Below are positions 1 through 64,000 of a stretch of 64,000 nt of DNA, in pieces. Under the pieces are notes generated by a model that saw nothing but the letters and a program-made list of their open reading frames with translations, did not search any database and was not told the origin of the DNA. The translations under genes and the position numbers were made by a program. The DNA is from Fusobacterium varium (GTDB lineage: Bacteria; Fusobacteriota; Fusobacteriia; Fusobacteriales; Fusobacteriaceae), in assembly GCA_002356455.1 (NCBI GenBank), contig AP017968.1, positions 2,170,001 through 2,234,000 on the forward strand. The letters run 5' to 3'. Positions within the stretch are counted from its first letter, which is position 1, and the number at the start of each line of letters is the position of its first letter.

Positions 1-28
1 CACCATTTTTTAATTTATCTTTTTAATT

Positions 29-1480
29 TTATACCAATTTCTTTAATTCTGTTGCAACGAACTCAACTTCTGGTCCAACTATTACTTGAACAGCTGTTTT
101 ACTTGGTTTCAATACACCAGGAACCAGTTTTTTAATTTCTCCTTCTTTTACTACAGAGCTATCTGCTACATCAAGTCTTAATCTAGTAGTACAGTAATCA
201 ATATTGATTATATTAGCTTTTCCACCTAAAAGTGGTAATAGTGCTGTCGCTAATTCAGTATTTGAAGTAACTTTTGATGTTGCTGTTTCTTCTGCTGTAT
301 CGTCATCTTCTCTCCCAGGAGTTTTAAGGTTGAATTTTTCAATAGCAAATTTAAATACTACATAGTAGATTACAAAGAATACAAGTCCTTGTATTATAAG
401 CATATACCAACCTTGAGCAAGTGGATTTCTTGTTGAAAGAACCAAGTCAATAAATCCAGCTGAGAATCCAAATCCAGCCATCCAATGCATAGAAGCTGCA
501 ATGAATACTGATATTCCAGTTAATACTGCGTGAACTAAGTATAATGCAGGAGCAACGAACATGAATGCAAATTCAATTGGTTCTGTAACTCCAGTAAAGA
601 AACTTGCAAATCCAGCAGCTAACATGATAGAAGATATTTTAGCTCTGTTTTGAGGTTTTGCAGTTCTGACAAATGCAAGACAAGCTCCCAGTAATCCAAA
701 CATCATGATTGGGAAAAATCCAGCTTGATACATTCCAGTTTTTCCTATTACAGCAGTTCCTTCAGCTATTGATTTTGCTCCACCTAAGAAGTTTGGAATA
801 TCATTTATTCCAGCAACGTCAAACCAGAATACTGAGTTTAATGCATGGTGTAATCCAACAGGTATTAATAATCTGTTGAAGAATCCATATATTCCAGCTC
901 CAACTGGTCCTAATTTACTGATTCCTTCTCCAAATGATACAAGTCCAGAATAAACTGCTGGCCAGATATACATAAGTATGAAAGAAACAAGCATCATAAC
1001 AAATGATGAAATAATTGGAACAAGTCTTTTTCCACTAAAGAAAGATAAGAATTTAGGCAGTTCTACTTCACTGAATTTATTATAAAGTGCTGAAGATATA
1101 ACTCCACAAAGAATACCAGTAAATTGGTTATTTATTTTAGCAAATCCAGCAGGAACTTCATTAGCTGGAATTCCTTTAATCATTCCTACCGCACCTGGAG
1201 ATAATAAAGTAGTTACAACCAAGAAAGAAACTAATCCAGCAAGAGCTGCTGATCCATTTTTATCCTTAGACATACCAAAAGCTACACCAATAGCAAACAG
1301 AATAGGCATATTATCAATTATTGCCCCTCCTGATTTAATAAAGAAAGCTGCTAGTACACTTTCTCCTCCCCATCCTACAGGGTCAATCCAATATCCTAAA
1401 CCTAACAATATTGCCGCTGCAGGTAAAACAGCAACTGGCACCATAAGTGCTTTACCTATTTTTTGTAGATAACTAAACAT
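29..1480 (-). CDS. nagE: PTS N-acetylglucosamine-type permease, EIICB
   Basis: Membrane permease of the phosphotransferase system that imports and phosphorylates an amino sugar or glucose, most likely N-acetylglucosamine. The 483-residue protein has a long multi-helix EIIC domain (about residues 1-365) with the family signature TGVTEPIEF, a linker containing the NagE-like FNLKTPGRED, and a C-terminal EIIB domain (about 405-483) with the phosphocysteine motif DYCTTRLRL (Cys near 430). There is no EIIA domain, so EIIA must come from elsewhere. The start is supported by an AAGGAGGGAA ribosome site just upstream. The overall order of motifs matches NagE better than PtsG, but substrate is inferred. 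It stands alone on the minus strand and is divergent from the adhesin gene. Confidence 0.88.
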   Translation of the reverse strand: MFSYLQKIGKALMVPVAVLPAAAILLGLGYWIDPVGWGGESVLAAFFIKSGGAIIDNMPILFAIGVAFGMSKDKNGSAALAGLVSFLVVTTLLSPGAVGMIKGIPANEVPAGFAKINNQFTGILCGVISSALYNKFSEVELPKFLSFFSGKRLVPIISSFVMMLVSFILMYIWPAVYSGLVSFGEGISKLGPVGAGIYGFFNRLLIPVGLHHALNSVFWFDVAGINDIPNFLGGAKSIAEGTAVIGKTGMYQAGFFPIMMFGLLGACLAFVRTAKPQNRAKISSIMLAAGFASFFTGVTEPIEFAFMFVAPALYLVHAVLTGISVFIAASMHWMAGFGFSAGFIDLVLSTRNPLAQGWYMLIIQGLVFFVIYYVVFKFAIEKFNLKTPGREDDDTAEETATSKVTSNTELATALLPLLGGKANIINIDYCTTRLRLDVADSSVVKEGEIKKLVPGVLKPSKTAVQVIVGPEVEFVATELKKLV

Positions 1481-1840
1481 AACTTTCCCTCCTTATAATT
1501 ATTTTTTAAATTTTTTTTTAGTTCTTTTTCCTTAGTTAAGAATTTATAATTCATTTGATTTCATTATAGCATAATAAAAAAATTATTTCTACTAGATTTT
1601 AAAAAAACAAGTGTTCTTTTTCAGTGTCAATTATATTGAATAAAATACATTTAGTTTCTTATGTTTAATATCATCCTTTTATTACTCTATATTATCTATT
1701 TTATATATTGTACTGTAATTTTTTCTTTCTTCCTTTAAATAGCCATGAATTTTTTTTTCAAAATAATAAAGGAAATCGATTTTAAAGAATAATATATTAT
1801 ATAGAGATACTATAATTTAGAATTAATTTTAGGAGGTAAC
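1481..1840. promoter_or_regulatory. Divergent intergenic region with nagE promoter
   Basis: Gene-free 360 bases between the divergent PTS gene and the FadA-like gene. On the minus strand an extended -10 (TGC then TATAAT, plus-strand 1563-1571) lies about 80 bases before nagE; the matching -35 is poor. On the plus strand TATAAT at 1811-1816 is the best candidate -10 for the adhesin. No operator could be assigned with confidence. Confidence 0.4.
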
Positions 1841-2233
1841 ATGAAAAAAATAATAACATTAATCGGAACTATGCTTATAACTATTTCAGCTTTCTCTGCA
1901 TCTGTCACAGATTTTGAAACTCAAATGAAATCTTTGGAAAAAGAATATCAGCTTCTTCTAAAAAAGGAAGATCAGAGATATGTTCAGGAAAAGCAAATAG
2001 CAGCAACAGCAGAAAGTACCCTTGCAGGACAAAAAAATCTTTATAAAAGTGTGGCTGGAAGCCTTAATGAATTGCAGCAGATGGAAAAGTATGTTTTTTA
2101 TAAAGATGATTACAATCAACTTTTAAACAAATATCAAACTATATTGAAAGATTTAGAAAAATCTATGAATGATCAACAGGTTATAATAGATAATTTTAAA
2201 CAAATTCAAATGGAAAAAGAAGGAAACAAATAA
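1841..2233 (+). CDS. FadA-family small adhesin
   Basis: Small secreted helical protein of the FadA adhesin family, which in Fusobacterium oligomerises at the cell surface and mediates attachment to host cells. The 130-residue product has an 18-residue signal peptide ending SAFSA, followed by a helical hairpin. Its order of motifs parallels FadA: an early LEKEYQLLLKKEDQRY segment, a central YKDDYNQLLNKYQ segment and a C-terminal MNDQQVIIDNFKQIQ segment. Length is the same as FadA (about 129). An AGGAGGT site precedes the ATG and a strong terminator follows, so it is a monocistronic unit. Identity to the virulence-associated FadA is clearly partial; many fusobacteria carry several paralogues, so a role in invasion should not be assumed. 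Confidence 0.85.
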   Translation: MKKIITLIGTMLITISAFSASVTDFETQMKSLEKEYQLLLKKEDQRYVQEKQIAATAESTLAGQKNLYKSVAGSLNELQQMEKYVFYKDDYNQLLNKYQTILKDLEKSMNDQQVIIDNFKQIQMEKEGNK

Positions 2234-2240
2234 TAAAAAA

Positions 2241-2286
2241 AGCTGAGTAACATTTAAAAAAAATGTTTTACTCAGCTCTCTTTTTT
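2241..2286 (+). terminator. Rho-independent terminator after FadA-like gene
   Basis: Stem GCTGAGTAA-CATTT pairing with AAATG-TTTTACTCAGC, then a T run (CTTTTTT). It closes the adhesin transcript. Confidence 0.85.
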
Positions 2287-2328
2287 GTATAATATAGTTA
2301 CCACCCTAATTATACAAAGGAGACATTC

Positions 2329-3537
2329 ATGCAAATCAAACATATTATCTCTAAAATCAATATAACAAATCTTTTAGGTAAAATCAAGAAATATTTTAAA
2401 AATGAGCATTTTGAGGATGTTAAACAGACTATTCAAAAATTCTTAGCCTGTTCTATTGATAAATCTTTTCTCTCTCTTCAATGCCCTAATTGTCATGAGG
2501 CGCATAAAATTAAAGTTACTTGTAAATCTAGATTTTGTCCTTCCTGCGGTAAACGTTATTCTGCTGTTTGAACTGAAAAAACTTCCACTTCTCTTATTGA
2601 TGTTAAACATAGAAGTGTCCTTTTTACTATTCCTGAAGAACTTAGAATGTTTTTCTTCTATGATAGAGACCTTTTAACTAAGCTTGCTTATGCTGTTAAT
2701 GATGTTTTTAAATATCAATTTCATAACATTAAAGCAAAAAATCAAAGAATTCATAAAATTTCAAAATATTCCTCTAAATACTTTACTAACTCAGATATCA
2801 TTCATTATGGATTGATTACTGTTATTCATACCTTTGGACGCGATCTTAAATGGAACCCTCATATTCATGCTATTGTTACTTTAGGTGGATTCAATAAAAA
2901 CTACCAATTTCTTGAAAAAAAATATTTTCATGTCAATTCCATTGCTGGACAATGGAAAAAAATGGTTATTGATATTGTTAAATCTGGAAATTATGACAAG
3001 CCTGAAATTAAAGCTAAAGCTTATGCTGCTGCTAACTACCTTTATCGCAAAAATACAAGATTCTTTTTCAATGTTGCAAAAAATGATTTAAATAATAATA
3101 TTTATGCAATTAAATATATTGGCAGATATCTGTCAAGAGCTCCTATCGCAGAATATAAAATTATTGATTTCTATGATAATAAGGTTACTTTCTATTATGA
3201 AAGTCTTGCTGATGATAAACAAAGAATTGAGCTTACTTTAGATGCGGAAACATTTCTTTCTAAATTAATTATTCACATTCCCCCTAAACATTTCAAAATG
3301 ATTAGGCGCTTTGGAATCTATTCTAGAAATATTAAATCAGAACTTAAAAACATCATGAAATTCATGAGAAAATATGTCTCTAAATATTCCAATTCTACTT
3401 TTTATCAACTTGAAATATGGAAAGCTTTTGGAGTAAATCCTTTTTATTGTTTTAAATGTAATGCCAGAATGAAAGTTAAAAAAATATCATATTTTAATAT
3501 ACATACAGGCTCCATTTGCTGGAAAGAATATCGCTAA
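2329..3537 (+). pseudogene. IS91-family transposase, interrupted by in-frame TGA
   Basis: HUH-type transposase of the IS91 family, which moves by rolling-circle single-strand transfer. One reading frame runs from ATG at 2329 (site AAAGGAG) to the stop at 3537, about 402 codons, but is interrupted by TGA at 2569-2571. Both halves are in the same frame. The N-terminal part carries the zinc-finger Cys pattern CPNCHEAH...CKSRFCPSCGKRY; the distal part carries the HUH signature WNPHIHAIV and the later KYIGRYLSRAPIAEYK motif. Trp is usual at the TGA position, so a single TGG to TGA change explains the break. The element is probably immobile unless the stop is suppressed. Ends of the element were not identified; hairpins at 2241-2286 and 3540-3564 lie close to the probable limits. 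Confidence 0.85.
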
Positions 3538-3539
3538 AC

Positions 3540-3564
3540 AGCTGATTAACAATCAGCTTTTTTG
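3540..3564 (+). terminator. Hairpin terminator after the IS91-type transposase
   Basis: AGCTGATT, three-base loop, AATCAGCT and then TTTTTT. It may also be part of the IS91-type terminal structure. Confidence 0.7.
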
Positions 3565-3676
3565 TGCTGTCAATTTTAATCTTATTCAATTAATATATCT
3601 AATATGAATACAAAATAATTAATATTTTTTATTTTTTCAATAAATTTATCAAATTATAATTTCCTAAGAAATAAAA

Positions 3677-3715
3677 TAAGAGATTTTCCCTACACTTAGG
3701 CAGGGAGAACCTCTT
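3677..3715 (-). terminator. Terminator of the SAP-domain gene
   Basis: On the minus strand AAGAGGTTCTCCCTG folds with AGGGAAAATCTCTT and is followed by ATTTTATTT. It overlaps the stop codon of the minus-strand gene. Confidence 0.65.
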
Positions 3716-4304
3716 ATAAAAAAATGTTTATACACACTACTGCTAAAATAATAATAACCCCTGTTACTATATAATTCTTAGCAAACTTATCTTTATGTTC
3801 CACTACTTTTGCTTCAACATTTTCTATTCTTTCTTCTTTTTTTATATTCTTATTTACTTCTTCTTCAATTTTTATTTCCTTAATAGGCTCTTCTGCAATT
3901 TCTTCCATAGGTTTTTCTTTTTTCTTTTCTCCATTTTCAGATAGTATTTCTTCTAATTCTTCAATATTATCTCTCAAGAATTTTCTTCCTAATGGAGTCA
4001 ATTTATATTTGTCATTTCCAAAATATTTTTTTAATTCCTCTTCATCTATGTTGTTAATGACTCTCTGTATTAATGTTTCTTTATTTCCTGTCTGCACTAA
4101 ACCAGCATTTTTCAATATCTCTTTAAGCTCTTTTACTGTTCCCTGCTGGATATCATATATTTTTATATAATCTTCCTTCAATCCTATTTTTAGATATTTT
4201 TTTTCATCAATCTCATATTTACTCAGCAATAATTTTGAAGCCTCTGTGTCATACTTCATTTCATTTATCAATTTTAATAAAAGTATTATATTAAAATTCT
4301 CCAC
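3714..4304 (-). CDS. SAP-domain protein with C-terminal membrane anchor
   Basis: Protein of 196 residues with no assigned function. Residues about 55-90 (TVKELKEILKNAGLVQTGNK...) fit a SAP domain, a helix-hairpin-helix fold usually binding nucleic acids, and are followed by the SAP-associated KYKLTPLGRKFL segment. The middle (about 115-165) is Glu/Lys-rich and low complexity, and the last 20 residues (YIVTGVIIILAVVCINIFL) form a single transmembrane helix. This gives a cytoplasmic SAP head tethered to the inner membrane. A site of type AGGAGG precedes the ATG. It is transcribed alone against its neighbours. Whether it binds DNA at the membrane is inference from the domain only. Confidence 0.75.
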   Translation of the reverse strand: MENFNIILLLKLINEMKYDTEASKLLLSKYEIDEKKYLKIGLKEDYIKIYDIQQGTVKELKEILKNAGLVQTGNKETLIQRVINNIDEEELKKYFGNDKYKLTPLGRKFLRDNIEELEEILSENGEKKKEKPMEEIAEEPIKEIKIEEEVNKNIKKEERIENVEAKVVEHKDKFAKNYIVTGVIIILAVVCINIFL

Positions 4305-4511
4305 AAAACTCCTCCTTTCATGCTTTATGAATATTCTTATCTTCTATGATATACTATTTATCCCATAAAATCAAATCATAAAATTTTTTTTAATTTTTAT
4401 CAGATAAAATTATTTCTATAATTCTGCAATATGAATCTTTTATTTTTTTAAATCTCTATCTAATCTATTTTCTTATGATATAATAGAAAGAAAAACAAAG
4501 GAGATTTATTT

Positions 4512-5384
4512 ATGAAAAAAGTTCTTATAATTTTCTCTCTTTTTATTTTAATGATCAGTTGTAATATTGGAAAAAGAGATGTTGATGTATCCAAGAAAGA
4601 AGAAAGAGATGGAATAGTCTATGTCATTAATGAGAATAAACCTTTTACTGGAAAAATTACTGCTAAATATGAAGATGGAAAAATAAAATCTGAAGAAAAC
4701 TTTAAAGATGGTAAATATGAAGGTATCACTAAAGAATATTTTCCTAATGGACAGCTGGCTTTTGAAGGAACGTTTAAAGATGGCAGCTTAAATGGTGAAG
4801 TTAAGATATACTTTGAAAATGGTCAGTTGGAAAACGAATCTTCTTATATAGATAATAAAATTGAAGGTATCTGCAAAATATATTATGAAGATGGAAAATT
4901 AAAAAATATAATAAATTTTAAAGCTGATAAAAGAAATGGTCCTGTTGAATATTATTATCCTAATGGACAACTGCAATATCAGGAAAACTATGTTGATGAT
5001 GTGCTGCAGGGAGAAGGAAAAGTATATTTTGAAAATGGTATTTTAAAAGAAGAAAACAATTATCTTGATGGAGAATATCATGGTCTTGTAAAAGCATACT
5101 ATGAGAGTGGAAAACTGGAAAGTGAATACAATTACAAAAATGGAAAAGCTCATGGTGAATCAAAAATTTATTATGAAAACGGACAGGTAAAAAATATTGT
5201 CAATTTTATTGAAGATAAAATCAATGGAGTTTCTAAAATTTACTATGATAATGGACAGCTGGAAGGAGAATATACTTTTGTTGATAACCAATTTGATGGT
5301 TTATTCAGAAAATATTCCAGAGATGGTGAAATCACTAATGAAGCTATATTTAAAAAAGGAAAAGTAGAAAAAATTATTAAATAA
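4512..5384 (+). CDS. YwqK/MORN-repeat lipoprotein
   Basis: Lipoprotein of 290 residues: the leader MKKVLIIFSLFILMISC ends at the lipid-attachment Cys. The rest consists of about ten repeats of 22-23 residues with the pattern YYENGQ(L/V)...NYKDGK.(H/E)G, typical of MORN-like YwqK-family repeats. In other bacteria YwqK-family proteins are annotated as antitoxin components, but that label comes from one locus and there is no partner toxin here. A surface or periplasmic beta-repeat protein is all that the sequence supports. The ribosome site AAAGGAG is well placed and a terminator follows, so it is monocistronic. Confidence 0.8.
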   Translation: MKKVLIIFSLFILMISCNIGKRDVDVSKKEERDGIVYVINENKPFTGKITAKYEDGKIKSEENFKDGKYEGITKEYFPNGQLAFEGTFKDGSLNGEVKIYFENGQLENESSYIDNKIEGICKIYYEDGKLKNIINFKADKRNGPVEYYYPNGQLQYQENYVDDVLQGEGKVYFENGILKEENNYLDGEYHGLVKAYYESGKLESEYNYKNGKAHGESKIYYENGQVKNIVNFIEDKINGVSKIYYDNGQLEGEYTFVDNQFDGLFRKYSRDGEITNEAIFKKGKVEKIIK

Positions 5385-5397
5385 ACATTTAATACAA

Positions 5398-5430
5398 ACA
5401 GTTGAATATAATAATTCAGCTGTTTTTTTT
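5398..5430 (+). terminator. Terminator of the MORN-repeat lipoprotein
   Basis: ACAGTTGAAT pairs with ATTCAGCTGT, followed by eight or more T. Confidence 0.85.
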
Positions 5431-5586
5431 TAAACTATTTTCTATTTCTATTTTAATTATGCATTCTATATATTTTTTAAAGTTTGTATACAATATATTA
5501 TTTTTCTCAATATAAATGATTTGTTTGTATATTTTTGAAAAATCATGTATTATTAAATTAATAATAGATTTTTTAGGAGGAAAGAT

Positions 5587-7020
5587 ATGGAGCATGGTTT
5601 TATAAACGTTCTGCCTGTTATACTTGCAGCAGTTCTTACAATAATTACTCGTGAAACTTTAGTTTCTCTTTTTGCAGGAATTATCTTAGGAAATATAATA
5701 CTAAGCAATGGAAATATATTTGCAGCTTTTATTAAAAGTATGACTGATATAATAACACAGGTAAAAGGAAATGCTGAAGTAATTGCCTTTTCTCTCCTTG
5801 CTGGAGCTCTTGTTATACTCTTACAAGCTTCTGGAGGAGTGAATGGTGTAGTTCATTCCCTTACAGAAAAAACTTCTGTTGTAAAAAATAGAAAACATGC
5901 TCTTTTTTTATCATATATCATCGGAATAGTTTTATTCTTTGAATCTTCTATTAATATACTTGTTTCTGGAACTATTGCAAAAGCCTTTTCTGAAAAATAT
6001 AAAATTTCCAGTGAGGAACTTTCTTATGAAAGTGCCTCTGTATGTACAGCAGTATGTGGAATATTTCCTTTCAATGGCTGGGGAGCTACACTTATTGGTA
6101 TAATTGGAGTCCAGGTTGCTGCTGGAACTATCAGTGGAAATCCTTCTGAAATATTAATAAAAAGTATTCCTTTTAATTTTTATCCATTGGTTACTTTACT
6201 GACACTTCTTTTTTATATATTCATTGGCAAACACTGGGGTCCTATGAAGAAAGCTGCTGACAGAGCTAAAAATACAGGCAAGCTTGTAAGAGATGAGGGA
6301 ACACCCCTTATTGATACCAGTGGAAGTCAAAATTTAATGAGAAAAAGTATGAAACCTGATTTTATGAATATGGCCTTACCCCTTTTAGTTATTATCTTAA
6401 TGATGCCTGTTGGGCTTTTCATAACTGGAAATGGTAATATGCTTCAAGGATCAGGTTCTGTTTCAGTATATTGGGCTGTTTCAGCAGCACTTATATGCAC
6501 TGCTTTTTATTACATAGTTATAAAAAAAATAATGAGTGGTAAAGAATACATGGCTTATTTTTATAAAGGAGCTGAAAATATGGTTCCTGTAATTATACTT
6601 CTTGCTATGAGCTTTACTATTGGTGAAGTAGCCTCACAGCTTAATATAGGAAAATATTTTGCTGACATTATCAATGGAAAAATTCATAAGATATTTGAAC
6701 CTACTGTTATTTTTATTATTTCTGCTGTCATATCTTTTTCTACTGGAACTTCATGGGGAACTTTTGCATTGATGATGCCTGTTGGACTTCAAATGTCTTC
6801 TGTTACAGGGAGCTATATGATACTTACTGTATCTTCTGTTATTTCTGGTGCTCTTATGGGAGGAAGCTGTTCTCCTGTTTCTGATATATCTGTACTTTCT
6901 TCCATGGCTGCTGGTGCCGATCATGTAGATCATATTAAAACACAGGTTCCTTATGCCATTTTAAATGGAATAATATCTGTTATTTTCTTTATTATTTTTG
7001 GTTATATTTTTAATCATTAA
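5587..7020 (+). CDS. NhaC-family Na+/H+ antiporter-type transporter
   Basis: Inner-membrane secondary transporter of the NhaC superfamily (Na+/H+ or amino-acid-linked exchange). The 477-residue protein has about 11-12 hydrophobic segments and the paired family motifs: FPFNGWGA in the first half and SFSTGTSWGTFALMMP plus GGSCSPVSD in the second half. Start ATG follows AGGAGGAAAG. The family includes true Na+/H+ exchangers and malate/lactate or amino-acid exchangers, so the substrate is undecided. No operon partner is seen. Confidence 0.85.
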   Translation: MEHGFINVLPVILAAVLTIITRETLVSLFAGIILGNIILSNGNIFAAFIKSMTDIITQVKGNAEVIAFSLLAGALVILLQASGGVNGVVHSLTEKTSVVKNRKHALFLSYIIGIVLFFESSINILVSGTIAKAFSEKYKISSEELSYESASVCTAVCGIFPFNGWGATLIGIIGVQVAAGTISGNPSEILIKSIPFNFYPLVTLLTLLFYIFIGKHWGPMKKAADRAKNTGKLVRDEGTPLIDTSGSQNLMRKSMKPDFMNMALPLLVIILMMPVGLFITGNGNMLQGSGSVSVYWAVSAALICTAFYYIVIKKIMSGKEYMAYFYKGAENMVPVIILLAMSFTIGEVASQLNIGKYFADIINGKIHKIFEPTVIFIISAVISFSTGTSWGTFALMMPVGLQMSSVTGSYMILTVSSVISGALMGGSCSPVSDISVLSSMAAGADHVDHIKTQVPYAILNGIISVIFFIIFGYIFNH

Positions 7021-7239
7021 TGATGAAATCCTGTTTTTTAAAGAATAATATCAGAATTTTTATTTCCAGCTTATACCACAGTTTATTTTGCATTGTATAC
7101 ATTTAAAATTTTTATTCTTTCTGAAAATTTGCTTTTTTTAACTTTATGTAATATAATATACTAAGAGAATCCTATTTTAATATTGTTTTATTATAATAAC
7201 TGGGGGAGATTTACCTTTAATTTTATGGAGGTGGTCTTT

Positions 7240-7836
7240 ATGGTAAGTTTACATCTAATTAAAAGAGCAAAAGCAGGTAGTGAAGAAGCTATTCAAGAAA
7301 TTTTTAAATCATTTCAAGGAATAATGCTTCTAAAAACTAAAAAATATTTCTTTTATGGAGGAGATAAGGATGATGTACTTCAAGAAGCTATGATAGGACT
7401 TTTAAAAGCGATAAATGGTTATGAGTTTGGCAGACAGGCTTCTTTTAAAACTTTCGCTATTTTATGTATAAAAAGACAGTTGATTACTGCAATAAAAAGC
7501 TCTAATAGTGGCAAATATAAAATTTTGAATATGGCTGTAAATAACAGTGAAGACTCTTATGAATATAATGCTGTTCCTGCATATTCTAATAAATCATTCA
7601 ATTTTTACAATCCAGAGGAAATATATTTAAGCAAAGAAAAATTTAATGCTTTAAAAAAATACTTGAAAACACATTTAAGTAAAATGGAAAATGAAATTTT
7701 TGACTATATGCTTATTGAATTATCATATATAGAAATTGCTGCTAAAACAGGAAGGGATCCTAAATCAGTAGATAATGCCATTCAAAGAATAAAAAAGAAA
7801 CTTAAAACTTTTACTAATGAATATGAAGCTATATAA
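7240..7836 (+). CDS. SigH-like sigma-70 family factor
   Basis: Alternative RNA polymerase sigma factor of about 198 residues. The region 2 core is visible (KDDVLQEAMIGLLKAI then FKTFAILCIKRQL, about residues 50-95), and a region 4 helix-turn-helix lies near the C-terminus (LSYIEIAAKTGRDPKSVDNAIQRIKKKL). The size and the region 2 wording resemble the Bacillus SigH/ComX type rather than ECF factors with an anti-sigma partner; none is adjacent. The ATG at 7240 is chosen because GGAGGTGG lies 5-7 bases before it; in-frame starts at 7183 and 7225 lack such a site. Targets in a non-sporulating host are unknown. Confidence 0.85.
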   Translation: MVSLHLIKRAKAGSEEAIQEIFKSFQGIMLLKTKKYFFYGGDKDDVLQEAMIGLLKAINGYEFGRQASFKTFAILCIKRQLITAIKSSNSGKYKILNMAVNNSEDSYEYNAVPAYSNKSFNFYNPEEIYLSKEKFNALKKYLKTHLSKMENEIFDYMLIELSYIEIAAKTGRDPKSVDNAIQRIKKKLKTFTNEYEAI

Positions 7837-7842
7837 TACCCA

Positions 7843-7876
7843 AAACCAGGCAGAGAAATTTTTCTCCTGGTTTTTA
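7843..7876 (+). terminator. Terminator of the sigma factor gene
   Basis: AAACCAGG-CAGAGAA pairs with TTCTC-CTGGTTTT and runs into T-rich sequence. Confidence 0.8.
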
Positions 7877-8076
7877 TTTTAATCTTTAAAATGAAATTAT
7901 ATATTATCAGTAAAACAATCCTTTTTCTAATAAATAAAGCATAAATCAAAAATATTTTATACTTTTTTGATTTATTTACAAAATCAGTGTATAATAAATA
8001 ATACAGCTGAAGAATATCAAACAGGGGGAATCAATGAGCGAATCAATGAGAGAAATTTCTGGAGTAGTAAAAAAAA

Positions 8077-8415
8077 ATGTGGATAGGAAATTTTAAATTT
8101 TTTACTGAAATAGAAAATATGTTTGGTGGATTTATTGCTTATAAACATAGTAAATGCCTAGCTACTGTTGAAAAAGCATATTTATTAACAAATGATAGAA
8201 TAGTTCTGGAAGGAAGAGAAGAAGTTACTGCTAAAACACTTACCACTATGTCCTTTGAAGAAATGGAAGGATATTTAAAATCTCATGCTTCTTATATAAC
8301 AAATAGTGAAATGGGTGCTTTTTACATACATACTTCTCAAAAAGAAATAGCTGATTCAGAAGAAAAAAGACTTTTAACCCTTCTGTATTCCATTAAAGAT
8401 GATTTAACAAAATAA
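8077..8415 (+). CDS. Unknown small protein, start region with 9-A tract
   Basis: Unrecognised 112-codon reading frame (MWIGNFKFFTEIENMFGG... to KDDLTK), cytoplasmic in character. The ATG at 8077 has only a distant GGAG. A much better start lies upstream: AGGGGGAA at 8022-8029 precedes ATG at 8034, but that frame (MSESMREISGVVKKNV...) ends at a stop after 20 codons because of a run of nine A at 8069-8077. With eight A the two frames would join into one protein of about 126 residues. The gene is therefore either a frameshifted pseudogene, a slippage-expressed gene or a phase-variable gene. A ten-base direct repeat AATCAATGAG at 8029 and 8041 supplies two ATGs at the upstream start. The stop codon lies two bases before an insertion sequence. 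Confidence 0.55.
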   Translation: MWIGNFKFFTEIENMFGGFIAYKHSKCLATVEKAYLLTNDRIVLEGREEVTAKTLTTMSFEEMEGYLKSHASYITNSEMGAFYIHTSQKEIADSEEKRLLTLLYSIKDDLTK

Positions 8416-8452
8416 AAGGGGCTGTTGCAAATTCAAAATAGCCCAATTACCC

Positions 8453-8490
8453 AAAAAGCTGACTTGAAGTTTTCTTCCTGTCAGCTTTTT
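8453..8490. terminator. Bidirectional terminator in IS left end
   Basis: AAAAAGCTGAC pairs with GTCAGCTTTTT around a short loop, with A and T runs on both sides so that it can stop transcription from either direction. The same structure occurs in the other two copies. It separates the transposase from outside promoters. Confidence 0.75.
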
Positions 8491-8554
8491 CTTTTAAAAT
8501 AAAAAAAGGTATAAAATACTAAAAATTTTTTCAAATTTCTAATATAATATACCT

Positions 8555-10033
8555 ATGCAAAAACCAACTAATAATAACATTTTTTTTCAATTAAATCAAC
8601 CTAAACTTTTTAACTTTTTACAATATGAAATTTCTGATAATGATCCTGTAAGAAAACTTAGCTCAATATTGGAGGGATTAGATTTTAGTAGTTTAATGCA
8701 AGTATTTTCTTACAAAACAAAGGTACATCCTATCAGAATGTTTTCTATCATTGTTTATGCCTATTCGCGCAATTTAACTTCTACTAGAGATATAGAAATG
8801 GCTTGCCATGAAAATATTAAATTTAGGTTTCTTTTACAAGATTCTAAAATTCCTGATCACTCTACGATTTCTAGATTCTTAGTAAAAACTGAAGATATTC
8901 TTCCAGATCTATTTGAACAATTCGTTGAAAAAATTCTTGAAATGGAAAATATTTCCACTGAAACAATATATATTGATGGCACTAAAATTGAAGCATATGC
9001 TAATAAATATTCATTTGTTTGGAAAAAATCTATTGAGAAATATAGAACTAGATTAGATGAAAAAATTCTTGAACTAATTTCAAATTTTAATGATGATTTC
9101 AACTTACAATATGACAACTTCCTTGAAATATATTCGTATCTTTCTAATTTGAATTTTCAAATAGTCAAAGGTAGAGGAAAGCGAAAATCTAAAGAACAAA
9201 AATATTTAGAATTATGCGCAAAATACTTAGAAAAGTATCAAAAATATTCTAATCATTTTAAAAATCTTAATGGTAGAAATAGCTATTCAAAAACTGATAT
9301 AGATGCTACTTTTATGAGAATGAAAGATGACCATATGAGAAATGGTCAATTAAAACCTGGATATAATCTGCAAATAGGAGTGATTAGTGAATATATTTCT
9401 TCATATGAAATTTTTTCTAACCCTTCTGATTCTAAAACTTTGATTCCATTTTTAGAGAAAATTTCATCTCAAAATTTAGAAGTTAAAAATATTGTAGCTG
9501 ATGCAGGATATGAAAGTATTTTAAATTATGAATATTTGGAAAAAATGAGCTATACTTCATACATAAAACCAATATATTTTGAAAAAGCTAAAACCAGAAA
9601 GTTTAAAAATGATTTAAACAGAGTAGAAAATTTAATATATAATCATCCTGAAAATAGGCTATTTAGAAAAGACAGATTAGAATTAGAATTTCTATACTCT
9701 AATAAAAATAATACAGTTCAATATTTTTGGAATCCTGAAACTAACAAAAAAATTAAGTACAATGCAAGATTTAGAATTTTATCAAATAAATCAAAAGAGA
9801 ATGTATCGAGCAATTATGGAAAACAATTAAGAATGAACAGAAGTATTCAAGTAGAAGGTGCTTTTGCAGTTTTGAAAGAAGATATGAAATTGCGAAAATT
9901 AAAAGTTCGAAGTAAAAAAAGTGTTTTAAGAGAAATATGTTTGTTTTGTATTGCTTACAACTTCAACAGATATCTAAGCAGAAATATAAATAATCGCTTA
10001 GGAACAACACTTCACTCATTAAAAGTAGCTTAG
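8555..10033 (+). CDS. IS1182-family transposase, copy 1
   Basis: DDE transposase of 492 residues. The N-terminal region (LNQPKLFNFLQYEISDNDPVRKL) is the DUF772-type domain of IS1182/IS5-like transposases. Catalytic blocks are visible as YIDGTKIEA (first D), IVADAGYES (second D) and a C-terminal RSIQVEGAFAVLKED (E). It differs from copies 2 and 3 at about a dozen residues, which include YESILNYEYLEKMSY in place of YESISNYEYLEKMDY. No ribosome site precedes the ATG; TATAAT at 8543-8548 ends six bases before it, which suggests a leaderless transcript. Confidence 0.93.
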   Translation: MQKPTNNNIFFQLNQPKLFNFLQYEISDNDPVRKLSSILEGLDFSSLMQVFSYKTKVHPIRMFSIIVYAYSRNLTSTRDIEMACHENIKFRFLLQDSKIPDHSTISRFLVKTEDILPDLFEQFVEKILEMENISTETIYIDGTKIEAYANKYSFVWKKSIEKYRTRLDEKILELISNFNDDFNLQYDNFLEIYSYLSNLNFQIVKGRGKRKSKEQKYLELCAKYLEKYQKYSNHFKNLNGRNSYSKTDIDATFMRMKDDHMRNGQLKPGYNLQIGVISEYISSYEIFSNPSDSKTLIPFLEKISSQNLEVKNIVADAGYESILNYEYLEKMSYTSYIKPIYFEKAKTRKFKNDLNRVENLIYNHPENRLFRKDRLELEFLYSNKNNTVQYFWNPETNKKIKYNARFRILSNKSKENVSSNYGKQLRMNRSIQVEGAFAVLKEDMKLRKLKVRSKKSVLREICLFCIAYNFNRYLSRNINNRLGTTLHSLKVA

Positions 10034-10189
10034 ATAAATAAAAAATCATCTACTTCTTTTTTTGATACTTAAAAATAAATATAAAAATATAAATTAGCAG
10101 AAATCTATAAAATAGATTTCTATTTTTTTATGAAAAATAAGAGAGGCTGCACAAATTAGTTTATCAATCACTAATTTGCAACAGCCCCT

Positions 10190-10411
10190 TTATTTTTTTA
10201 TATTACTTATCAAATATGGATTCTGTTCTCTCAGCCATATCAGTTCATCATCATATTTATTTTCAGCTATGATATCTTTATATTTCTCTAAAATATATAT
10301 TTTATCACAATGGTCACAATAGTATGCAACTGTTTTATAAAGTTTTAATCTGCTTACACAATTATCTGCTAAGGTTCTTTTTACTGGATTTCCACATTTT
10401 TCACATTTCAT
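10190..10411 (-). CDS. Small zinc-ribbon protein
   Basis: Seventy-three residues with two CxxC pairs, CEKCGNPV near the start and YYCDHCDKIY in the middle, which together should bind one zinc ion. The C-terminal half is charged and helical. The start is preceded by GGGAGG. The stop codon is only two bases from the end of the adjacent insertion sequence, so the native C-terminus may have been altered by the insertion. Function is unknown; small ribbons of this kind often act in nucleic-acid or protein binding. Confidence 0.7.
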   Translation of the reverse strand: MKCEKCGNPVKRTLADNCVSRLKLYKTVAYYCDHCDKIYILEKYKDIIAENKYDDELIWLREQNPYLISNIKK

Positions 10412-10488
10412 AGGCTCCCTCCCAAAGATGTTTCAATAATTTAGTTATTAGTGTTTTCCATTTTGAATATAAAAGATTTATCCCTCTG

Positions 10489-10620
10489 TTACCTGTAAAT
10501 TCTATAAATTATTGCTAGAATAATGAGAAAAAGAGAAATTAACTGTATGTGTACTTTTTTACTTTTATATCCAATATAACTGCATAATATTACTATTATA
10601 CCTAAAACCAATCTTGGCAT
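10489..10620 (-). CDS. Small two-helix membrane protein (43 aa)
   Basis: Short open frame starting MPRLVLGIIVILCSYIGYKS and ending ILAIIYRIYR. It has two hydrophobic helices separated by a basic turn, a good GGGGGAGAGGG site a few bases before the ATG, and a normal stop. No homologue is recognised. The zinc-ribbon gene lies just downstream on the same strand and could be cotranscribed. Confidence 0.55.
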   Translation of the reverse strand: MPRLVLGIIVILCSYIGYKSKKVHIQLISLFLIILAIIYRIYR

Positions 10621-10998
10621 ATTTTCCCTCTCCCCCTATCTTTTAATTGGAAAAAATATACTTTATTATTTTAAAGGTAATATATTTTATCGCTTTTTCT
10701 AAAAATCTTTAACAGACATTTTATTATAACATAATATTTATTGTTTTTATAAAAATTATAGAGGAAAGCTTTATTTTCTATATTATTTTAATTATTATTT
10801 TATTCTTTTCCCTTTAATTTTATATAACTGCAGATTATAAAAAAACTAGTTTATTCACTGTTAGATTTTTAATAGAACTTATAGTATAATTTTATTATTT
10901 TTTAATCTTTAAGTTTTCCATTATAAAAGGACTGACTTCTGTATATTGCAGAAATCAATCCTTTAATTTTAAGAATATATTAAGTATTTCTTGGTTTT
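10621..10998. other. Gene-free AT-rich gap with hairpin
   Basis: Contains no convincing gene. An imperfect hairpin at about 10927-10963 (AAAGGACTGA...TTCTG with CAGAAATCAATCCTTT) is placed to terminate the minus-strand autotransporter-HU operon. The remainder is low-complexity AT sequence and presumably the promoter of the 43-residue protein. Confidence 0.5.
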
Positions 10999-11271
10999 TT
11001 ATTTATCATAAATATTTTTTGATACTCTGAATTTCACTGTTTTTCTTGGATAAATCTTCATTGGCTCTTTATTCACAGGATTGGCTATTACTCTTGCTTT
11101 TCTTTCCTTCACTTCAAATATTCCTATATTTATAAATATTAATGAATGGCTTTTCTGCAAAGCCTCCTGTATTGTTTCAAGAAATGTATCTATTTCTTTC
11201 AGCGCCTTTCTTACTGATATTTTCCCTTTACTCACTTCACTGTATACTTTTGCTAATTCTCTCTTATTCAT
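10999..11271 (-). CDS. HU-like DNA-binding protein (second of pair)
   Basis: About 90 residues, the usual HU/IHF length. The order is an N-terminal two-helix part (MNKRELAKVYSEVSKGKISVRKALKEI), then the beta-saddle motif NIGIFEVKERKARVIANP, in which the NPxxxxPM arm tip of HU is recognisable (NPVNKEPMKIYP), and KTVKFRVSKNI at the end. DNA bending or binding is inferred from the fold. ATG at 11271 is chosen because GGAG precedes it and because it overlaps the end of the upstream HU-like gene by eight bases (ATGAATAA), which implies translational coupling. A start at 11286 is possible. Divergence from the canonical HU at 28286 is large. Confidence 0.8.
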   Translation of the reverse strand: MNKRELAKVYSEVSKGKISVRKALKEIDTFLETIQEALQKSHSLIFINIGIFEVKERKARVIANPVNKEPMKIYPRKTVKFRVSKNIYDK

Positions 11272-11557
11272 CAGTACCAGCTCCATTTACTATATCCTGC
11301 AAACCTGCTCCTGCTTTGAATTTTATCTTCTTTTTAGCTTCTGTATAACCAGATTTATTTATTTTAGTTATCATTATTTTTCTTGGTTTTACCTCTTTTT
11401 CTTCAAATGTTCCCCAATTTTTAAAAGTTACCTTTTCCCCTTTATTCAGAACTTTCAGCAGTGTATTCCAGAATAAGTCTATCTTTTCTTTTACTTCCTG
11501 CTGATTCTTTAGTCCATTTCTCTTTTTATAGAATCTTATAAATTCCCCTTCTGTCAT
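11264..11557 (-). CDS. HU-like DNA-binding protein (first of pair)
   Basis: Ninety-seven residues with an HU-type layout: helical N-terminus (EFIRFYKKRNGLKNQQEVKEKIDLFWNTLLKVLNKG), NWGTFEEKEVKPRKI as the start of the beta-saddle, and KKKIKFKAGAGLQDIV at the end. The arm is changed from the usual NPxTG to a KINKSGYTEA sequence, so DNA contacts may differ from normal HU. It starts 21 bases after the autotransporter stop with GGGGGAAG as ribosome site, and it overlaps the second HU-like gene. The position suggests that it is expressed with the autotransporter. Confidence 0.8.
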   Translation of the reverse strand: MTEGEFIRFYKKRNGLKNQQEVKEKIDLFWNTLLKVLNKGEKVTFKNWGTFEEKEVKPRKIMITKINKSGYTEAKKKIKFKAGAGLQDIVNGAGTDE

Positions 11558-11578
11558 AACTTCCCCCTGTTATTTCCA

Positions 11579-14500
11579 TTAGAACTTATAACCCAGTCCT
11601 GTTCCTACTATCCATTCACCTTTAGTCTTATTCTTTCCAGATTGATTATGTGAATCTCTTTCTACAGAGTAAGTTCCTTTTACATCAAATAAGATTCCAT
11701 TTTCCAGTTCAAGTGTATATTTAGCATTCAATCCTAAGCTATGTTCATTCTTGTGGGCAACTAATATATCAAAGTCGCTTCCACCTTTAAATCTTCCTGT
11801 GATATATTCTTCATCTGTGCCATTAAGCAGTCTTGTATAACTTGCCCCAATTGATAATGTACTCTTTCCTTTTTCATGTGGTATCACTTTTTTAAGGTCT
11901 AATCCCACTTTAGCTGATGTATAATCAAATGATTGTGAATCTGTTTCTATTGCTAAAGTTTTATTTCCCTCATCTGCTCCATCCTGTTTTACATATGTAT
12001 ATGACAGTGTTCCATAAGGTTCTAAGTATAGATTATCTCCAATATTATGTGAATATCTTCCATTCAGATAAATATCATAAGTCAAATCATTGTAGCTTGA
12101 AGAATAGCTTCTTGTTTCTGTAATTTCTCTTCCTGCTGCTGTTCTGTCTGCATCATAATCTCCATACTGGAATCCTGCTCCTGCTGTTACTTTTAGATTT
12201 CCAAGATACTTCTTAGCATATCCTCCAATATACAGCGCATCTCCATCAACTTTTGAGTCATTAGACAAATCAGATTTAAGCTTGTTTCCTCCAACTGCTA
12301 CTCCAGCTTTAAAGTCATCAGATACTCCATACTCTCCAAGCATATATGCTCCTGTGATTTTTGTATCAGAATCTATATCAGAACTTCCTATATCATAAGT
12401 ATAGTATCCTTTTCCATAATATGTATCTTTAGTTCCTCCATCTATATGAGTAAGTCCGCCATATATCATCCATTTTCCTGTATCTGCTTTAAATGAATTT
12501 TCAGTAACTATATCTCTGAACATTCCCATTGATTTTCTTGATAATTCAGAAGAATATGAGTATGGATTTCCTGCATATATATCATTTAAATATCCTATGA
12601 AAGATGAGAATTTTTCATCAGTATCTACATTAAATTCTTTTACACCATCTACAGCCCTCATACTTTGATATATTTTATTTAATCTATAATAATTTGTATA
12701 TGATAATGGAAGTGTAGATTTAGTTTCAACTGTTACTTCTTTTTCACCAGTCTTACGAAGAGAGTGTAAATATGAAGTTGTTTCTAAAGTAAATAAATCT
12801 CTATATTCTATGTCTGGATTTTCCACTCCATATATTCCATCTCCAAGTTTTATTCCCATATCTATTGTACTTCCATCAGATACTCCATTAAGCGCAAGAA
12901 GAAGTTTTCCACCATCTGAATCTATTGTTCCACTACTATTATTTCCATTGGAAAGTGCATGTTTATTACTATTTGCTCCATCTATTCTTAATATAAGCTC
13001 CCCGTTTTTACCAATATTAATCTTATCTGCTCCTGTAATTTCAGAAGTTTCAAATGCAGTTACTTTCTGATTTATATTTATATTTTCCACATTTGATATT
13101 TTATGGAAAAGATTTATATTATCATTTCCCACTGTTCTAGAAACGGCTGAACCAAAATTAAGAATATCATCTCCAGTATCTAAATCTATATCTCCATTGA
13201 TAAAAGAATTTCCAGATATATTTACTGTATTAGCTCCTGAATCTCCAGAAATAACAAGAGCAGTTCCATCCAAGCCACCACCATTGATTGTTACATCTGT
13301 ACCAGTAAATGAAGCTCCATTTTTAACTGTAACAGCAGTTTTATAGGCATTAATAATTCCACCATTAAGTGAGAAATTCTTATCTGCTTCTATTGTCACT
13401 GTTCCACTATTTACACCAGCACCATTGATGATTTTATTATTTTGTGTTCCTTCAAAATTATCATAAGCATCTTTTCCACTATTTTTTAATTCTGTATTTA
13501 TTATAGAATATATTCCTGTGCTACCTCCAGTTCCTGAGGTAATACCATTAGTTTTTATACTTCCATCACTCTCAAGAGTTATAGCCATTCCCTGTCCTGC
13601 TGGTTCACTGAAAGTATTAGTTCCTGAACCATCTTTATCAACTAAAACTGGTGTCTGTCCTATTACAAGTCCATAGTTATTGTAGACAGTAATTTTTGAA
13701 TGAAGAAGATCAATTCCCCTCTGTTTTCCCATTATAACACCAGAATTTGAAATCGATTTTATCATCGTTGTTTCATTCACATTAGCAGAAGAGATTCCAC
13801 TTCCATCTCCTGTTATAAGACCAGAATTTGAAATTGATTCTATTGTTGCGTTTTCCATACTATAAAAATAAATTCCATTATCACTACCACTAATAATTCC
13901 ATAGTTAGTTACATTCCCTATAGCATTTGAACCTTCAGTATAAGTATAAATTCCATTACTAAAATTATTTCCACCACTAATAATACCATAGTTTTTTATA
14001 TCTCCTATTTTAGTAGAATGAGTTTCAGAATAAGCATAAATTCCATTTTGGTCAGTACTACTAATAGTTCCATAATTTATTATATTTCCTATTGCACTGA
14101 CTCCATCAAAAGAATAAGAATGAATTCCATTTCCTGAATAGTTTCCACTAGCTCCACTTCCACTTATGTTTCCATAGTTTACTATATTTCCTATTGTACT
14201 AACTCCATCATAAGAATAAGAATGAATTCCATTTCCTGAATTATCCCCACCATTACTGCTTCCACTTATAGTTCCATAGTTAGTTATATTCCCTATTGTA
14301 CTACTTGAAGTGGCAATGGAAGAATTAAAATCAGTCTTTGAGTAGGCAAAAATTCCATTTCCTGAATAATTATCACTACCAGTAGTTGTACCATTGATAT
14401 TTCCATTATTTGTTATATTTCCTATTATACTGTTTGAAGTGGCAATGGAAGTAGAAGAATCATTACTAGCATCAGCAAATGAGTAAGCATAAATTCCGTT

Positions 14501-15793
14501 TCCTGAATTATATCCAGCAGTACTGCTTCCACTAATTTTTCCATTGTTTATTATGTTCCCTATTGTACTGTTTGAAGTAGCAATAGAAGCAGTAAGAGCA
14601 GTAGAAATAGATGATGAATAAGAATAAATTCCATTTCCTGAATCATATCCACTAGTACTGTTTCCACTAATTTTTCCATTGTTTATTATGTTCCCTATTT
14701 TACTAATTGATATAGTCTTCCCATCAGAAACATCTAAAACAGAATCAGAGAAAAAAATAGAGCTTGAATAAGAATAAATTCCATTATTAGTACTTCCAAT
14801 AATATCTCCATAATTTATTATATTTCCTATTGTACTAATTGATAAAGCTTCACCACTAAAATTTTGAGGATAGGTATAAGTATCTGAAAAAACATGAATT
14901 CCGTTTCCTGAATAAGTTCCACTAGTACTGTTTCCACTAATCTTTCCATAGTTAGTTATATTTCCTATTGCACTATTTGATGAATTATTAATATTAATAG
15001 AATCTCCTTCAGCATAAGAACTAGAATAAGCATAAATCCCATTTCCTGAATAATGCCCATTACCAGTACTTCCAGTAATATCTCCATAATTTATTATATT
15101 TCCTATTGTACTGCTTAGTGAATTGGAAATAGGTTTATCATAATATGTGTCAGAAAAGGCATAAATCCCATTTCCTGAATAATTATCACTACCAGTAGTT
15201 GTACCATTGATATTTCCATAATTTGTTATATTTCCTATTGTACTGTTTGAAGTAATAATACCAGTAGAAGAATTAATATTAGGCTTTGAGTAGGCAAAAA
15301 TCCCATTCCCTGAATTCTTTCCACTACTAGAACTTCCAACTATAGTTCCATTATTTATTATATTTCCTATTAGAGAATTAAGCTCAGGTGAATCAGTGCT
15401 AATACTAGGGTCAGTAGGGATATTGGAAACAATCCCATTTCCTGTAAAGTCTGTAGTTCCAGAACTATTTGTCATATCTATATTTCCATTATTCACTATA
15501 TTTACTTTAATATTATTTGCATTTACTGTATCATCTATTTTTACAGTTTCACTTATGTCTACTCCTTCTGGTAATGTCCAGGTAAATTCATTAGCAGAAT
15601 TTTTTGTTACTGTTCCAATTTCTATAACATTCCCCGATTTATCTAGTATTTTAATAGTTGAGCCTTCATATTTTATTGTAACATCTCCAAATGCAAAACT
15701 GCTTCCCAGTAAAAAGGCTACTACTACTCCCATTGTTATTCTATTTTTTCCCTTGAGATATCTTTTTAAAGTTTTTTCAATCTCTTTAATCAT
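11579..15793 (-). CDS. Large autotransporter adhesin with GNGIYAYS repeats
   Basis: Type Va secreted surface protein of 1404 residues. It has an extended signal region (MIKEIEKTLKRYLKGKNRI then a hydrophobic stretch ending SSFAFG), a passenger of about 1050 residues and a C-terminal beta-barrel (about 1100-1404) ending in the aromatic GYKF. The first half of the passenger (about 140-680) contains roughly 15 imperfect units of 25-50 residues with the core IGNIxNYGxISG...SGNGIYxYS, expected to form a beta-helix. The second half resembles other fusobacterial passengers (INGAGVNSGTVTIEADKNF...NTVNISGNSFINGDIDL). Some repeat units are nearly identical at DNA level. It heads an operon with two HU-like genes and has a GGGGAGAGG site before the ATG. 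The ligand is unknown. Confidence 0.93.
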   Translation of the reverse strand: MIKEIEKTLKRYLKGKNRITMGVVVAFLLGSSFAFGDVTIKYEGSTIKILDKSGNVIEIGTVTKNSANEFTWTLPEGVDISETVKIDDTVNANNIKVNIVNNGNIDMTNSSGTTDFTGNGIVSNIPTDPSISTDSPELNSLIGNIINNGTIVGSSSSGKNSGNGIFAYSKPNINSSTGIITSNSTIGNITNYGNINGTTTGSDNYSGNGIYAFSDTYYDKPISNSLSSTIGNIINYGDITGSTGNGHYSGNGIYAYSSSYAEGDSININNSSNSAIGNITNYGKISGNSTSGTYSGNGIHVFSDTYTYPQNFSGEALSISTIGNIINYGDIIGSTNNGIYSYSSSIFFSDSVLDVSDGKTISISKIGNIINNGKISGNSTSGYDSGNGIYSYSSSISTALTASIATSNSTIGNIINNGKISGSSTAGYNSGNGIYAYSFADASNDSSTSIATSNSIIGNITNNGNINGTTTGSDNYSGNGIFAYSKTDFNSSIATSSSTIGNITNYGTISGSSNGGDNSGNGIHSYSYDGVSTIGNIVNYGNISGSGASGNYSGNGIHSYSFDGVSAIGNIINYGTISSTDQNGIYAYSETHSTKIGDIKNYGIISGGNNFSNGIYTYTEGSNAIGNVTNYGIISGSDNGIYFYSMENATIESISNSGLITGDGSGISSANVNETTMIKSISNSGVIMGKQRGIDLLHSKITVYNNYGLVIGQTPVLVDKDGSGTNTFSEPAGQGMAITLESDGSIKTNGITSGTGGSTGIYSIINTELKNSGKDAYDNFEGTQNNKIINGAGVNSGTVTIEADKNFSLNGGIINAYKTAVTVKNGASFTGTDVTINGGGLDGTALVISGDSGANTVNISGNSFINGDIDLDTGDDILNFGSAVSRTVGNDNINLFHKISNVENININQKVTAFETSEITGADKINIGKNGELILRIDGANSNKHALSNGNNSSGTIDSDGGKLLLALNGVSDGSTIDMGIKLGDGIYGVENPDIEYRDLFTLETTSYLHSLRKTGEKEVTVETKSTLPLSYTNYYRLNKIYQSMRAVDGVKEFNVDTDEKFSSFIGYLNDIYAGNPYSYSSELSRKSMGMFRDIVTENSFKADTGKWMIYGGLTHIDGGTKDTYYGKGYYTYDIGSSDIDSDTKITGAYMLGEYGVSDDFKAGVAVGGNKLKSDLSNDSKVDGDALYIGGYAKKYLGNLKVTAGAGFQYGDYDADRTAAGREITETRSYSSSYNDLTYDIYLNGRYSHNIGDNLYLEPYGTLSYTYVKQDGADEGNKTLAIETDSQSFDYTSAKVGLDLKKVIPHEKGKSTLSIGASYTRLLNGTDEEYITGRFKGGSDFDILVAHKNEHSLGLNAKYTLELENGILFDVKGTYSVERDSHNQSGKNKTKGEWIVGTGLGYKF

Positions 15794-16009
15794 ATTTTCC
15801 TCTCCCCCTTGAATTTTATTCTATTTTAAATTAAAATTTTATTTATCTCTAATTTATTAACTCATTTAAACAATAAAATTATTAACAAATTAGGCAATAA
15901 ATAACCTGTCATATTATTTCTCTTACTATAATGTCTTTTTAAAAAATTTCTTTATATATTTTTTCCCATTTTTCATGCTTATATTTATCTCAAATTCAGA
16001 AAAACAAAC

Positions 16010-16194
16010 AAAAGTTCTCTTATATGGATAAAGGCGAACATAAAATAGTCCTAATTACTTTGTTCACAGGGGGTCATTTTTTAAGGATGTTTTCCCTAAA
16101 AATATTTTTATCTTGACTTTATCAATTTTAGAGATTATAATTGATAAAGTTAAAATGTATAAAAGTTCGCTTTTATCCATTAAAGAGAACTTTT
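16010..16194. repeat. 185-bp element with long imperfect inverted repeats
   Basis: Arms at 16010-16039 and 16165-16194 are inverted copies matching at about 27 of 30 positions (start AAAAGTTCTCTT, later ATGGATAAA and GCGAAC). Between them a second palindrome, ACTTTATCAATTTT with TAATTGATAAAGT, lies at about 16116-16151. No reading frame of note lies inside. The layout suits a MITE-like non-autonomous element or a large cruciform regulatory site. No target duplication was found. Confidence 0.6.
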
Positions 16195-16553
16195 ATTATT
16201 TTTATAGTATTAAAGAGGATTTTACTTAGTGAATTAATTCTTATATTGTTTCATCAATTCTTTTTCTATTCCTGTCATTCTCTCCTCTATTCTTTTTATT
16301 CTTTCAGTCAGTGTTCTTATATTTTCTATTCTGAAATTTTTTTTAATTTATTTGATTTTCTTTTCTATCTGTACATAATACTATGTTAAATAAAGTATGA
16401 ACAGTGAGGCTATGTGACTGTTTGTGTTTATATGTGAAACTTCTAGTGATTTTCTATTTATAATTTTTCTTTCCCTGTGTGTATTATTTATATCTTTTAT
16501 TCTTTTATTATCTTCTTATAAAGACTATCTTCTGATGTCTACAAAAAACCGGC

Positions 16554-16610
16554 AACGGTTTTGCCATGAACGGTTTTACCATTAATGACTTTTATACTAA
16601 TGGTTAAAAA
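16554..16610. repeat. Tandem 15-bp repeat merging into hairpin
   Basis: AACGGTTTTGCCATG at 16554-16568 is followed directly by AACGGTTTTACCATT at 16569-16583 (13 of 15 matches). The second copy continues into an inverted pair, TTTTACCATTA with TAATGGTTAAAA. It could be a protein-binding site or an mRNA structure. Confidence 0.45.
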
Positions 16611-16701
16611 AATATTTTAGAGAATACTTTTAATAGTATTTCATAATTATTTTTATTTTTAAAACATTTGGAAAATTTATTTTCTGCTTTAAAAGTTTTA
16701 A

Positions 16702-16752
16702 TAAAAAAAATCCATGTATTTCAGAATTTTTATTTCTAAAATTACATGGACT
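16702..16752 (-). terminator. Terminator of the SPFH pseudogene
   Basis: On the minus strand TCCATGTAATTTTAGAA pairs with TTCTGAAATACATGGA and is followed by TTTTTTTTATT. Confidence 0.75.
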
Positions 16753-16781
16753 TATTTTTTTCTTAATATTTATCTTTACCT

Positions 16782-17178
16782 TTAGTCATTTAACTTTATT
16801 ATTGGAGAATTATCCCCTCCACTAACTTGTGGAAGTTTCCCATCCCATTTTTCAATAGTTAGTTTTCTTAACAGCATTGGTGATAATGATTCTGCCTCTA
16901 CCTGATTAGCCTTTGCCTGAAGTTCTTTCTCCTTCAATTTATATTCAGCAAGCAATACCTGATTTTCTGCCTCTACTCTAAATTTCTCCTGCCATCTCTT
17001 TTGTTTGAACAATAGGTATTTTAAAATTTAATCCTTCTTTATCTATTCTTGTAATTTTTCCCCAACTTGAAATGATAGCTACTTCCCCAGTTTTTACTGT
17101 ATAAAATGATGTAAATATAAGAAAAAATAATATTATCATTCCAAATCCAATAGTGCCAAATATAATCTGCTTTTTCAT
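16782..17178 (-). pseudogene. SPFH/HflC-like protein with internal deletion
   Basis: Remains of a membrane-anchored SPFH (stomatin/prohibitin/HflC) protein. The N-terminal part starts at ATG 17178 after GGGGGAGAGG, has a transmembrane helix (IIFGTIGFGMIILFFLIF) and the beginning of the SPFH domain (VKTGEVAIISSWGKITRI...FKIPIVQTKE), then stops at 16978. The C-terminal part is in another frame and carries the helical end (FRVEAENQVLLAEYKLKEKELQ...LRKLTIEKWDGKLPQVSGG). Intact family members are about 270-280 residues; some 150 residues of the central SPFH region are missing. The two frames overlap at 16978-17012, so an out-of-frame deletion is the simplest account. The terminator is intact. Confidence 0.8.
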
Positions 17179-17541
17179 TAATCCTCTCCCCCTTTTATAT
17201 ATAAAATAAGTAGCTAAATCCAATATATAATTTATTATATAGTCTAGTTTTTATAGATTCTTTTTGTCATATATACTTACAAGATATTATAGCAGAAAAA
17301 TAGAAAAGAATCTAAATAAATCACTTTTTTTATATAATAATATCATCCAAGATATCAATAAAAATAAATTTTTGAATAAAATAAAATATCTGTTTTACTC
17401 TAAAAAATCTCTTTCTGGAATAAAAAAACTAGTTGAATGATTTACTAGTTTTTTATTTTATATAATATATATTTATTTGTTTATTTTTCCTGATTTTTTA
17501 TAAACAATTTTATTATTAATATTAATTATAAAGAGAATTTC
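17179..17541. other. Gene-free gap with aqpZ terminator
   Basis: AT-rich sequence between the aquaporin gene and the SPFH pseudogene. AAAAACTAGT pairs with ACTAGTTTTT at 17423-17456 as a bidirectional hairpin terminator about 90 bases past aqpZ. Nothing else is recognisable. Confidence 0.6.
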
Positions 17542-18240
17542 CTATTTTGATATTGTTTTATCTGCAAAGATATTATTATATATTATTCCAGCAAAAATTG
17601 CACCAATAATAGGAGCTACCCAGAATAGCCATAATTGTGATAAAGCAGGTGTTTCTGCAAATACGGCCATTGCTGTACTTCTTGCTGGATTTACAGAAGT
17701 ATTTGTTACAGGTATGCTTATCAAATGAATAAGTGTTAATCCTAATCCTATTGCTATTGGAGCGAATCCACTAGGAGCTCTTTCATCTGTAGAACCAATT
17801 ATGATAAGTAAAAACATCATTGTCATTACTATTTCTGTTATTAATGCTGCAATCATTGAATAACCACCTGGTGATAATACTCCATATCCATTGCTTGCAA
17901 AACCACCTATAACAAAATCTGCTCTTCCTGTTGTTATTAAATATAGAATTCCTGCTCCTGCTATTCCACCTAAAACTTGACTAATAACATAAGGAAGTAA
18001 CTCTTCTTTTTTAAAACGTCCTGCTACACATAATCCTATAGAAACTGCTGGATTTAAATGACATCCTGAAATATGCCCTATTGCATAAGCCATTGTTAAT
18101 ACAGTAAGTCCAAAAGCCAATGCTACCCCTGTAAATCCTATTCCTAATTCAGGAAAAGCTGCTGCTATAACTGCACTTCCACATCCTCCCAACACAAGCC
18201 AAAATGTTCCTATAAACTCTGCTGCTAACTTTTTATACAT
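17542..18240 (-). CDS. aqpZ: Aquaporin Z-type water channel
   Basis: Inner-membrane water channel of 232 residues, the normal AqpZ length. The two asparagine-proline-alanine boxes are visible as HLNPAVS (about residue 61) and TSVNPARS (about 184), along with six hydrophobic helices. The Arg of the selectivity filter follows the second NPA (NPARS), and His in the [12 protein letters not shown] helix supports the narrow, water-specific type rather than a glycerol facilitator. It starts at the ATG preceded by GGAGGAAAA. Monocistronic. Confidence 0.92.
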
Positions 18241-18612
18241 TTTTCCTCCATAAAACTTTTATATTTTTATTATGATGAAATGAACTTTGATACAAATAAA
18301 TATTTTTTATTTATATTTTATAAAATAACATTTTAGTTCCTTCATCTATAACAATATATATCATATATAGTATATAAGTCAAGATAAAAAAATATATTTT
18401 TAAACGCCTAAAATAATACCTATCTTTATTTTGATATTTTTCCATATCCATATTTTTAAAGAATATTTTCTGCTTCTCAAAACAATATAATTTTTTTAAT
18501 TTCTCGTAATTCAGTAAAATTTTGTTTTATATGACAAATCAAATTTTTATCTTTTTTTTAACTTAAATACTTCACATTTATATGGTATTTTAAATTTAAA
18601 GAAAGGAGAATT
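18241..18612. other. Divergent intergenic region
   Basis: AT-rich 372 bases between aqpZ and the downstream membrane-protein gene, presumably holding both promoters. A run of AT palindromes (ATATATCATATATAG near 18353) is present; no operator could be named. Confidence 0.4.
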
Positions 18613-19005
18613 ATGTTAAAGAAATTTAATATTTTCATATTTAGTATTGGTATATTACTTATCATTTGTGCAGTTTTTTTAGAATTATTTACAACTTTTC
18701 ATCTTCCATTTATAAAAAAATATATATCTTTCATATTTTATTTTATAATCTTCATTTACTGGTTAAATGATAAAAAATTTAAATTTAAATATTTTAGTTA
18801 TTATCTTGTAATTTCTATCTATATTGATTTTTTACTTGCTACTACTCTTTTTTATGTACTTTTTAATAGTCTTTTTTCTAATTGTTTTATAATCTGTGAA
18901 AAAATCTTTACTATTATAACAGTTGGCTTTGCTGCCTGTGCATTTAATTCTTTTCTTTATAATTTTTTTAGATTTAAATCATATTTTAAAAAGCGGATAG
19001 AATAA
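18613..19005 (+). CDS. Hypothetical four-helix membrane protein
   Basis: One hundred and thirty residues with four hydrophobic segments (FIFSIGILLIICAVFLELF, ISFIFYFIIFIYWL, a third around LVISIYIDFLLATTLFYVLF and a fourth around IITVGFAACAFNSFLYNFF) and a basic C-terminal tail. AAAGAAAGGAG lies just before the ATG, so translation is credible. No family is recognised and there is no operon partner. Codon use is extremely T-rich because of Phe and Ile content. Confidence 0.6.
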   Translation: MLKKFNIFIFSIGILLIICAVFLELFTTFHLPFIKKYISFIFYFIIFIYWLNDKKFKFKYFSYYLVISIYIDFLLATTLFYVLFNSLFSNCFIICEKIFTIITVGFAACAFNSFLYNFFRFKSYFKKRIE

Positions 19006-19642
19006 GTCTTTCTGCTTTTTAAAATTTATCTAAAATATTTTTTGCTAATACAAAAAATTATTGGATTTTAAAAAATAATTTTCTTGTAAATTGAATATCT
19101 AGCTGCTAACTTTTACATCTTATCTTCTGTATTTAAAATTTTTTATAGATTTTATTTATTTTATTTTTTTCTATTCCTAATATATTTTAATATCCTTTTA
19201 TAAGTTCTGTATCTTTACATTTTTTCAATGAATATTTGGTGCTGAGATTAAAAATATTTCAAAAGTAAAAATTTTGATTTACTGGAATATAATTGAGAAT
19301 CTTAATTTTAATATTTACTTTTCTTAAATATAATTTTATATCAGCAATGGTTTATTTTAAAACGAATACTTCATACATCTATCTCATGAAACTCATGAAT
19401 TTTTTGCTATATTCTTGAATTAGTAGTATTTATCATAAAAATTTTGCAGCACATTCTTTTGTAAAACATTCTTTCATTGTTGACGCTTTTTATTTAAAAA
19501 GATATAATACAGTGTTATGTATATTTAAGTTTGAGAAGAAATAATGATAGTTAAAATAGGAACTATAAAATGTTTTATTTTAATTTTCTATTTATTCTAA
19601 AATTAGAATAACAGTATAATATATATTTTAGGAGGTGATGCC
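19006..19642. other. Gene-free AT-rich region
   Basis: About 640 bases without a credible gene. The distal part contains a promoter at 19480-19508 and a leader of about 125 bases for the next gene; an 18-codon open frame from 19544 lies in that leader but its ribosome site is weak. The rest shows no repeats or structure that stand out. Confidence 0.45.
19480..19508 (+). promoter_or_regulatory. Sigma-70 promoter for small winged-helix gene
   Basis: TTGACG at 19480-19485 and TATAAT at 19503-19508 with 17-base spacing. Confidence 0.7.
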
Positions 19643-19876
19643 ATGGATAAAATTAAAATTCTTAATTTGATTGATACAGGATGTGGAACTCCTGAAATTT
19701 TAAGCAAAGAATTAAATATTAAAATTTTTGAAGCTCAATGTATTTTTAATGATCTTTATAAGCAGGAGTTTATTGACAAGTATTCATTCAGTTTTCCTTT
19801 CAGAGAAATACAGGATGGAATAAAAACTATATATATTCTTACTGAAACTGGAAAAAAATTTATTACCCATAATTGA
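19643..19876 (+). CDS. Small winged-helix-like protein
   Basis: Seventy-seven residues after a very strong TAGGAGGTGATG ribosome site. The layout (IKILNLIDTGCGTPEILSKELNI, then IFEAQCIFNDLYKQEFI, then a YILTETGKKFI end) follows a winged helix-turn-helix, with a LTETG(K/R)xFI finish common in small wHTH regulators. DNA binding is an inference. The insertion sequence begins 11 bases after its stop. Confidence 0.55.
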   Translation: MDKIKILNLIDTGCGTPEILSKELNIKIFEAQCIFNDLYKQEFIDKYSFSFPFREIQDGIKTIYILTETGKKFITHN

Positions 19877-19887
19877 AATAATTAGTA

Positions 19888-21658
19888 GGGGCTGTTGCAA
19901 ATTAGTGATTGATAAACTAATTTGTGCAGCCTCTCTTATTTTTCATAAAAAAATAGAAATCTATTTTATAGATTTCTGCTAATTTATATTTTTATATTTA
20001 TTTTTAAGTATCAAAAAAAGAAGTAGATGATTTTTTATTTATCTAAGCTACTTTTAATGAGTGAAGTGTTGTTCCTAAGCGATTATTTATATTTCTGCTT
20101 AGATATCTGTTGAAGTTGTAAGCGATACAAAACAAACATATTTCTCTTAAAACACTTTTTTTACTTCGAACTTTTAATTTTCGCAATTTCATATCTTCTT
20201 TCAAAACTGCAAAAGCACCTTCTACTTGAATACTTCTGTTCATTCTTAATTGTTTTCCATAATTGCTTGATACATTCTCTTTTGATTTATTTGATAAAAT
20301 TCTAAATCTCGCATTGTACTTAATTTTTTTGTTAGTTTCAGGATTCCAAAAATATTGAACTGTATTATTTTTGTTAGAGTATAGAAATTCTAATTCTAAT
20401 CCATCTTTTCTAAATAGTTTATTTTCAGAATGATTATATATTAAATTTTCTACTCTGTTTAAATCATTTTTAAACTTTCTGATTTTAGATTTTTCAAAAT
20501 ATATTGGTTTTATGTATGAAGTATAGTCCATTTTTTCCAAATATTCATAATTTGAAATGCTTTCATATCCTGCATCAGCTACAATATTTTTAATTTCTAA
20601 ATTTTGAGATGAAATTTTCTCTAAAAATGGAATCAAAGTTTTAGAATCAGAAGGGTTAGAAAAAATTTCATATGAAGAAATATATTCACTAATCACTCCT
20701 ATTTGCAGATTATATCCAGGTTTTAATTGACCATTTCTCATATGGTCATCTTTCATTCTCATAAAAGTAGCATCTATATCAGTTTTTGAATAGCTATTTC
20801 TACCATTAAGATTTTTAAAATGATTAGAATATTTTTGATACTTTTCTAAGTATTCTGCGCATAATTCTAAATACTTTTGCTCTTTAGATTTTCTCTTTCC
20901 TCTACCTTTGACTATTTGAAAATTCAAATTAGAAAGATATGAATATATTTCAAGGAAGTTGTCATATTGTAAGTTGAAATCATCATTAAAATTTGAAATT
21001 AATTCAAGAATTTTTTCATCTAATCTAGTTCTATATTTTTCAATAGATTTTTTCCAAACAAATGTATATTTATTAGCATATGCTTCAATTTTAGTGCCAT
21101 CAATATATATTGTTTCAGTGGAAATATTTTCCATTTCAAAAATTTTTTCAACGAATTGTTCAAATAGATCTGGAAGAATATCTTCAGTTTTTACTAAGAA
21201 TCTAGAAATAGTAGAGTGATCAGGAATTTTAGAATCTTGTAAAAGAAACCTAAATTTAATATTTTCATGGCAAGCCATTTCTATATCTCTAGTAGAAGTT
21301 AAATTGCGCGAATAGGCATAAACAATGATAGAAAACATTCTGATAGGATGTACCTTTGTTTTGTAAGAAAATGCTTGCATTAAACTACTAAAATCTAATC
21401 CCTCCAATATTGAGCTAAGTTTTCTTACAGGATCATCATCAGAAATTTCATATTGTAAAAAGTTAAAAAGTTTGGGTTGATTTAATTGAAAAAAAATGTT
21501 ATTATTAATTGGTTTTTGCATAGGTATATTATATTAGAAATTTGAAAAATTTTTTAGTATTTTATACCTTTTTTTATTTAAAAAGAAAAAGCTGACAAGA
21601 AGAAAACTTCAAGTCAGCTTTTTGGGTAATTGGGCTATTTTGAATTTGCAACAGCCTC
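19888..21658 (-). mobile_element. IS1182-like insertion sequence, copy 2
   Basis: A 1771-bp copy in inverse orientation to copy 1, with GGGGCTGTTGCAAATTAG at 19888 and AATTTGCAACAGCCTC at 21643-21658 (one change from CCCC at the outer end). Flanks are AGTA and TTTT, so no target duplication is seen. It separates a plus-strand gene from a truncated minus-strand fragment. Confidence 0.9.
20043..21521 (-). CDS. IS1182-family transposase, copy 2
   Basis: Intact 492-residue DDE transposase with the same blocks as copy 1 (YIDGTKIEA, IVADAGYES, VEGAFAVLKED). It differs from copy 3 at only three residues near the N-terminus (PINNN, EISDDDPV and MQAFSYK), so these two copies are closest relatives. 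The promoter-like TATAAT immediately before the ATG and the absence of a ribosome site are conserved. Confidence 0.93.
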   Translation of the reverse strand: MQKPINNNIFFQLNQPKLFNFLQYEISDDDPVRKLSSILEGLDFSSLMQAFSYKTKVHPIRMFSIIVYAYSRNLTSTRDIEMACHENIKFRFLLQDSKIPDHSTISRFLVKTEDILPDLFEQFVEKIFEMENISTETIYIDGTKIEAYANKYTFVWKKSIEKYRTRLDEKILELISNFNDDFNLQYDNFLEIYSYLSNLNFQIVKGRGKRKSKEQKYLELCAEYLEKYQKYSNHFKNLNGRNSYSKTDIDATFMRMKDDHMRNGQLKPGYNLQIGVISEYISSYEIFSNPSDSKTLIPFLEKISSQNLEIKNIVADAGYESISNYEYLEKMDYTSYIKPIYFEKSKIRKFKNDLNRVENLIYNHSENKLFRKDGLELEFLYSNKNNTVQYFWNPETNKKIKYNARFRILSNKSKENVSSNYGKQLRMNRSIQVEGAFAVLKEDMKLRKLKVRSKKSVLREICLFCIAYNFNRYLSRNINNRLGTTLHSLKVA

Positions 21659-21894
21659 TTTTTTATTTTTATATTAAGATATGTTGGATGCTCTTTACTA
21701 TATTTTTTATTTGTATATACATATCCTCGATACTTTTCAGAAATAAAATATGCTATTTCAACTTTATTCAAATTTCTTTCAAGCCCCATTCCAACCATTC
21801 CTTTCATTTCATCAGTATCAGCAGTAATCTGTAAATATAAAGCTAATTTTTTAATAATCTCCCCAATATAACTTTTAAAATATACTTTAAAAAT
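21659..21894 (-). pseudogene. Gene fragment cut by IS copy 2
   Basis: An open frame without a clear start runs on the minus strand into the insertion sequence. Its readable part includes EIIKKLALYLQITADTDEMK and then GLERNLNKVEIAYFISEKYR. The first in-frame ATGs (about 21807) lack a ribosome site, and the frame is open back to 21894. The fragment looks like an internal or C-terminal piece of a larger protein truncated by the insertion; no family is recognised. Confidence 0.4.
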
Positions 21895-22043
21895 TTAATG
21901 ATTAAAAACAATATCTTCTAATAGGTGTATTAATACTTTTAAGATTTAATATATCACTTTTATAATTCCTTTGAATTGCTTTTGAATAACTTTTCCTATA
22001 TACTTATAATAGAACCTAATAAAATCTTACTGGAGGAAAGATA

Positions 22044-22628
22044 ATGACTAAAATGGAGTTTTGGGAACTAATGGATGTGTTCAGAAACAAAAGTAATGGA
22101 GATAATGAAGTATTTCTTCAATCTGCACAAGAATATCTAAGTAATTGTAATATGGAAGAAATCTATTATTTTGGTGGATATCTTGGAGCATATATGGAGT
22201 CTGTAAATGAATGTATCTGGGTGGATATGGCCTGCAAAGTAATTAATGGTTATGTTAGTGATGATACTGGTCTATATTTTGCACTATGGCTTATATCTCA
22301 GGGAGAAAAAGTTATTCTTGAAACTCTTACTAATCCTGATTCAATAGCAAATTTACCTCATATTCCTTTTGGAAATGCTGAATTTGAAATGCTTATGGGT
22401 GTTACTTTTGAAATGATGGGTGAAGATATGGATATTGAAAAAGTTCATTCTATACAGATGAAATGTCTGGAAATAATAACTCCAGATATTCATTATAAAA
22501 ATAATAATAAATATGGTAATTATGAATCTTTTGAAGATGGAATGGAAGATATTCCAAATATTATGCCTAATCTTATTAAAAGAGCTGATTCAGAAAATTT
22601 TGACTGGAAAAATCTATATGAATTTTAA
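22044..22628 (+). CDS. DUF4240-family protein
   Basis: Cytoplasmic protein of 194 residues. The start (MTKMEFWELMDVFRN) and the following segments FLQSAQEYLSNCNMEEIYYFGGYL and YFALWLISQGEKVILETLTNP match the DUF4240 pattern, a small alpha-helical domain found widely, often next to toxin or effector immunity genes. No toxin gene is adjacent here. GGAGGAAAG precedes the ATG. Function unknown. Confidence 0.75.
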   Translation: MTKMEFWELMDVFRNKSNGDNEVFLQSAQEYLSNCNMEEIYYFGGYLGAYMESVNECIWVDMACKVINGYVSDDTGLYFALWLISQGEKVILETLTNPDSIANLPHIPFGNAEFEMLMGVTFEMMGEDMDIEKVHSIQMKCLEIITPDIHYKNNNKYGNYESFEDGMEDIPNIMPNLIKRADSENFDWKNLYEF

Positions 22629-22688
22629 ATTTTTATAATTAAAAATCTGATAAATATATACATTGTAAAAAAAATAGAAAAATATATT

Positions 22689-22739
22689 AAAGTGAACTTT
22701 AAAAATTGGACAGTATCCAGTAAAAAAGTTCACTTTTTT
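22689..22739 (+). terminator. Terminator of the DUF4240 gene
   Basis: AAAGTGAACTTT and AAAGTTCACTTTTTT form a long stem with a 24-base loop. Confidence 0.7.
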
Positions 22740-22864
22740 ATTAAATGAGGTTATGCTTTACAATTTAAAATATAAATAAAATTATTTTAAACAAAATAAA
22801 GTTCTTTAAACTATGTTTTTTTTATTGTTATAAAATTTTTATATTAAAATATCTTTCAAACATA

Positions 22865-22894
22865 TTGACACATCTATATGTATCGATGTATAAT
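22865..22894 (+). promoter_or_regulatory. Promoter and probable ArsR operator
   Basis: TTGACA at 22865-22870 and TATAAT at 22889-22894 are 18 bases apart. The spacer holds an imperfect palindrome (TATGTATCGATGTATA) overlapping the -10, the usual position for an ArsR-type repressor. Confidence 0.65.
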
Positions 22895-22935
22895 CTTTTT
22901 ATAATATATTGATAAAAATAGATTTGAGGTGAAAA

Positions 22936-23253
22936 ATGGAAAAAAACTATGAAAATATGTCAAAAATATTCAAAGCATTAAGTGATCCCAATAGATTACT
23001 CATACTGGAAATGCTTAAATCAGGAGAAAAGTGTGCCTGTAAAATTTTAGAGGAACTCCATATTGGACAATCAACTTTATCACATCATATGAAAATCCTA
23101 TATGACAGTAAAATTATTAAATACAGAAAAGATGGCAAATGGAGTTACTATTCTTTTAATGAAGAAGGATGCTGTAATTTAAAAAAAATATTAGATGAAA
23201 TATTAAATTACAACCTGGTTGCTGAAATGGGAGAGGATAATTCATGTCAATAA
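22936..23253 (+). CDS. ArsR/SmtB-family metalloregulator
   Basis: Winged-helix repressor of 105 residues that releases DNA on binding metal or arsenite. The start matches the family (KIFKALSDPNRLLILEMLKSGEKCAC), and the recognition helix is QSTLSHHMKIL. Cys residues at CACKI near the start of the DNA-binding helix and the C-terminal CCNL are candidate ligands. It overlaps the permease gene by ten bases and heads the arsenic operon; a palindrome in its promoter is the likely self-regulatory site. Confidence 0.9.
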   Translation: MEKNYENMSKIFKALSDPNRLLILEMLKSGEKCACKILEELHIGQSTLSHHMKILYDSKIIKYRKDGKWSYYSFNEEGCCNLKKILDEILNYNLVAEMGEDNSCQ

Positions 23254-24257
23254 TTGTTACTGCTTGGTCTTTCTTTGAGAATCAATTTTTAAAAATGTTA
23301 TGGTTAGACAACCTGATAAAAAAAGGACTCATTGCTTTAGGAATTGATGCTGACAGTAAAGTGGGGGGAAGTATTCAATTTTTCATATATGATACCATAA
23401 AAATAATTGTGCTTTTATCTATTCTTATTTTTCTTATTTCATATATTCAAAGCTTTTTCCCACCAGAAAGAACAAAAAAAATCCTTGGAAATTTCAAAGG
23501 AATAAAAGCAAATATTCTGAGTGCTTTACTTGGTACTGTAACACCTTTTTGCAGCTGTTCATCTATTCCCATATTTATAGGATTTACAAATGCTGGACTT
23601 CCTGTTGGAGTTACATTTTCTTTTTTGATATCTTCTCCATTGGTGGATTTAGGATCGTTTATTCTCTTAATCAGTGTATTCGGTTTACCAATAGCAGTAA
23701 TTTATGTTATTGTTGGACTTATTCTTGCAGTAATAGGGGGAAGTATTTTAGATAAAATGGGAATGGAAAAATATGTTGTCAAATTTACAAAACCTGTTGG
23801 AAATATAGATATTGAATCACCTGAACTTACAACTAAAGAAAGATTTGAGTATGCATATGAGCAAGTAAAAGAAACTGTAAAAAAAGTTTTTTGGTATATT
23901 ATTGTTGGAGTTGGAATAGGTGCTTTAATTCATAACTGGATACCTGCTGGAATTATTCAAAAGATATTAGGTACTAATAACCCATTTTCAGTATTAATAG
24001 CAACATTTGTAGGGATACCAATGTATGCTGATATATTTGGAACTATTCCTATTGCAGAAGCTCTTTTTGCAAAAGGTGTTGGAGTTGGAACTATCTTGTC
24101 TTTTATGATGGGAGTTACCGCATTAAGTTTGCCTTCCATAATAATGTTAAAAAAAGTTGTGCAAAATAAACTTCTTGTAACATTTGTAGGAATAGTTGCT
24201 ACTGGAATAATAATAATTGGATACAGTTTCAATGCGTTTAGTTATCTGTTTATTTAA
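23244..24257 (+). CDS. ArsP-type permease (DUF318)
   Basis: Membrane permease of 337 residues with about eight to ten helices and the family signature TPFCSCSSIPIFIGF. DUF318/ArsP proteins export trivalent organoarsenicals such as methylarsenite; some act on other metals. The position between an ArsR repressor and ArsC supports arsenic. It overlaps arsR by ten bases. No ArsB or Acr3 arsenite pump is present, so inorganic arsenite efflux would need another gene or this permease. Confidence 0.85.
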   Translation: MSIIVTAWSFFENQFLKMLWLDNLIKKGLIALGIDADSKVGGSIQFFIYDTIKIIVLLSILIFLISYIQSFFPPERTKKILGNFKGIKANILSALLGTVTPFCSCSSIPIFIGFTNAGLPVGVTFSFLISSPLVDLGSFILLISVFGLPIAVIYVIVGLILAVIGGSILDKMGMEKYVVKFTKPVGNIDIESPELTTKERFEYAYEQVKETVKKVFWYIIVGVGIGALIHNWIPAGIIQKILGTNNPFSVLIATFVGIPMYADIFGTIPIAEALFAKGVGVGTILSFMMGVTALSLPSIIMLKKVVQNKLLVTFVGIVATGIIIIGYSFNAFSYLFI

Positions 24258-24292
24258 AAATTAAAAATATATTTTATTAAAGGAGTGAATAA

Positions 24293-24640
24293 ATGGGAAT
24301 ATTCAGCAAAGTTTTTAAAAGTAAATGCAGCTGTGGCAACTGCAGTACTGAAGAAATTTCAAAAGAGAATACTCTAAAAAAAGAAACAGATTTAAATATT
24401 AAAATTTTAGGTATTGGATGTAAAAATTGTACTAATTTATCTGATAATGTAAAAGAAGCTCTTATTACTTTAAATATCGAAGCTGATATAGAAAAAATAA
24501 CAAACTTGGCAGAAATTTCAAGTTATGGAATAATGTCTACTCCAGGTTTAGTTATAAATGAAAAAATAGTTTCCTATGGAAAAGTTTTAAAAACTGAAGA
24601 TATAATAAAAATATTAGAAAAATATAAGGAGAATATATAA
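24293..24640 (+). CDS. Thioredoxin-like CxxC protein (TM0996/MTH895 type)
   Basis: One hundred and fifteen residues: a Cys-rich N-terminal tail (CSCGNC) followed by a small thioredoxin fold with GIGCKNCTNL as active site and a cis-Pro loop STPGLVINEKIV. Members of this family are commonly found next to ArsP-type permeases. A role as electron donor to ArsC or as metalloid carrier is inferred from the operon. GGAGTG precedes the ATG and the stop abuts the arsC start. Confidence 0.8.
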   Translation: MGIFSKVFKSKCSCGNCSTEEISKENTLKKETDLNIKILGIGCKNCTNLSDNVKEALITLNIEADIEKITNLAEISSYGIMSTPGLVINEKIVSYGKVLKTEDIIKILEKYKENI

Positions 24641-25033
24641 ATGGCAAAGAAAAAAGTTGCTTTTATTTGCGTCCATAATTCTTGCAGAAGTCAGATAGCT
24701 GAAGCTTTTGGAAAATATTATGCTAATTATATTTTTGAAAGTTACAGTGCTGGAACTGAAGTAAAATCACAAATTAATCAAGATGCAGTGAGATTGATGA
24801 AAAAGCATTATGGAATAGATATGGAAAAAACTCAAAAGCCTAAATTATTAACTGATATACCTAAAGTTGATATTATAATAACAATGGGATGTAATGTTGA
24901 TTGTCCTTTTCTTCCATGTGAATTTAGAGAAGATTGGGGATTAGATGATCCTACTGGAAAATCAGATGAGAAATTTATAGAAGTAATTGAACTCATTAAA
25001 GAAAAAGTTATAAAATTAAAAGAAAAATTATAA
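24641..25033 (+). CDS. arsC: Arsenate reductase, LMW phosphatase type
   Basis: Reduces arsenate to arsenite using a thioredoxin. The 130-residue protein has the P-loop CVHNSCRSQIAEAFG (C-x5-R), the Asp loop REDWGLDDPTGKS, and the Cys pair of the thioredoxin-coupled type near MGCNVDCPFLPC, where Cys residues relay the disulfide. It follows the thioredoxin-like gene directly, consistent with a redox pair. AAGGAG lies upstream. Confidence 0.9.
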   Translation: MAKKKVAFICVHNSCRSQIAEAFGKYYANYIFESYSAGTEVKSQINQDAVRLMKKHYGIDMEKTQKPKLLTDIPKVDIIITMGCNVDCPFLPCEFREDWGLDDPTGKSDEKFIEVIELIKEKVIKLKEKL

Positions 25034-25122
25034 ATCAAAGATAATATGATTAATTTCAATTGTTTTAAAAATATGAGTATTTTTTATTGAATTATTATAC
25101 AATTAAGAAACTACAATAAAAG

Positions 25123-25150
25123 AAAACCTTTCATCTCTGAAAGGTTTTTT
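25123..25150 (+). terminator. Terminator of the arsenic operon
   Basis: AAAACCTTTC with GAAAGGTTTTTT. Confidence 0.9.
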
Positions 25151-25222
25151 CAACTATAACTATATTATAAAATATCTCTAGGGAGAGATTTTTAAACATT
25201 ATAAATATTTTTTATCATTCAG

Positions 25223-25471
25223 TTATCTTTCTTCACTTCTTTCATGGGCCATTTTATGACTCATTTCCCAACTTGTTTCTTTTGAATTACTTTTTTCATT
25301 ATCTATTCTTCTTGTAAAATCATATGTTCTCTCATCATTATTTTGTTTTTGCATACTTATTTCTGTTTTTCCCATTTCTAAAGGTTTTCCATCACCTGCT
25401 TCTGCGTATATAACTCCACTTGAACAAACCATCACCATTAATGCTGATAAAATTATTGTTGTTTTTTTCAT
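25223..25471 (-). CDS. Small secreted hydrophilic protein
   Basis: Eighty-two residues: a cleavable signal peptide (MKKTTIILSALMVMVCSSG...YAEA) and a strongly charged mature part rich in Glu, Lys, Asn and Arg, including SWEMSHKMAHERSEER at the end. The mature part is probably disordered. GGAGGTAAT precedes the ATG. No family is recognised. Confidence 0.65.
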   Translation of the reverse strand: MKKTTIILSALMVMVCSSGVIYAEAGDGKPLEMGKTEISMQKQNNDERTYDFTRRIDNEKSNSKETSWEMSHKMAHERSEER

Positions 25472-25736
25472 TTTATTACCTCCTCTACTACTGAACTTTA
25501 TTTATATAATATAAGAATATTTCTTTATATAAATAATTATAAACGTTTAAGCAGGTTTAAGGTCAAGACTTTTTTAAATAAATTTAATAAAAAAATTATC
25601 AAATATTTTATCTATATTTGTTGTCTTTCAACATAAATATAACTTTTTATTTGATAATTTTCTTCTTTTCTTTTTATTATTTTTTTAACTTCTACAATAA
25701 CATGAATTATTTCCTTCATACACATTATTCTATTTT

Positions 25737-25844
25737 TTACCATCCCCATTTATTCCATTCTTCATCAAAAATTTTATCTATTATTTTATATGCTGCTATA
25801 CACAATATAAATACTACAACTCCTGTTATTGCTATTACCCTCAT
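25737..25844 (-). CDS. Small single-helix membrane protein (35 aa)
   Basis: Open frame MRVIAITGVVVFILCIAAYK followed by a short acidic, Trp-rich tail (DEEWNKWGW). AAGGAGG lies six bases before the ATG, which is the strongest evidence that it is expressed. The overlapping plus-strand frame is only a reflection of T-rich composition. Function unknown. Confidence 0.6.
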   Translation of the reverse strand: MRVIAITGVVVFILCIAAYKIIDKIFDEEWNKWGW

Positions 25845-26464
25845 TTTTCCTCCTTAAAAATAATAAACCCAGATATATTCCTTAGCTTTTCCAAATTCTA
25901 TTCTAATTAAGCTTTTCTAACTTTTTTCTACATTCCCTTTTTATTAATCTATCTTTATTTTTTTCTTTCATCTTTAATATCTTTCTTCATTTCACTTCAA
26001 GAGTTTTGCAATTATAAATAAATATTTTCATTTTTAATATCTTCATCTATCTCTAAAATAATAAAATGGAAAATAAATTATACTTTATCTTTTTGAAATT
26101 GATACCTTATAATTAGAAAAAATATAATAAAAAATAAGTTATTAAAAATAATTTAATATTAAGGAATAAAATTAAAAATACTTTAAATAGAAAAAAGTAT
26201 AAAATGGAAAAGGAAGTATGTTCAGAATATATAACTCTAATATTTTTAAAACAATTATTTGTGATTTTAAAGCTGGAAAATAGAGAAGACATGAAAAAAT
26301 TATTTAACCTTGTGATTTAAGAAATATTTATTTTAAATGAAGATGAGGCAAATAAATATAATAATGACATAAAATTAAAAATAATATTAAAATAAAAAAG
26401 GCTGTTAAAAAAATACAGTCTTTTACTTTATATAAATATTTCTTATTTTTTAGGTATAAGTAGG
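25845..26464. other. Gene-free AT-rich region
   Basis: About 620 bases with no credible gene. A short hairpin, AAGGCTGT with ACAGTCTTTT, at about 26398-26424 is a possible terminator beside the tRNA. Several very short open frames (for example from 26219) lack support. Confidence 0.4.
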
Positions 26465-26551
26465 TGGTGCACAGGAAGAGACTTGAACTCTCACTGGAAA
26501 ACTACCAATAAGGACCTCAACCTTACGCGTCTACCATTCCGCCACCTGTGC
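26465..26551 (-). tRNA. tRNA-Leu (anticodon GAG)
   Basis: Class II tRNA of 87 bases on the minus strand: acceptor GCACAGG pairs with CCTGTGC, CCA is encoded, the D-arm begins GCGGAATGG, the anticodon loop TTGAGGT lies between TAAGG and CCTTA, a long variable arm follows, and the T-arm has TTCAAGT. The GAG anticodon and long variable arm identify leucine. Confidence 0.93.
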
Positions 26552-26609
26552 ACACAAGGATTTTATTTTATCATAAATCTATTATTTTGTAAAGAACTTC
26601 TTAATATCT

Positions 26610-26780
26610 TTAATACCATAATCCTTCAGTTCTTTTCTTAATTTTCTTTTTTTTGAATATTCTATCATATTCTCTCAATAAAATGCCAAAAATAAAAAGT
26701 GGAAACAAAAATATTTTTACAGCTGTATTAATGATGAAAATATGAGATTTTTTTTCTTTTTTATTAGATTTTCTTTTCAT
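26610..26780 (-). CDS. Small membrane protein with basic tails (56 aa)
   Basis: Starts MKRKSNKKEKKSHIFIINT, has one hydrophobic helix (VKIFLFPLFIFGILL) and a basic C-terminal tail (KKKKIKKRTEGLWY). GGAGGGAT lies directly upstream of the ATG. It sits between the cold-shock gene and the tRNA, on the same strand. No family is recognised, but the ribosome site and typical small-protein composition support it. Confidence 0.55.
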   Translation of the reverse strand: MKRKSNKKEKKSHIFIINTAVKIFLFPLFIFGILLREYDRIFKKKKIKKRTEGLWY

Positions 26781-26811
26781 TTTATCCCTCCATTAATCAT
26801 TTCCACCAAGA

Positions 26812-26838
26812 AAAAATAGGGCACCTGCTGGTACCCTA
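26812..26838 (-). terminator. Terminator of the cold-shock gene
   Basis: On the minus strand AGGG-TACC-AGCA-GGTGCCCT is followed by ATTTTTTC. Confidence 0.75.
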
Positions 26839-26861
26839 CAAATTTTTTCAGCAAATTTAAA

Positions 26862-27062
26862 CTATGCTACAGTTACATTAGAAGCAACTGGACCTTTGTT
26901 TCCTTCAGTAACTTCAAAAGTTACAGCTTGTCCTTCTTCTAATGATCTAAATCCTTTTGAATTGATGTTTGAGTAGTGTACGAAATAATCGTTTCCATCC
27001 TCACCAGAAATAAATCCGAACCCTTTGTCTTTGTTAAACCATTTTACAGTTCCTTTTAGCAT
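26862..27062 (-). CDS. Cold-shock domain protein
   Basis: Sixty-six residue single-domain cold-shock protein that binds single-stranded RNA and DNA as a chaperone. RNP1 (KGFGFISG) and RNP2 (DYFVHYSNI) are both present and the length is standard. GGAGGTGC precedes the ATG. The minus-strand leader of roughly 120-130 bases (27063-27190) contains GTGTTAAAAACTTAG and short palindromes; long leaders of this kind regulate csp mRNA by temperature in other bacteria. Confidence 0.95.
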
Positions 27063-27270
27063 TTAAAGCACCTCCAAAAATTTTAAGAAAATTAAAACCA
27101 TTAAGAACAAACAAACCCTAAAATTTTTGAAAAGTGTTAAAAACTTAGTGTTTAATTTATAAATTAAGGTTTTACTACGGCTCTATTTTACCACTAATTA
27201 GCATTTTATACAAGCAAATTTTTTTAAAAAAGTTGCCTCTTTATGTACTTTCATTCAATTATTAACTCAC

Positions 27271-28101
27271 TTATTTATATTTTTTATTCAAGGCCTTCAA
27301 AATAGCAAAACTTTCTAAATCCATTTCTTCACTTAACATCTTTGGATTAAAGTGTGCTTTAAAATTATATACTACTCTTTTACTTTCCTCATCCCATTCA
27401 TCAGTTGTATTAACTTTATAACCATACTTTCTGAGTTCTGCTTTTATTTCAGAGATTGGTGTAACATTAAATAAACTCTCATTCATAAAGAAAATTTTAT
27501 CACTTTCATCATACCAGGCTCCTATATTATACTCTCTGTAAAGTCTTTCCCATGGAAATTTTGGACCTGGATCAATTTTTCTCAATGGCGCTACATCTGA
27601 ATGTCCTACAATAAATTTTGGTTTTATCTGATATTGTTCAATAAGTGTTTTTAACAATGCTGCCACTTTTCTTATCTGTGCATCATCAAATTCTACATAT
27701 TCATCATATGGTCTGAAAAATCCATCATACTTTGGAGCATCTGGAATAGCTTTTATTCCTATATTTACTATTTCTATTCCAATTGATGTATCATTGATAT
27801 TGCTTCTTCCACCAAACTCACTTACTCCAGCGTGCCATGCTCTCTCTTCATGAGGAACTAAAGCATATGTTGGTTCTTCTGCTTTTGAAGTCACTAAATA
27901 ATGAGAACTGACATTTGGCCCAGTCAAGGCTCTTATTCCTACCTCATCATTAGTTGCTGTATAATGTAAGACGATATATTTTATTCTATTGTCTTTCCCT
28001 TTAGCCTGATATGACTTGTCATCTATTTTGTAGTTAACATGGCTGCATGAGAAAAAAATCATTGACATTAGAAATAACACCAAACATTTTTTCTTCATCA
28101 T
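27271..28101 (-). CDS. N-acetylmuramoyl-L-alanine amidase lipoprotein
   Basis: Peptidoglycan amidase of the Amidase_2/AmiD type, 276 residues, exported as a lipoprotein (leader CLVLFLMSMIFFSC). Zinc-binding motifs are YIVLHYTATNDEV, WHAGVS and VGHSDVAPLRKIDPGP, in the order expected for AmiD/AmpD-like enzymes. A C-terminal helical part of about 70 residues may be a peptidoglycan-binding domain. Its location in the outer membrane facing the periplasm is inferred from the lipobox. Monocistronic. Confidence 0.88.
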   Translation of the reverse strand: MMKKKCLVLFLMSMIFFSCSHVNYKIDDKSYQAKGKDNRIKYIVLHYTATNDEVGIRALTGPNVSSHYLVTSKAEEPTYALVPHEERAWHAGVSEFGGRSNINDTSIGIEIVNIGIKAIPDAPKYDGFFRPYDEYVEFDDAQIRKVAALLKTLIEQYQIKPKFIVGHSDVAPLRKIDPGPKFPWERLYREYNIGAWYDESDKIFFMNESLFNVTPISEIKAELRKYGYKVNTTDEWDEESKRVVYNFKAHFNPKMLSEEMDLESFAILKALNKKYK

Positions 28102-28285
28102 TTTACCTCTCTTTTTTCTGTAATCTTATATTTTTGTTTATCGCTGACTATATTCTACTATGTTTTTTAAAAATATCAAAAGAAATATTTAAAAAAATTA
28201 TAAAAAAAATTTGAAAATATCTGGAATATATGATATAAATTAGGAACTTGTATTTTTTTAGTTTTATTTTAGGAGGAAATTTATA

Positions 28286-28561
28286 ATGACAAAAAAGGAT
28301 TTTGCAAAAGCTTTATTTGAAAAAGGAATATTTGTTTCTAAAGCTGAATCAGAAAGAAAAGTTGACGCTATTTTAACAGAGATTGAAGAAGTACTGAAAT
28401 CTGGTGAAGAATTAAATTTTATTGGATGGGGAAAATTTGAAGTAGTTCAAAAAGCTGAAAGAATGGGAAGAAACCCTAAAACTGGTGAAGAAATCAAAAT
28501 AGAAGCTAAGAAGTCTGTAAAATTCAAAGCTGGAAAAACTCTAGTAGACAAAATGAATTAA
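28286..28561 (+). CDS. HU-family DNA-binding protein
   Basis: Canonical 91-residue nucleoid protein: MTKKDFAKALFEKGIF helix, NFIGWGKFEVVQKAERMGRNPKTGEE with the DNA-intercalating NPKTG arm tip, and KKSVKFKAGKTLVDKMN at the end. AGGAGGAAAT precedes the ATG. It provides the standard by which the two divergent HU-like proteins at 10999-11557 can be judged. Monocistronic with terminator. Confidence 0.93.
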   Translation: MTKKDFAKALFEKGIFVSKAESERKVDAILTEIEEVLKSGEELNFIGWGKFEVVQKAERMGRNPKTGEEIKIEAKKSVKFKAGKTLVDKMN

Positions 28562-28572
28562 TCTTTATTTTT

Positions 28573-28608
28573 AAGAAGCTGGCTCAAAATTGAACCAGCT
28601 TCTTTTTT
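28573..28608. terminator. Bidirectional terminator between HU and hydE
   Basis: AAGAAGCTGG and CCAGCTTCTTTTTT around a short loop. Confidence 0.85.
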
Positions 28609-29698
28609 ACCTTTTTTTTCTTTTAAAATGAAGTGAATCTCCCCATTCTCCATAAACTATCTCATCACCTATAGATTTCACTTTCATGTCCATATCGTCT
28701 CTGCATTTTTCTACACTATCTTCTATTCCTGGTTTATTATCATAAAGAAGATACTTTTTTTTATGTTCTTCTAATGTAGCAGTTGGCATAAGTATATTAG
28801 CTCCTGCTAAAAGTCCCTTTTCTCTTCCATGTGAATCTAATCCTTGAAGTGCAGTAGTAGCTGCTATATTTACATCTTTAAGAAAGATTCTTGTTAATGC
28901 TATCATTTTCAGCCCCAATTCCACTCTTTTTTCACTAGGAAGCACTGTATGCTCCCATTCCTGACCTAATGGCGTATCCTTATGAATTATATAAGGTCCC
29001 ATTCCTATCATATCTATTTTCATATCTCTATAAAAAAGTATATCATCCACCAAGTCCTCTTCTGTCTGACCTGGAACTCCAATCATAACTCCAGTTCCTA
29101 CCTGATATCCTATCTCTCTTAGATCTTCTAAGCACTTTTTTCTAACTTCGAAAGTATGTTTTCCATCTTGTGGATGAAGTTTTTTAAATAACTCCTCATT
29201 TGTACTTTCTATTCTCAATAGATATCTATGTGCTCCTGCATCAAACCATCTCTTATATGTTTCATAAGATTGTTCTCCTAAAGATAAAGTTATTCCTAAT
29301 CTTCCACTGGAAAGTTTTTTTATCTCTTTTATTATATCTTCTATAAAATCAGTAAATTCTCTGTCTTGCCTTTCTCCAGATTGAAGAGCTAAAGATCCAT
29401 AATTATTTTCATAAATCCATTTTACTCCTTTCATTATCTCATCTTTAGACATAGAAAATCTTTCAGTCTTACTGTTTCCTTTTCTTATTCCGCAATAATT
29501 ACAATTTTTTATACATATATTACTTATTTCTATAAGCCCTCTGTAATATACCTTTCTCCCTACCTCTTTTGTTTTTACCTCATAAGCTTTTTTATAAAGC
29601 ATATCTAATTCTTCAGCATTAGATATCTTCATAAGTGTAATAAGGTCTTCTCTTGTTAATTTTTCTTTCTCTAATATCTCTTTTATTCTCATTTTCAC
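28607..29698 (-). CDS. hydE: [FeFe]-hydrogenase maturase HydE, radical SAM
   Basis: Radical SAM enzyme of 363 residues that helps build the hydrogenase H-cluster. The cluster-binding motif is ISNICIKNCNYCGIRKGN (CxxxCxxC), followed by the GE-like GERQDREF and the BATS-type C-terminal domain. The length and IKNCNYCGIR wording favour HydE over BioB or HydG. It starts two bases after the stop of an M15 peptidase, with AGGAGT as ribosome site. HydF and HydG are not in the window. Confidence 0.88.
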   Translation of the reverse strand: MKMRIKEILEKEKLTREDLITLMKISNAEELDMLYKKAYEVKTKEVGRKVYYRGLIEISNICIKNCNYCGIRKGNSKTERFSMSKDEIMKGVKWIYENNYGSLALQSGERQDREFTDFIEDIIKEIKKLSSGRLGITLSLGEQSYETYKRWFDAGAHRYLLRIESTNEELFKKLHPQDGKHTFEVRKKCLEDLREIGYQVGTGVMIGVPGQTEEDLVDDILFYRDMKIDMIGMGPYIIHKDTPLGQEWEHTVLPSEKRVELGLKMIALTRIFLKDVNIAATTALQGLDSHGREKGLLAGANILMPTATLEEHKKKYLLYDNKPGIEDSVEKCRDDMDMKVKSIGDEIVYGEWGDSLHFKRKKR

Positions 29699-29700
29699 TC

Positions 29701-30189
29701 CTATTTCATCATTACTTGCTGTCTTTCTTTTTTCATATTTTTTCGAAAACCTATATGCAAATGTCCCCTTTTAGGGTAATATATTAATTGATCATAACTT
29801 AATGATGATTTCATTATTTTTTGAAACTCTTTGTAGGCTGAGCCTTTTTTTAATATTATGTCAACAGCAAGACCACTTTGATGAGCGGAACTATCAGAAC
29901 CACCTACTCTCCTATTCACACGGCTGCTTCTGTACCAGCTGCTTACCTGAATTGGTCTTCCCAGCAATTTTCTGAATTTATCCAGCCTTACAGCTGTATA
30001 TCTTATATTTGCTGCCTGTTGTTTTGAAGGAGTATTGTCTATCCCATATTTTTTGGCCATGGCACTATCAACTGCCTCACCCATTGTAAAATATTTAGAG
30101 ATTTTTTCATCTCTCCTAATCTCTGCCCGAGAAAACATACATCCTGAAAATAATATTGTCAGTATTACAAAGAATGATAATTTTTTCAA
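29701..30189 (-). CDS. M15-family peptidase lipoprotein, TTG start
   Basis: Peptidoglycan D-Ala-D-Ala carboxypeptidase-like protein (M15A). The start is TTG at 30189, because AAGGGGGAAGAT precedes it and the product then has a lipoprotein leader (KKLSFFVILTILFSGC). Motifs are SSWYRSSRVNRRVGGSDSSAHQSGLAVDI, with H and D as zinc ligands, and GHLHIGF near the end. About 162 residues. An ATG further upstream in the same frame is not credible. The start is divergent from an EamA transporter 50 bases away, and the stop abuts hydE. Confidence 0.85.
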   Translation of the reverse strand: MKKLSFFVILTILFSGCMFSRAEIRRDEKISKYFTMGEAVDSAMAKKYGIDNTPSKQQAANIRYTAVRLDKFRKLLGRPIQVSSWYRSSRVNRRVGGSDSSAHQSGLAVDIILKKGSAYKEFQKIMKSSLSYDQLIYYPKRGHLHIGFRKNMKKERQQVMMK

Positions 30190-30241
30190 AATCTTCCCCC
30201 TTAAAAACTTAAATTTATTTATAGAAAGGATGTTTAAACTT

Positions 30242-31093
30242 ATGTCAAACAAAACCAAAGCCGTATTTTCTATGCTTATATCTGCTTTAGGATTTACACT
30301 TATGAGTGTCACAGTAAAATACCTAAAAGATATTCCTTTATTTGAAAAGGTACTTTTTAGAAACCTAGTAAGTCTTGTCATTGCCTTTTATCTTATCAAA
30401 AGATCCTCTTCTCCTGTCTTTGGACAGAAGAAAAATCAATTAGCCCTCCTTGCCAGAGCAGGGTTTGGACTTGCTGGTGTTATACTTAATTTCTATGCTA
30501 TAAGCCACCTGACTCTTGCAGATTCTACCATGCTTGGAAAGCTGTCACCAATATTTGTCACTATTATGGCCTGCCTTTTCCTAAAAGAAAAAATAGATAA
30601 AGAGCAGATTATTGGTATATTTATTACATTTGCAGGAGCATTATTGGTTATAAAACCTCAATTCTCCTTAAGCATAATTCCGAGTATCTCTGGACTTATG
30701 TCAGCTGCTTCTGCTGGAGTTGCATATACACTTCTCAGATACCTTAAAGACAAGGAAAGTCCTGATACTATTGTATTTTATTTTTCTATTATATCTGTAT
30801 TGGGAACTTTACCATTTGTTCTTGCTGATTATATAATACCTACATCTACCCAGTTTATGCTTTTATTGGCTACAGGATTGTTTGCCTCTATAGGACAATT
30901 TGGAGTAACTTATGCTTATAAATATTCAAAAGCCACTGAAGTATCCATTTACACCTATTCTGCAATAGTTTTTGGTATTATATTTGGATTTATATTCTTC
31001 CATGAAATACCAGATATGCTGAGCCTTTTAGGTGGAGCTATAATTATAGCTGTAGCCTATTATACATTTAAACATAATCAGAAAAAAAGTTAA
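30242..31093 (+). CDS. EamA/DMT-family transporter
   Basis: Inner-membrane exporter-like protein of about 283 residues with ten hydrophobic helices in two EamA repeats (SMLISALGFTLMSVTVKYL... and GLMSAASAGVAYTLLRYLK...). Each repeat ends in the usual FxxxPxxxxxxGxxxI-like pattern (FFHEIPDMLSLLGGAIII). The ATG at 30242 is used; 30230 is possible but its GAAAGG site would be too close. It overlaps the end of the convergent NUDIX gene by four bases. Substrate unknown. Confidence 0.85.
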   Translation: MSNKTKAVFSMLISALGFTLMSVTVKYLKDIPLFEKVLFRNLVSLVIAFYLIKRSSSPVFGQKKNQLALLARAGFGLAGVILNFYAISHLTLADSTMLGKLSPIFVTIMACLFLKEKIDKEQIIGIFITFAGALLVIKPQFSLSIIPSISGLMSAASAGVAYTLLRYLKDKESPDTIVFYFSIISVLGTLPFVLADYIIPTSTQFMLLLATGLFASIGQFGVTYAYKYSKATEVSIYTYSAIVFGIIFGFIFFHEIPDMLSLLGGAIIIAVAYYTFKHNQKKS

Positions 31094-31611
31094 AGTTTTC
31101 TATTGCTTATAAAACTTACTGCCAGCATAGTCTTGGCATCTGAAAGTTTTGTTATATTAATATCTTTTAAAGATATTCTTTCAACTTCTAAAAACTCATC
31201 TTCATCAAGGTGCTGATGAGTTTTTTTTAATTCTTCAGCATAATAAATATAAAATTTACCATCTGTTACCCCTGGACTATTATAAAATTCACATACTTTT
31301 TCTATCTTTCCAGCTTTATAACCTGTTTCTTCTTCTAATTCCCTTAAAGCCGCCTCTTGAGGATCTTCTCCTTCTTCCACTAACCCAGCTGGTATCTCCA
31401 TTGTTACTTTCTTTACTGCTGGTCTGTATTGCTTTACCATAAGGATAGTATTATCATCAAATGAAGCTACTATTCCTACAGCTTCTCTTTTTCCAGTAAA
31501 AGTCCAATCTACGACTTTTTCATTAGGGAGCTGCAATTTTTCACTATAAACTGTTATATGATTGTTTTTAAAAACTTCTTTTCTTTCTAAATGCTTATAT
31601 TTCTCTACCAT
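31090..31611 (-). CDS. NUDIX hydrolase, ADP-ribose pyrophosphatase type
   Basis: Soluble enzyme of 173 residues. The NUDIX box GLVEEGEDPQEAALRELEEETGY is complete, with the E and RE residues for metal. N-terminal wording (KHLERKEVFKNNHITVYSEKLQLPN...VVDWTF) and GIVASFDDNTILMVKQYRP match the ADP-ribose/ADP-sugar pyrophosphatase group. The ATG follows the stop of the SpoU methylase gene directly. Confidence 0.9.
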   Translation of the reverse strand: MVEKYKHLERKEVFKNNHITVYSEKLQLPNEKVVDWTFTGKREAVGIVASFDDNTILMVKQYRPAVKKVTMEIPAGLVEEGEDPQEAALRELEEETGYKAGKIEKVCEFYNSPGVTDGKFYIYYAEELKKTHQHLDEDEFLEVERISLKDINITKLSDAKTMLAVSFISNRKL

Positions 31612-32379
31612 TTATTCCCCCAGTATCTCCTTAGTTTTATATAAAATTATTCCGCTTGCCATAGCTACATTTAGTGATTCTGCTATTCCATAAATTGGTA
31701 TAATTATTTTTTCATCACATATTTTCAGAAAATTCTGAGATACTCCGTTTCCCTCACTTCCAAAAACAATAGCATTTTTTTCTGCCAGTTTCATTTTTGT
31801 ATAAGAAACTGAATCTTTGTCCAATGCTGTAACTTCTATTTTATAATTTTCTTTTTTTAAAAAAGTTATAAGTTCTGCCTCTTCCATATATATTATATTC
31901 ATATTAAGGATAGAACCCATACTGCTTCTGACAACTTTTTCATTATAACAGTCTACACTCCCTTTCGTGAGAAGTATATCCTTAAATCCAGCTGCATCAG
32001 CTACTCTTATAATAGTTCCTAAATTTCCGGGATCACCTATCTTGTCAAGAACTATTATATTATTTTGTAATTTATGTATTGTTCCTTCAATATATGGATA
32101 AACAACTATTACTCCCTGTGAATTTTCCTGTGAAGTAAGTTGAGCAAATACTCTTTCAGAAACAACTATCTTTCGGCACTGAAATTTTTCAAGCTTTAAT
32201 TTTATCTCTTTAGTTATATCATAATTTTCTCTGAAAACTATCATATCTGGTTCAAAAGTAAAATCAAGAAATTTTCTTCCTTCAGCTATAAAAAGCTGTT
32301 CCTCTTCTCTATATTTTTTTATCTTAAGCTTTTTTATTTTTTTTATTGTATTATTTTCCAGACTGTTAATATAGTCCAC
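31612..32379 (-). CDS. SpoU-family RNA 2'-O-methyltransferase
   Basis: SAM-dependent ribose methylase of the TrmH/SpoU family, probably acting on 23S rRNA or tRNA. The 255 residues contain an N-terminal substrate-binding domain (KKIKKLKIKKYREEEQLFIAEGRKF) and the three knot motifs IGDPGNLGTIIRVADAAGF, VFGSEGNGVS and IPIYGIAESLNVAMASGI. The knot motifs lie in the expected order. It is cotranscribed with the NUDIX gene. RNA target not assignable. Confidence 0.9.
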   Translation of the reverse strand: MDYINSLENNTIKKIKKLKIKKYREEEQLFIAEGRKFLDFTFEPDMIVFRENYDITKEIKLKLEKFQCRKIVVSERVFAQLTSQENSQGVIVVYPYIEGTIHKLQNNIIVLDKIGDPGNLGTIIRVADAAGFKDILLTKGSVDCYNEKVVRSSMGSILNMNIIYMEEAELITFLKKENYKIEVTALDKDSVSYTKMKLAEKNAIVFGSEGNGVSQNFLKICDEKIIIPIYGIAESLNVAMASGIILYKTKEILGE

Positions 32380-32557
32380 TGTTCCTCCTATAACTCTTTT
32401 GGTTATTTTTTAAATTTTCATATAGTAATTATATCATAATTTATTAAAAATTAGGACTTTAATTTATACTCCCTTTCCTCTTACATATTTACTTTAAACA
32501 AAATATGAGCTATAATTAGCTGTACAAATATTGTATTATACTAAGGAGGAAGTTAGT

Positions 32558-33760
32558 ATGCTTTTACTAAATTTCATAAGGTTGGTTTCATCTTTCCATT
32601 CTAAAAAATTTCCCAATCCAGATATCATTACGAAACTTGGTATACTTGGTATCCGAATTGCTCAAGAATATTCTTCAAGATTTGATGTTATAGATATAGA
32701 AAAATGTATTTATCTTTCTAAATTTCAGACATCTGACACTGAAAAAGAAGACAGGCATCTTTTAACTATGCTGCCTAAAAAAAGTCCTCTATTATCACAG
32801 ATGGAATATTATGATAATGATTCATATTCTTATTCAGATATAAACTATCTTTTTAAAGGGTGTCTAAAGAATGGTACTGAAATTACCATAAAAGCTGTTA
32901 ATGAAAATGCTAAAAAAAGTTTTACCAAAAAAGTTAATTCTCTGGAAAAAGAATTAAAATTTTTTTCATGGTTTTATCCCAAATTTAATAAAAAATATAA
33001 AACTGTTGAAATAATAGAAAATTTAAAAAAAGTAACTGAACAAAAACTTAATTTGAACAACGAAATAAAAAGTACAGAGCTTTTGAAAGATTATCTTACT
33101 CAGTATGGTAACTATAAAGGTTTTGCAAGATTAAAGTTCCCATCTATCTATGCTTATCTTACATCAGATATCATGTTAGTAAGCAAATATACATATGGAA
33201 CATATTTTTACCAAATGCTTGAAAATAGAAGACTCAGTTATAAAGATGTTCTGGAAATAATGAGAATCCAGCTTTTCTTTATTTTAAAAATAGGTACTTT
33301 TCACAATAATCTTCATTTAGGAAACATTATTCTTGGAAGTGATGGCTTTATATATTTTCAAGACTGTAATGTTCTTTCATCAGTAAGTGATGATACAAAA
33401 TCAAATCTTTTTAAACTTCTTTCCAGCATTTCTAAATATGATTATTCAGAAATACCTAATATTCTAAATAATATGTCTGAAATTAAAATTGAAGCAGAAA
33501 AAATGAATTCAATATCAGTAGAAGTAAATAATATATTTAAAAATTCTAAAGGAAGTTATCTTCAAAAGGACAGTATTGCAAAAAATATAATGCGTTCTTT
33601 TAAGTCTGGAATAAATAATGGAATGATTTTCAGCAATGAAATATATCCAGTGATTAAATCTCTTATTTATTTAGAAAATATGGCACTTAAAGTTAAACCA
33701 AAAACTTATTTTGCTGAGGATATTTCAAAGATTTTAACTGAAATTTCACTTTATCAATAA
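32558..33760 (+). CDS. UbiB/AarF-like kinase-fold protein, motifs degenerate
   Basis: About 400 residues resembling the ABC1/UbiB/AarF atypical kinase family. Start ATG at 32558 follows AAGGAGGAAG. The family's KxGQ segment appears as GIRIAQEYSSRFDVID, with K replaced by R and G by A. A Lys-containing strand (KAVNENAKKSF) follows. The catalytic block reads FHNNLHLGNIIL where HxDxHPGN is expected, and the metal-binding DFG reads QDCNV. Loss of the catalytic Asp and the DFG suggests a pseudokinase. Fusobacteria do not make ubiquinone by a classical route, so a lipid or membrane role is open. Confidence 0.7.
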   Translation: MLLLNFIRLVSSFHSKKFPNPDIITKLGILGIRIAQEYSSRFDVIDIEKCIYLSKFQTSDTEKEDRHLLTMLPKKSPLLSQMEYYDNDSYSYSDINYLFKGCLKNGTEITIKAVNENAKKSFTKKVNSLEKELKFFSWFYPKFNKKYKTVEIIENLKKVTEQKLNLNNEIKSTELLKDYLTQYGNYKGFARLKFPSIYAYLTSDIMLVSKYTYGTYFYQMLENRRLSYKDVLEIMRIQLFFILKIGTFHNNLHLGNIILGSDGFIYFQDCNVLSSVSDDTKSNLFKLLSSISKYDYSEIPNILNNMSEIKIEAEKMNSISVEVNNIFKNSKGSYLQKDSIAKNIMRSFKSGINNGMIFSNEIYPVIKSLIYLENMALKVKPKTYFAEDISKILTEISLYQ

Positions 33761-33834
33761 TATGAAATTTAATTGACTTAATCTTTATTCTATATTAAAA
33801 TATTAAAAGACTATGAACTTAGGAGGATTGATAA

Positions 33835-34863
33835 ATGAAAAAAATACTATTACTATTAACTCTGGTTTTCACTTTGATTTCTTGTGGAAAGAGCAGTAAA
33901 GATGAAAATACACTGTATCTTTATGGATGGGCTGATTATATTCCAAAAGAAACTTATCAGGCATTTGAAAAAGAAACTGGTATAAAGGTCATTGAAGACA
34001 TTTATTCTTCTAATGAAGAAATGTTTACAAAATTAAAAGCAGGTGGAGCTGGATATGATATTGTACTTCCATCAGCTGACTATACTGAAATTATGATGAA
34101 AGAAAAAATGATAGACAAACTTGATAAAAGTAAATTATCTACATTCAAAAATATAGATCCTTTAGTGCTTGAAAAGCTTCAATATTTCGATAAAAATAAT
34201 GACTATGCAGTCCCTTATGTTATGGGAGCCACTGTTATTGCAGTCAATACTGATTATGTTAAAGATTATCCAAGAGATTATTCTATTTACAACAGGAGTG
34301 ATCTTAAGGGAAGAATGACTCTTTTAGATGATATGAGAGAAGTTATGACATCAGCTCTTGCTATGAATGGAAAAGACCAGACTACATCTAATGAAAAAGA
34401 TATTGCTGATGCTGCTGAAATGGTAAAAGGATGGAAAAAAAATATAGCTAAATTTGATGCAGAATCTTTTGGTAAAGGATTTGCTAATGGTGATTTTTGG
34501 GTTGTTCAAGGGTATCCTGATAATATTTTTAGAGAACTTGATGCAAATGAAAGAAAAAAGGTTGATTTTATTATTCCTGAAAAAGGTGGAACTGCATATG
34601 TAGATTCATTTGTTATCCTTAGCAATGCTCCTCATAAAGAAAATGCTTATAAGTTTATTGAATTTATTCATAGACCTGAAATATATGCTCAGCTAGCTGA
34701 TATACTGGAAACACCTTCTATTAATATTCCAGCCAGAGAATTAATGGAAGTAGAACCTTTATTCCAAATAGAAGATCTAAAAAATACTCAAGTATTGAGA
34801 GATATTCATGATACTCTTGACCTACAGAATAAATACTGGCAAGAAATACTAATTGCTAATTAA
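33835..34863 (+). CDS. potD: Spermidine/putrescine-binding lipoprotein PotD-like
   Basis: Substrate-binding component of a polyamine ABC transporter, 342 residues, anchored as a lipoprotein (leader TLISC). The N-terminal domain starts NTLYLYGWADYIPKETYQAFEKETG, typical of PotD, and YDIVLPSADYT and DSFVILSNAPHKENAYKFIEFI follow. An AGGAGGATT site precedes the ATG. PotA, PotB and PotC are not adjacent; dnaN follows 21 bases downstream on the same strand, so the binding protein is either encoded alone or the permease genes are elsewhere. Confidence 0.9.
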   Translation: MKKILLLLTLVFTLISCGKSSKDENTLYLYGWADYIPKETYQAFEKETGIKVIEDIYSSNEEMFTKLKAGGAGYDIVLPSADYTEIMMKEKMIDKLDKSKLSTFKNIDPLVLEKLQYFDKNNDYAVPYVMGATVIAVNTDYVKDYPRDYSIYNRSDLKGRMTLLDDMREVMTSALAMNGKDQTTSNEKDIADAAEMVKGWKKNIAKFDAESFGKGFANGDFWVVQGYPDNIFRELDANERKKVDFIIPEKGGTAYVDSFVILSNAPHKENAYKFIEFIHRPEIYAQLADILETPSINIPARELMEVEPLFQIEDLKNTQVLRDIHDTLDLQNKYWQEILIAN

Positions 34864-34884
34864 CAAATATCTTTGGAGGCATAA

Positions 34885-35976
34885 ATGAAATTTTCTATAA
34901 AAAGAGAGGAATTGATTTCAATACTTTCTGAATATACAAACGTATTAAAAGAAAACCCTATTAAACCTATTGTTTCAGGATTGCAAATAAAAGCTGAAAG
35001 TAATATCATTACTTTTGTAGGAACTAATCTTGAAGTAGACCATATCAGAAAAACTGAAGCTGAAGTGAAAGAGGAAGGAAGTGTAGTTTTAAAACCATTT
35101 CTTCTTCTTGAATATATAAAACTTTTAGATGAAGAATATATTGAATTTATTTTAAATAATGGATTTATTACAGTACATCAAGCTGAATTTTCAATACTTG
35201 GAGAGGGAACTTTTCCTATTATTACAGAAACTACACCTATAAAACTACTTTCTATAAGTGGTGGAGAATTTGTAAAACTTCTTGAAAAATCTAAATTTGC
35301 AGCATCTTTGACAAATGATAATATTCAAATAAACTGTGTAAGAGCTATCTTCAAATTAAATGAAATCAATCTTGTATCTACAGACTCTTACAGGCTTTTA
35401 TATCTAAAGTCTGAAAAAAATTGCCATGTAGAAAAAGAAATTTCAGTTCCTATGGATACAATAAATATTATCTGTAAACTTTTAAAAGATTCTGAAAAAG
35501 AAGTGATGATTGGGTTTAGTGGAGAAAACATTATTCTTACTTGGGAAAATGCTTATTTTTCAAGCAAAACCATAGCATTACCTTTCCCTGACTTCAAAGG
35601 CATACTTGCTAACAGTTCTTTCAGTAAAGTTATGGAATTCAATAGAGATGAGTTAAAAAGTGCTTTAAAAAGAGTTATAACAGTAGCCAAGACAAGTATA
35701 GATGCCAAATTTGGTGCTATATTTGACTTTAAGGGAAAAATACTATTAATCAATGCCTTCTCTGGAAAAGCTAAAATTAACCAAAAAGTTAATATGATAA
35801 AAGAGGGAGAAGATTTTAAATCTTCACTAAATTGTAAATTTCTTGCTGAATATATAGATAATATTTCAGACAATCCAGTTATTAAAGGAAGCAATGCTTC
35901 TTCTATGTTTGAAATAACTGAAATTGGAAAAGAGGACTATAAATATATTTTGATGCCGCTGGCACTTAGAGATTAA
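34885..35976 (+). CDS. dnaN: DNA polymerase III beta sliding clamp
   Basis: Ring-shaped processivity clamp of 363 residues. Three clamp domains are visible in order: MKFSIKREELISILSEYTNVL...; then SISGGEFVKLLEKSKFAAS...VSTDSYRLLYLK; then FNRDELKSALKRVITVAK and the end YKYILMPLALRD, which keeps the hydrophobic P-loop-binding MPL motif. GGAGGCA precedes the ATG. It is not next to dnaA or recF as in most genomes. Whether it is the only clamp gene cannot be seen here. Confidence 0.92.
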   Translation: MKFSIKREELISILSEYTNVLKENPIKPIVSGLQIKAESNIITFVGTNLEVDHIRKTEAEVKEEGSVVLKPFLLLEYIKLLDEEYIEFILNNGFITVHQAEFSILGEGTFPIITETTPIKLLSISGGEFVKLLEKSKFAASLTNDNIQINCVRAIFKLNEINLVSTDSYRLLYLKSEKNCHVEKEISVPMDTINIICKLLKDSEKEVMIGFSGENIILTWENAYFSSKTIALPFPDFKGILANSSFSKVMEFNRDELKSALKRVITVAKTSIDAKFGAIFDFKGKILLINAFSGKAKINQKVNMIKEGEDFKSSLNCKFLAEYIDNISDNPVIKGSNASSMFEITEIGKEDYKYILMPLALRD

Positions 35977-36043
35977 CTCTTTAAATAATAAAATATTCTT
36001 GTAAGTACAGCCTATTGGGCAAGTATTTAGAGATTAATAAAAA

Positions 36044-36075
36044 GAGAGAAGGTTAGAATTAATCTTCTCTTTTTT
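36044..36075 (+). terminator. Terminator of dnaN
   Basis: AGAGAAGGTT with AATCTTCTCTTTTTT. Confidence 0.85.
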
Positions 36076-36224
36076 ATTAAGCATTTTCTATAAAAAATTT
36101 TTTATTCTATTTCTTTCAATATTTCTATAATCTTTTCCCAAATACATTTTTTTCATTAAAATAAGTTAACATCAATAATTTTTTTTGTGATATAATTAAC
36201 TATAAAATTTATCGAGGGGGCTTT

Positions 36225-36677
36225 ATGAAAAAACTTATTTCAATTTTAATTGGAGCAGTATTAATTTTTACTGTTATAGGCTGTGGAAATAAAAAAGCTA
36301 TGACAGTTGGAGAATTTGAAAGTAAAATGGGAAAAAATGGATATGAAGTTATAGACATTACTTCTCAGTATCCTTCTAAAGCAATTAACAATGTAATAAT
36401 TGCTAGAAAAGATAACTATCAAATAGAATTTTTTGTTGTTGAAAATGTAGATGTTGCAGTTAGTTCTTACAATCTTAACAAAGAAACTTTTGAAAAATCA
36501 AAGGGAAATAAAACTGTTGAAACTAAAAAAACTATGGGAAATACTTCAAGATATACTTTAAAAGCTAATTCTAAGTATAAGGTTATTTCAAGAATAGAAA
36601 ATACATTCATTTTTATTAATGCTCCTCAGGAAAAAAGCGAAGAGATTGATAAAATATTGAAAGAATTGAGTTATTAA
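36225..36677 (+). CDS. Small lipoprotein
   Basis: One hundred and fifty residues with the leader KLISILIGAVLIFTVIGC and a lipid-attachment Cys at about residue 20. The mature part has a TVGEFESKMGKNGYEVIDIT start and mixed alpha/beta content. It is probably a small periplasmic domain of unknown function. GAGGGGGC precedes the ATG; a terminator follows. Confidence 0.7.
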   Translation: MKKLISILIGAVLIFTVIGCGNKKAMTVGEFESKMGKNGYEVIDITSQYPSKAINNVIIARKDNYQIEFFVVENVDVAVSSYNLNKETFEKSKGNKTVETKKTMGNTSRYTLKANSKYKVISRIENTFIFINAPQEKSEEIDKILKELSY

Positions 36678-36755
36678 AATTAAAAAATTGTAGAGATCAA
36701 CAAATAAATTACTAATTTATATAATATTTCTGTTTTATATTTTTTATTTTAATAT

Positions 36756-36792
36756 AAAAAGCTGACATGAAAAATTCCAAGTCAGCTTTTTT
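36756..36792. terminator. Terminator between lipoprotein and GrpB-like gene
   Basis: AAAAAGCTGAC with GTCAGCTTTTTT. The stem sequence is almost the same as that in the IS1182-like left ends. Confidence 0.85.
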
Positions 36793-36831
36793 AATTATTT
36801 AATATTTTAAATTTATATTGGTCTTATTCTC

Positions 36832-37350
36832 TTACTTTTTAGTTTTGTACCATACAAGAGCCTTTTTTTCCAACTCTTTTACAAAGAAATCTTTTCCATC
36901 ACAATAGGCTTCTATATCTTTTGAAAACTTTTGTGCCAATTCATACTTCAACTCTCCATATGCTTCTGCATCTTCTGGATGTTCTCTCAGATAATCTCTT
37001 ACTGCAAGATGCCTTTCAATATTATCTCTATCAGCAATTTGAAATATGTGGATGTGATGAGTTCTTTTTTCTTTTCCTTTTTTAAAAAATCTTCTTTTTG
37101 GTATTCCAAATTCGCCCATTGGCTCATAGCCCAATTCAATAAATTCGCTATTATACTGATCTATGCTATTTATATCTTTTACCACTGGCATTATATCTAT
37201 TATTGGTTTTGCTTTTAACCCTTTTACAGAAGTACTTCCTATATGATATATTTCGATAAGTTCACCTTGAAGTATTTTTCTTATTTTTTCAGCTTCCTCA
37301 AGATACAGACAAGTCCATTTAGGATTGTGCTCTTTTACTTCTACTATCAT
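36832..37350 (-). CDS. GrpB-family (UPF0157) protein
   Basis: About 172 residues with the nucleotidyltransferase-like signature YHIGSTSVKGLKAKPIIDIMP, and an HHIHIFQ motif further on. GrpB proteins resemble nucleotidyltransferases, but their substrate is not established. The ATG at 37350 is chosen because AGGAGT lies just before it. It is 18 bases beyond the addA stop on the same strand and is probably cotranscribed with addBA. Confidence 0.85.
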   Translation of the reverse strand: MIVEVKEHNPKWTCLYLEEAEKIRKILQGELIEIYHIGSTSVKGLKAKPIIDIMPVVKDINSIDQYNSEFIELGYEPMGEFGIPKRRFFKKGKEKRTHHIHIFQIADRDNIERHLAVRDYLREHPEDAEAYGELKYELAQKFSKDIEAYCDGKDFFVKELEKKALVWYKTKK

Positions 37351-37367
37351 ATTTACTCCTTTTATTT

Positions 37368-40300
37368 TCATAATTTAAATTCTATAAATTCTGTGATTAT
37401 TTCAAATTTATCCAGCATTTTTCTATCTTCTAAAAGTTTTTCTATTAAATATTTATAATTCTCCATCTGATCTTCATCAGTATCTCCAGTTTTATAATCC
37501 ACTATATAAATTGTCCCTTTGGAGTCATTTACTGGCATTTTTACCATTAACCTATCTATACGGTATGTTTTCTCATCTGTGAATACTTCATATTCAGGGA
37601 AAATAAAATCCCATTCATCAGAAAATATTTTTTTATTTTTATTTAGAATATATTCTATAACTTCATCTGCCAGCAGTTCTTTTATAGTTTTTTCTCCTAT
37701 TACTGAAGCAAATTTTGAAAAAGTTAATTCTTTTGCTAAAGCTATTTCTTCACTGGTTCCATACATAATATTCTCCAAAAAGAAATGTACAGTTGTTCCT
37801 CTTACTCTTTTTATTTCATTTCCAAGAGCATGGGAGTAAATTTTTTCTCTTTCTTTTTCCATGCTTTCTTCTGCTTCAGGGTATTCAGCTTCTGGAGTTG
37901 ATAAATCAACTGTAAATTCTCTCTTTTTTCCTTCAGCTGTTCCCTTGTCATTTTTGCTAAACACAATATCACTGTCCTGAATAGTATTTTCACTAAGAAA
38001 TAAAGCTTCAGAAAAAATACTTTCTTTATCATTTTCAACTGCTATATATAAATTATTTTTAGGTCTAGTAAGAGCTACATACAGATTATTTATCTCTTCA
38101 TGCTTCTCTTTGATTTCTATATCATTCAGATAATCATATTCTTTTCCTAAAGATTTTATAATTTTTTTAAACTTGTCATGAGTTATTAAAAAACTTTCAG
38201 GTTCATTGTAATCTTTATCCATCTTTAGAAAGAATCTTACATTTCCTCGTGAACTGCCTCTTGATGAAGGATTATAATAGTAAAATAAAGTATCAAACTC
38301 CAGCCCCTTCGATTTATGAATAGTCATAATATTTACACTGTTATCATCTTCTAATACCATTTTTTTAAATTTATCACTATTTTTTTTATCTTCAAACTCA
38401 ACAATAAATTCCTCAAAATATTTATAATTTTTTATTATTTTATAAAAAGAATAAATATTTGAAATATCACTTTTACTATTAAATTTTCCACCTATTCCTA
38501 CTTTTTTCAATATATTGTAAGTTAGAAAACTTGTTTCCCCATTATTTTCCATATATTCTTTTTTTATATCTCTCACTGTTTCCAATACTGTAAGTTCAGT
38601 TCCATTTAATGCTGTTTCTGTATCTTCCATATTAAGATATTTTTCTATATCTTTTCTATTTTTTATCATATATTTTAGAGTTTTTACCCCTATATTTATC
38701 AAATCTGATCTAAAAAAATCCAAAAGTGAGAGATAATCATCTTTTACAAGATAGTTTATCAAAGAAAAAAGTCCATTTATTCCCCTATAGTCCACTATAT
38801 TAGAATTTGAATCTATGACATAAGGGATGTCTGCTTCTGATAATTTCTCAGCTATCATATCCAGTTCCTTATTAGTTCTTCCCAATATTCCTATTCCTTT
38901 ATAGTTCTTGTTAAAATCCTCTTTTATCTTTTTTATTATCTGATCTATCACAGTCACTTCTTCAGATGTTTTTTTTCTCAGTATCTCTATATGCCCAGCT
39001 ATATCATCTGACTTAGAGTTTACTTCATAAAAATTCCATGACTCTCCTTCAAATTCTTCATTTTCTGACATTTTAGATATATTTGAAAATATCATATTTG
39101 TAAAACTTACTATATTTTTTTCACTCCTAAAACAAGTAAAAAGTTTCTCTTCTTTCCCATCTATTATCTTTTCAAGATTTTCAAATAGCTTTTTTTCTCC
39201 CCCACGCCATCCATAAATACTTTGTTTTTCATCTCCAACACAGATTACATTATTTGTTTGATCAATTATATCTTTCAATATTTTCCATTGAAGTATACTT
39301 GTATCTTGAAATTCGTCTATAAATATAGTATCAATTTTCCCATCTAAAATCTCAAAGAATTCATCTGTTACTCCATTTTCATTTATAAAGTTCAATTCCT
39401 TATCTCTTATATATTTGAAAGTATAACTGCTGATATCTGAATGTGTAAATCTTTTTTCTTTAAATTTTATATCATCATAAACTTCATATATTCTATTTAA
39501 TATGTAAAGCAGCTTTTCTTCATAGGGAATAATACTATTATTATACATAGTTTTAGCAAGGTTATCCTTCAATTCTCCATAGATATATTTCATATCCTCT
39601 AGTTCAGAATCTATATCCCCTTTTTTAGACTTTACTTTTACCCCATTCCATATTTCTTTTTCAAGAATATCTCCATTTTTTTCAAGAATAAAAGCTTCTT
39701 TTTCATTTTCATCTTTGCATAACAGATATTTTTTCAATGAAGTTTTAAATAATTCTTCTAAAGACTTATCTTTTATTTTAGATATTCTTTCCAGTATTTC
39801 TACTATTCTATCCATGTGTTTATAATTGTTGTCTGATGTCAGTGCTTCTCTTTTCTCTTTTAGTTTTTCTCCTAAGACGATAACCTTCCATCTTTCATTT
39901 AAAAGATTTTTTATAAGTGTAAGGTAATTTTCCATATCCTTCTCTGAATTATCCTCCAGAAAACCTTTAAAAGCTCTGAAATCATCTTTATTATCAAATA
40001 TCTTTTGAAATGTTTTTATCAGCATCTTTCTATTTTCATCATCATCAATTATTTCATATGAATAAATTTTCAAATATGGTGCTATAGCCTTTTTAAATAT
40101 TAAATTCGTAAAAGCATCAATTGTATATACTTTTAGTTTATCTCTATTTTGAATTAAATCCTGATATATAGCTGATATTTTTGGATAGTCAAATTCCATA
40201 TCTGGGTATATTTTCTTTAAATTTTCTTTTATACTTTCTCCATTTTTCGCATTCTCTGCCAGTTCCTTTAGAAATTTAAGTATTCTTTCTTTTATTTCAG

Positions 40301-40439
40301 CTGTGGCTTTTTTAGTAAAAGTCATTACAAGTATGTCTTTAAAATCTATTCCTCTGCACAATGCCCCTACATACTCCAAAGAGAGACGATAAGTTTTTCC
40401 TGTTCCAGCACTTGCTTTTAAAACCAGTCTGTTTTTCAC
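37368..40439 (-). CDS. addA: AddA/RecB-type helicase-nuclease, GTG start
   Basis: Helicase and nuclease subunit of the AddAB recombination complex, which resects double-strand breaks. About 1023 residues. The UvrD-like motor has LKASAGTGKTYRLS (Walker A), DTIFIDEFQDTS (Walker B), VGDEKQSIYGWRGGE and NIMTIHKSKGLEFDT. The C-terminal nuclease has YRIDRLMV...IYIVDYKTGD. GTG at 40439 is chosen because GGGGGAGAT precedes it; an ATG 21 bases earlier is possible. The gene begins two bases after the addB stop. Confidence 0.9.
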   Translation of the reverse strand: MKNRLVLKASAGTGKTYRLSLEYVGALCRGIDFKDILVMTFTKKATAEIKERILKFLKELAENAKNGESIKENLKKIYPDMEFDYPKISAIYQDLIQNRDKLKVYTIDAFTNLIFKKAIAPYLKIYSYEIIDDDENRKMLIKTFQKIFDNKDDFRAFKGFLEDNSEKDMENYLTLIKNLLNERWKVIVLGEKLKEKREALTSDNNYKHMDRIVEILERISKIKDKSLEELFKTSLKKYLLCKDENEKEAFILEKNGDILEKEIWNGVKVKSKKGDIDSELEDMKYIYGELKDNLAKTMYNNSIIPYEEKLLYILNRIYEVYDDIKFKEKRFTHSDISSYTFKYIRDKELNFINENGVTDEFFEILDGKIDTIFIDEFQDTSILQWKILKDIIDQTNNVICVGDEKQSIYGWRGGEKKLFENLEKIIDGKEEKLFTCFRSEKNIVSFTNMIFSNISKMSENEEFEGESWNFYEVNSKSDDIAGHIEILRKKTSEEVTVIDQIIKKIKEDFNKNYKGIGILGRTNKELDMIAEKLSEADIPYVIDSNSNIVDYRGINGLFSLINYLVKDDYLSLLDFFRSDLINIGVKTLKYMIKNRKDIEKYLNMEDTETALNGTELTVLETVRDIKKEYMENNGETSFLTYNILKKVGIGGKFNSKSDISNIYSFYKIIKNYKYFEEFIVEFEDKKNSDKFKKMVLEDDNSVNIMTIHKSKGLEFDTLFYYYNPSSRGSSRGNVRFFLKMDKDYNEPESFLITHDKFKKIIKSLGKEYDYLNDIEIKEKHEEINNLYVALTRPKNNLYIAVENDKESIFSEALFLSENTIQDSDIVFSKNDKGTAEGKKREFTVDLSTPEAEYPEAEESMEKEREKIYSHALGNEIKRVRGTTVHFFLENIMYGTSEEIALAKELTFSKFASVIGEKTIKELLADEVIEYILNKNKKIFSDEWDFIFPEYEVFTDEKTYRIDRLMVKMPVNDSKGTIYIVDYKTGDTDEDQMENYKYLIEKLLEDRKMLDKFEIITEFIEFKL

Positions 40440-40441
40440 TA

Positions 40442-43105
40442 TTATCTCCCCCTTCCACATATTTTTATATATTCACAGCTGCTGCATACACTATTTTTTT
40501 CAGCAAGAGAATATTCATTGCTCTTCAAAAAATCTATTATATTTTCTTTTAATTCTTCTTTTGTAAGTTTTATTTCTTCATGTACTTCTATATTTCCCTT
40601 CCATACATTAAAAATGTATTTTTGGGCCTTTTTTTCATCTTCATACAAAATGATGCTGTAGTAATCCAGCTGTTCTTTATTAGCTCCACCAGTTTTATAA
40701 TCTATAATTTCATTTCCAATTTCACTTTCTATTACTAAATCAGCTACTCCTCTGAGAAATATCTGAATCTCTCCATCTATAAATGGTTTTGTTTCATATA
40801 CTCCCTTTTCTCCTTGGAATCTTTTTATTTTAATATTTTGATATTTTGTTTCTATATAACTAAAAAATTTCTCTATATTAGCTGTAATTATTGGAATCAT
40901 TATTTCACTGCAGTAATTATCCATATGTACTGGTATTTTAGCTCTGCTGTATGAAAAATGTTTATTCAATATTTCCTCTATATAAGTATTATCAATTTTA
41001 AAATTTCCCTTTGATATTACTTCTTTCCACATTCCTTTTACTATTTCTTCTAATACCTTATGAACAAGTATTCCAAAAAATCTGCTGCTTATATCACTTT
41101 CTTCTGGCAAACATAGATATTCCAGATTATTCATCTTTTGAAAATAGAATTTCAATCTGCATTGTTTTAAATTACTGTAATCGTATGCTCCCATACTTAA
41201 TTTTCCATCTTTGAAATCTTCATTATCTTTTGGAAAACTTTCCATTTCAAATTCTGAATATCCTTTTTCCTTTTCAAATACAGCATTCTTAAGAGCATCT
41301 ATACTTCCATTTAGATCAACAGGTGTCTTTTTTATTTCTAAATTATATTTTATACAAAGTTCATCTAAAAATGGAGATATATCTATTCCCTTATCTTCAT
41401 TTTTTTTAGTAAAAATAACAGCATTGATGTTACTGAATACAGCTTGGAAAAATCTATATTTTTTTATTTCTCTTTTTTCCTCTCTGCTTATCATTCCCAT
41501 ATCTTTTCTTTGTTTTTCAGTAAATATAAGATTATCACCTATATTCCCTGGTAGAATATCCCCAGTAATATCCATAAAGAAATTAGTTTCTCCAAACATT
41601 TTTTTCTCTTTATATAATGATTGGCTTTCTCTTGCAAATCTAGCAGCTTCCATATTTTTAACAATAGCCCTTTCAGAATCTACTTTTTCATTTGAAGATA
41701 TAACTATGTCTTTCATATATTGAATAACAAGCCTAAAAAGAGAACTTCCAAGATTTCCTTCAAAATATGTATTAAAACTATTATGAATACTCATATTCTC
41801 ATTACTTTTCATTATTCCAAATATTTCAAAAAATTTCTCAAAAATACTCCCATATTCTTTCTCAATAAATTTTTCTAAATTTATCTGCTTTTTAAAATAT
41901 TCATATATATCATCTACACCTTTTAGTTCTATTATACTATTCAGATCAAAAAATATATTTTCCATTTTATTTCTAAATTCAACATTATTTAAAAATATCC
42001 ATTCAGCTTCTGATATATCCAATATTTTAGAAGAAATATATTTATAATCTTCTCTCATAAAGCTGTTAAGTGTAATTATATCTTCTGCACTCAGCGAATA
42101 GTATTCTCTAAATACTCTATCATCAAATGCTTTTTTTAAAGCTGTTATTAAATAAACTCTTCCAAGTTTTTCTTCCATATTCATAAGAATATTCAACTGT
42201 ATATTTAAAAATTTATATAATTTTGTATCATTCATTGTTACTGCCTGAGATTTTCCAAAATATCTTGGGAAAATATTATGGTAGGTATTATTTTCTGGAA
42301 CAGGTGAATACATATCTCCACTTTTCCCTTTTTCTTCAAATAAATAAATCAGGCTCATACTCTCTTCTAATTCATCTTTAGACTGATATACATATATTCT
42401 GCTTGGAGAAATTTCTGGTAAAGTTATTTTTTCTATTTTAAGCTTATTTTCATCAAAATCTCCATTTTCTAATTGAAGTATTATTTCTATCTCTTTTTCT
42501 TCTAATAACTTATTTATAATTTTTTTATATAACTCTGGATATTCTATTACATCTACAAAAATTATTTTTTCATATTTTTTAAGCCATTTCATTTGAAAAT
42601 ATCTTATATCCTCAAGCCAGTCATTTGGAATATAATTATGTTTTTGACATAAAACATCAAATGATTCTTTTATTCTTTTAAAATAATAAAAATATTTTTC
42701 CTGCCAGTTATGTATATTGTCTATCTTTTCTATATCATTTATATTCATTTCTCTGTAATATGCAAAAAAATTATTTGCAAAATCTATTATATCATAATAT
42801 GACTTTATATTAAGCTCATCTTTCACATCTTGTGGTATAGACTTATAAAAGGCCAAGATTCTCTTAGCCTCTTTCAATACTATTTTATCTGAGATAAATA
42901 TTCTCTCTCTAAACTCATCCATAGTCATAAACTCTGGCTGTTTTGAGAAAATATCTCTTTTCATTTTCTTAACAAATACAGATTTCATCCTGTTATCAGA
43001 AAAAAGGTACAGATTGCTCTCTACCTTGTCCTCTTTTCTCCAGTATTCATCTGCAAAACTATTCCCATATCCAATATATCTGAAATTTATTTTTTTCTCT
43101 GCCAA
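40442..43105 (-). CDS. addB: AddB-like nuclease subunit, TTG start
   Basis: Partner of AddA, about 887 residues. The C-terminal PD-(D/E)XK nuclease has GVADLVIESEIGNEIIDYKTG. The iron-sulfur cysteines appear as LKQCRLKFYF before the nuclease and CSSCEYIKIC at the end, the pattern of the AddB iron staple. No Walker A motif is visible at the N-terminus (FRYIGYGNSFADEYW), so ATP binding seems lost, unlike Bacillus AddB. TTG at 43105 follows GGAGGTAG; ATG at 43117 lacks a site. It sits between a MATE transporter and addA. Confidence 0.82.
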   Translation of the reverse strand: MAEKKINFRYIGYGNSFADEYWRKEDKVESNLYLFSDNRMKSVFVKKMKRDIFSKQPEFMTMDEFRERIFISDKIVLKEAKRILAFYKSIPQDVKDELNIKSYYDIIDFANNFFAYYREMNINDIEKIDNIHNWQEKYFYYFKRIKESFDVLCQKHNYIPNDWLEDIRYFQMKWLKKYEKIIFVDVIEYPELYKKIINKLLEEKEIEIILQLENGDFDENKLKIEKITLPEISPSRIYVYQSKDELEESMSLIYLFEEKGKSGDMYSPVPENNTYHNIFPRYFGKSQAVTMNDTKLYKFLNIQLNILMNMEEKLGRVYLITALKKAFDDRVFREYYSLSAEDIITLNSFMREDYKYISSKILDISEAEWIFLNNVEFRNKMENIFFDLNSIIELKGVDDIYEYFKKQINLEKFIEKEYGSIFEKFFEIFGIMKSNENMSIHNSFNTYFEGNLGSSLFRLVIQYMKDIVISSNEKVDSERAIVKNMEAARFARESQSLYKEKKMFGETNFFMDITGDILPGNIGDNLIFTEKQRKDMGMISREEKREIKKYRFFQAVFSNINAVIFTKKNEDKGIDISPFLDELCIKYNLEIKKTPVDLNGSIDALKNAVFEKEKGYSEFEMESFPKDNEDFKDGKLSMGAYDYSNLKQCRLKFYFQKMNNLEYLCLPEESDISSRFFGILVHKVLEEIVKGMWKEVISKGNFKIDNTYIEEILNKHFSYSRAKIPVHMDNYCSEIMIPIITANIEKFFSYIETKYQNIKIKRFQGEKGVYETKPFIDGEIQIFLRGVADLVIESEIGNEIIDYKTGGANKEQLDYYSIILYEDEKKAQKYIFNVWKGNIEVHEEIKLTKEELKENIIDFLKSNEYSLAEKNSVCSSCEYIKICGRGR

Positions 43106-43120
43106 AACTACCTCCATTCA

Positions 43121-44467
43121 TTAAACACTTAAATATCTCCATCTTCCTTTTTTAAATGTTCTGTAACATGCTATACTCCTGAACCCAAGATCTATTGACA
43201 TTACTACCCAAGCTCCCAGTAATCCTGTTTCCAGCTTGTATAGAAATAAATATGTAAGTGGTATTCTTATTAGATACATTCCTAAACTTGTAATAAGAAG
43301 AACTGCTTTTGTATCTCCTGCTCCTCTTAAACATCCGCTCAATACCATTGATACTGCAAGAAACGGTTGACATATTGATACAAGTCTTAAAGCTCCTGTT
43401 GCCATTTCTCTAATAGCTGGCTCTTTTGTAAACATGGCTATTATTGTTCCTGGAAGTATAAAAAATGTCAATCCGAAAGCAGACATTGCACAAAGGGCCA
43501 ATAAGGTCGTTGCTTTTGCATCTCTTTCAGCATTTTTAGGTGAATTTTTTCCTAGCTGCTGTCCTACCAATGCTGTTCCTGCTACTGAAAAACCAAATCC
43601 CATATTAAATGAGAATGATTCAGCTGTAAGAGCTATCTTATGTGAAGTATATGCCATAGTTCCTAAAGATATTACCATCATTTCAAACACAAGCATACCA
43701 ATTCTGAATATACCCTGTTCTACTGCAGCAGGTATTCCTACTTTTAATATTCTTCTTATCATGCTTCCATCATATTTTAATGCACTAAATGGTATTGAAA
43801 CCCAAAACTTATTTGTAAATAGTGTAAGCACTAAATAAATAACTGTTACTATTCCCCTTGCTATTGTAGTAGCTATTCCAGCTCCAAGTACACCCATTCC
43901 AAGTGTAAAAATAAAAATATAATTTAATATAATATTTGAAATAACACTTATAAGATTTGCTACCATCGGAATCGTAGATTTACTTGTTGATCTATAAGCT
44001 GCTGCAAATACTACATTAAAGCATAAAAATGGCAGTCCTATAATTACTGCTCTGTAATACTCTGTAGTTCTTACTAAGTCCATATCATCAGCTCTTCCTA
44101 CAAGATTAAGTATATTATCTCCAAAAATCAATAGGAGGCCTGCTATAATAATAGAAAATGGTACAGATAGAATTATACTCTGTGCCATTGAATTTTTCCC
44201 CTCTTTTTTATTGTCTGATCCAAAAGCTCTGCTGACTATGGCTGTTGTTCCAATACTTATTGCAAAAAACACTGGAATAACTGCCTGCACAGGAGCATTT
44301 CCTATTCCTACTGAACTTATTGCTACTGGCCCTAATTTTCCAACCATTATCATATCAAAAAACCCTAATAATGTTTGAACAAATAAATCAGCTATTGCAG
44401 GAAGAGCTATTGCCATAATCGCTGCAAATACTTTTTTATTTCTTCTCCACTCTCTTTTTATATCCAT
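43121..44467 (-). CDS. MATE-family efflux transporter (1)
   Basis: Multidrug/toxin extrusion protein of about 448 residues with 12 helices. The start region (IALPAIADLFVQTLLGFFDMIMVGKLGPVAISSVGI) and the repeat in the second half (LKVGIPAAVEQGIFRIGMLVFEMMV) are typical. ATG at 44467 follows GGGGGGAG; another ATG lies 15 bases earlier. It is first in a probable operon with addB, addA and the GrpB-like gene, with about 15 bases to addB. The physiological substrate is unknown. Confidence 0.88.
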   Translation of the reverse strand: MDIKREWRRNKKVFAAIMAIALPAIADLFVQTLLGFFDMIMVGKLGPVAISSVGIGNAPVQAVIPVFFAISIGTTAIVSRAFGSDNKKEGKNSMAQSIILSVPFSIIIAGLLLIFGDNILNLVGRADDMDLVRTTEYYRAVIIGLPFLCFNVVFAAAYRSTSKSTIPMVANLISVISNIILNYIFIFTLGMGVLGAGIATTIARGIVTVIYLVLTLFTNKFWVSIPFSALKYDGSMIRRILKVGIPAAVEQGIFRIGMLVFEMMVISLGTMAYTSHKIALTAESFSFNMGFGFSVAGTALVGQQLGKNSPKNAERDAKATTLLALCAMSAFGLTFFILPGTIIAMFTKEPAIREMATGALRLVSICQPFLAVSMVLSGCLRGAGDTKAVLLITSLGMYLIRIPLTYLFLYKLETGLLGAWVVMSIDLGFRSIACYRTFKKGRWRYLSV

Positions 44468-44640
44468 TGCTACTCCCCCCATGTATATTCTCTACTTTAA
44501 TTATAGTACATTTCCTATTTTTTTTCATCTTTTTAATTTAATTTTTTAATTTCAGGTTTTTAGAATATTTTCAATATAACTAAAATGAAATTGTATACTA
44601 AATATTTTTTATTCAAATGTTTTATATTTTTTATTTCATA

Positions 44641-44664
44641 AAAAAAGAGACTGCTAAAACAGTC
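44641..44664 (-). terminator. Terminator of the second MATE gene
   Basis: On the minus strand GACTG-TTTTAG-CAGTC is followed by TCTTTTTTT. Confidence 0.7.
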
Positions 44665-44732
44665 CAAATTTTAAAATTTTTTATTACCAGAAAATTCCAA
44701 TATTTTTTATTTTTAAAACAGTCTTTCTTTTT

Positions 44733-46049
44733 TTATAATATATCTGTTTTCTTTCTCAATACTAAAGTTGTTAAAAATGTCATCAGATCTGAAAATGGCA
44801 GAGCCAGCCATATTCCATTCTCACCTAAAAATTTAGGAAGAAGAAGAAGTCCTATCAATACAAACACTGTACTTCTCAAGACTGAAAGTATATTGGCAGC
44901 CTTTGCTTTATCCTTAGATTGAAGGAAAGATATATTTATAAAATTAGCTCCCACAAATATTATTGCACTTGCATACAATCTTAATCCATGCACAGCAGTC
45001 TTTATAAGTTCTGGATCTTCATTAAACATTCTTATAAGGCTGCTTCCAAAGAAGTTCACCCATATAAGTATGATAACTGCTATTCCAAATGATATTTTAT
45101 GTCCAATTTTAAATGTGTCTTCCACTCTTTCTAATTTTTTCTCTCCATAATTATAACTTACTATTGGCTGTATTCCCTGTCCCATACCATTATACAGCAT
45201 CCTAAATATATAAAACACATAACCAACTATACAGAAAGCTGATACACCCATCTCCCCACTATATTTCATAAATGAAATATTGAACAAGATTGTTATCAGT
45301 GCCACTGTAAATTCCATTATAAATGATGGAAACCCTATAGCTGCTATTTTTTTCATTATATCCATTTTTATTCTATTTTCAAATGAAAACTTAAATCTTG
45401 AACCAGGTTTCATAAAGTACCTTATAAGAAAAAGCATTGAAAATAATTGTCCTATTCCAGTAGCTGTTGCTGCCCCAAATATTCCAAACCCAAATTTCAT
45501 TATAAAAAGCCAATCTAAAAATATATTGGTAACAGCTCCTATTACCATTGAAATAAAAGCATAAGCTGGTGCTTTGTCATTTCTTACCACAGCATTAAGG
45601 CTATTTGATATCATTAGAAACCCCAATGCTGCTGTACAGGGATACATATATGCCTTTACCATTGGAAGAAGATTATCGTTTGCTCCCATAAGCCTTATTA
45701 TTCTTTCATTAAAAAATATAACCAAAAGAAGTATAAGCAGATATGCAGTAACATTAAGCACTATTATATATGAAAAACATCTGTTACAAAATTCTTTATC
45801 CTTTGGATTTAAAGAAATAAGGGTGGCTCCTCCTATTCCAAACATCAAACTCAAGGCAGCTCCAAAATTCACTATTGGGTAACCTAAATTTAAAGCAGCA
45901 AGCCCTTCTGCTCCTACTCCCCGACCTACAAATATTCCATCCACAATAGAATACATAGCTGTTACTATCATTCCTGTCACTGCTGGGATAGAGAAATTTA
46001 AAAATAATTTCCATACTGGATCTTTACCCAAGCTAATACTTTTAGACAT
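44733..46049 (-). CDS. MATE-family efflux transporter (2)
   Basis: Second MATE protein, 438 residues. The start (DPVWKLFLNFSIPAVTGMIVTAMYSIVDGIFVGRGVGAEGLAALN) differs strongly from the neighbour and fits the MepA/DinF-like group; GMGQGIQPIVSYNYGEKK is the characteristic mid-protein motif. Twelve helices. AAGGAG lies upstream of the ATG. A terminator and 250 bases separate it from the first MATE operon. Confidence 0.88.
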   Translation of the reverse strand: MSKSISLGKDPVWKLFLNFSIPAVTGMIVTAMYSIVDGIFVGRGVGAEGLAALNLGYPIVNFGAALSLMFGIGGATLISLNPKDKEFCNRCFSYIIVLNVTAYLLILLLVIFFNERIIRLMGANDNLLPMVKAYMYPCTAALGFLMISNSLNAVVRNDKAPAYAFISMVIGAVTNIFLDWLFIMKFGFGIFGAATATGIGQLFSMLFLIRYFMKPGSRFKFSFENRIKMDIMKKIAAIGFPSFIMEFTVALITILFNISFMKYSGEMGVSAFCIVGYVFYIFRMLYNGMGQGIQPIVSYNYGEKKLERVEDTFKIGHKISFGIAVIILIWVNFFGSSLIRMFNEDPELIKTAVHGLRLYASAIIFVGANFINISFLQSKDKAKAANILSVLRSTVFVLIGLLLLPKFLGENGIWLALPFSDLMTFLTTLVLRKKTDIL

Positions 46050-46262
46050 TTTATTCTCCTTATAAATTTTTTACAAAAAATTCAAATCCCTCTAATTACA
46101 TAGAGGGAAATTTTAGATTCAATTTAATCCAATCATGTGGCAACAAGGTTACAATTGCATTAATAATATCAAATTTATTCTGTCTAAATAATTTTTAGCT
46201 TATTTCATATAAAACATTAAACTATTTTACAGTTTCCTATATACTTTAACTAAATTATCTGA

Positions 46263-46658
46263 CTATTTTTTTTCAAATATTAATTTTTCATTATCTTTAG
46301 TAAGTAATATGATACTATCATTTTTAACTTCTATTTTATCTGCTTCATTTAAGAGTTTTATATATCCGCTTTCAGCCTGCATTCTATTTTCTGGCCCAGC
46401 CATCATAGTAGAAGCAACATTAAGTACTTCTATATTATCTCCTTCTATTTTAGCTCCTCCAAAATATCTATTTACACCAGAAAATCCATATACTCTATCT
46501 CCTTCAAATGCAATAGTTATATTTGCATCTTTGTACATATTAGTTAATAGAAATTCTTGTTTTTCTATACTTTTTATATCATTTTTTCCAGCCCCTATAC
46601 TAGAACACCCAACTAAAAGAGCTCCTGCTGCTAAAAAAGTTATTATTTTTTTATACAT
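46263..46658 (-). CDS. META/HslJ-domain lipoprotein
   Basis: About 131 residues. The start at 46658 follows GGAGGTAG and gives a lipoprotein leader (ITFLAAGALLVGC). The mature part has the META-domain pattern: FLLTNMYKDANITIAFEGDRVYGFSGVNRYFGGAKIEGDNIEV...STMMAGPENRMQAESGYIKLLNEA. HslJ-type proteins are outer-membrane or periplasmic and were linked to heat and drug stress. Function otherwise unclear. A weak hairpin at about 46088-46107 may terminate it. Confidence 0.85.
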   Translation of the reverse strand: MYKKIITFLAAGALLVGCSSIGAGKNDIKSIEKQEFLLTNMYKDANITIAFEGDRVYGFSGVNRYFGGAKIEGDNIEVLNVASTMMAGPENRMQAESGYIKLLNEADKIEVKNDSIILLTKDNEKLIFEKK

Positions 46659-46830
46659 TATTTCTACCTCCATTAAAGACTTTTAATACACTCTATCATT
46701 TTTTATATATTAAATCAAACAGTTTTTAAAACAAGCTGAAAATACAATTTTACCATTTCAAATTTCTTCATTATGTAAGTTTTGTTAACATATTTTTAGT
46801 CATTAATTTCTAATAAATACTAAAAATATA

Positions 46831-47115
46831 TTATTTTTTTCTATCAAGAACTTTATCTCTTACTTCTTGATCATCTTTTCCATTTCCAAGTCTAAATTCT
46901 TCAAACAACTCGTCATCATCATCTACATAAACAGTAGCTTCAACCATGTCACCATTTTTTATTTTTAATTTTTCAAAATCCTTAATATCTCTTATGACAT
47001 ACTCATCTTCCAATCTTGATGTAAATATTACAAGATCTCCCTTTAATTTTTTTGCTGTTTTGGCAAATTCTTTTATTACTTCATTCATTACTTCTCTGCT
47101 TACTTCATAAGTCAT
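46831..47115 (-). CDS. Small acidic protein of unknown function
   Basis: Ninety-four residues: an N-terminal helix (EVMNEVIKEFAKTAKKLKGDLVIFTSR), a central strand region, and a Asp/Glu-rich DDDDELFEEFRLG segment. Cytoplasmic. AAAGAGGT lies before the ATG, and a PHP phosphatase gene ends 24 bases upstream on the same strand, so the two may be cotranscribed. No family is recognised. Confidence 0.6.
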   Translation of the reverse strand: MTYEVSREVMNEVIKEFAKTAKKLKGDLVIFTSRLEDEYVIRDIKDFEKLKIKNGDMVEATVYVDDDDELFEEFRLGNGKDDQEVRDKVLDRKK

Positions 47116-47139
47116 TTTTTTACCTCTTTTTTATCTTTA

Positions 47140-47952
47140 TTATTTTATTTTCTTAAAAACTGGCTGCATTCCTTCAAAAGAAGTAATATATTTTTTACCT
47201 ATACTTTCTAAAAAGTCATATGCTCTTTTGAAATCCATAGTTAAATACTCTTTTACATGAGCATCTGACCCTATTGTCAAGATTTCTCCACCAAGTTCAT
47301 AATATCTTTTTATGATATCAGTACATGGATAAAATCTATCTTCCTTATATCTATATCCAGAAGTATTAATCTCTATACCTTTTCCTTTTTCTATTAACTT
47401 TTTTAATACAGCATCAATTCTATCAAAATTTTCTTTATAGTTTAACCCTCTATATTTAGGTCCACCATATCTTGTAACAAAATCAAGATGCCCATAAACA
47501 TTAAATTTATTATATAACTCAACATTTTTTAATACATTATCAAAATAAAGTGCCTGTACCTCTTCTTTGGTTTTTCCTTCCTGTATTTCTCCAAAAGCAA
47601 GATCTATTCTATTGATAGCATGACTGGAATTTATTACAAAATCAAAAGGATAGCTGCTTACAATCCCTTCCAGATATTCTCTTGTGTGAGTTTGGACTCC
47701 CACTTCTACTCCAAGTTTTACATCTATATCTTTTCTGTATTTTTCTTTTAATTCCAACACTCTCTTTACATATTTATCCACTTTTAAAACCCATCTATCT
47801 GTCATTCCTTCTATATCATATTCCAGATGGTCAGTAATGGCTATTTCCTGCAAACCTAAAGAAATAGCTTTTTGTATAATCTCTTCCATATCTTGAGTTG
47901 AATCCCCTGAAAATTCACTATGTATATGGTAGTCACTTATAATATGCTTCAA
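47140..47952 (-). CDS. PHP-domain histidinol-phosphatase-like enzyme
   Basis: Metal-dependent phosphoesterase of 270 residues of the PHP family, HisK/HisJ type. Metal-binding motifs are DYHIHSEFSGDS at the N-terminus, ITDHLEYD, VGVQTHTREYLEG, INSSHAI, VYGHLDFVTRYG and GSDAHVKE near the end, which together give the expected His/Asp set. Histidine synthesis genes are not adjacent, so the true substrate may differ. Start is preceded by GGGAGGTT. Confidence 0.85.
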   Translation of the reverse strand: MKHIISDYHIHSEFSGDSTQDMEEIIQKAISLGLQEIAITDHLEYDIEGMTDRWVLKVDKYVKRVLELKEKYRKDIDVKLGVEVGVQTHTREYLEGIVSSYPFDFVINSSHAINRIDLAFGEIQEGKTKEEVQALYFDNVLKNVELYNKFNVYGHLDFVTRYGGPKYRGLNYKENFDRIDAVLKKLIEKGKGIEINTSGYRYKEDRFYPCTDIIKRYYELGGEILTIGSDAHVKEYLTMDFKRAYDFLESIGKKYITSFEGMQPVFKKIK

Positions 47953-48117
47953 AATAAACCTCCCTATAAAAGAGATAAATTATCCCTCATTTTCTATACT
48001 TTAAATATTCATAAATTTATATAACTTAGAATCACTAAATACATAACTAAGGGTATCATAATATATTCAAATTTTCAAGTATAGATAGAAAAAACACTTG
48101 CTTATTTTAAAAATAAA

Positions 48118-48146
48118 AAAGAGAACCATTTCAACTGATTCTCTTC
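48118..48146 (-). terminator. Terminator of the cystatin-like gene
   Basis: Minus-strand AGAGAATCAG and GGTTCTCT arms followed by TTTTTATTTT. Confidence 0.6.
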
Positions 48147-48176
48147 ATTATTTTTTCTAAAGCTGTTAGGATTCAA

Positions 48177-48542
48177 TTACAGAATCCCTTCTATACTTTT
48201 AATTTGAAATTCTCCCTTTATATTTTCATATAATATTACTTTTACAAGATGTTCTACTGGAGGATTTGTCATTGCTTTTTGTTTGCAGATGATGACATGG
48301 TTTTTTCCTGCTACAATTTGCGAACCGCAATATAATACAGGAACATATTCAGCACCTAAGATATTTTTAAAAGCTTCTAGAAAACCTGTTGCTACTTTTT
48401 CAGGTAAAGATACAGGTTCCATTTCTGCAATTTGCCAACCACCTAACATTATTTCTCTATTTTTTTCAATGTTATTTTCAGCATTTGCCATAACTAAACT
48501 ACCTAGAGCAAGAAATAATAGTATAATTTTTTTCATTTTCAT
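48177..48542 (-). CDS. Secreted cystatin-like protein
   Basis: One hundred and twenty-one residues with a cleavable signal peptide (MKMKKIILLFLALGSLVMANA). The mature part follows the plan of a cystatin: Gly-Gly near the N-terminus (MLGGWQIAEMEP), one long helix (PEKVATGFLEAFKNIL), the first-loop QxVxG motif (SQIVAGKNHVIICKQ), and a further strand (HLVKVILYENIKGEF). Cystatins inhibit papain-like cysteine proteases by inserting these three elements. Export to the periplasm or outside would allow it to act on host or competitor proteases, which is inference. GGAGGAT precedes the ATG. Confidence 0.75.
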   Translation of the reverse strand: MKMKKIILLFLALGSLVMANAENNIEKNREIMLGGWQIAEMEPVSLPEKVATGFLEAFKNILGAEYVPVLYCGSQIVAGKNHVIICKQKAMTNPPVEHLVKVILYENIKGEFQIKSIEGIL

Positions 48543-48772
48543 ATCCTCCTTTTACAAGTTTATAATACATATATACTCTATAAAGTTAAAAAAGTCAATT
48601 TATTTAATACTGATAATTTTTTGAAATAATATCTAAATTATATAAAAATATACAAAAAAAAATTTGAGTATCAAAAATTATTTTATGATCAAAATTAAAA
48701 TAACATTTTTTTATAAAAATTATGAATTTTTATTTCAAAGTGTATGCTACTGTGTTTTTTAAACATTCATTA

Positions 48773-48820
48773 TTGACAAAGTACAAAGTGTAGGGTAATA
48801 TTTTATTGTAAACGGTTACA
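48773..48820 (+). promoter_or_regulatory. rbs promoter with LacI-type operator
   Basis: TTGACA at 48773-48778 and TAATAT at 48796-48801 are spaced by 17 bases. TGTAAACGGTTACA at 48807-48820 lies just beyond the -10, in the +1 region. It fits both the RbsR operator and the cre consensus, so repression by the first gene's own product, and possibly catabolite control, is expected. Confidence 0.85.
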
Positions 48821-48845
48821 TAAATAAAAAACAAGTGGTGATAAT

Positions 48846-49811
48846 ATGAATATGAAAGACATTGCAGCTCATCTTGGGATTTCAGTAGCCACTGTTTCCA
48901 GAACTATTAATGGAAGTGAAAATATCAATTCTGAAACTAAAAAAAGAATTTTAGCATTTGTAGAGAAAAAAGGTTATACTCCGAATGTTATTGCACGAAA
49001 CCTCTCTAAAATGGAAAATAATACCATTGCTCTTTTAGTTCCTAATATCAGCAATCCATTTTTTGCCTCACTTATCAATAACATATGTGCAAATTTTGCT
49101 AAAAGTGATTACCAAATAGCTCTTTACAATACATCTGAAGATATTGAATTAGAAAAAAAAGCCATAAAAAATATAATTGGACAAAGAATAGCTGGTGTTA
49201 TTGCTATTCTTATCAATGGAAAATATGAAGAAAATCCCCTTCTCCCACTTATTAATTATAATATTCCCGTTTTTCTTTTAGACAGAGATATTAAAGATTA
49301 TACTCTTCCTGGAATATTTCTTGATAATTACATAGGTGCCTATAAAGTAGTTACAGAATTATTGAATAGGGGACATAGAGATATAGCTATTATTACTGGA
49401 GATCTTTCCTCTCTCAATGCAGAAGAAAGATTAAAAGGATATATAAATGCCCACCTTGATATGAATATTCCATATTCAAAAACTAATATTCATGAAGGAG
49501 ATTTTTTATTTGAAAGTGGATATAAAGCTGGAAAAAAAATTTTGAATACTTCAGCTACAGCTGTATTTGCTTCTAATAACCTTATGCTTTTAGGATTTTT
49601 GAAAGCTATGAAAGCTGTTGATAAAGAAATGGAATTATCATGTTTTGAGGAAATTGAATATCTAGAGGTACTTGGAATAAACATTATCTCTTGTAAAATA
49701 CCACTTGATATAATAGGAGAAAAAACATACTCTCTTTTTTTTACAGATAAAAATAAAAGAAAAAAAACATATATAGAACCTATTTTGATAAAAAATAGAA
49801 AGGAGTTTTAA
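48846..49811 (+). CDS. rbsR: LacI-family ribose repressor
   Basis: Transcription repressor of 321 residues. The N-terminal LacI helix-turn-helix (MKDIAAHLGISVATVSRTIN) is followed by the hinge (KGYTPNVIARNLS) and a periplasmic-binding-like domain (IALLVPNISNPFFASLINNI). It should bind the operator at 48807-48820 and respond to ribose. It is first in the operon and its stop overlaps the rbsK start by one base (TAATG). Confidence 0.9.
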   Translation: MNMKDIAAHLGISVATVSRTINGSENINSETKKRILAFVEKKGYTPNVIARNLSKMENNTIALLVPNISNPFFASLINNICANFAKSDYQIALYNTSEDIELEKKAIKNIIGQRIAGVIAILINGKYEENPLLPLINYNIPVFLLDRDIKDYTLPGIFLDNYIGAYKVVTELLNRGHRDIAIITGDLSSLNAEERLKGYINAHLDMNIPYSKTNIHEGDFLFESGYKAGKKILNTSATAVFASNNLMLLGFLKAMKAVDKEMELSCFEEIEYLEVLGINIISCKIPLDIIGEKTYSLFFTDKNKRKKTYIEPILIKNRKEF

Positions 49812-50734
49812 TGAAAAAAGTTGTAGTTGCAGGAAGTATAAATATGGACTTGGTAACAGTTTGTGAAAGAGCTCCAAAGGGAGGAGAAACTCTTTTTGGA
49901 AAAGAATTTTTTCAAGTACCAGGTGGAAAAGGAGCTAATCAGGCTGTTGCTATTGGAAAATTAGGAACTCAAGTTACAATGCTTGGCAAAATAGGAAATG
50001 ATTCATTTGGTAAAGATCTTATATCATCTATGAATGACAGTGGGGTCAATACTGAATATATAGAAAATTCTGCCTTGTCTACTGGAATAGCTAAAATAAT
50101 AGTTGAAGAGAATGGTCAAAATAGAATACTTGTTGTATCTGGTGCAAATATGGATGTAGACAGAGCATATATAGACAGACATATAGAAGTTATAAATAAT
50201 GCAGATATTCTTGTTACACAACTTGAAATACCTATGGATACAGTGGAATATGTATTAAAAAAGGCTAAGGAAGCTGGAAAAACGACTATATTAAACCCTG
50301 CTCCTGCTACTCTGCTGAATGATGAAATCATAAAAAATAGTGATATAATTATTCCTAATGAAAGTGAACTTGGTATTATGACTGGTATGTCTACAAACAC
50401 TTTAGAAGAAATAGAAGCTGCTGCTCAAAAACTTTTAAATATGGGAGTAAAAGAACTTATTGTTACTCTTGGAAGTCAAGGTTCTCTTCATTTAAATAAA
50501 AAAGGTTCTATACTTCATACTGCTTATAAAGTAAAAGCTGTGGATACTACTGCTGCTGGTGATAGTTTTATTGGTGGTCTTGTAAAAAATATTCAAGGTG
50601 ATAATTTAGATAAAGCTATTGAATTTGCTACAAAAGTTTCTGCCATAACTGTAACAAGAAAAGGAGCTCAAATATCAATACCAACTATTAAAGAAGTTGA
50701 AAATTTCAAAGGAGAAAAGAATGAAAAAAAGTAG
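49811..50734 (+). CDS. rbsK: Ribokinase
   Basis: Phosphorylates ribose to ribose 5-phosphate. The 307-residue PfkB-family enzyme begins MKKVVVAGSINMDLVTVCERAPKGGETL, has PGGKGANQAVAIGKLG, and near the C-terminus the catalytic DTTAAGDSFIGGLV with the general base Asp. It overlaps rbsR by one base and the rbsD start lies inside its end. Confidence 0.95.
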   Translation: MKKVVVAGSINMDLVTVCERAPKGGETLFGKEFFQVPGGKGANQAVAIGKLGTQVTMLGKIGNDSFGKDLISSMNDSGVNTEYIENSALSTGIAKIIVEENGQNRILVVSGANMDVDRAYIDRHIEVINNADILVTQLEIPMDTVEYVLKKAKEAGKTTILNPAPATLLNDEIIKNSDIIIPNESELGIMTGMSTNTLEEIEAAAQKLLNMGVKELIVTLGSQGSLHLNKKGSILHTAYKVKAVDTTAAGDSFIGGLVKNIQGDNLDKAIEFATKVSAITVTRKGAQISIPTIKEVENFKGEKNEKK

Positions 50735-51128
50735 ATTACTAAATAGTGAATTATCTTATGAAATTGCAAAAATTGGACATACAGCTCATATTACTCTTTG
50801 TGATGCTGGTCTTCCTATCCCACAAAATGTCAAAAGAATAGATTTAGCTGTAGAAGCTGGTCTTCCAGGATTTATTAAAGTATTAAACCCTGTACTTAGC
50901 GAAATGCAGGTAGAAGAAATCATTCTTGCTGAAGAAATAAAAGAAAAAAATATGTTTATGTATGAATCAATCATGAAATCATTTAAAGAAGCAGGTATGA
51001 ATCCTAAAGTTGTTTTTGTTCCTCATGAAGAGTTTAAAAAAATTACTCATAATAGTGAGGTTATTGTAAGAACTGGAGAATGTTCTCCATATGCAAATAT
51101 AATACTAAAATCAGGAGTAGTATTTTAG
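50721..51128 (+). CDS. rbsD: D-ribose pyranase
   Basis: Interconverts pyranose and furanose forms of ribose so that ribokinase can use it. About 135 residues with the RbsD signature HTAHITLCDAGLPIPQN (catalytic His). The ATG at 50721 is chosen because AAGGAGAAAAG lies before it; it overlaps the end of rbsK. The C-terminus (VRTGECSPYANIILKSGVVF) is typical. Confidence 0.95.
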   Translation: MKKSRLLNSELSYEIAKIGHTAHITLCDAGLPIPQNVKRIDLAVEAGLPGFIKVLNPVLSEMQVEEIILAEEIKEKNMFMYESIMKSFKEAGMNPKVVFVPHEEFKKITHNSEVIVRTGECSPYANIILKSGVVF

Positions 51129-51137
51129 GGAGAGAAT

Positions 51138-52634
51138 ATGGAAAAAGAAATAGTTTTAAAAATGACTGAAATTATCAAAACTTTCCCTGGTGTAAAGGCC
51201 CTCAATGGTGCCCATTTAAATATATATCGTGGAAGAGTAATGGCTCTTTTAGGAGAAAATGGAGCTGGGAAGTCTACCCTTATCAAAATTATGACTGGTA
51301 TATATCAAATGGACAGTGGGAATATCTATCTGGGAAATGAAAAAGTAAATTTTAAAAATGTAACAGATTCGCAGGAAAGAGGAATTGCTGTTATTCATCA
51401 GGAATTAAACCTGATTCCAGAGCTAAGTATAACAGAAAATATCTTTTTAGGAAGAGAACTTACAAACAACTTTGGAAAAATAGATGCTAAACTTATGGAT
51501 AAAGAAGCAAGATTTTTACTTGATAAATTAAATGTCACTGAAAGCGAAAAAACATTAATTAAAAATCTTACTATTGGAAAAATGCAAATGGTCGAAATAG
51601 CTAAAGCCTTATCTCAAAATGCTAAAATAATAGTAATGGATGAGCCTACTGATGCTCTTACTGACAGTGAAACTGAAAGTCTTTTTGAAGTAATCAGAGA
51701 ACTTACAAAAGAAAAGAAAAGTATTGTATATATCTCTCACAGATTAAAAGAAATTCCAGAAATATGTGATGATATTACAATAATGAGAGATGGAAAATTT
51801 ATATGTGAAAAAGAAGTAAAAGATATTGATGAAGAATTTATTATTAGAAATATGGTAGGAAGATCTCTTGATGAACAATTTCCCAGAGTAAATGTAAAAA
51901 AGGGAAAAGAAGTTCTAAAAGTAAAAAATCTTAAAAATGACTTTATAGATGATATCTCATTTACGCTTCATGAAAGTGAAATACTAGGAATATCTGGTCT
52001 TATGGGAGCTGGAAGAAGTGAACTTGTAAAAACTATCTATGGTCATTTAAAAAAGCATTCAGGGCAGGTATTGCTCAATGGTTCTGAAAAAAATATAAAG
52101 TCAGCTCAAGAAGGTATTTCTAATGGAATTGCCTATGTATCTGAAGACAGAAAAGGTGATGGTCTTGTTCTTGGGTTAAGTGTTAAAGAAAATATGACTA
52201 TATCTTCTTTAAAATTCTTTTCAACTTTCTTTAAAATTAATAAAAAAAGTGAAAAAAACAGTGTAGAAGATTATGTAGAGAAATTTAGTATTAAAACTCC
52301 AACTATTGATCAGAAAATTAAAAATCTGAGTGGAGGAAATCAACAGAAAGTAGCTATTGCTAAAGCTTTACTAACTAATCCTAAGATACTTATATTAGAT
52401 GAACCTACAAGAGGAGTAGATGTGGGAGCTAAAAAAGAGATATATGACTTCATTAATGAATTAAAGAAAAAAGGATTAAGCATCATCATTGTTTCCTCTG
52501 AAATGCCTGAAATTCTTGGACTTAGTGATAGAATATTAGTTATTCATAATCATAAAATAACTGGTGAATTCACAGGTAAAGAGGCAACACAGGAAAAAAT
52601 AATGAGATGTGCAGTAGGAGGAAATAATGTTTAA
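51138..52634 (+). CDS. rbsA: Ribose ABC transporter, ATPase
   Basis: Duplicated ATPase of 498 residues energising ribose import. The first cassette has GENGAGKSTLIK, the variant signature LTIGKMQMVEIAKAL and VMDEPTDALT; the second has the altered P-loop GLMGAGRSELVK, LSGGNQQKVAIAKAL and ILDEPTRGVDVGAK. This is the usual RbsA arrangement in which only one site is fully canonical. It overlaps rbsC by eight bases. Confidence 0.95.
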   Translation: MEKEIVLKMTEIIKTFPGVKALNGAHLNIYRGRVMALLGENGAGKSTLIKIMTGIYQMDSGNIYLGNEKVNFKNVTDSQERGIAVIHQELNLIPELSITENIFLGRELTNNFGKIDAKLMDKEARFLLDKLNVTESEKTLIKNLTIGKMQMVEIAKALSQNAKIIVMDEPTDALTDSETESLFEVIRELTKEKKSIVYISHRLKEIPEICDDITIMRDGKFICEKEVKDIDEEFIIRNMVGRSLDEQFPRVNVKKGKEVLKVKNLKNDFIDDISFTLHESEILGISGLMGAGRSELVKTIYGHLKKHSGQVLLNGSEKNIKSAQEGISNGIAYVSEDRKGDGLVLGLSVKENMTISSLKFFSTFFKINKKSEKNSVEDYVEKFSIKTPTIDQKIKNLSGGNQQKVAIAKALLTNPKILILDEPTRGVDVGAKKEIYDFINELKKKGLSIIIVSSEMPEILGLSDRILVIHNHKITGEFTGKEATQEKIMRCAVGGNNV

Positions 52635-53553
52635 AAAACTTTGGAGCAACAAACCTTTGATTGGTCTTGTTATATTTTCTATAATAGTGGCTATTCTAAA
52701 TCCCAGATTCTTGTCTATGGCAAATATTCTGAATGTATTAAGACAGACTTCTATAAATTCAATAATTGCAATAGGAATGACTTTTGTTATTCTTACTGGT
52801 GGAATTGATCTTTCAGTAGGTTCAATTCTTGCTTTTTGCGGTGCAGTTATGGCTTACCTTTTAAATATTGGATTAAATCCCTTAATTGCTCTTATAATAA
52901 CTCTCGCTTTAGGAATGATTTTTGGATTTTTCAATGGATTTTTAGTTTCAGTAATGAAATTACAGGCTTTCATTGTTACATTGGTGACAATGACTTTCCT
53001 AAGAGGTGCTACTCTGGTATTTACTAATGGAAAGCCTATTACTGTTCGTGATGGAGGTATGCTTTTTGAAAATATTGGTGATGGATATATTTTCAACATT
53101 CCAGTTCCTATATACTTAATGATTCTTTTATTTATTGGAGGTCATTATATCCTATCTCATACAAAATTTGGTAGATATACATATGCAATAGGCGGAAATG
53201 AAGAAGCTACCAAACTTTCTGGTATAAATGTAGATAAAATAAAAATATGGGTATATGGTACTTGTGGAGTTCTTGCTGCTCTCGCAGGAGTAATAACTAC
53301 TTCCAGACTTTTCTCTGCTCAGCCTACAGCAGGTACAGGATATGAACTTGATGCAATAGCAGCTGTTGTTTTAGGAGGAACATCTCTTTCTGGAGGAGTT
53401 GGAAAAGTTACTGGAACAGCTCTTGGAGCCATTATCATTGGTGTTTTAGGAAATGCTTTAAACCTACTTGATGTTTCTTCTTATTATCAAATGATGATTA
53501 AAGCTCTAGTTATCTTAATCGCAGTATTAATAGACAAAAAGTCTAACAAATAA
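52627..53553 (+). CDS. rbsC: Ribose ABC transporter, permease
   Basis: Inner-membrane channel of 308 residues with about eight to ten helices. Family motifs are RQTSINSIIAIGMTFVILTGGIDLSVGS near the start and the conserved ELDAIAAVVLGGTSLSGGVGKV in the second half, the coupling loop for the ATPase. The start overlaps rbsA. Confidence 0.95.
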   Translation: MFKKLWSNKPLIGLVIFSIIVAILNPRFLSMANILNVLRQTSINSIIAIGMTFVILTGGIDLSVGSILAFCGAVMAYLLNIGLNPLIALIITLALGMIFGFFNGFLVSVMKLQAFIVTLVTMTFLRGATLVFTNGKPITVRDGGMLFENIGDGYIFNIPVPIYLMILLFIGGHYILSHTKFGRYTYAIGGNEEATKLSGINVDKIKIWVYGTCGVLAALAGVITTSRLFSAQPTAGTGYELDAIAAVVLGGTSLSGGVGKVTGTALGAIIIGVLGNALNLLDVSSYYQMMIKALVILIAVLIDKKSNK

Positions 53554-53569
53554 ATAAGGAGTGGTGTAA

Positions 53570-54448
53570 ATGAAAAAATTTCTAAAAGTTTTTGGAGTGG
53601 CAGCTCTGCTTGTTGCTGTTTCATCAGCAGCTTCTGCAGCTGGAGAAAAAATAGGTCTTGTTGTTTCTACACAAAACAATCCTTTCTTTGTAACATTAAA
53701 AGAAGGAGCTGTACAAAAAGCTAATGAATTGGGATATGAACTTATAGTTCTTGACTCTCAAAACGACCCTTCTAAAGAATTAGGAAATGTAGAAGATCTT
53801 CTGGTAAAAGGTGTAGATGTTCTTCTTATCAATCCTACTGATTCTGATGCTGTTGTAAGTTCTGTAAGAGCAGCCAACAGAAGTAAAATACCAGTTGTAA
53901 CTCTTGACAGAGCTGCTAATGGTGGAAAAGTAGTTTCTCATGTTGCTTCTGACAATGTTTTAGGTGGAGAAGTTGCTGGTAACTATATTGTTGAAAAATT
54001 AGGTGGAAAAGGTAAAGTAGTTGAATTAGAAGGTATTCCTGGAACTACAGCTGCCAGAGATAGAGGAGAAGGATTTAACAAAGCTATTGCTGGTAAACTT
54101 GATGTTGTAGCTAAACAAGCTGCTGACTTTGACAGAACTAAAGGTCTTACAGTTATGGAAAATATTCTTCAGGCTCAACCTGAAATCAATGCCGTATTTG
54201 CTCACAATGATGAAATGGCATTAGGAGCTTTAAAAGCTATTGAATCTTCTGGAAGAAAAAATATAATAGTTGTTGGATTTGATGCTACAGATGATGCTGT
54301 TGCTGCTGTAAAAGATGGAAAATTATCTGCTACTGTTGCTCAAAAACCTGCTGAAATAGGTGCTATTGGAGTAGAAGTTGCTGGTAAAATAATCAAAAAA
54401 GAAACTGTTCAGGAAAATGTTCCTGTTGCTTTAGAATTAATAAAATAA
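53570..54448 (+). CDS. rbsB: Ribose-binding periplasmic protein
   Basis: Substrate-binding protein of 292 residues. The cleaved signal peptide ([20 protein letters not shown]) has no lipobox, which points to a soluble periplasmic protein and thus a Gram-negative envelope. The mature protein begins [21 protein letters not shown], and [22 protein letters not shown] and [15 protein letters not shown] are RbsB hallmarks. AAGGAGTGG precedes the ATG and a terminator follows. Confidence 0.95.
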
Positions 54449-54488
54449 ATGATAGACTAATATTTTAATCAATACTTAACAAAATTTA

Positions 54489-54537
54489 AAAACCTCTTAA
54501 CATTCTGATTATTTCGGAATAATAAGAGGTTTTTTTA
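54489..54537 (+). terminator. Terminator of the rbs operon
   Basis: AAAACCTCTTA with TAAGAGGTTTTTTT and a loop of about 20 bases containing CTGATTATTTCGG. Confidence 0.85.
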
Positions 54538-54721
54538 TAAAAATTTCCTTGTTTTTTTTCTTAAAAGTTATATAATTATATATATGGTTTTTTGAGAGGA
54601 TCATATAAAAAATATATAGCAATCATTTAATTCTTATTTTAAAAAATCTTATTGATTATTCTTCTTCTTTGGTATAAAATCATTGTGTTAAAATTATAAT
54701 TTCCAAAGGAGAAAGATATTT

Positions 54722-55054
54722 ATGAAAATTTTACCAATCTGTCTATTGTTTGTTTCTAACATATTTATGTCATTTGCATGGTATGGGCATTTGAAAAATA
54801 CCAAGAGTGCTTTGATGTTTGCAATAGCTTCAAGCTGGGGAATAGCATTTTTTGAATACTGCTTTTCTATTCCTGCTAACAGAATAGGGGCTCAATACTT
54901 CACTGTAGCTCAATTAAAAATCATACAGGAAGTGGTTACTCTTATAGTATTTTCAGGATTTTCAATATTATATTTAAAACAAGAATTTAAATTAAATTAT
55001 ATCTATGCATTTTTCTGCATGATAGGGGCTGTATATTTTATGTTCAAGAAATAA
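54722..55054 (+). CDS. DUF486/DMT-like small membrane protein
   Basis: One hundred and ten residues with four hydrophobic helices. The pattern (FMSFAWYGHLKNTKSA...WGIAFFEYCFSIPANRIG...FTVAQLKIIQEVVTLIVF) matches DUF486, a small relative of DMT transporters. AAAGGAG precedes the ATG. The OYE-family gene starts 25 bases downstream, so the two may be cotranscribed. Substrate unknown. Confidence 0.85.
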   Translation: MKILPICLLFVSNIFMSFAWYGHLKNTKSALMFAIASSWGIAFFEYCFSIPANRIGAQYFTVAQLKIIQEVVTLIVFSGFSILYLKQEFKLNYIYAFFCMIGAVYFMFKK

Positions 55055-55078
55055 AATGTAACATAAGGGGTGGCTTCA

Positions 55079-56140
55079 ATGAAAACTATTTTCGATAAAA
55101 CTAATCTTGCAAATCTCAAGTTAAAAAATAGACTTTTTAGAAGTGCTGTTTGGGAAAATCTTGCAGATAATGGTCACATGACAAAAGAGCTTTTTGATAT
55201 TTATGAAAATCTTGCTAAAGGGGGAGTAGGCAATATAATTACCAGTTTTTCATCAGTATTAAAAGATGATCTTCCTGCATCTAATATGCTTTGTATCTAT
55301 GATGATTCTTTTATAGATGACTATACTCTGCTTACTGAAAAAGTACATTCATATGGAGCAAATATTTTCCTTCAAATCGTTGCTGGTGGTTCACAGGGAA
55401 GAAATAATATAAACTCTGGCAAAACTATTTATGGTCCCAGTGCCCATAAAAATCCTATCACTGGCATAGAAGCTGTGGAAATGACACAGGAAGATATATG
55501 TAATTTAGTAGAAAAATTTAAAGAGGCAGCTGTGAGAGCAAAAAATAGTGGATTTGATGGCATACAGATACATGCTGCTCATGGATATCTTTTAAGCCAA
55601 TTCTTAAATCCTTTCTTTAATAAAAGAGAAGATGAATATGGTGGAGATGTAGATGGACGAGCAAGAATACTGATTGATGTATATCTTTCTATAAGAGAAG
55701 CTGTTGGAGATGACTTCATTGTTGGTATGAAAATAAATTGTGATGATTTTGAAGATGAAGGTCTTAACTTTGGTGAAAGTTCTTGGGTGTGTGAAAGACT
55801 TGCTATGATGGGACTTGATTTTATTGAAGTGAGTGGAGCTAATCCTTCAAGAACTATTTCTTCTCCTTCTGAAGAAAGTTATTTCAAAGTATTTGCCAAT
55901 ACTATAGCTCAAAATACTCAAATACCTACTTTATTGGTAGGAGGAAACAGAAGTATAGAAGGAATGGAGGAAATACTCAATAATTCTTCAATAGAATATT
56001 TTTCATTAGCCAGACCTTTTATTGCTGAACCTGATTTAGTGAAAAGGTGGGAAGAGGGGGATATTAGAAGATCAAAGTGTATCTCTTGCAACAAATGCCG
56101 TGTTCCTGATAAAAAAATAGAGTGTATTTTTAACAGATAA
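55079..56140 (+). CDS. NADH:flavin oxidoreductase, OYE family
   Basis: FMN-binding old yellow enzyme of about 353 residues that reduces activated double bonds. The start (FDKTNLANLKLKNRLFRSAVWENLADNG), GFDGIQIHAAHGYLLSQFLNP with the catalytic His pair, and LLVGGNRSIEGMEEIL near the phosphate-binding site are all present. A C-terminal CISCNKC motif remains, but the FAD/NAD part of 2,4-dienoyl-CoA reductase is absent. ATG at 55079 follows AAGGGGTGG; a GTG nine bases earlier would overlap that site. Confidence 0.88.
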   Translation: MKTIFDKTNLANLKLKNRLFRSAVWENLADNGHMTKELFDIYENLAKGGVGNIITSFSSVLKDDLPASNMLCIYDDSFIDDYTLLTEKVHSYGANIFLQIVAGGSQGRNNINSGKTIYGPSAHKNPITGIEAVEMTQEDICNLVEKFKEAAVRAKNSGFDGIQIHAAHGYLLSQFLNPFFNKREDEYGGDVDGRARILIDVYLSIREAVGDDFIVGMKINCDDFEDEGLNFGESSWVCERLAMMGLDFIEVSGANPSRTISSPSEESYFKVFANTIAQNTQIPTLLVGGNRSIEGMEEILNNSSIEYFSLARPFIAEPDLVKRWEEGDIRRSKCISCNKCRVPDKKIECIFNR

Positions 56141-56378
56141 ATATTAGAATGCATAATGCAAAGTGCTTTCTACTACTAAAAAATAAAAAATTATACTAAA
56201 CTTATTAAAGTTTTTGAACTATGCTGCTTTAAAAATAATAATGAAGCTTATAAAAATATATGCTATTGGGCTGTCAAATGAGTTTTTTAGATAAGCTGAA
56301 AAATTTAAGTTTTCATTGACAGTAGTGAAGTAGAACTATAATAAATATACTCAAATAATTTACCAATATATAGAAAAA

Positions 56379-58149
56379 GGGGCTGTTGCAAATTAGTGAT
56401 TGATAAACTAATTTGTGCAGCTTCTCTTATTTTTTATAAAAAAATAGAAATCTATTTTATAGATTTCTGCTAATTTATATTTTTATATTTATTTTTAAGT
56501 ATCAAAAAAAGAAGTAGATGATTTTTTATTTATCTAAGCTACTTTTAATGAGTGAAGTGTTGTTCCTAAGCGATTATTTATATTTCTGCTTAGATATCTG
56601 TTGAAGTTGTAAGCGATACAAAACAAACATATTTCTCTTAAAACACTTTTTTTACTTCGAACTTTTAATTTTCGCAATTTCATATCTTCTTTCAAAACTG
56701 CAAAAGCACCTTCTACTTGAATACTTCTGTTCATTCTTAATTGTTTTCCATAATTGCTTGATACATTCTCTTTTGATTTATTTGATAAAATTCTAAATCT
56801 CGCATTGTACTTAATTTTTTTGTTAGTTTCAGGATTCCAAAAATATTGAACTGTATTATTTTTGTTAGAGTATAGAAATTCTAATTCTAATCCATCTTTT
56901 CTAAATAGCTTATTTTCAGAATGATTATATATTAAATTTTCTACTCTGTTTAAATCATTTTTAAACTTTCTGATTTTAGATTTTTCAAAATATATTGGTT
57001 TTATGTATGAAGTATAGTCCATTTTTTCCAAATATTCATAATTTGAAATACTTTCATATCCTGCATCAGCTACAATATTTTTAATTTCTAAATTTTGAGA
57101 TGAAATTTTCTCTAAAAATGGAATCAAAGTTTTAGAATCAGAAGGGTTAGAAAAAATTTCATATGAAGAAATATATTCACTAATCACTCCTATTTGTAGA
57201 TTATATCCAGGTTTTAATTGACCATTTCTCATATGGTCATCTTTCATTCTCATAAAAGTAGCATCTATATCAGTTTTTGAATAGCTATTTCTACCATTAA
57301 GATTTTTAAAATGATTAGAATATTTTTGATACTTTTCTAAGTATTCTGCGCATAATTCTAAATACTTTTGCTCTTTAGATTTTCTCTTTCCTCTACCTTT
57401 GACTATTTGAAAATTCAAATTAGAAAGATATGAATATATTTCAAGGAAGTTGTCATATTGTAAGTTGAAATCATCATTAAAATTTGAAATTAATTCAAGA
57501 ATTTTTTCATCTAATCTAGTTCTATATTTCTCAATAGATTTTTTCCAAACAAATGTATATTTATTAGCATATGCTTCAATTTTAGTGCCATCAATATATA
57601 TTGTTTCAGTGGAAATATTTTCCATTTCAAAAATTTTTTCAACGAATTGTTCAAATAGATCTGGAAGAATATCTTCAGTTTTTACTAAGAATCTAGAAAT
57701 AGTAGAGTGATCAGGAATTTTAGAATCTTGTAAAAGAAACCTAAATTTAATATTTTCATGGCAAGCCATTTCTATATCTCTAGTAGAAGTTAAATTGCGC
57801 GAATAGGCATAAACAATGATAGAAAACATTCTGATAGGATGTACCTTTGTTTTGTAAGAAAATACTTGCATTAAACTACTAAAATCTAATCCCTCCAATA
57901 TTGAGCTAAGTTTTCTTACAGGATCATTATCAGAAATTTCATATTGTAAAAAGTTAAAAAGTTTAGGTTGATTTAATTGAAAAAAAATGTTATTATTAGT
58001 TGGTTTTTGCATAGGTATATTATATTAGAAATTTGAAAAAATTTTTAGTATTTTATACCTTTTTTTATTTAAAAAGAAAAAGCTGACAAGAAGAAAACTT
58101 CAAGTCAGCTTTTTTGATAATTGGGCTGTTTTAAATTTGCAACAGCCCC
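56379..58149 (-). mobile_element. IS1182-like insertion sequence, copy 3
   Basis: A 1771-bp copy with GGGGCTGTTGCAAATTAG at 56379 and AAATTTGCAACAGCCCC ending at 58149. Same orientation as copy 2. Flanking bases AAAA and TTTT give no target duplication. It lies between convergent genes, an OYE-family gene and a PEPCK-like gene. Confidence 0.9.
56534..58012 (-). CDS. IS1182-family transposase, copy 3
   Basis: Intact 492-residue DDE transposase. The N-terminus equals copy 1 (PTNNN, EISDNDPV, MQVFSYK) while the rest equals copy 2 (YESISNYEYLEKMDY, NHSENKLFRKDGLE), a mosaic pattern that suggests gene conversion or a sequential series of events. Same leaderless-looking start. Confidence 0.93.
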   Translation of the reverse strand: MQKPTNNNIFFQLNQPKLFNFLQYEISDNDPVRKLSSILEGLDFSSLMQVFSYKTKVHPIRMFSIIVYAYSRNLTSTRDIEMACHENIKFRFLLQDSKIPDHSTISRFLVKTEDILPDLFEQFVEKIFEMENISTETIYIDGTKIEAYANKYTFVWKKSIEKYRTRLDEKILELISNFNDDFNLQYDNFLEIYSYLSNLNFQIVKGRGKRKSKEQKYLELCAEYLEKYQKYSNHFKNLNGRNSYSKTDIDATFMRMKDDHMRNGQLKPGYNLQIGVISEYISSYEIFSNPSDSKTLIPFLEKISSQNLEIKNIVADAGYESISNYEYLEKMDYTSYIKPIYFEKSKIRKFKNDLNRVENLIYNHSENKLFRKDGLELEFLYSNKNNTVQYFWNPETNKKIKYNARFRILSNKSKENVSSNYGKQLRMNRSIQVEGAFAVLKEDMKLRKLKVRSKKSVLREICLFCIAYNFNRYLSRNINNRLGTTLHSLKVA

Positions 58150-58180
58150 TTTTTTATACTTTAAAATAAATCTTAGGAAG

Positions 58181-59908
58181 CTAATCTTTTATAAGATCAA
58201 ATAATTTTTGTGCAGCTCTTTTAGGACCATCTTTTTCATTTCCTTTTATTCCTAATTGAGTTCTAATCTGACCTACCTTTACACCCTTGTTAAACATATC
58301 TTCAAAAAACTTTTCTATAAGTATATCTGTTTTTGCTATGTTTTGTACAGGCCCAAATGGGTTGGCAAAATATGAATCTACTAAACCTTTTTCACTTGTA
58401 GTTCCCTTAGCCATTCTTTTTCCAGCTTTAAATACAGGTATAGCCTCTTCTGCTGAATTAAAAAATTCTATTTCCTCTCCCTCTTCGTAGTTATTTGCAT
58501 AGAGAAACATGTCTATAGGATAGCCTTTCATAATATCATTGTATGAAGCTATTGGTATAATTATTCTTGAATTTATCTTATCTGGATTCATAAAAATACT
58601 TCTATCTATCTCTTTATAAGCATATCCAGTATCCAGATCATCTAATCTTACAAAAGCTCCTATCTCTGTTCCATATGCTTTAGGACTGGTAATTTCATTT
58701 AATACAAATGTTCCCATATCATCAAAGATAACTTTCATATCTTTTACATATTTTTCACTGAGGGTTCTAAATGCTTCCAGACTTTCTGATTTTCCAGCTC
58801 CACTATCTCCCATAATGGCAATATTAAATGTCTTTCCATTTTTCATAACAATATTTACCATAGCACCATGTATTGGAAGTTTTCCCTTTTCTATCATTCT
58901 TATATTGTGAAGTGTTAATATCATTTTTTTCATGTATCCAAAATAATCTATATCTTCATTATAGTTTGCATATCCTATTATCATATTATTTTCTCTATCA
59001 TTATAAAATACAGTTTTCATTTCATTTTCAAAATCTTTTACACCATAGATATATAATATATCTGGTCTTCTGTTCATGTATTCTTCTTCTCTAGCTAATT
59101 CAAAAAGATTACACAATGCTATTCCCTGTGACATAAAATATCTGTTGAAGTATATAAAAGCCAGTGAATCTCCTACTTTAGCTGGATAGCAAAACCAGTT
59201 TTCAGTATTTATACAGATATCCTTAAAAGGATTTTCCTTTACTTCCTGAAATATTCCTGTTCTTGTATTTCTCTTAGGGTATGTTATAAATGGAGGCTGC
59301 AATATAATAGTTTCTATAAAAGGTATCTTCTCTAAAAATGAATATTCAGATGGACAGCTTCTTTTAGTATCATTTAATATTATTCCTGCATTTATTCCTG
59401 CACTCAATTGTCTGTAGACTCTGTGTTTATATCCCATTACAGCTTCTTCTATCTGTCTGTATGTGCTCAGTATCAAATTTTTAAAGTTGTTTATAGCTTC
59501 AATAAAATTAACATTCTGCAGTCCTTCTCCTCTTTTAGTATTTCTTACTACTGCATATCTTTCAAATTTTCTCCAGAAAGTATAAAGTCTTTCTATAAAT
59601 TCTACCAATACATCTCTATTTTCTAAAAGTTTAGCATATTTCTCATCTAATGTAGCTATTTCTTCTGCTTCTAAAACTATGAGAAGTTTAAAGAATTTTG
59701 TTATTACTTCTGAGAGATTATCATCTATATTGCATCTTTCTTTTATATATATATAAACTGGAACTTCTTTTCTTTCCAATTTTTCTAAAAATGCTGTCAT
59801 AATTCTTTTAAATCCATCACTATCCAACAGAGATTCCGCATTATTACAATATTTTATTGTAAAGTTTACAGTTATACTGTTTCTGTTGATAGTCGCTTCT
59901 TGTCTCAT
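58181..59908 (-). CDS. PEPCK/HPr-kinase-like P-loop protein
   Basis: Cytoplasmic protein of 575 residues. The first 330 residues match nothing I recognise. The C-terminal part resembles the nucleotide-binding domain of ATP-dependent PEP carboxykinase and HPr kinase: FNIAIMGDSGAGKSESLEAF as the P-loop (GDSGxGKSE as in HPr kinase), VIFDDMGTF as the second metal site, DMFLYANNYEEGEEIEFF, and KRMAKGTTSEKG then YFANPFGP, which follow the PEPCK order (ADAFG...GYTAKVAGTERG...FGAPF). Kinase or phosphotransfer activity is plausible but substrate is unknown. The start follows TAGGAGGAAAAA. Confidence 0.65.
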   Translation of the reverse strand: MRQEATINRNSITVNFTIKYCNNAESLLDSDGFKRIMTAFLEKLERKEVPVYIYIKERCNIDDNLSEVITKFFKLLIVLEAEEIATLDEKYAKLLENRDVLVEFIERLYTFWRKFERYAVVRNTKRGEGLQNVNFIEAINNFKNLILSTYRQIEEAVMGYKHRVYRQLSAGINAGIILNDTKRSCPSEYSFLEKIPFIETIILQPPFITYPKRNTRTGIFQEVKENPFKDICINTENWFCYPAKVGDSLAFIYFNRYFMSQGIALCNLFELAREEEYMNRRPDILYIYGVKDFENEMKTVFYNDRENNMIIGYANYNEDIDYFGYMKKMILTLHNIRMIEKGKLPIHGAMVNIVMKNGKTFNIAIMGDSGAGKSESLEAFRTLSEKYVKDMKVIFDDMGTFVLNEITSPKAYGTEIGAFVRLDDLDTGYAYKEIDRSIFMNPDKINSRIIIPIASYNDIMKGYPIDMFLYANNYEEGEEIEFFNSAEEAIPVFKAGKRMAKGTTSEKGLVDSYFANPFGPVQNIAKTDILIEKFFEDMFNKGVKVGQIRTQLGIKGNEKDGPKRAAQKLFDLIKD

Positions 59909-60122
59909 TTTTTCCTCCTAAAATGTCTTCTTTTAATTTATTCATAGGTATAAATTATCATCTTTTTCAAAATATGTCAATATATTTTTGCAAAATATTT
60001 TTTATTTTTATTAAAAATGATAATTTATTTTTATATTTGAAAAATAAAAGGAATTTAACTTTATTTATAGTAACATATGATATATAATATTTTTATAATT
60101 ATTAAAATGGAGGTTTTTTTTT

Positions 60123-60524
60123 ATGGGATTTTTTAAAGAATTTAAAGAGTTTGCAGTACGTGGAAATGTGCTGGATATGGCAGTTGGAGTAATCATAGGT
60201 GGAGCTTTTGGGAAAATAGTTTCAAGCATGGTTAATGATATCATTATGCCTTTAATAGGTATAATAACTGGTAGGATAGATATTTCATCTCTTGCTTTGA
60301 CAATTCCTTCTCCTGTTAATGATGCAGAACCTATTATGCTTAAATATGGAATGTTTTTACAAAATACTCTTGATTTTATAATAATTGTTTTCTGTATATT
60401 TATTTTTATTAAATTTATAAACAACTTTAAAAAGAAAAAAGAAGAAGCTCCAGCAACACCCCCTGCTCCTTCTGCAGAAGAAGTTTTACTTACTGAAATC
60501 AGAGATTTACTAAAAAATAAATAA
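60123..60524 (+). CDS. mscL: Large-conductance mechanosensitive channel
   Basis: Pressure-release channel of the inner membrane, 133 residues. The N-terminus ([46 protein letters not shown]) is the highly conserved MscL gate helix; a second helix ([15 protein letters not shown]) and a basic then acidic cytoplasmic tail with [12 protein letters not shown] follow. GGAGG lies upstream. Monocistronic. Confidence 0.95.
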
Positions 60525-60579
60525 TATTACAGATAGAATTTTACTGTGATATCAATATGAACACTTCTAGGGGGCGATT

Positions 60580-60924
60580 ATGAAAAAAGTAAAAATCACT
60601 GTTTTAAAAACTACACTTGATAAAGACCTTGCTTCAGAATATGGAGCAGAAGGCTTAACAGCTTGTCCAATGTTAGAAGCTGGTCAGATTTTTTATGCTG
60701 ATTATGCAAAGCCTGATAAATTTTGTGATGAAGCATGGAAAGCTATTTATCAATATGCTTTTGCATTAGCTCATGGTACTGGAGATAATGTTTTCTATTA
60801 TGGAGACTGGATAAAAAAACCAGGAGTTGCTATATGCAGTTGTAATGATGGTTTACGTCCTGTCATTTTCAAATTGGAAGCAACTAACGAAGAATCACAG
60901 ATAGATTATGAACCAGTTAGATAA
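60580..60924 (+). CDS. TIGR04076-family protein
   Basis: One hundred and fourteen residues with the TIGR04076 layout: VKITVLKTTLDKDL at the start, CPMLEAGQIF, and CDEAWKAIYQYAFALAHG in the middle, then GVAICSCNDGLRPVIFKL. Cys residues are conserved in this family, whose function is unknown. A GGGGGCG site precedes the ATG. Confidence 0.8.
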   Translation: MKKVKITVLKTTLDKDLASEYGAEGLTACPMLEAGQIFYADYAKPDKFCDEAWKAIYQYAFALAHGTGDNVFYYGDWIKKPGVAICSCNDGLRPVIFKLEATNEESQIDYEPVR

Positions 60925-61109
60925 AATCAAAAAATAAAATAGGGTGGCTTATAAAAATAAATGTTCTCAGAAATTTATCAATTTGATTGTTAAAAATATT
61001 TAATTGCTGTGAGCTTATTAAAAAATATTGCATCTATTATATTTTATATACTTTATTAATTATTAAATTTAACCATCCTTATTTTTACTCTAAATTTATA
61101 AAATAAAAA

Positions 61110-61156
61110 TAGCTGTATCTAAATATCTTTTTTTCTTAATATTTAAGATACAGCTA
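61110..61156. terminator. Terminator beyond decayed HU-like genes
   Basis: TAGCTGTATCT-AAATAT pairs with ATATTTAAGATACAGCTA. On the minus strand it is followed by TTTTTATTTT, so it ends the operon of the second autotransporter; it could also stop plus-strand transcription. Confidence 0.7.
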
Positions 61157-61198
61157 AAATATTTATTGCTTTATTCCATTGCTATTTTTTTAGACATT

Positions 61199-61440
61199 TT
61201 AAATTTTAATCTTTAAAGGATATGTCTTCATAAGTTCTTTTGTCACTGGATTTGATACTGTTCTTGGTTTTCTTTCTACTATTTCAAATATACCCTTTCC
61301 TGCAAATTTCACTTTTTTATCTTTAAGTAATGCTTCTTCCAATACTATTAAAAAAAGTTCTATATCTTTTTCTGCTTTGCTTAAAGTAATAGTTTTTCTG
61401 CTTATTTCTGATATATTCTGCTCAATCTCTTTTTATTCAC
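61199..61440 (-). pseudogene. Decayed HU-like gene (second of pair)
   Basis: Remains of a homologue of the HU-like gene at 10999-11271. The N-terminal residues NKKRLSRIY are read in one frame from GTG 61440. The rest is in another frame, ISEISRKTITLSKAEKDIEL, then FAGKGIFEIVERKPRTVSNP, VTKELMKTYPLK and a stop at 61199. The join lacks one frame; the C-terminal segment after the arm is also shortened. The NP arm tip is kept. An overlap with the preceding pseudogene is no longer visible. Confidence 0.7.
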
Positions 61441-61468
61441 ATTTTTCACCACTTTCATTTATCAATCT

Positions 61469-61686
61469 TTATCCAATTTTAAAACTTATTATTCTTTCAG
61501 ATTGAGTGTAACTTGATTCTGCCTGTTTTGGTACTATTACTTTTCTTAATTTTACATTCTTTTTTTAAAGTTCTCCAATTTTTTAAGGAAAAGATTACAA
61601 AACAAATCTATTTTCTCATTTATTTTTTTATAATTTTTAACTCTTATTTTCTTTTTATAAAATTTAATAAAAATCAATTCTCTCAT
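61469..61686 (-). pseudogene. Decayed HU-like gene (first of pair)
   Basis: Remains of a homologue of the HU-like gene at 11264-11557. ATG at 61686 starts FIKFYKKKIRVKNYKKINEKIDLF (compare FIRFYKKRNGLKNQQEVKEKIDLF), which ends at a stop. The segment NWRTLKKE is in the second frame and VIVPKQAESSYTQSERIISF in the third, ending at 61469. At least two frameshifts are needed. It lies 34 bases after the second autotransporter, the same place as in the intact cassette. Confidence 0.7.
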
Positions 61687-61720
61687 ATCTAAATCTTTGT
61701 TCTAAAACTTAATAAAACAA

Positions 61721-64000
61721 TTAAAACTTATAACCCAGTCCTGTTCCTACTATCCATTCACCTTTAGTCTTATTCTTTCCAGATTGATTATGTGAATCTC
61801 TTTCTATTGCATAACTTCCTTTTACATCAAACAAGATTCCATTTTCCAGTTCAAGTGTATATTTAGCATTTAATCCTAAGCTGTGTTCATTCTTATGAGC
61901 TACTAAGATATCGAAGTCGCTTCCACCTTTAAATCTTCCTGTGATATATTCTTCATCTGCGCCATTAAGCAGTCTTGTATAGCTTGCCCCAACTGATAAT
62001 GTACTCTTTCCTTTTTCATGTGGTATCACTTTTTTAAGATCTAATCCCACTTTGGCTGATGTATAATCAAATGATTTTGAATCTGTTTCTATTGCTAGAG
62101 TTTTATTTTCCTCATCTGCTCCATCCTGTTTTACATATGTATATGATAGAGTTGCATAAGGCTCTAAGTATAGATTATCTTCAATACTATAAAAGTATCT
62201 TCCATTTAAGTAGATGTCATAAGATATATCATTGTAATTATCTGAATATTTCATTACTGGCTCTGCGATATCAGAAGCCACATTATTTATGGCTAATCTA
62301 TCGACATCATAATTTCCATATTGAAATCCCATTCCTGCTGTTACTTTTAGATTTCCAATATGCTTTTTAGTATATCCTCCAATATACATTGCATTTCCCT
62401 CTGCTTTTGAACCATTAGACAAGTCAGATTTAAGTTTATTCCCTCCAACTGCCACTCCAGCTTTAAAATCATCAGATACTCCATATTCTCCAAGCATATA
62501 TGTTCCTGTGATTTTTGTATCTGCGTCTATATCAGAACTTCCTATATCATAAGTATAATATCCTTTTCCATAGTATGTATTTTTAGTTCCTCCATCTATA
62601 TGAGTAAATCCGCCATATATCATCCATTTTCCTGTATCTGCTTTAAACAAATTTTCAGTAATTATATCTCTGAATATTCCCATTGATTTTCTTGATAATT
62701 CAGAACTGTAAGAATATGGATTTCCTGTATAGATATCATTAAGATATCCTAAGAGAGCTGAAAGATTCTCCTGACTCACAACATTAAAATATTTTATTTG
62801 ATCTGTTGAAAGTATTCCTTTATATACCTTATTAAGCTGATAATAATTTATGTCATCTGGATAGGGCATTGTTGGCAGTTCTTTCTTTGCTTTTATTAGA
62901 ACATCTTCTGAGGAAAGCTTCTCAATATCATGAAGAAGGGATAAACTGTCTAATGTTATATCTGAAGAATAATTTATTTCATTTCCTTTTATTGAATCTG
63001 TTAATTCTGTTTTACCAAAATTCACTATACTTCCATCAGATAATTTTCCTACATCTAAAAGCAGTTTTCCTCCGTTTGAAGCTATACTTCCAGTATTGTC
63101 ATACAATGCATGTCCAATAATTTTATTGTTATTTTTTTCTGTACCATCTATTTTAAGTACAAGAACACTTCCATTTTCTAAAGTTATGTTTCCTAATTCT
63201 GCTGTCAGTTTTTCCTCAACAACACTTAAATCATTTTTAACTACATGTGTTTTATCAGATATTGTTACATTTCCATGTATTGATGTTTCATCAAATCCTT
63301 TTATATTATTAGAAATATTTATTTCAGCTTTTACTGTTTCTTTTGTTATATTTTGTTTCCCCAAAACAAGAGAAGAAGTGCCTGTTCCTGACAAAATTTC
63401 CCCATTTATTATTGTCCCATCAGATATTGCAAGCTTGTTATCTCCATCTCCTAAATCAATATCTCCATTTATTACTGTATTTATTTTTTCAATGCTTCCA
63501 TCTTTAAACTTTATTTCCCCAGATTCCAAAATCAGCTCATCATTTTGAGAATCTCCCTTAATAGCTATTCCACTATTATCTAATCCCCCATTGATAACAC
63601 TTCCAGAAATAGTCAAGGAATTCTCTCCACTATCATCAAATTTTATTGCTGATGTATAAGCATTTACTACAGAACCTTCTATTGCCTTTCCTGTTCCTGA
63701 TATTAAGATTGTATCTGTTATTCCATTTACTATAGAATTCTCATAACTATTTTCTGAAAAACTATTACTGCTATCTGCTGATGTAACAGCATTCTTGACC
63801 TTCATTTCTCTTTCCTTAGAAAACATCTTTACATCTATATCTTCACTTCCAATATATCTATATGAAACATCGTATTTCCCATCAGATTTAACTTTAAACA
63901 CAATACCATAATTCTTAATTTCAGGATCTCCTGTTCCAGCATTATTTATCGTTACCCTGTCAACTGGAGAAGTTGCATCATTTTGATTTAATAACAAGCC
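61721..64000 (-). CDS. Autotransporter, C-terminal part (runs off window)
   Basis: At least 758 residues of a type Va autotransporter whose N-terminus is beyond the window. The visible passenger has the same modules as the first one (NGGLDNSGIAIKGDSQND..., VINGDIDLGDGDNKL, KIDGTEKNNNKIIGHALYDNTG) but lacks GNGIYAYS repeats in the visible part. The beta-domain (about the last 300 residues, from FKADTGKWMIYGG to GTGLGYKF) is about 90 percent identical by eye to that of the first autotransporter, pointing to duplication or gene conversion. Followed by two HU-like pseudogenes. Confidence 0.9.
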   Translation of the reverse strand, partial: GLLLNQNDATSPVDRVTINNAGTGDPEIKNYGIVFKVKSDGKYDVSYRYIGSEDIDVKMFSKEREMKVKNAVTSADSSNSFSENSYENSIVNGITDTILISGTGKAIEGSVVNAYTSAIKFDDSGENSLTISGSVINGGLDNSGIAIKGDSQNDELILESGEIKFKDGSIEKINTVINGDIDLGDGDNKLAISDGTIINGEILSGTGTSSLVLGKQNITKETVKAEINISNNIKGFDETSIHGNVTISDKTHVVKNDLSVVEEKLTAELGNITLENGSVLVLKIDGTEKNNNKIIGHALYDNTGSIASNGGKLLLDVGKLSDGSIVNFGKTELTDSIKGNEINYSSDITLDSLSLLHDIEKLSSEDVLIKAKKELPTMPYPDDINYYQLNKVYKGILSTDQIKYFNVVSQENLSALLGYLNDIYTGNPYSYSSELSRKSMGIFRDIITENLFKADTGKWMIYGGFTHIDGGTKNTYYGKGYYTYDIGSSDIDADTKITGTYMLGEYGVSDDFKAGVAVGGNKLKSDLSNGSKAEGNAMYIGGYTKKHIGNLKVTAGMGFQYGNYDVDRLAINNVASDIAEPVMKYSDNYNDISYDIYLNGRYFYSIEDNLYLEPYATLSYTYVKQDGADEENKTLAIETDSKSFDYTSAKVGLDLKKVIPHEKGKSTLSVGASYTRLLNGADEEYITGRFKGGSDFDILVAHKNEHSLGLNAKYTLELENGILFDVKGSYAIERDSHNQSGKNKTKGEWIVGTGLGYKF

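What the first reader, a model, noticed from the sequence alone, without database searches (positions are those of the whole stretch)
48177..48542. Secreted cystatin-like protein in a Fusobacterium
All three cystatin contact elements can be pointed to: N-terminal Gly-Gly, QIVAG, and a signal peptide. Cystatins are mainly eukaryotic; a secreted form in an animal-associated anaerobe could protect against host cathepsins or competitor proteases. Alone on its transcript with a good ribosome site.
Basis: partly seen in the sequence, partly recalled or inferred. Interest (0 to 1): 0.6.

Follow-up and report, generated by a model that had tools for sequence, protein, structure and literature searches.

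The report
Exported stefin-like protease inhibitor, probable
This small bacterial gene very probably encodes a cystatin/stefin-type blocker of papain-like proteases that carries an export signal; such bacterial stefins, including one in Fusobacterium, were described in 2009, so it is a real but not a new kind of protein.

Summary
The ORF is real: 121 codons (likelier start 48536), Sec-type signal peptide ending ANA|E, then LGGW, a helix and QIVAG, with its own ribosome site and terminator. The cystatin reading holds at profile level: no curated model hits the protein alone, but a profile of 15 related domains retrieves stefins and cystatins from the PDB (best E 0.002), and hhalign against stefin A/B and oryzacystatin gives 93%. 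The AlphaFold model (pLDDT 89) has QIVAG at a hairpin turn; cystatins are the best fold matches (Z 7-7.8), NTF2 folds not far below. A Fusobacteriaceae relative carries the same domain fused to a chagasin, another papain-type inhibitor. The genome has no C1 peptidase, so the target is probably foreign.

Corrections: a signal peptide is not a contact element; the third element, Pro-Trp, is absent, as in stefins; in a two-membrane cell the signal leads to the periplasm. Kordiš and Turk (2009) already listed a stefin in Fusobacterium varium. Less usual is the signal peptide, which the two nearest relatives lack. The gene occupies a site between hisK and rbsR that lacks it in sibling genomes. Inhibition is untested.

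The parts
48180..48536 (-). coding sequence from the likelier start codon (second ATG); stop codon at 48177-48179; the listed ORF starts at 48542
   Evidence: GGAGG to ATG spacing 8 nt for the second ATG, 2 nt for the first
48480..48542 (-). signal peptide, residues 1-21 (M..ANA)
   Evidence: sequence read directly: charged n-region, hydrophobic core, AxA cleavage site; absent from the two nearest relatives
48180..48479 (-). mature stefin-like domain, 100 aa
   Evidence: AlphaFold2 pLDDT 89; profile matches to stefins and cystatins; fold matches
48435..48449 (-). N-terminal trunk element MLGGW (residues 32-36)
   Evidence: G-G-W and a hydrophobic residue before it recur in most relatives; cf. 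cystatin C LVGG (own knowledge)
48306..48320 (-). first hairpin loop QIVAG (residues 75-79)
   Evidence: Q nearly invariant and G invariant in 15 domains; at the turn between the first two strands of the model
48118..48146 (-). intrinsic terminator-like hairpin, 11 pairs plus T tail
48085..48690 (.). stretch holding the gene, without a counterpart at the same site in sibling genomes G009 and G010; G008 has other genes there

Best explanation
It is a stefin-like member of the cystatin superfamily (MEROPS I25), exported through the Sec pathway. After cleavage at ANA|E the mature domain would work like stefin B or cystatin C: the trunk around Met-Leu-Gly-Gly fills the non-primed side of a papain-family active site and the QIVAG hairpin covers the catalytic cysteine, blocking the site reversibly and tightly. 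Because the bacterium encodes no papain-family peptidase itself, the targets are probably foreign: host cathepsins, or protozoal, bacterial or dietary papain-like enzymes reaching the periplasm or surroundings. Shown: the ORF, motifs, profile-level family relationship, absence of the gene at this site in sibling genomes, and lack of detectable C1 peptidases. Inferred: the signal peptide's function, the fold (a prediction), the inhibition, the target and the final location.
For: Profile of 15 family domains against all PDB sequences: stefin A E 0.002 at the top; most of the 25 hits are stefins or cystatins. hhalign against stefin A/B plus oryzacystatin: probability 93%, P 2.8e-7. Relatives L020 and L050 come near the Pfam Cystatin model (18.9 and 18.3 bits; cut-off 22.2). 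AlphaFold model: helix and four strands with QIVAG at the hairpin; best structural matches are SQAPI, tarocystatin in complex with papain (Z 7.6, rmsd 2.2, 70 residues), cystatin A2 and stefins. The same domain is fused to a chagasin I42 inhibitor (37.5 bits, cut-off 27.2) in G045/L046, which points to a C1 peptidase target. No PF00112 or PF03051 hit in the own genome, none for PF00112 in 12 genomes of the genus. Bacterial stefins, including a Fusobacterium one, described in PMC2784779.
Against: The protein alone matches no Pfam model, and its only PDB sequence match is a chance-level phage protein. Profile matches centre on the helix-to-QVVAG stretch. Foldseek finds nothing below E 0.001 and NTF2-like folds reach Z 6.2-6.4; strand 1 is not modelled. 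Pro-Trp is absent. No inhibition data for any member of this bacterial group in the papers found.
Confidence: 0.7

Rival explanations
1. A cystatin-fold protein that has lost protease inhibition or inhibits another protease class, as SQAPI (aspartic proteases) or many vertebrate cystatin relatives do.
For: SQAPI is the top VIA-align row (Z 7.8, rmsd 3.8) and weakly matches relatives in Pfam; cystatin folds are often repurposed (PMC2784779).
Against: Both papain-contact motifs are retained in the window protein and in most relatives over deep divergence, and one relative is fused to a chagasin.
Confidence: 0.17
2. It regulates one of the bacterium's own cysteine peptidases, as staphostatins do.
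For: A Sec signal in a two-membrane cell delivers it to the periplasm, where own proteases act (inference).
Against: No C1A or C1B peptidase in the genome; stefins are not known to inhibit other cysteine peptidase clans, apart from cystatins on legumain C13, which was not searched (own knowledge). No peptidase gene adjacent.
Confidence: 0.08
3. Convergent resemblance: an NTF2-like or other helix-plus-sheet protein with a chance QxVxG.
For: NTF2-like and CaMKII-hub folds reach Z 6.2-7.1, within about 1 of most cystatin rows.
Against: Family-wide GGW and QVVAGTNY at the stefin spacing, profile hits dominated by cystatins, chagasin fusion.
Confidence: 0.05

Closest known systems
Bacterial stefins of Kordiš and Turk 2009 (PMC2784779), including Fusobacterium varium
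   Same: Stefin-type domain with QxVxG, patchy presence in gut anaerobes, Fusobacteria and Clostridia; a chagasin fusion is also reported there for Bacteroides fragilis
   Different: The window protein carries a Sec-type signal peptide; its two nearest relatives found here (G010, L015) do not. Identity with the paper's own Fusobacterium entry was not checked
Stefin A / stefin B (type 1 cystatins)
   Same: G in the trunk, QxVxG followed by x-N, no Pro-Trp, no type-2 disulphides, about 100 aa domain; profile match
   Different: Signal peptide present; a conserved Trp after GG; low overall identity
Cystatin C / chicken cystatin (type 2)
   Same: Signal peptide, about 12-residue trunk before Gly, hydrophobic residues before GG, QxVxG
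   Different: No Pro-Trp, no two C-terminal disulphides (only C72 and C86 in the domain)
Chagasin / ICP (I42)
   Same: Same presumed target class; fused to this domain in L046
   Different: Unrelated immunoglobulin-like fold; not present in the window protein

Membership tests
Cystatin superfamily (I25) | Glycine in an N-terminal trunk | tested here: met
   G34-G35 preceded by Met-Leu; conserved in most relatives
Cystatin superfamily (I25) | QxVxG in the first hairpin loop | tested here: met
   QIVAG 75-79, at the strand turn of the model
Cystatin superfamily (I25) | Sequence homology to known cystatins | tested here: met
   Met at profile level only: PDB hits led by stefin A E 0.002, hhalign 93%; not reached by the single sequence
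Cystatin superfamily (I25) | Five-stranded sheet wrapped on one helix | tested here: inconclusive
   Helix and four strands predicted, strand 1 unresolved; cystatins best at Z 7-7.8, NTF2 folds Z 6.2-6.4
Cystatin superfamily (I25) | Inhibits papain-family peptidases | not testable with these tools
   Needs an assay
Stefin, type 1 (classical) | No Pro-Trp and no disulphide bonds of type 2 | tested here: met
   Second hairpin reads LYENIKGEFQ; only two Cys in the mature domain
Stefin, type 1 (classical) | No signal peptide | tested here: not met
   Sec-type signal present by eye; so it is called stefin-like, not a classical stefin
Cystatin, type 2 | Pro-Trp in the second hairpin and two C-terminal disulphides | tested here: not met
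   Neither is in the sequence

The most novel reading that the evidence does not exclude
An exported stefin that a gut fusobacterium acquired as a lineage-specific insertion and that shields its envelope or surroundings from foreign papain-like proteases (host cathepsins, protozoal or competitor enzymes); it could be the first bacterial stefin with a shown function.
Probability: 0.4. Interest if true: 0.5.

Novelty: new member of a known kind. Interest (0 to 1): 0.33.

Why it matters
Bacterial stefins were predicted in 2009 to protect bacteria against host cysteine proteases, and the papers found here report no test. An exported single-domain example in a bacterium without its own papain-family peptidases is a clean case to test, and the chagasin-stefin fusion in a relative supports the proposed target class.

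Tried and rejected
Single-sequence Pfam, NCBIfam and PDB searches gave nothing usable. The genome-contig scan with the single protein found nothing; with a two-row alignment it gave one relative. Weak genus hits L003-L006 were chance, on other genes' frames. Viral contigs, phages and plasmids: no relatives of the window protein or of L015; one short Clostridia-type match in a faecal phage-labelled record was not followed. The first AlphaFold model from three sequences left the N-terminus unresolved and was replaced by the 15-row model. An own C1 target was tested for and no candidate found. A tree of the domains groups the window protein with G010 and L015 (support 100/99) but is rooted only at the midpoint, so it does not tell whether the signal peptide was gained here or lost in the other two.

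Full report
Observation. The minus-strand ORF 48177-48542 encodes 121 residues. A GGAGG lies 2 nt before the first ATG and 8 nt before the second, so translation more likely starts at 48536. The N-terminus is a Sec-type signal peptide ending in AxA (ANA|E; judged by eye). LGGWQ follows after a 12-residue mature trunk, then a helix region and YCGSQIVAGKNHVIICK. The gene has a terminator-like hairpin at 48146-48118 (0.2 expected by chance), the next gene downstream (a histidinol-phosphatase-like protein, here 'hisK') starts at 47952, and upstream lies a divergent LacI-type regulator ('rbsR') leading a ribose-transport operon (gene names from inspection). It therefore looks monocistronic.

Relatives. 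In 12 genomes of the genus only one other has a relative: G010, 54% identical, 91 aa, QIVRG, no signal peptide. A Ruminococcus MAG contig has one of 99 aa without a signal peptide, 58% identical in its best segment (QLVNG). A same-order genome, G090, has a copy split over two frames. Among 391 genomes of the class of that MAG 10 match, several as lipoprotein-like exported proteins with two tandem domains of the type VGGW...PVAYLGSQVVAGTNH. In the window's phylum 7 of 98 genomes match a 15-domain profile, including cystatin-like lipoproteins in G021 and G053 and a fusion protein in G045. The family is real but patchy. GGW (or GxW) and QxVxG-x-N recur in most members, with G58 and N60 of the mature numbering invariant.

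Homology to cystatins. The single sequence matches nothing curated. The 15-domain profile searched against PDB sequences returns stefin A (E 0.002), Dictyostelium cystatin A2, tick cystatins, stefin B and other cystatins as most of its 25 hits. hhalign against stefin A, stefin B and oryzacystatin-I (sequences supplied from memory) gives probability 93%, P 2.8e-7. Two relatives fall just short of the Pfam Cystatin cut-off (18.9 and 18.3 against 22.2 bits). The matches centre on the helix-to-QVVAG stretch, which limits their weight.

Fold. AlphaFold2 with the 15-row alignment gives pLDDT 89 and helix 27-37 followed by strands 43-56, 58-69, 75-85 and 91-98; QIVAG (54-58) is at the first hairpin turn. 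VIA-align places cystatins first: SQAPI Z 7.8, tarocystatin in complex with papain Z 7.6 (rmsd 2.2, 70 residues), cystatin A2 7.5, cystatin C, stefins; NTF2-like folds follow at 6.2-6.4 and one CaMKII-hub-like entry at 7.1. Foldseek ranks sialostatin L2 first but at E 0.007. The model agrees with a cystatin fold but does not prove it, and strand 1 is unresolved.

Mechanism. [quoted passage not shown] PMC4390278). The window protein keeps both elements, including hydrophobic residues before GG, as in cystatin C (own knowledge). It lacks Pro-Trp, as stefins do. In G045 the same domain is joined to a chagasin-family inhibitor (I42, 37.5 bits, cut-off 27.2), another papain-family inhibitor, which supports the target class; the same combination was reported for Bacteroides fragilis in 2009. 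The genome has no detectable C1A or C1B peptidase, and none of the 12 genus genomes has a C1A peptidase, so a foreign target is likelier than an own one. In a two-membrane bacterium the signal peptide leads to the periplasm; further release is not shown.

Origin. In sibling genomes G009 (97% identical hisK protein) and G010 the stretch between hisK and rbsR lacks the gene; window 48085-48690 has no counterpart, and G008 has different genes at the same place (an HxlR-type regulator and a small protein). G010's own copy is elsewhere, near ribosomal protein genes. This fits a lineage-specific insertion or differential loss. G+C is 29.8%, like the surroundings, so composition does not show recent transfer.

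What is known. Kordiš and Turk (2009) reported stefins in eight bacterial phyla, among them Fusobacteria (F. varium) and Firmicutes of the class Clostridia, and proposed that they act on host cathepsins. A 2012 review repeats this as needing more experimental data. The present protein is a further member, unusual in its signal peptide. Whether the signal was gained in this lineage or lost in the two nearest relatives is open.

Limits. No assay, no signal-peptide predictor, host genus not named by the tools, and identity with the Fusobacterium protein of the 2009 paper was not checked.

Noticed in passing
L046:1132-1752 (G045, same family): Chagasin (I42) domain fused to a stefin-like domain with VGGW and QVVAG in one 206-aa protein; like the fusion reported for Bacteroides fragilis.
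   Followed up: partly
L017:1000-1782, L018:1483-2232, L020:1342-2058, L021:1486-2241: Genomes of the Clostridia-like class encode exported, mostly lipoprotein-like proteins with two tandem stefin-like domains; no Pfam model covers them above cut-off.
   Followed up: partly
L049:1504-1806 and L050:1342-1659: Short lipoprotein-like cystatin relatives (QIVAG / QIVNG) in other genera of the same family.
   Followed up: partly
L008:1498-1759: Stefin-like gene in G090 split over two frames; probable frameshift or decayed copy.
   Followed up: no
window 47970-48691: The hisK-rbsR intergenic site carries different cargo in sibling species: nothing in G009 and G010, an HxlR-type regulator plus a small protein in G008, the stefin-like gene here.
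   Followed up: partly
window 48807-48820: Palindrome TGTAAACGGTTACA upstream of the LacI-type regulator, conserved in G009 and G010; probable operator of the ribose operon.
   Followed up: no
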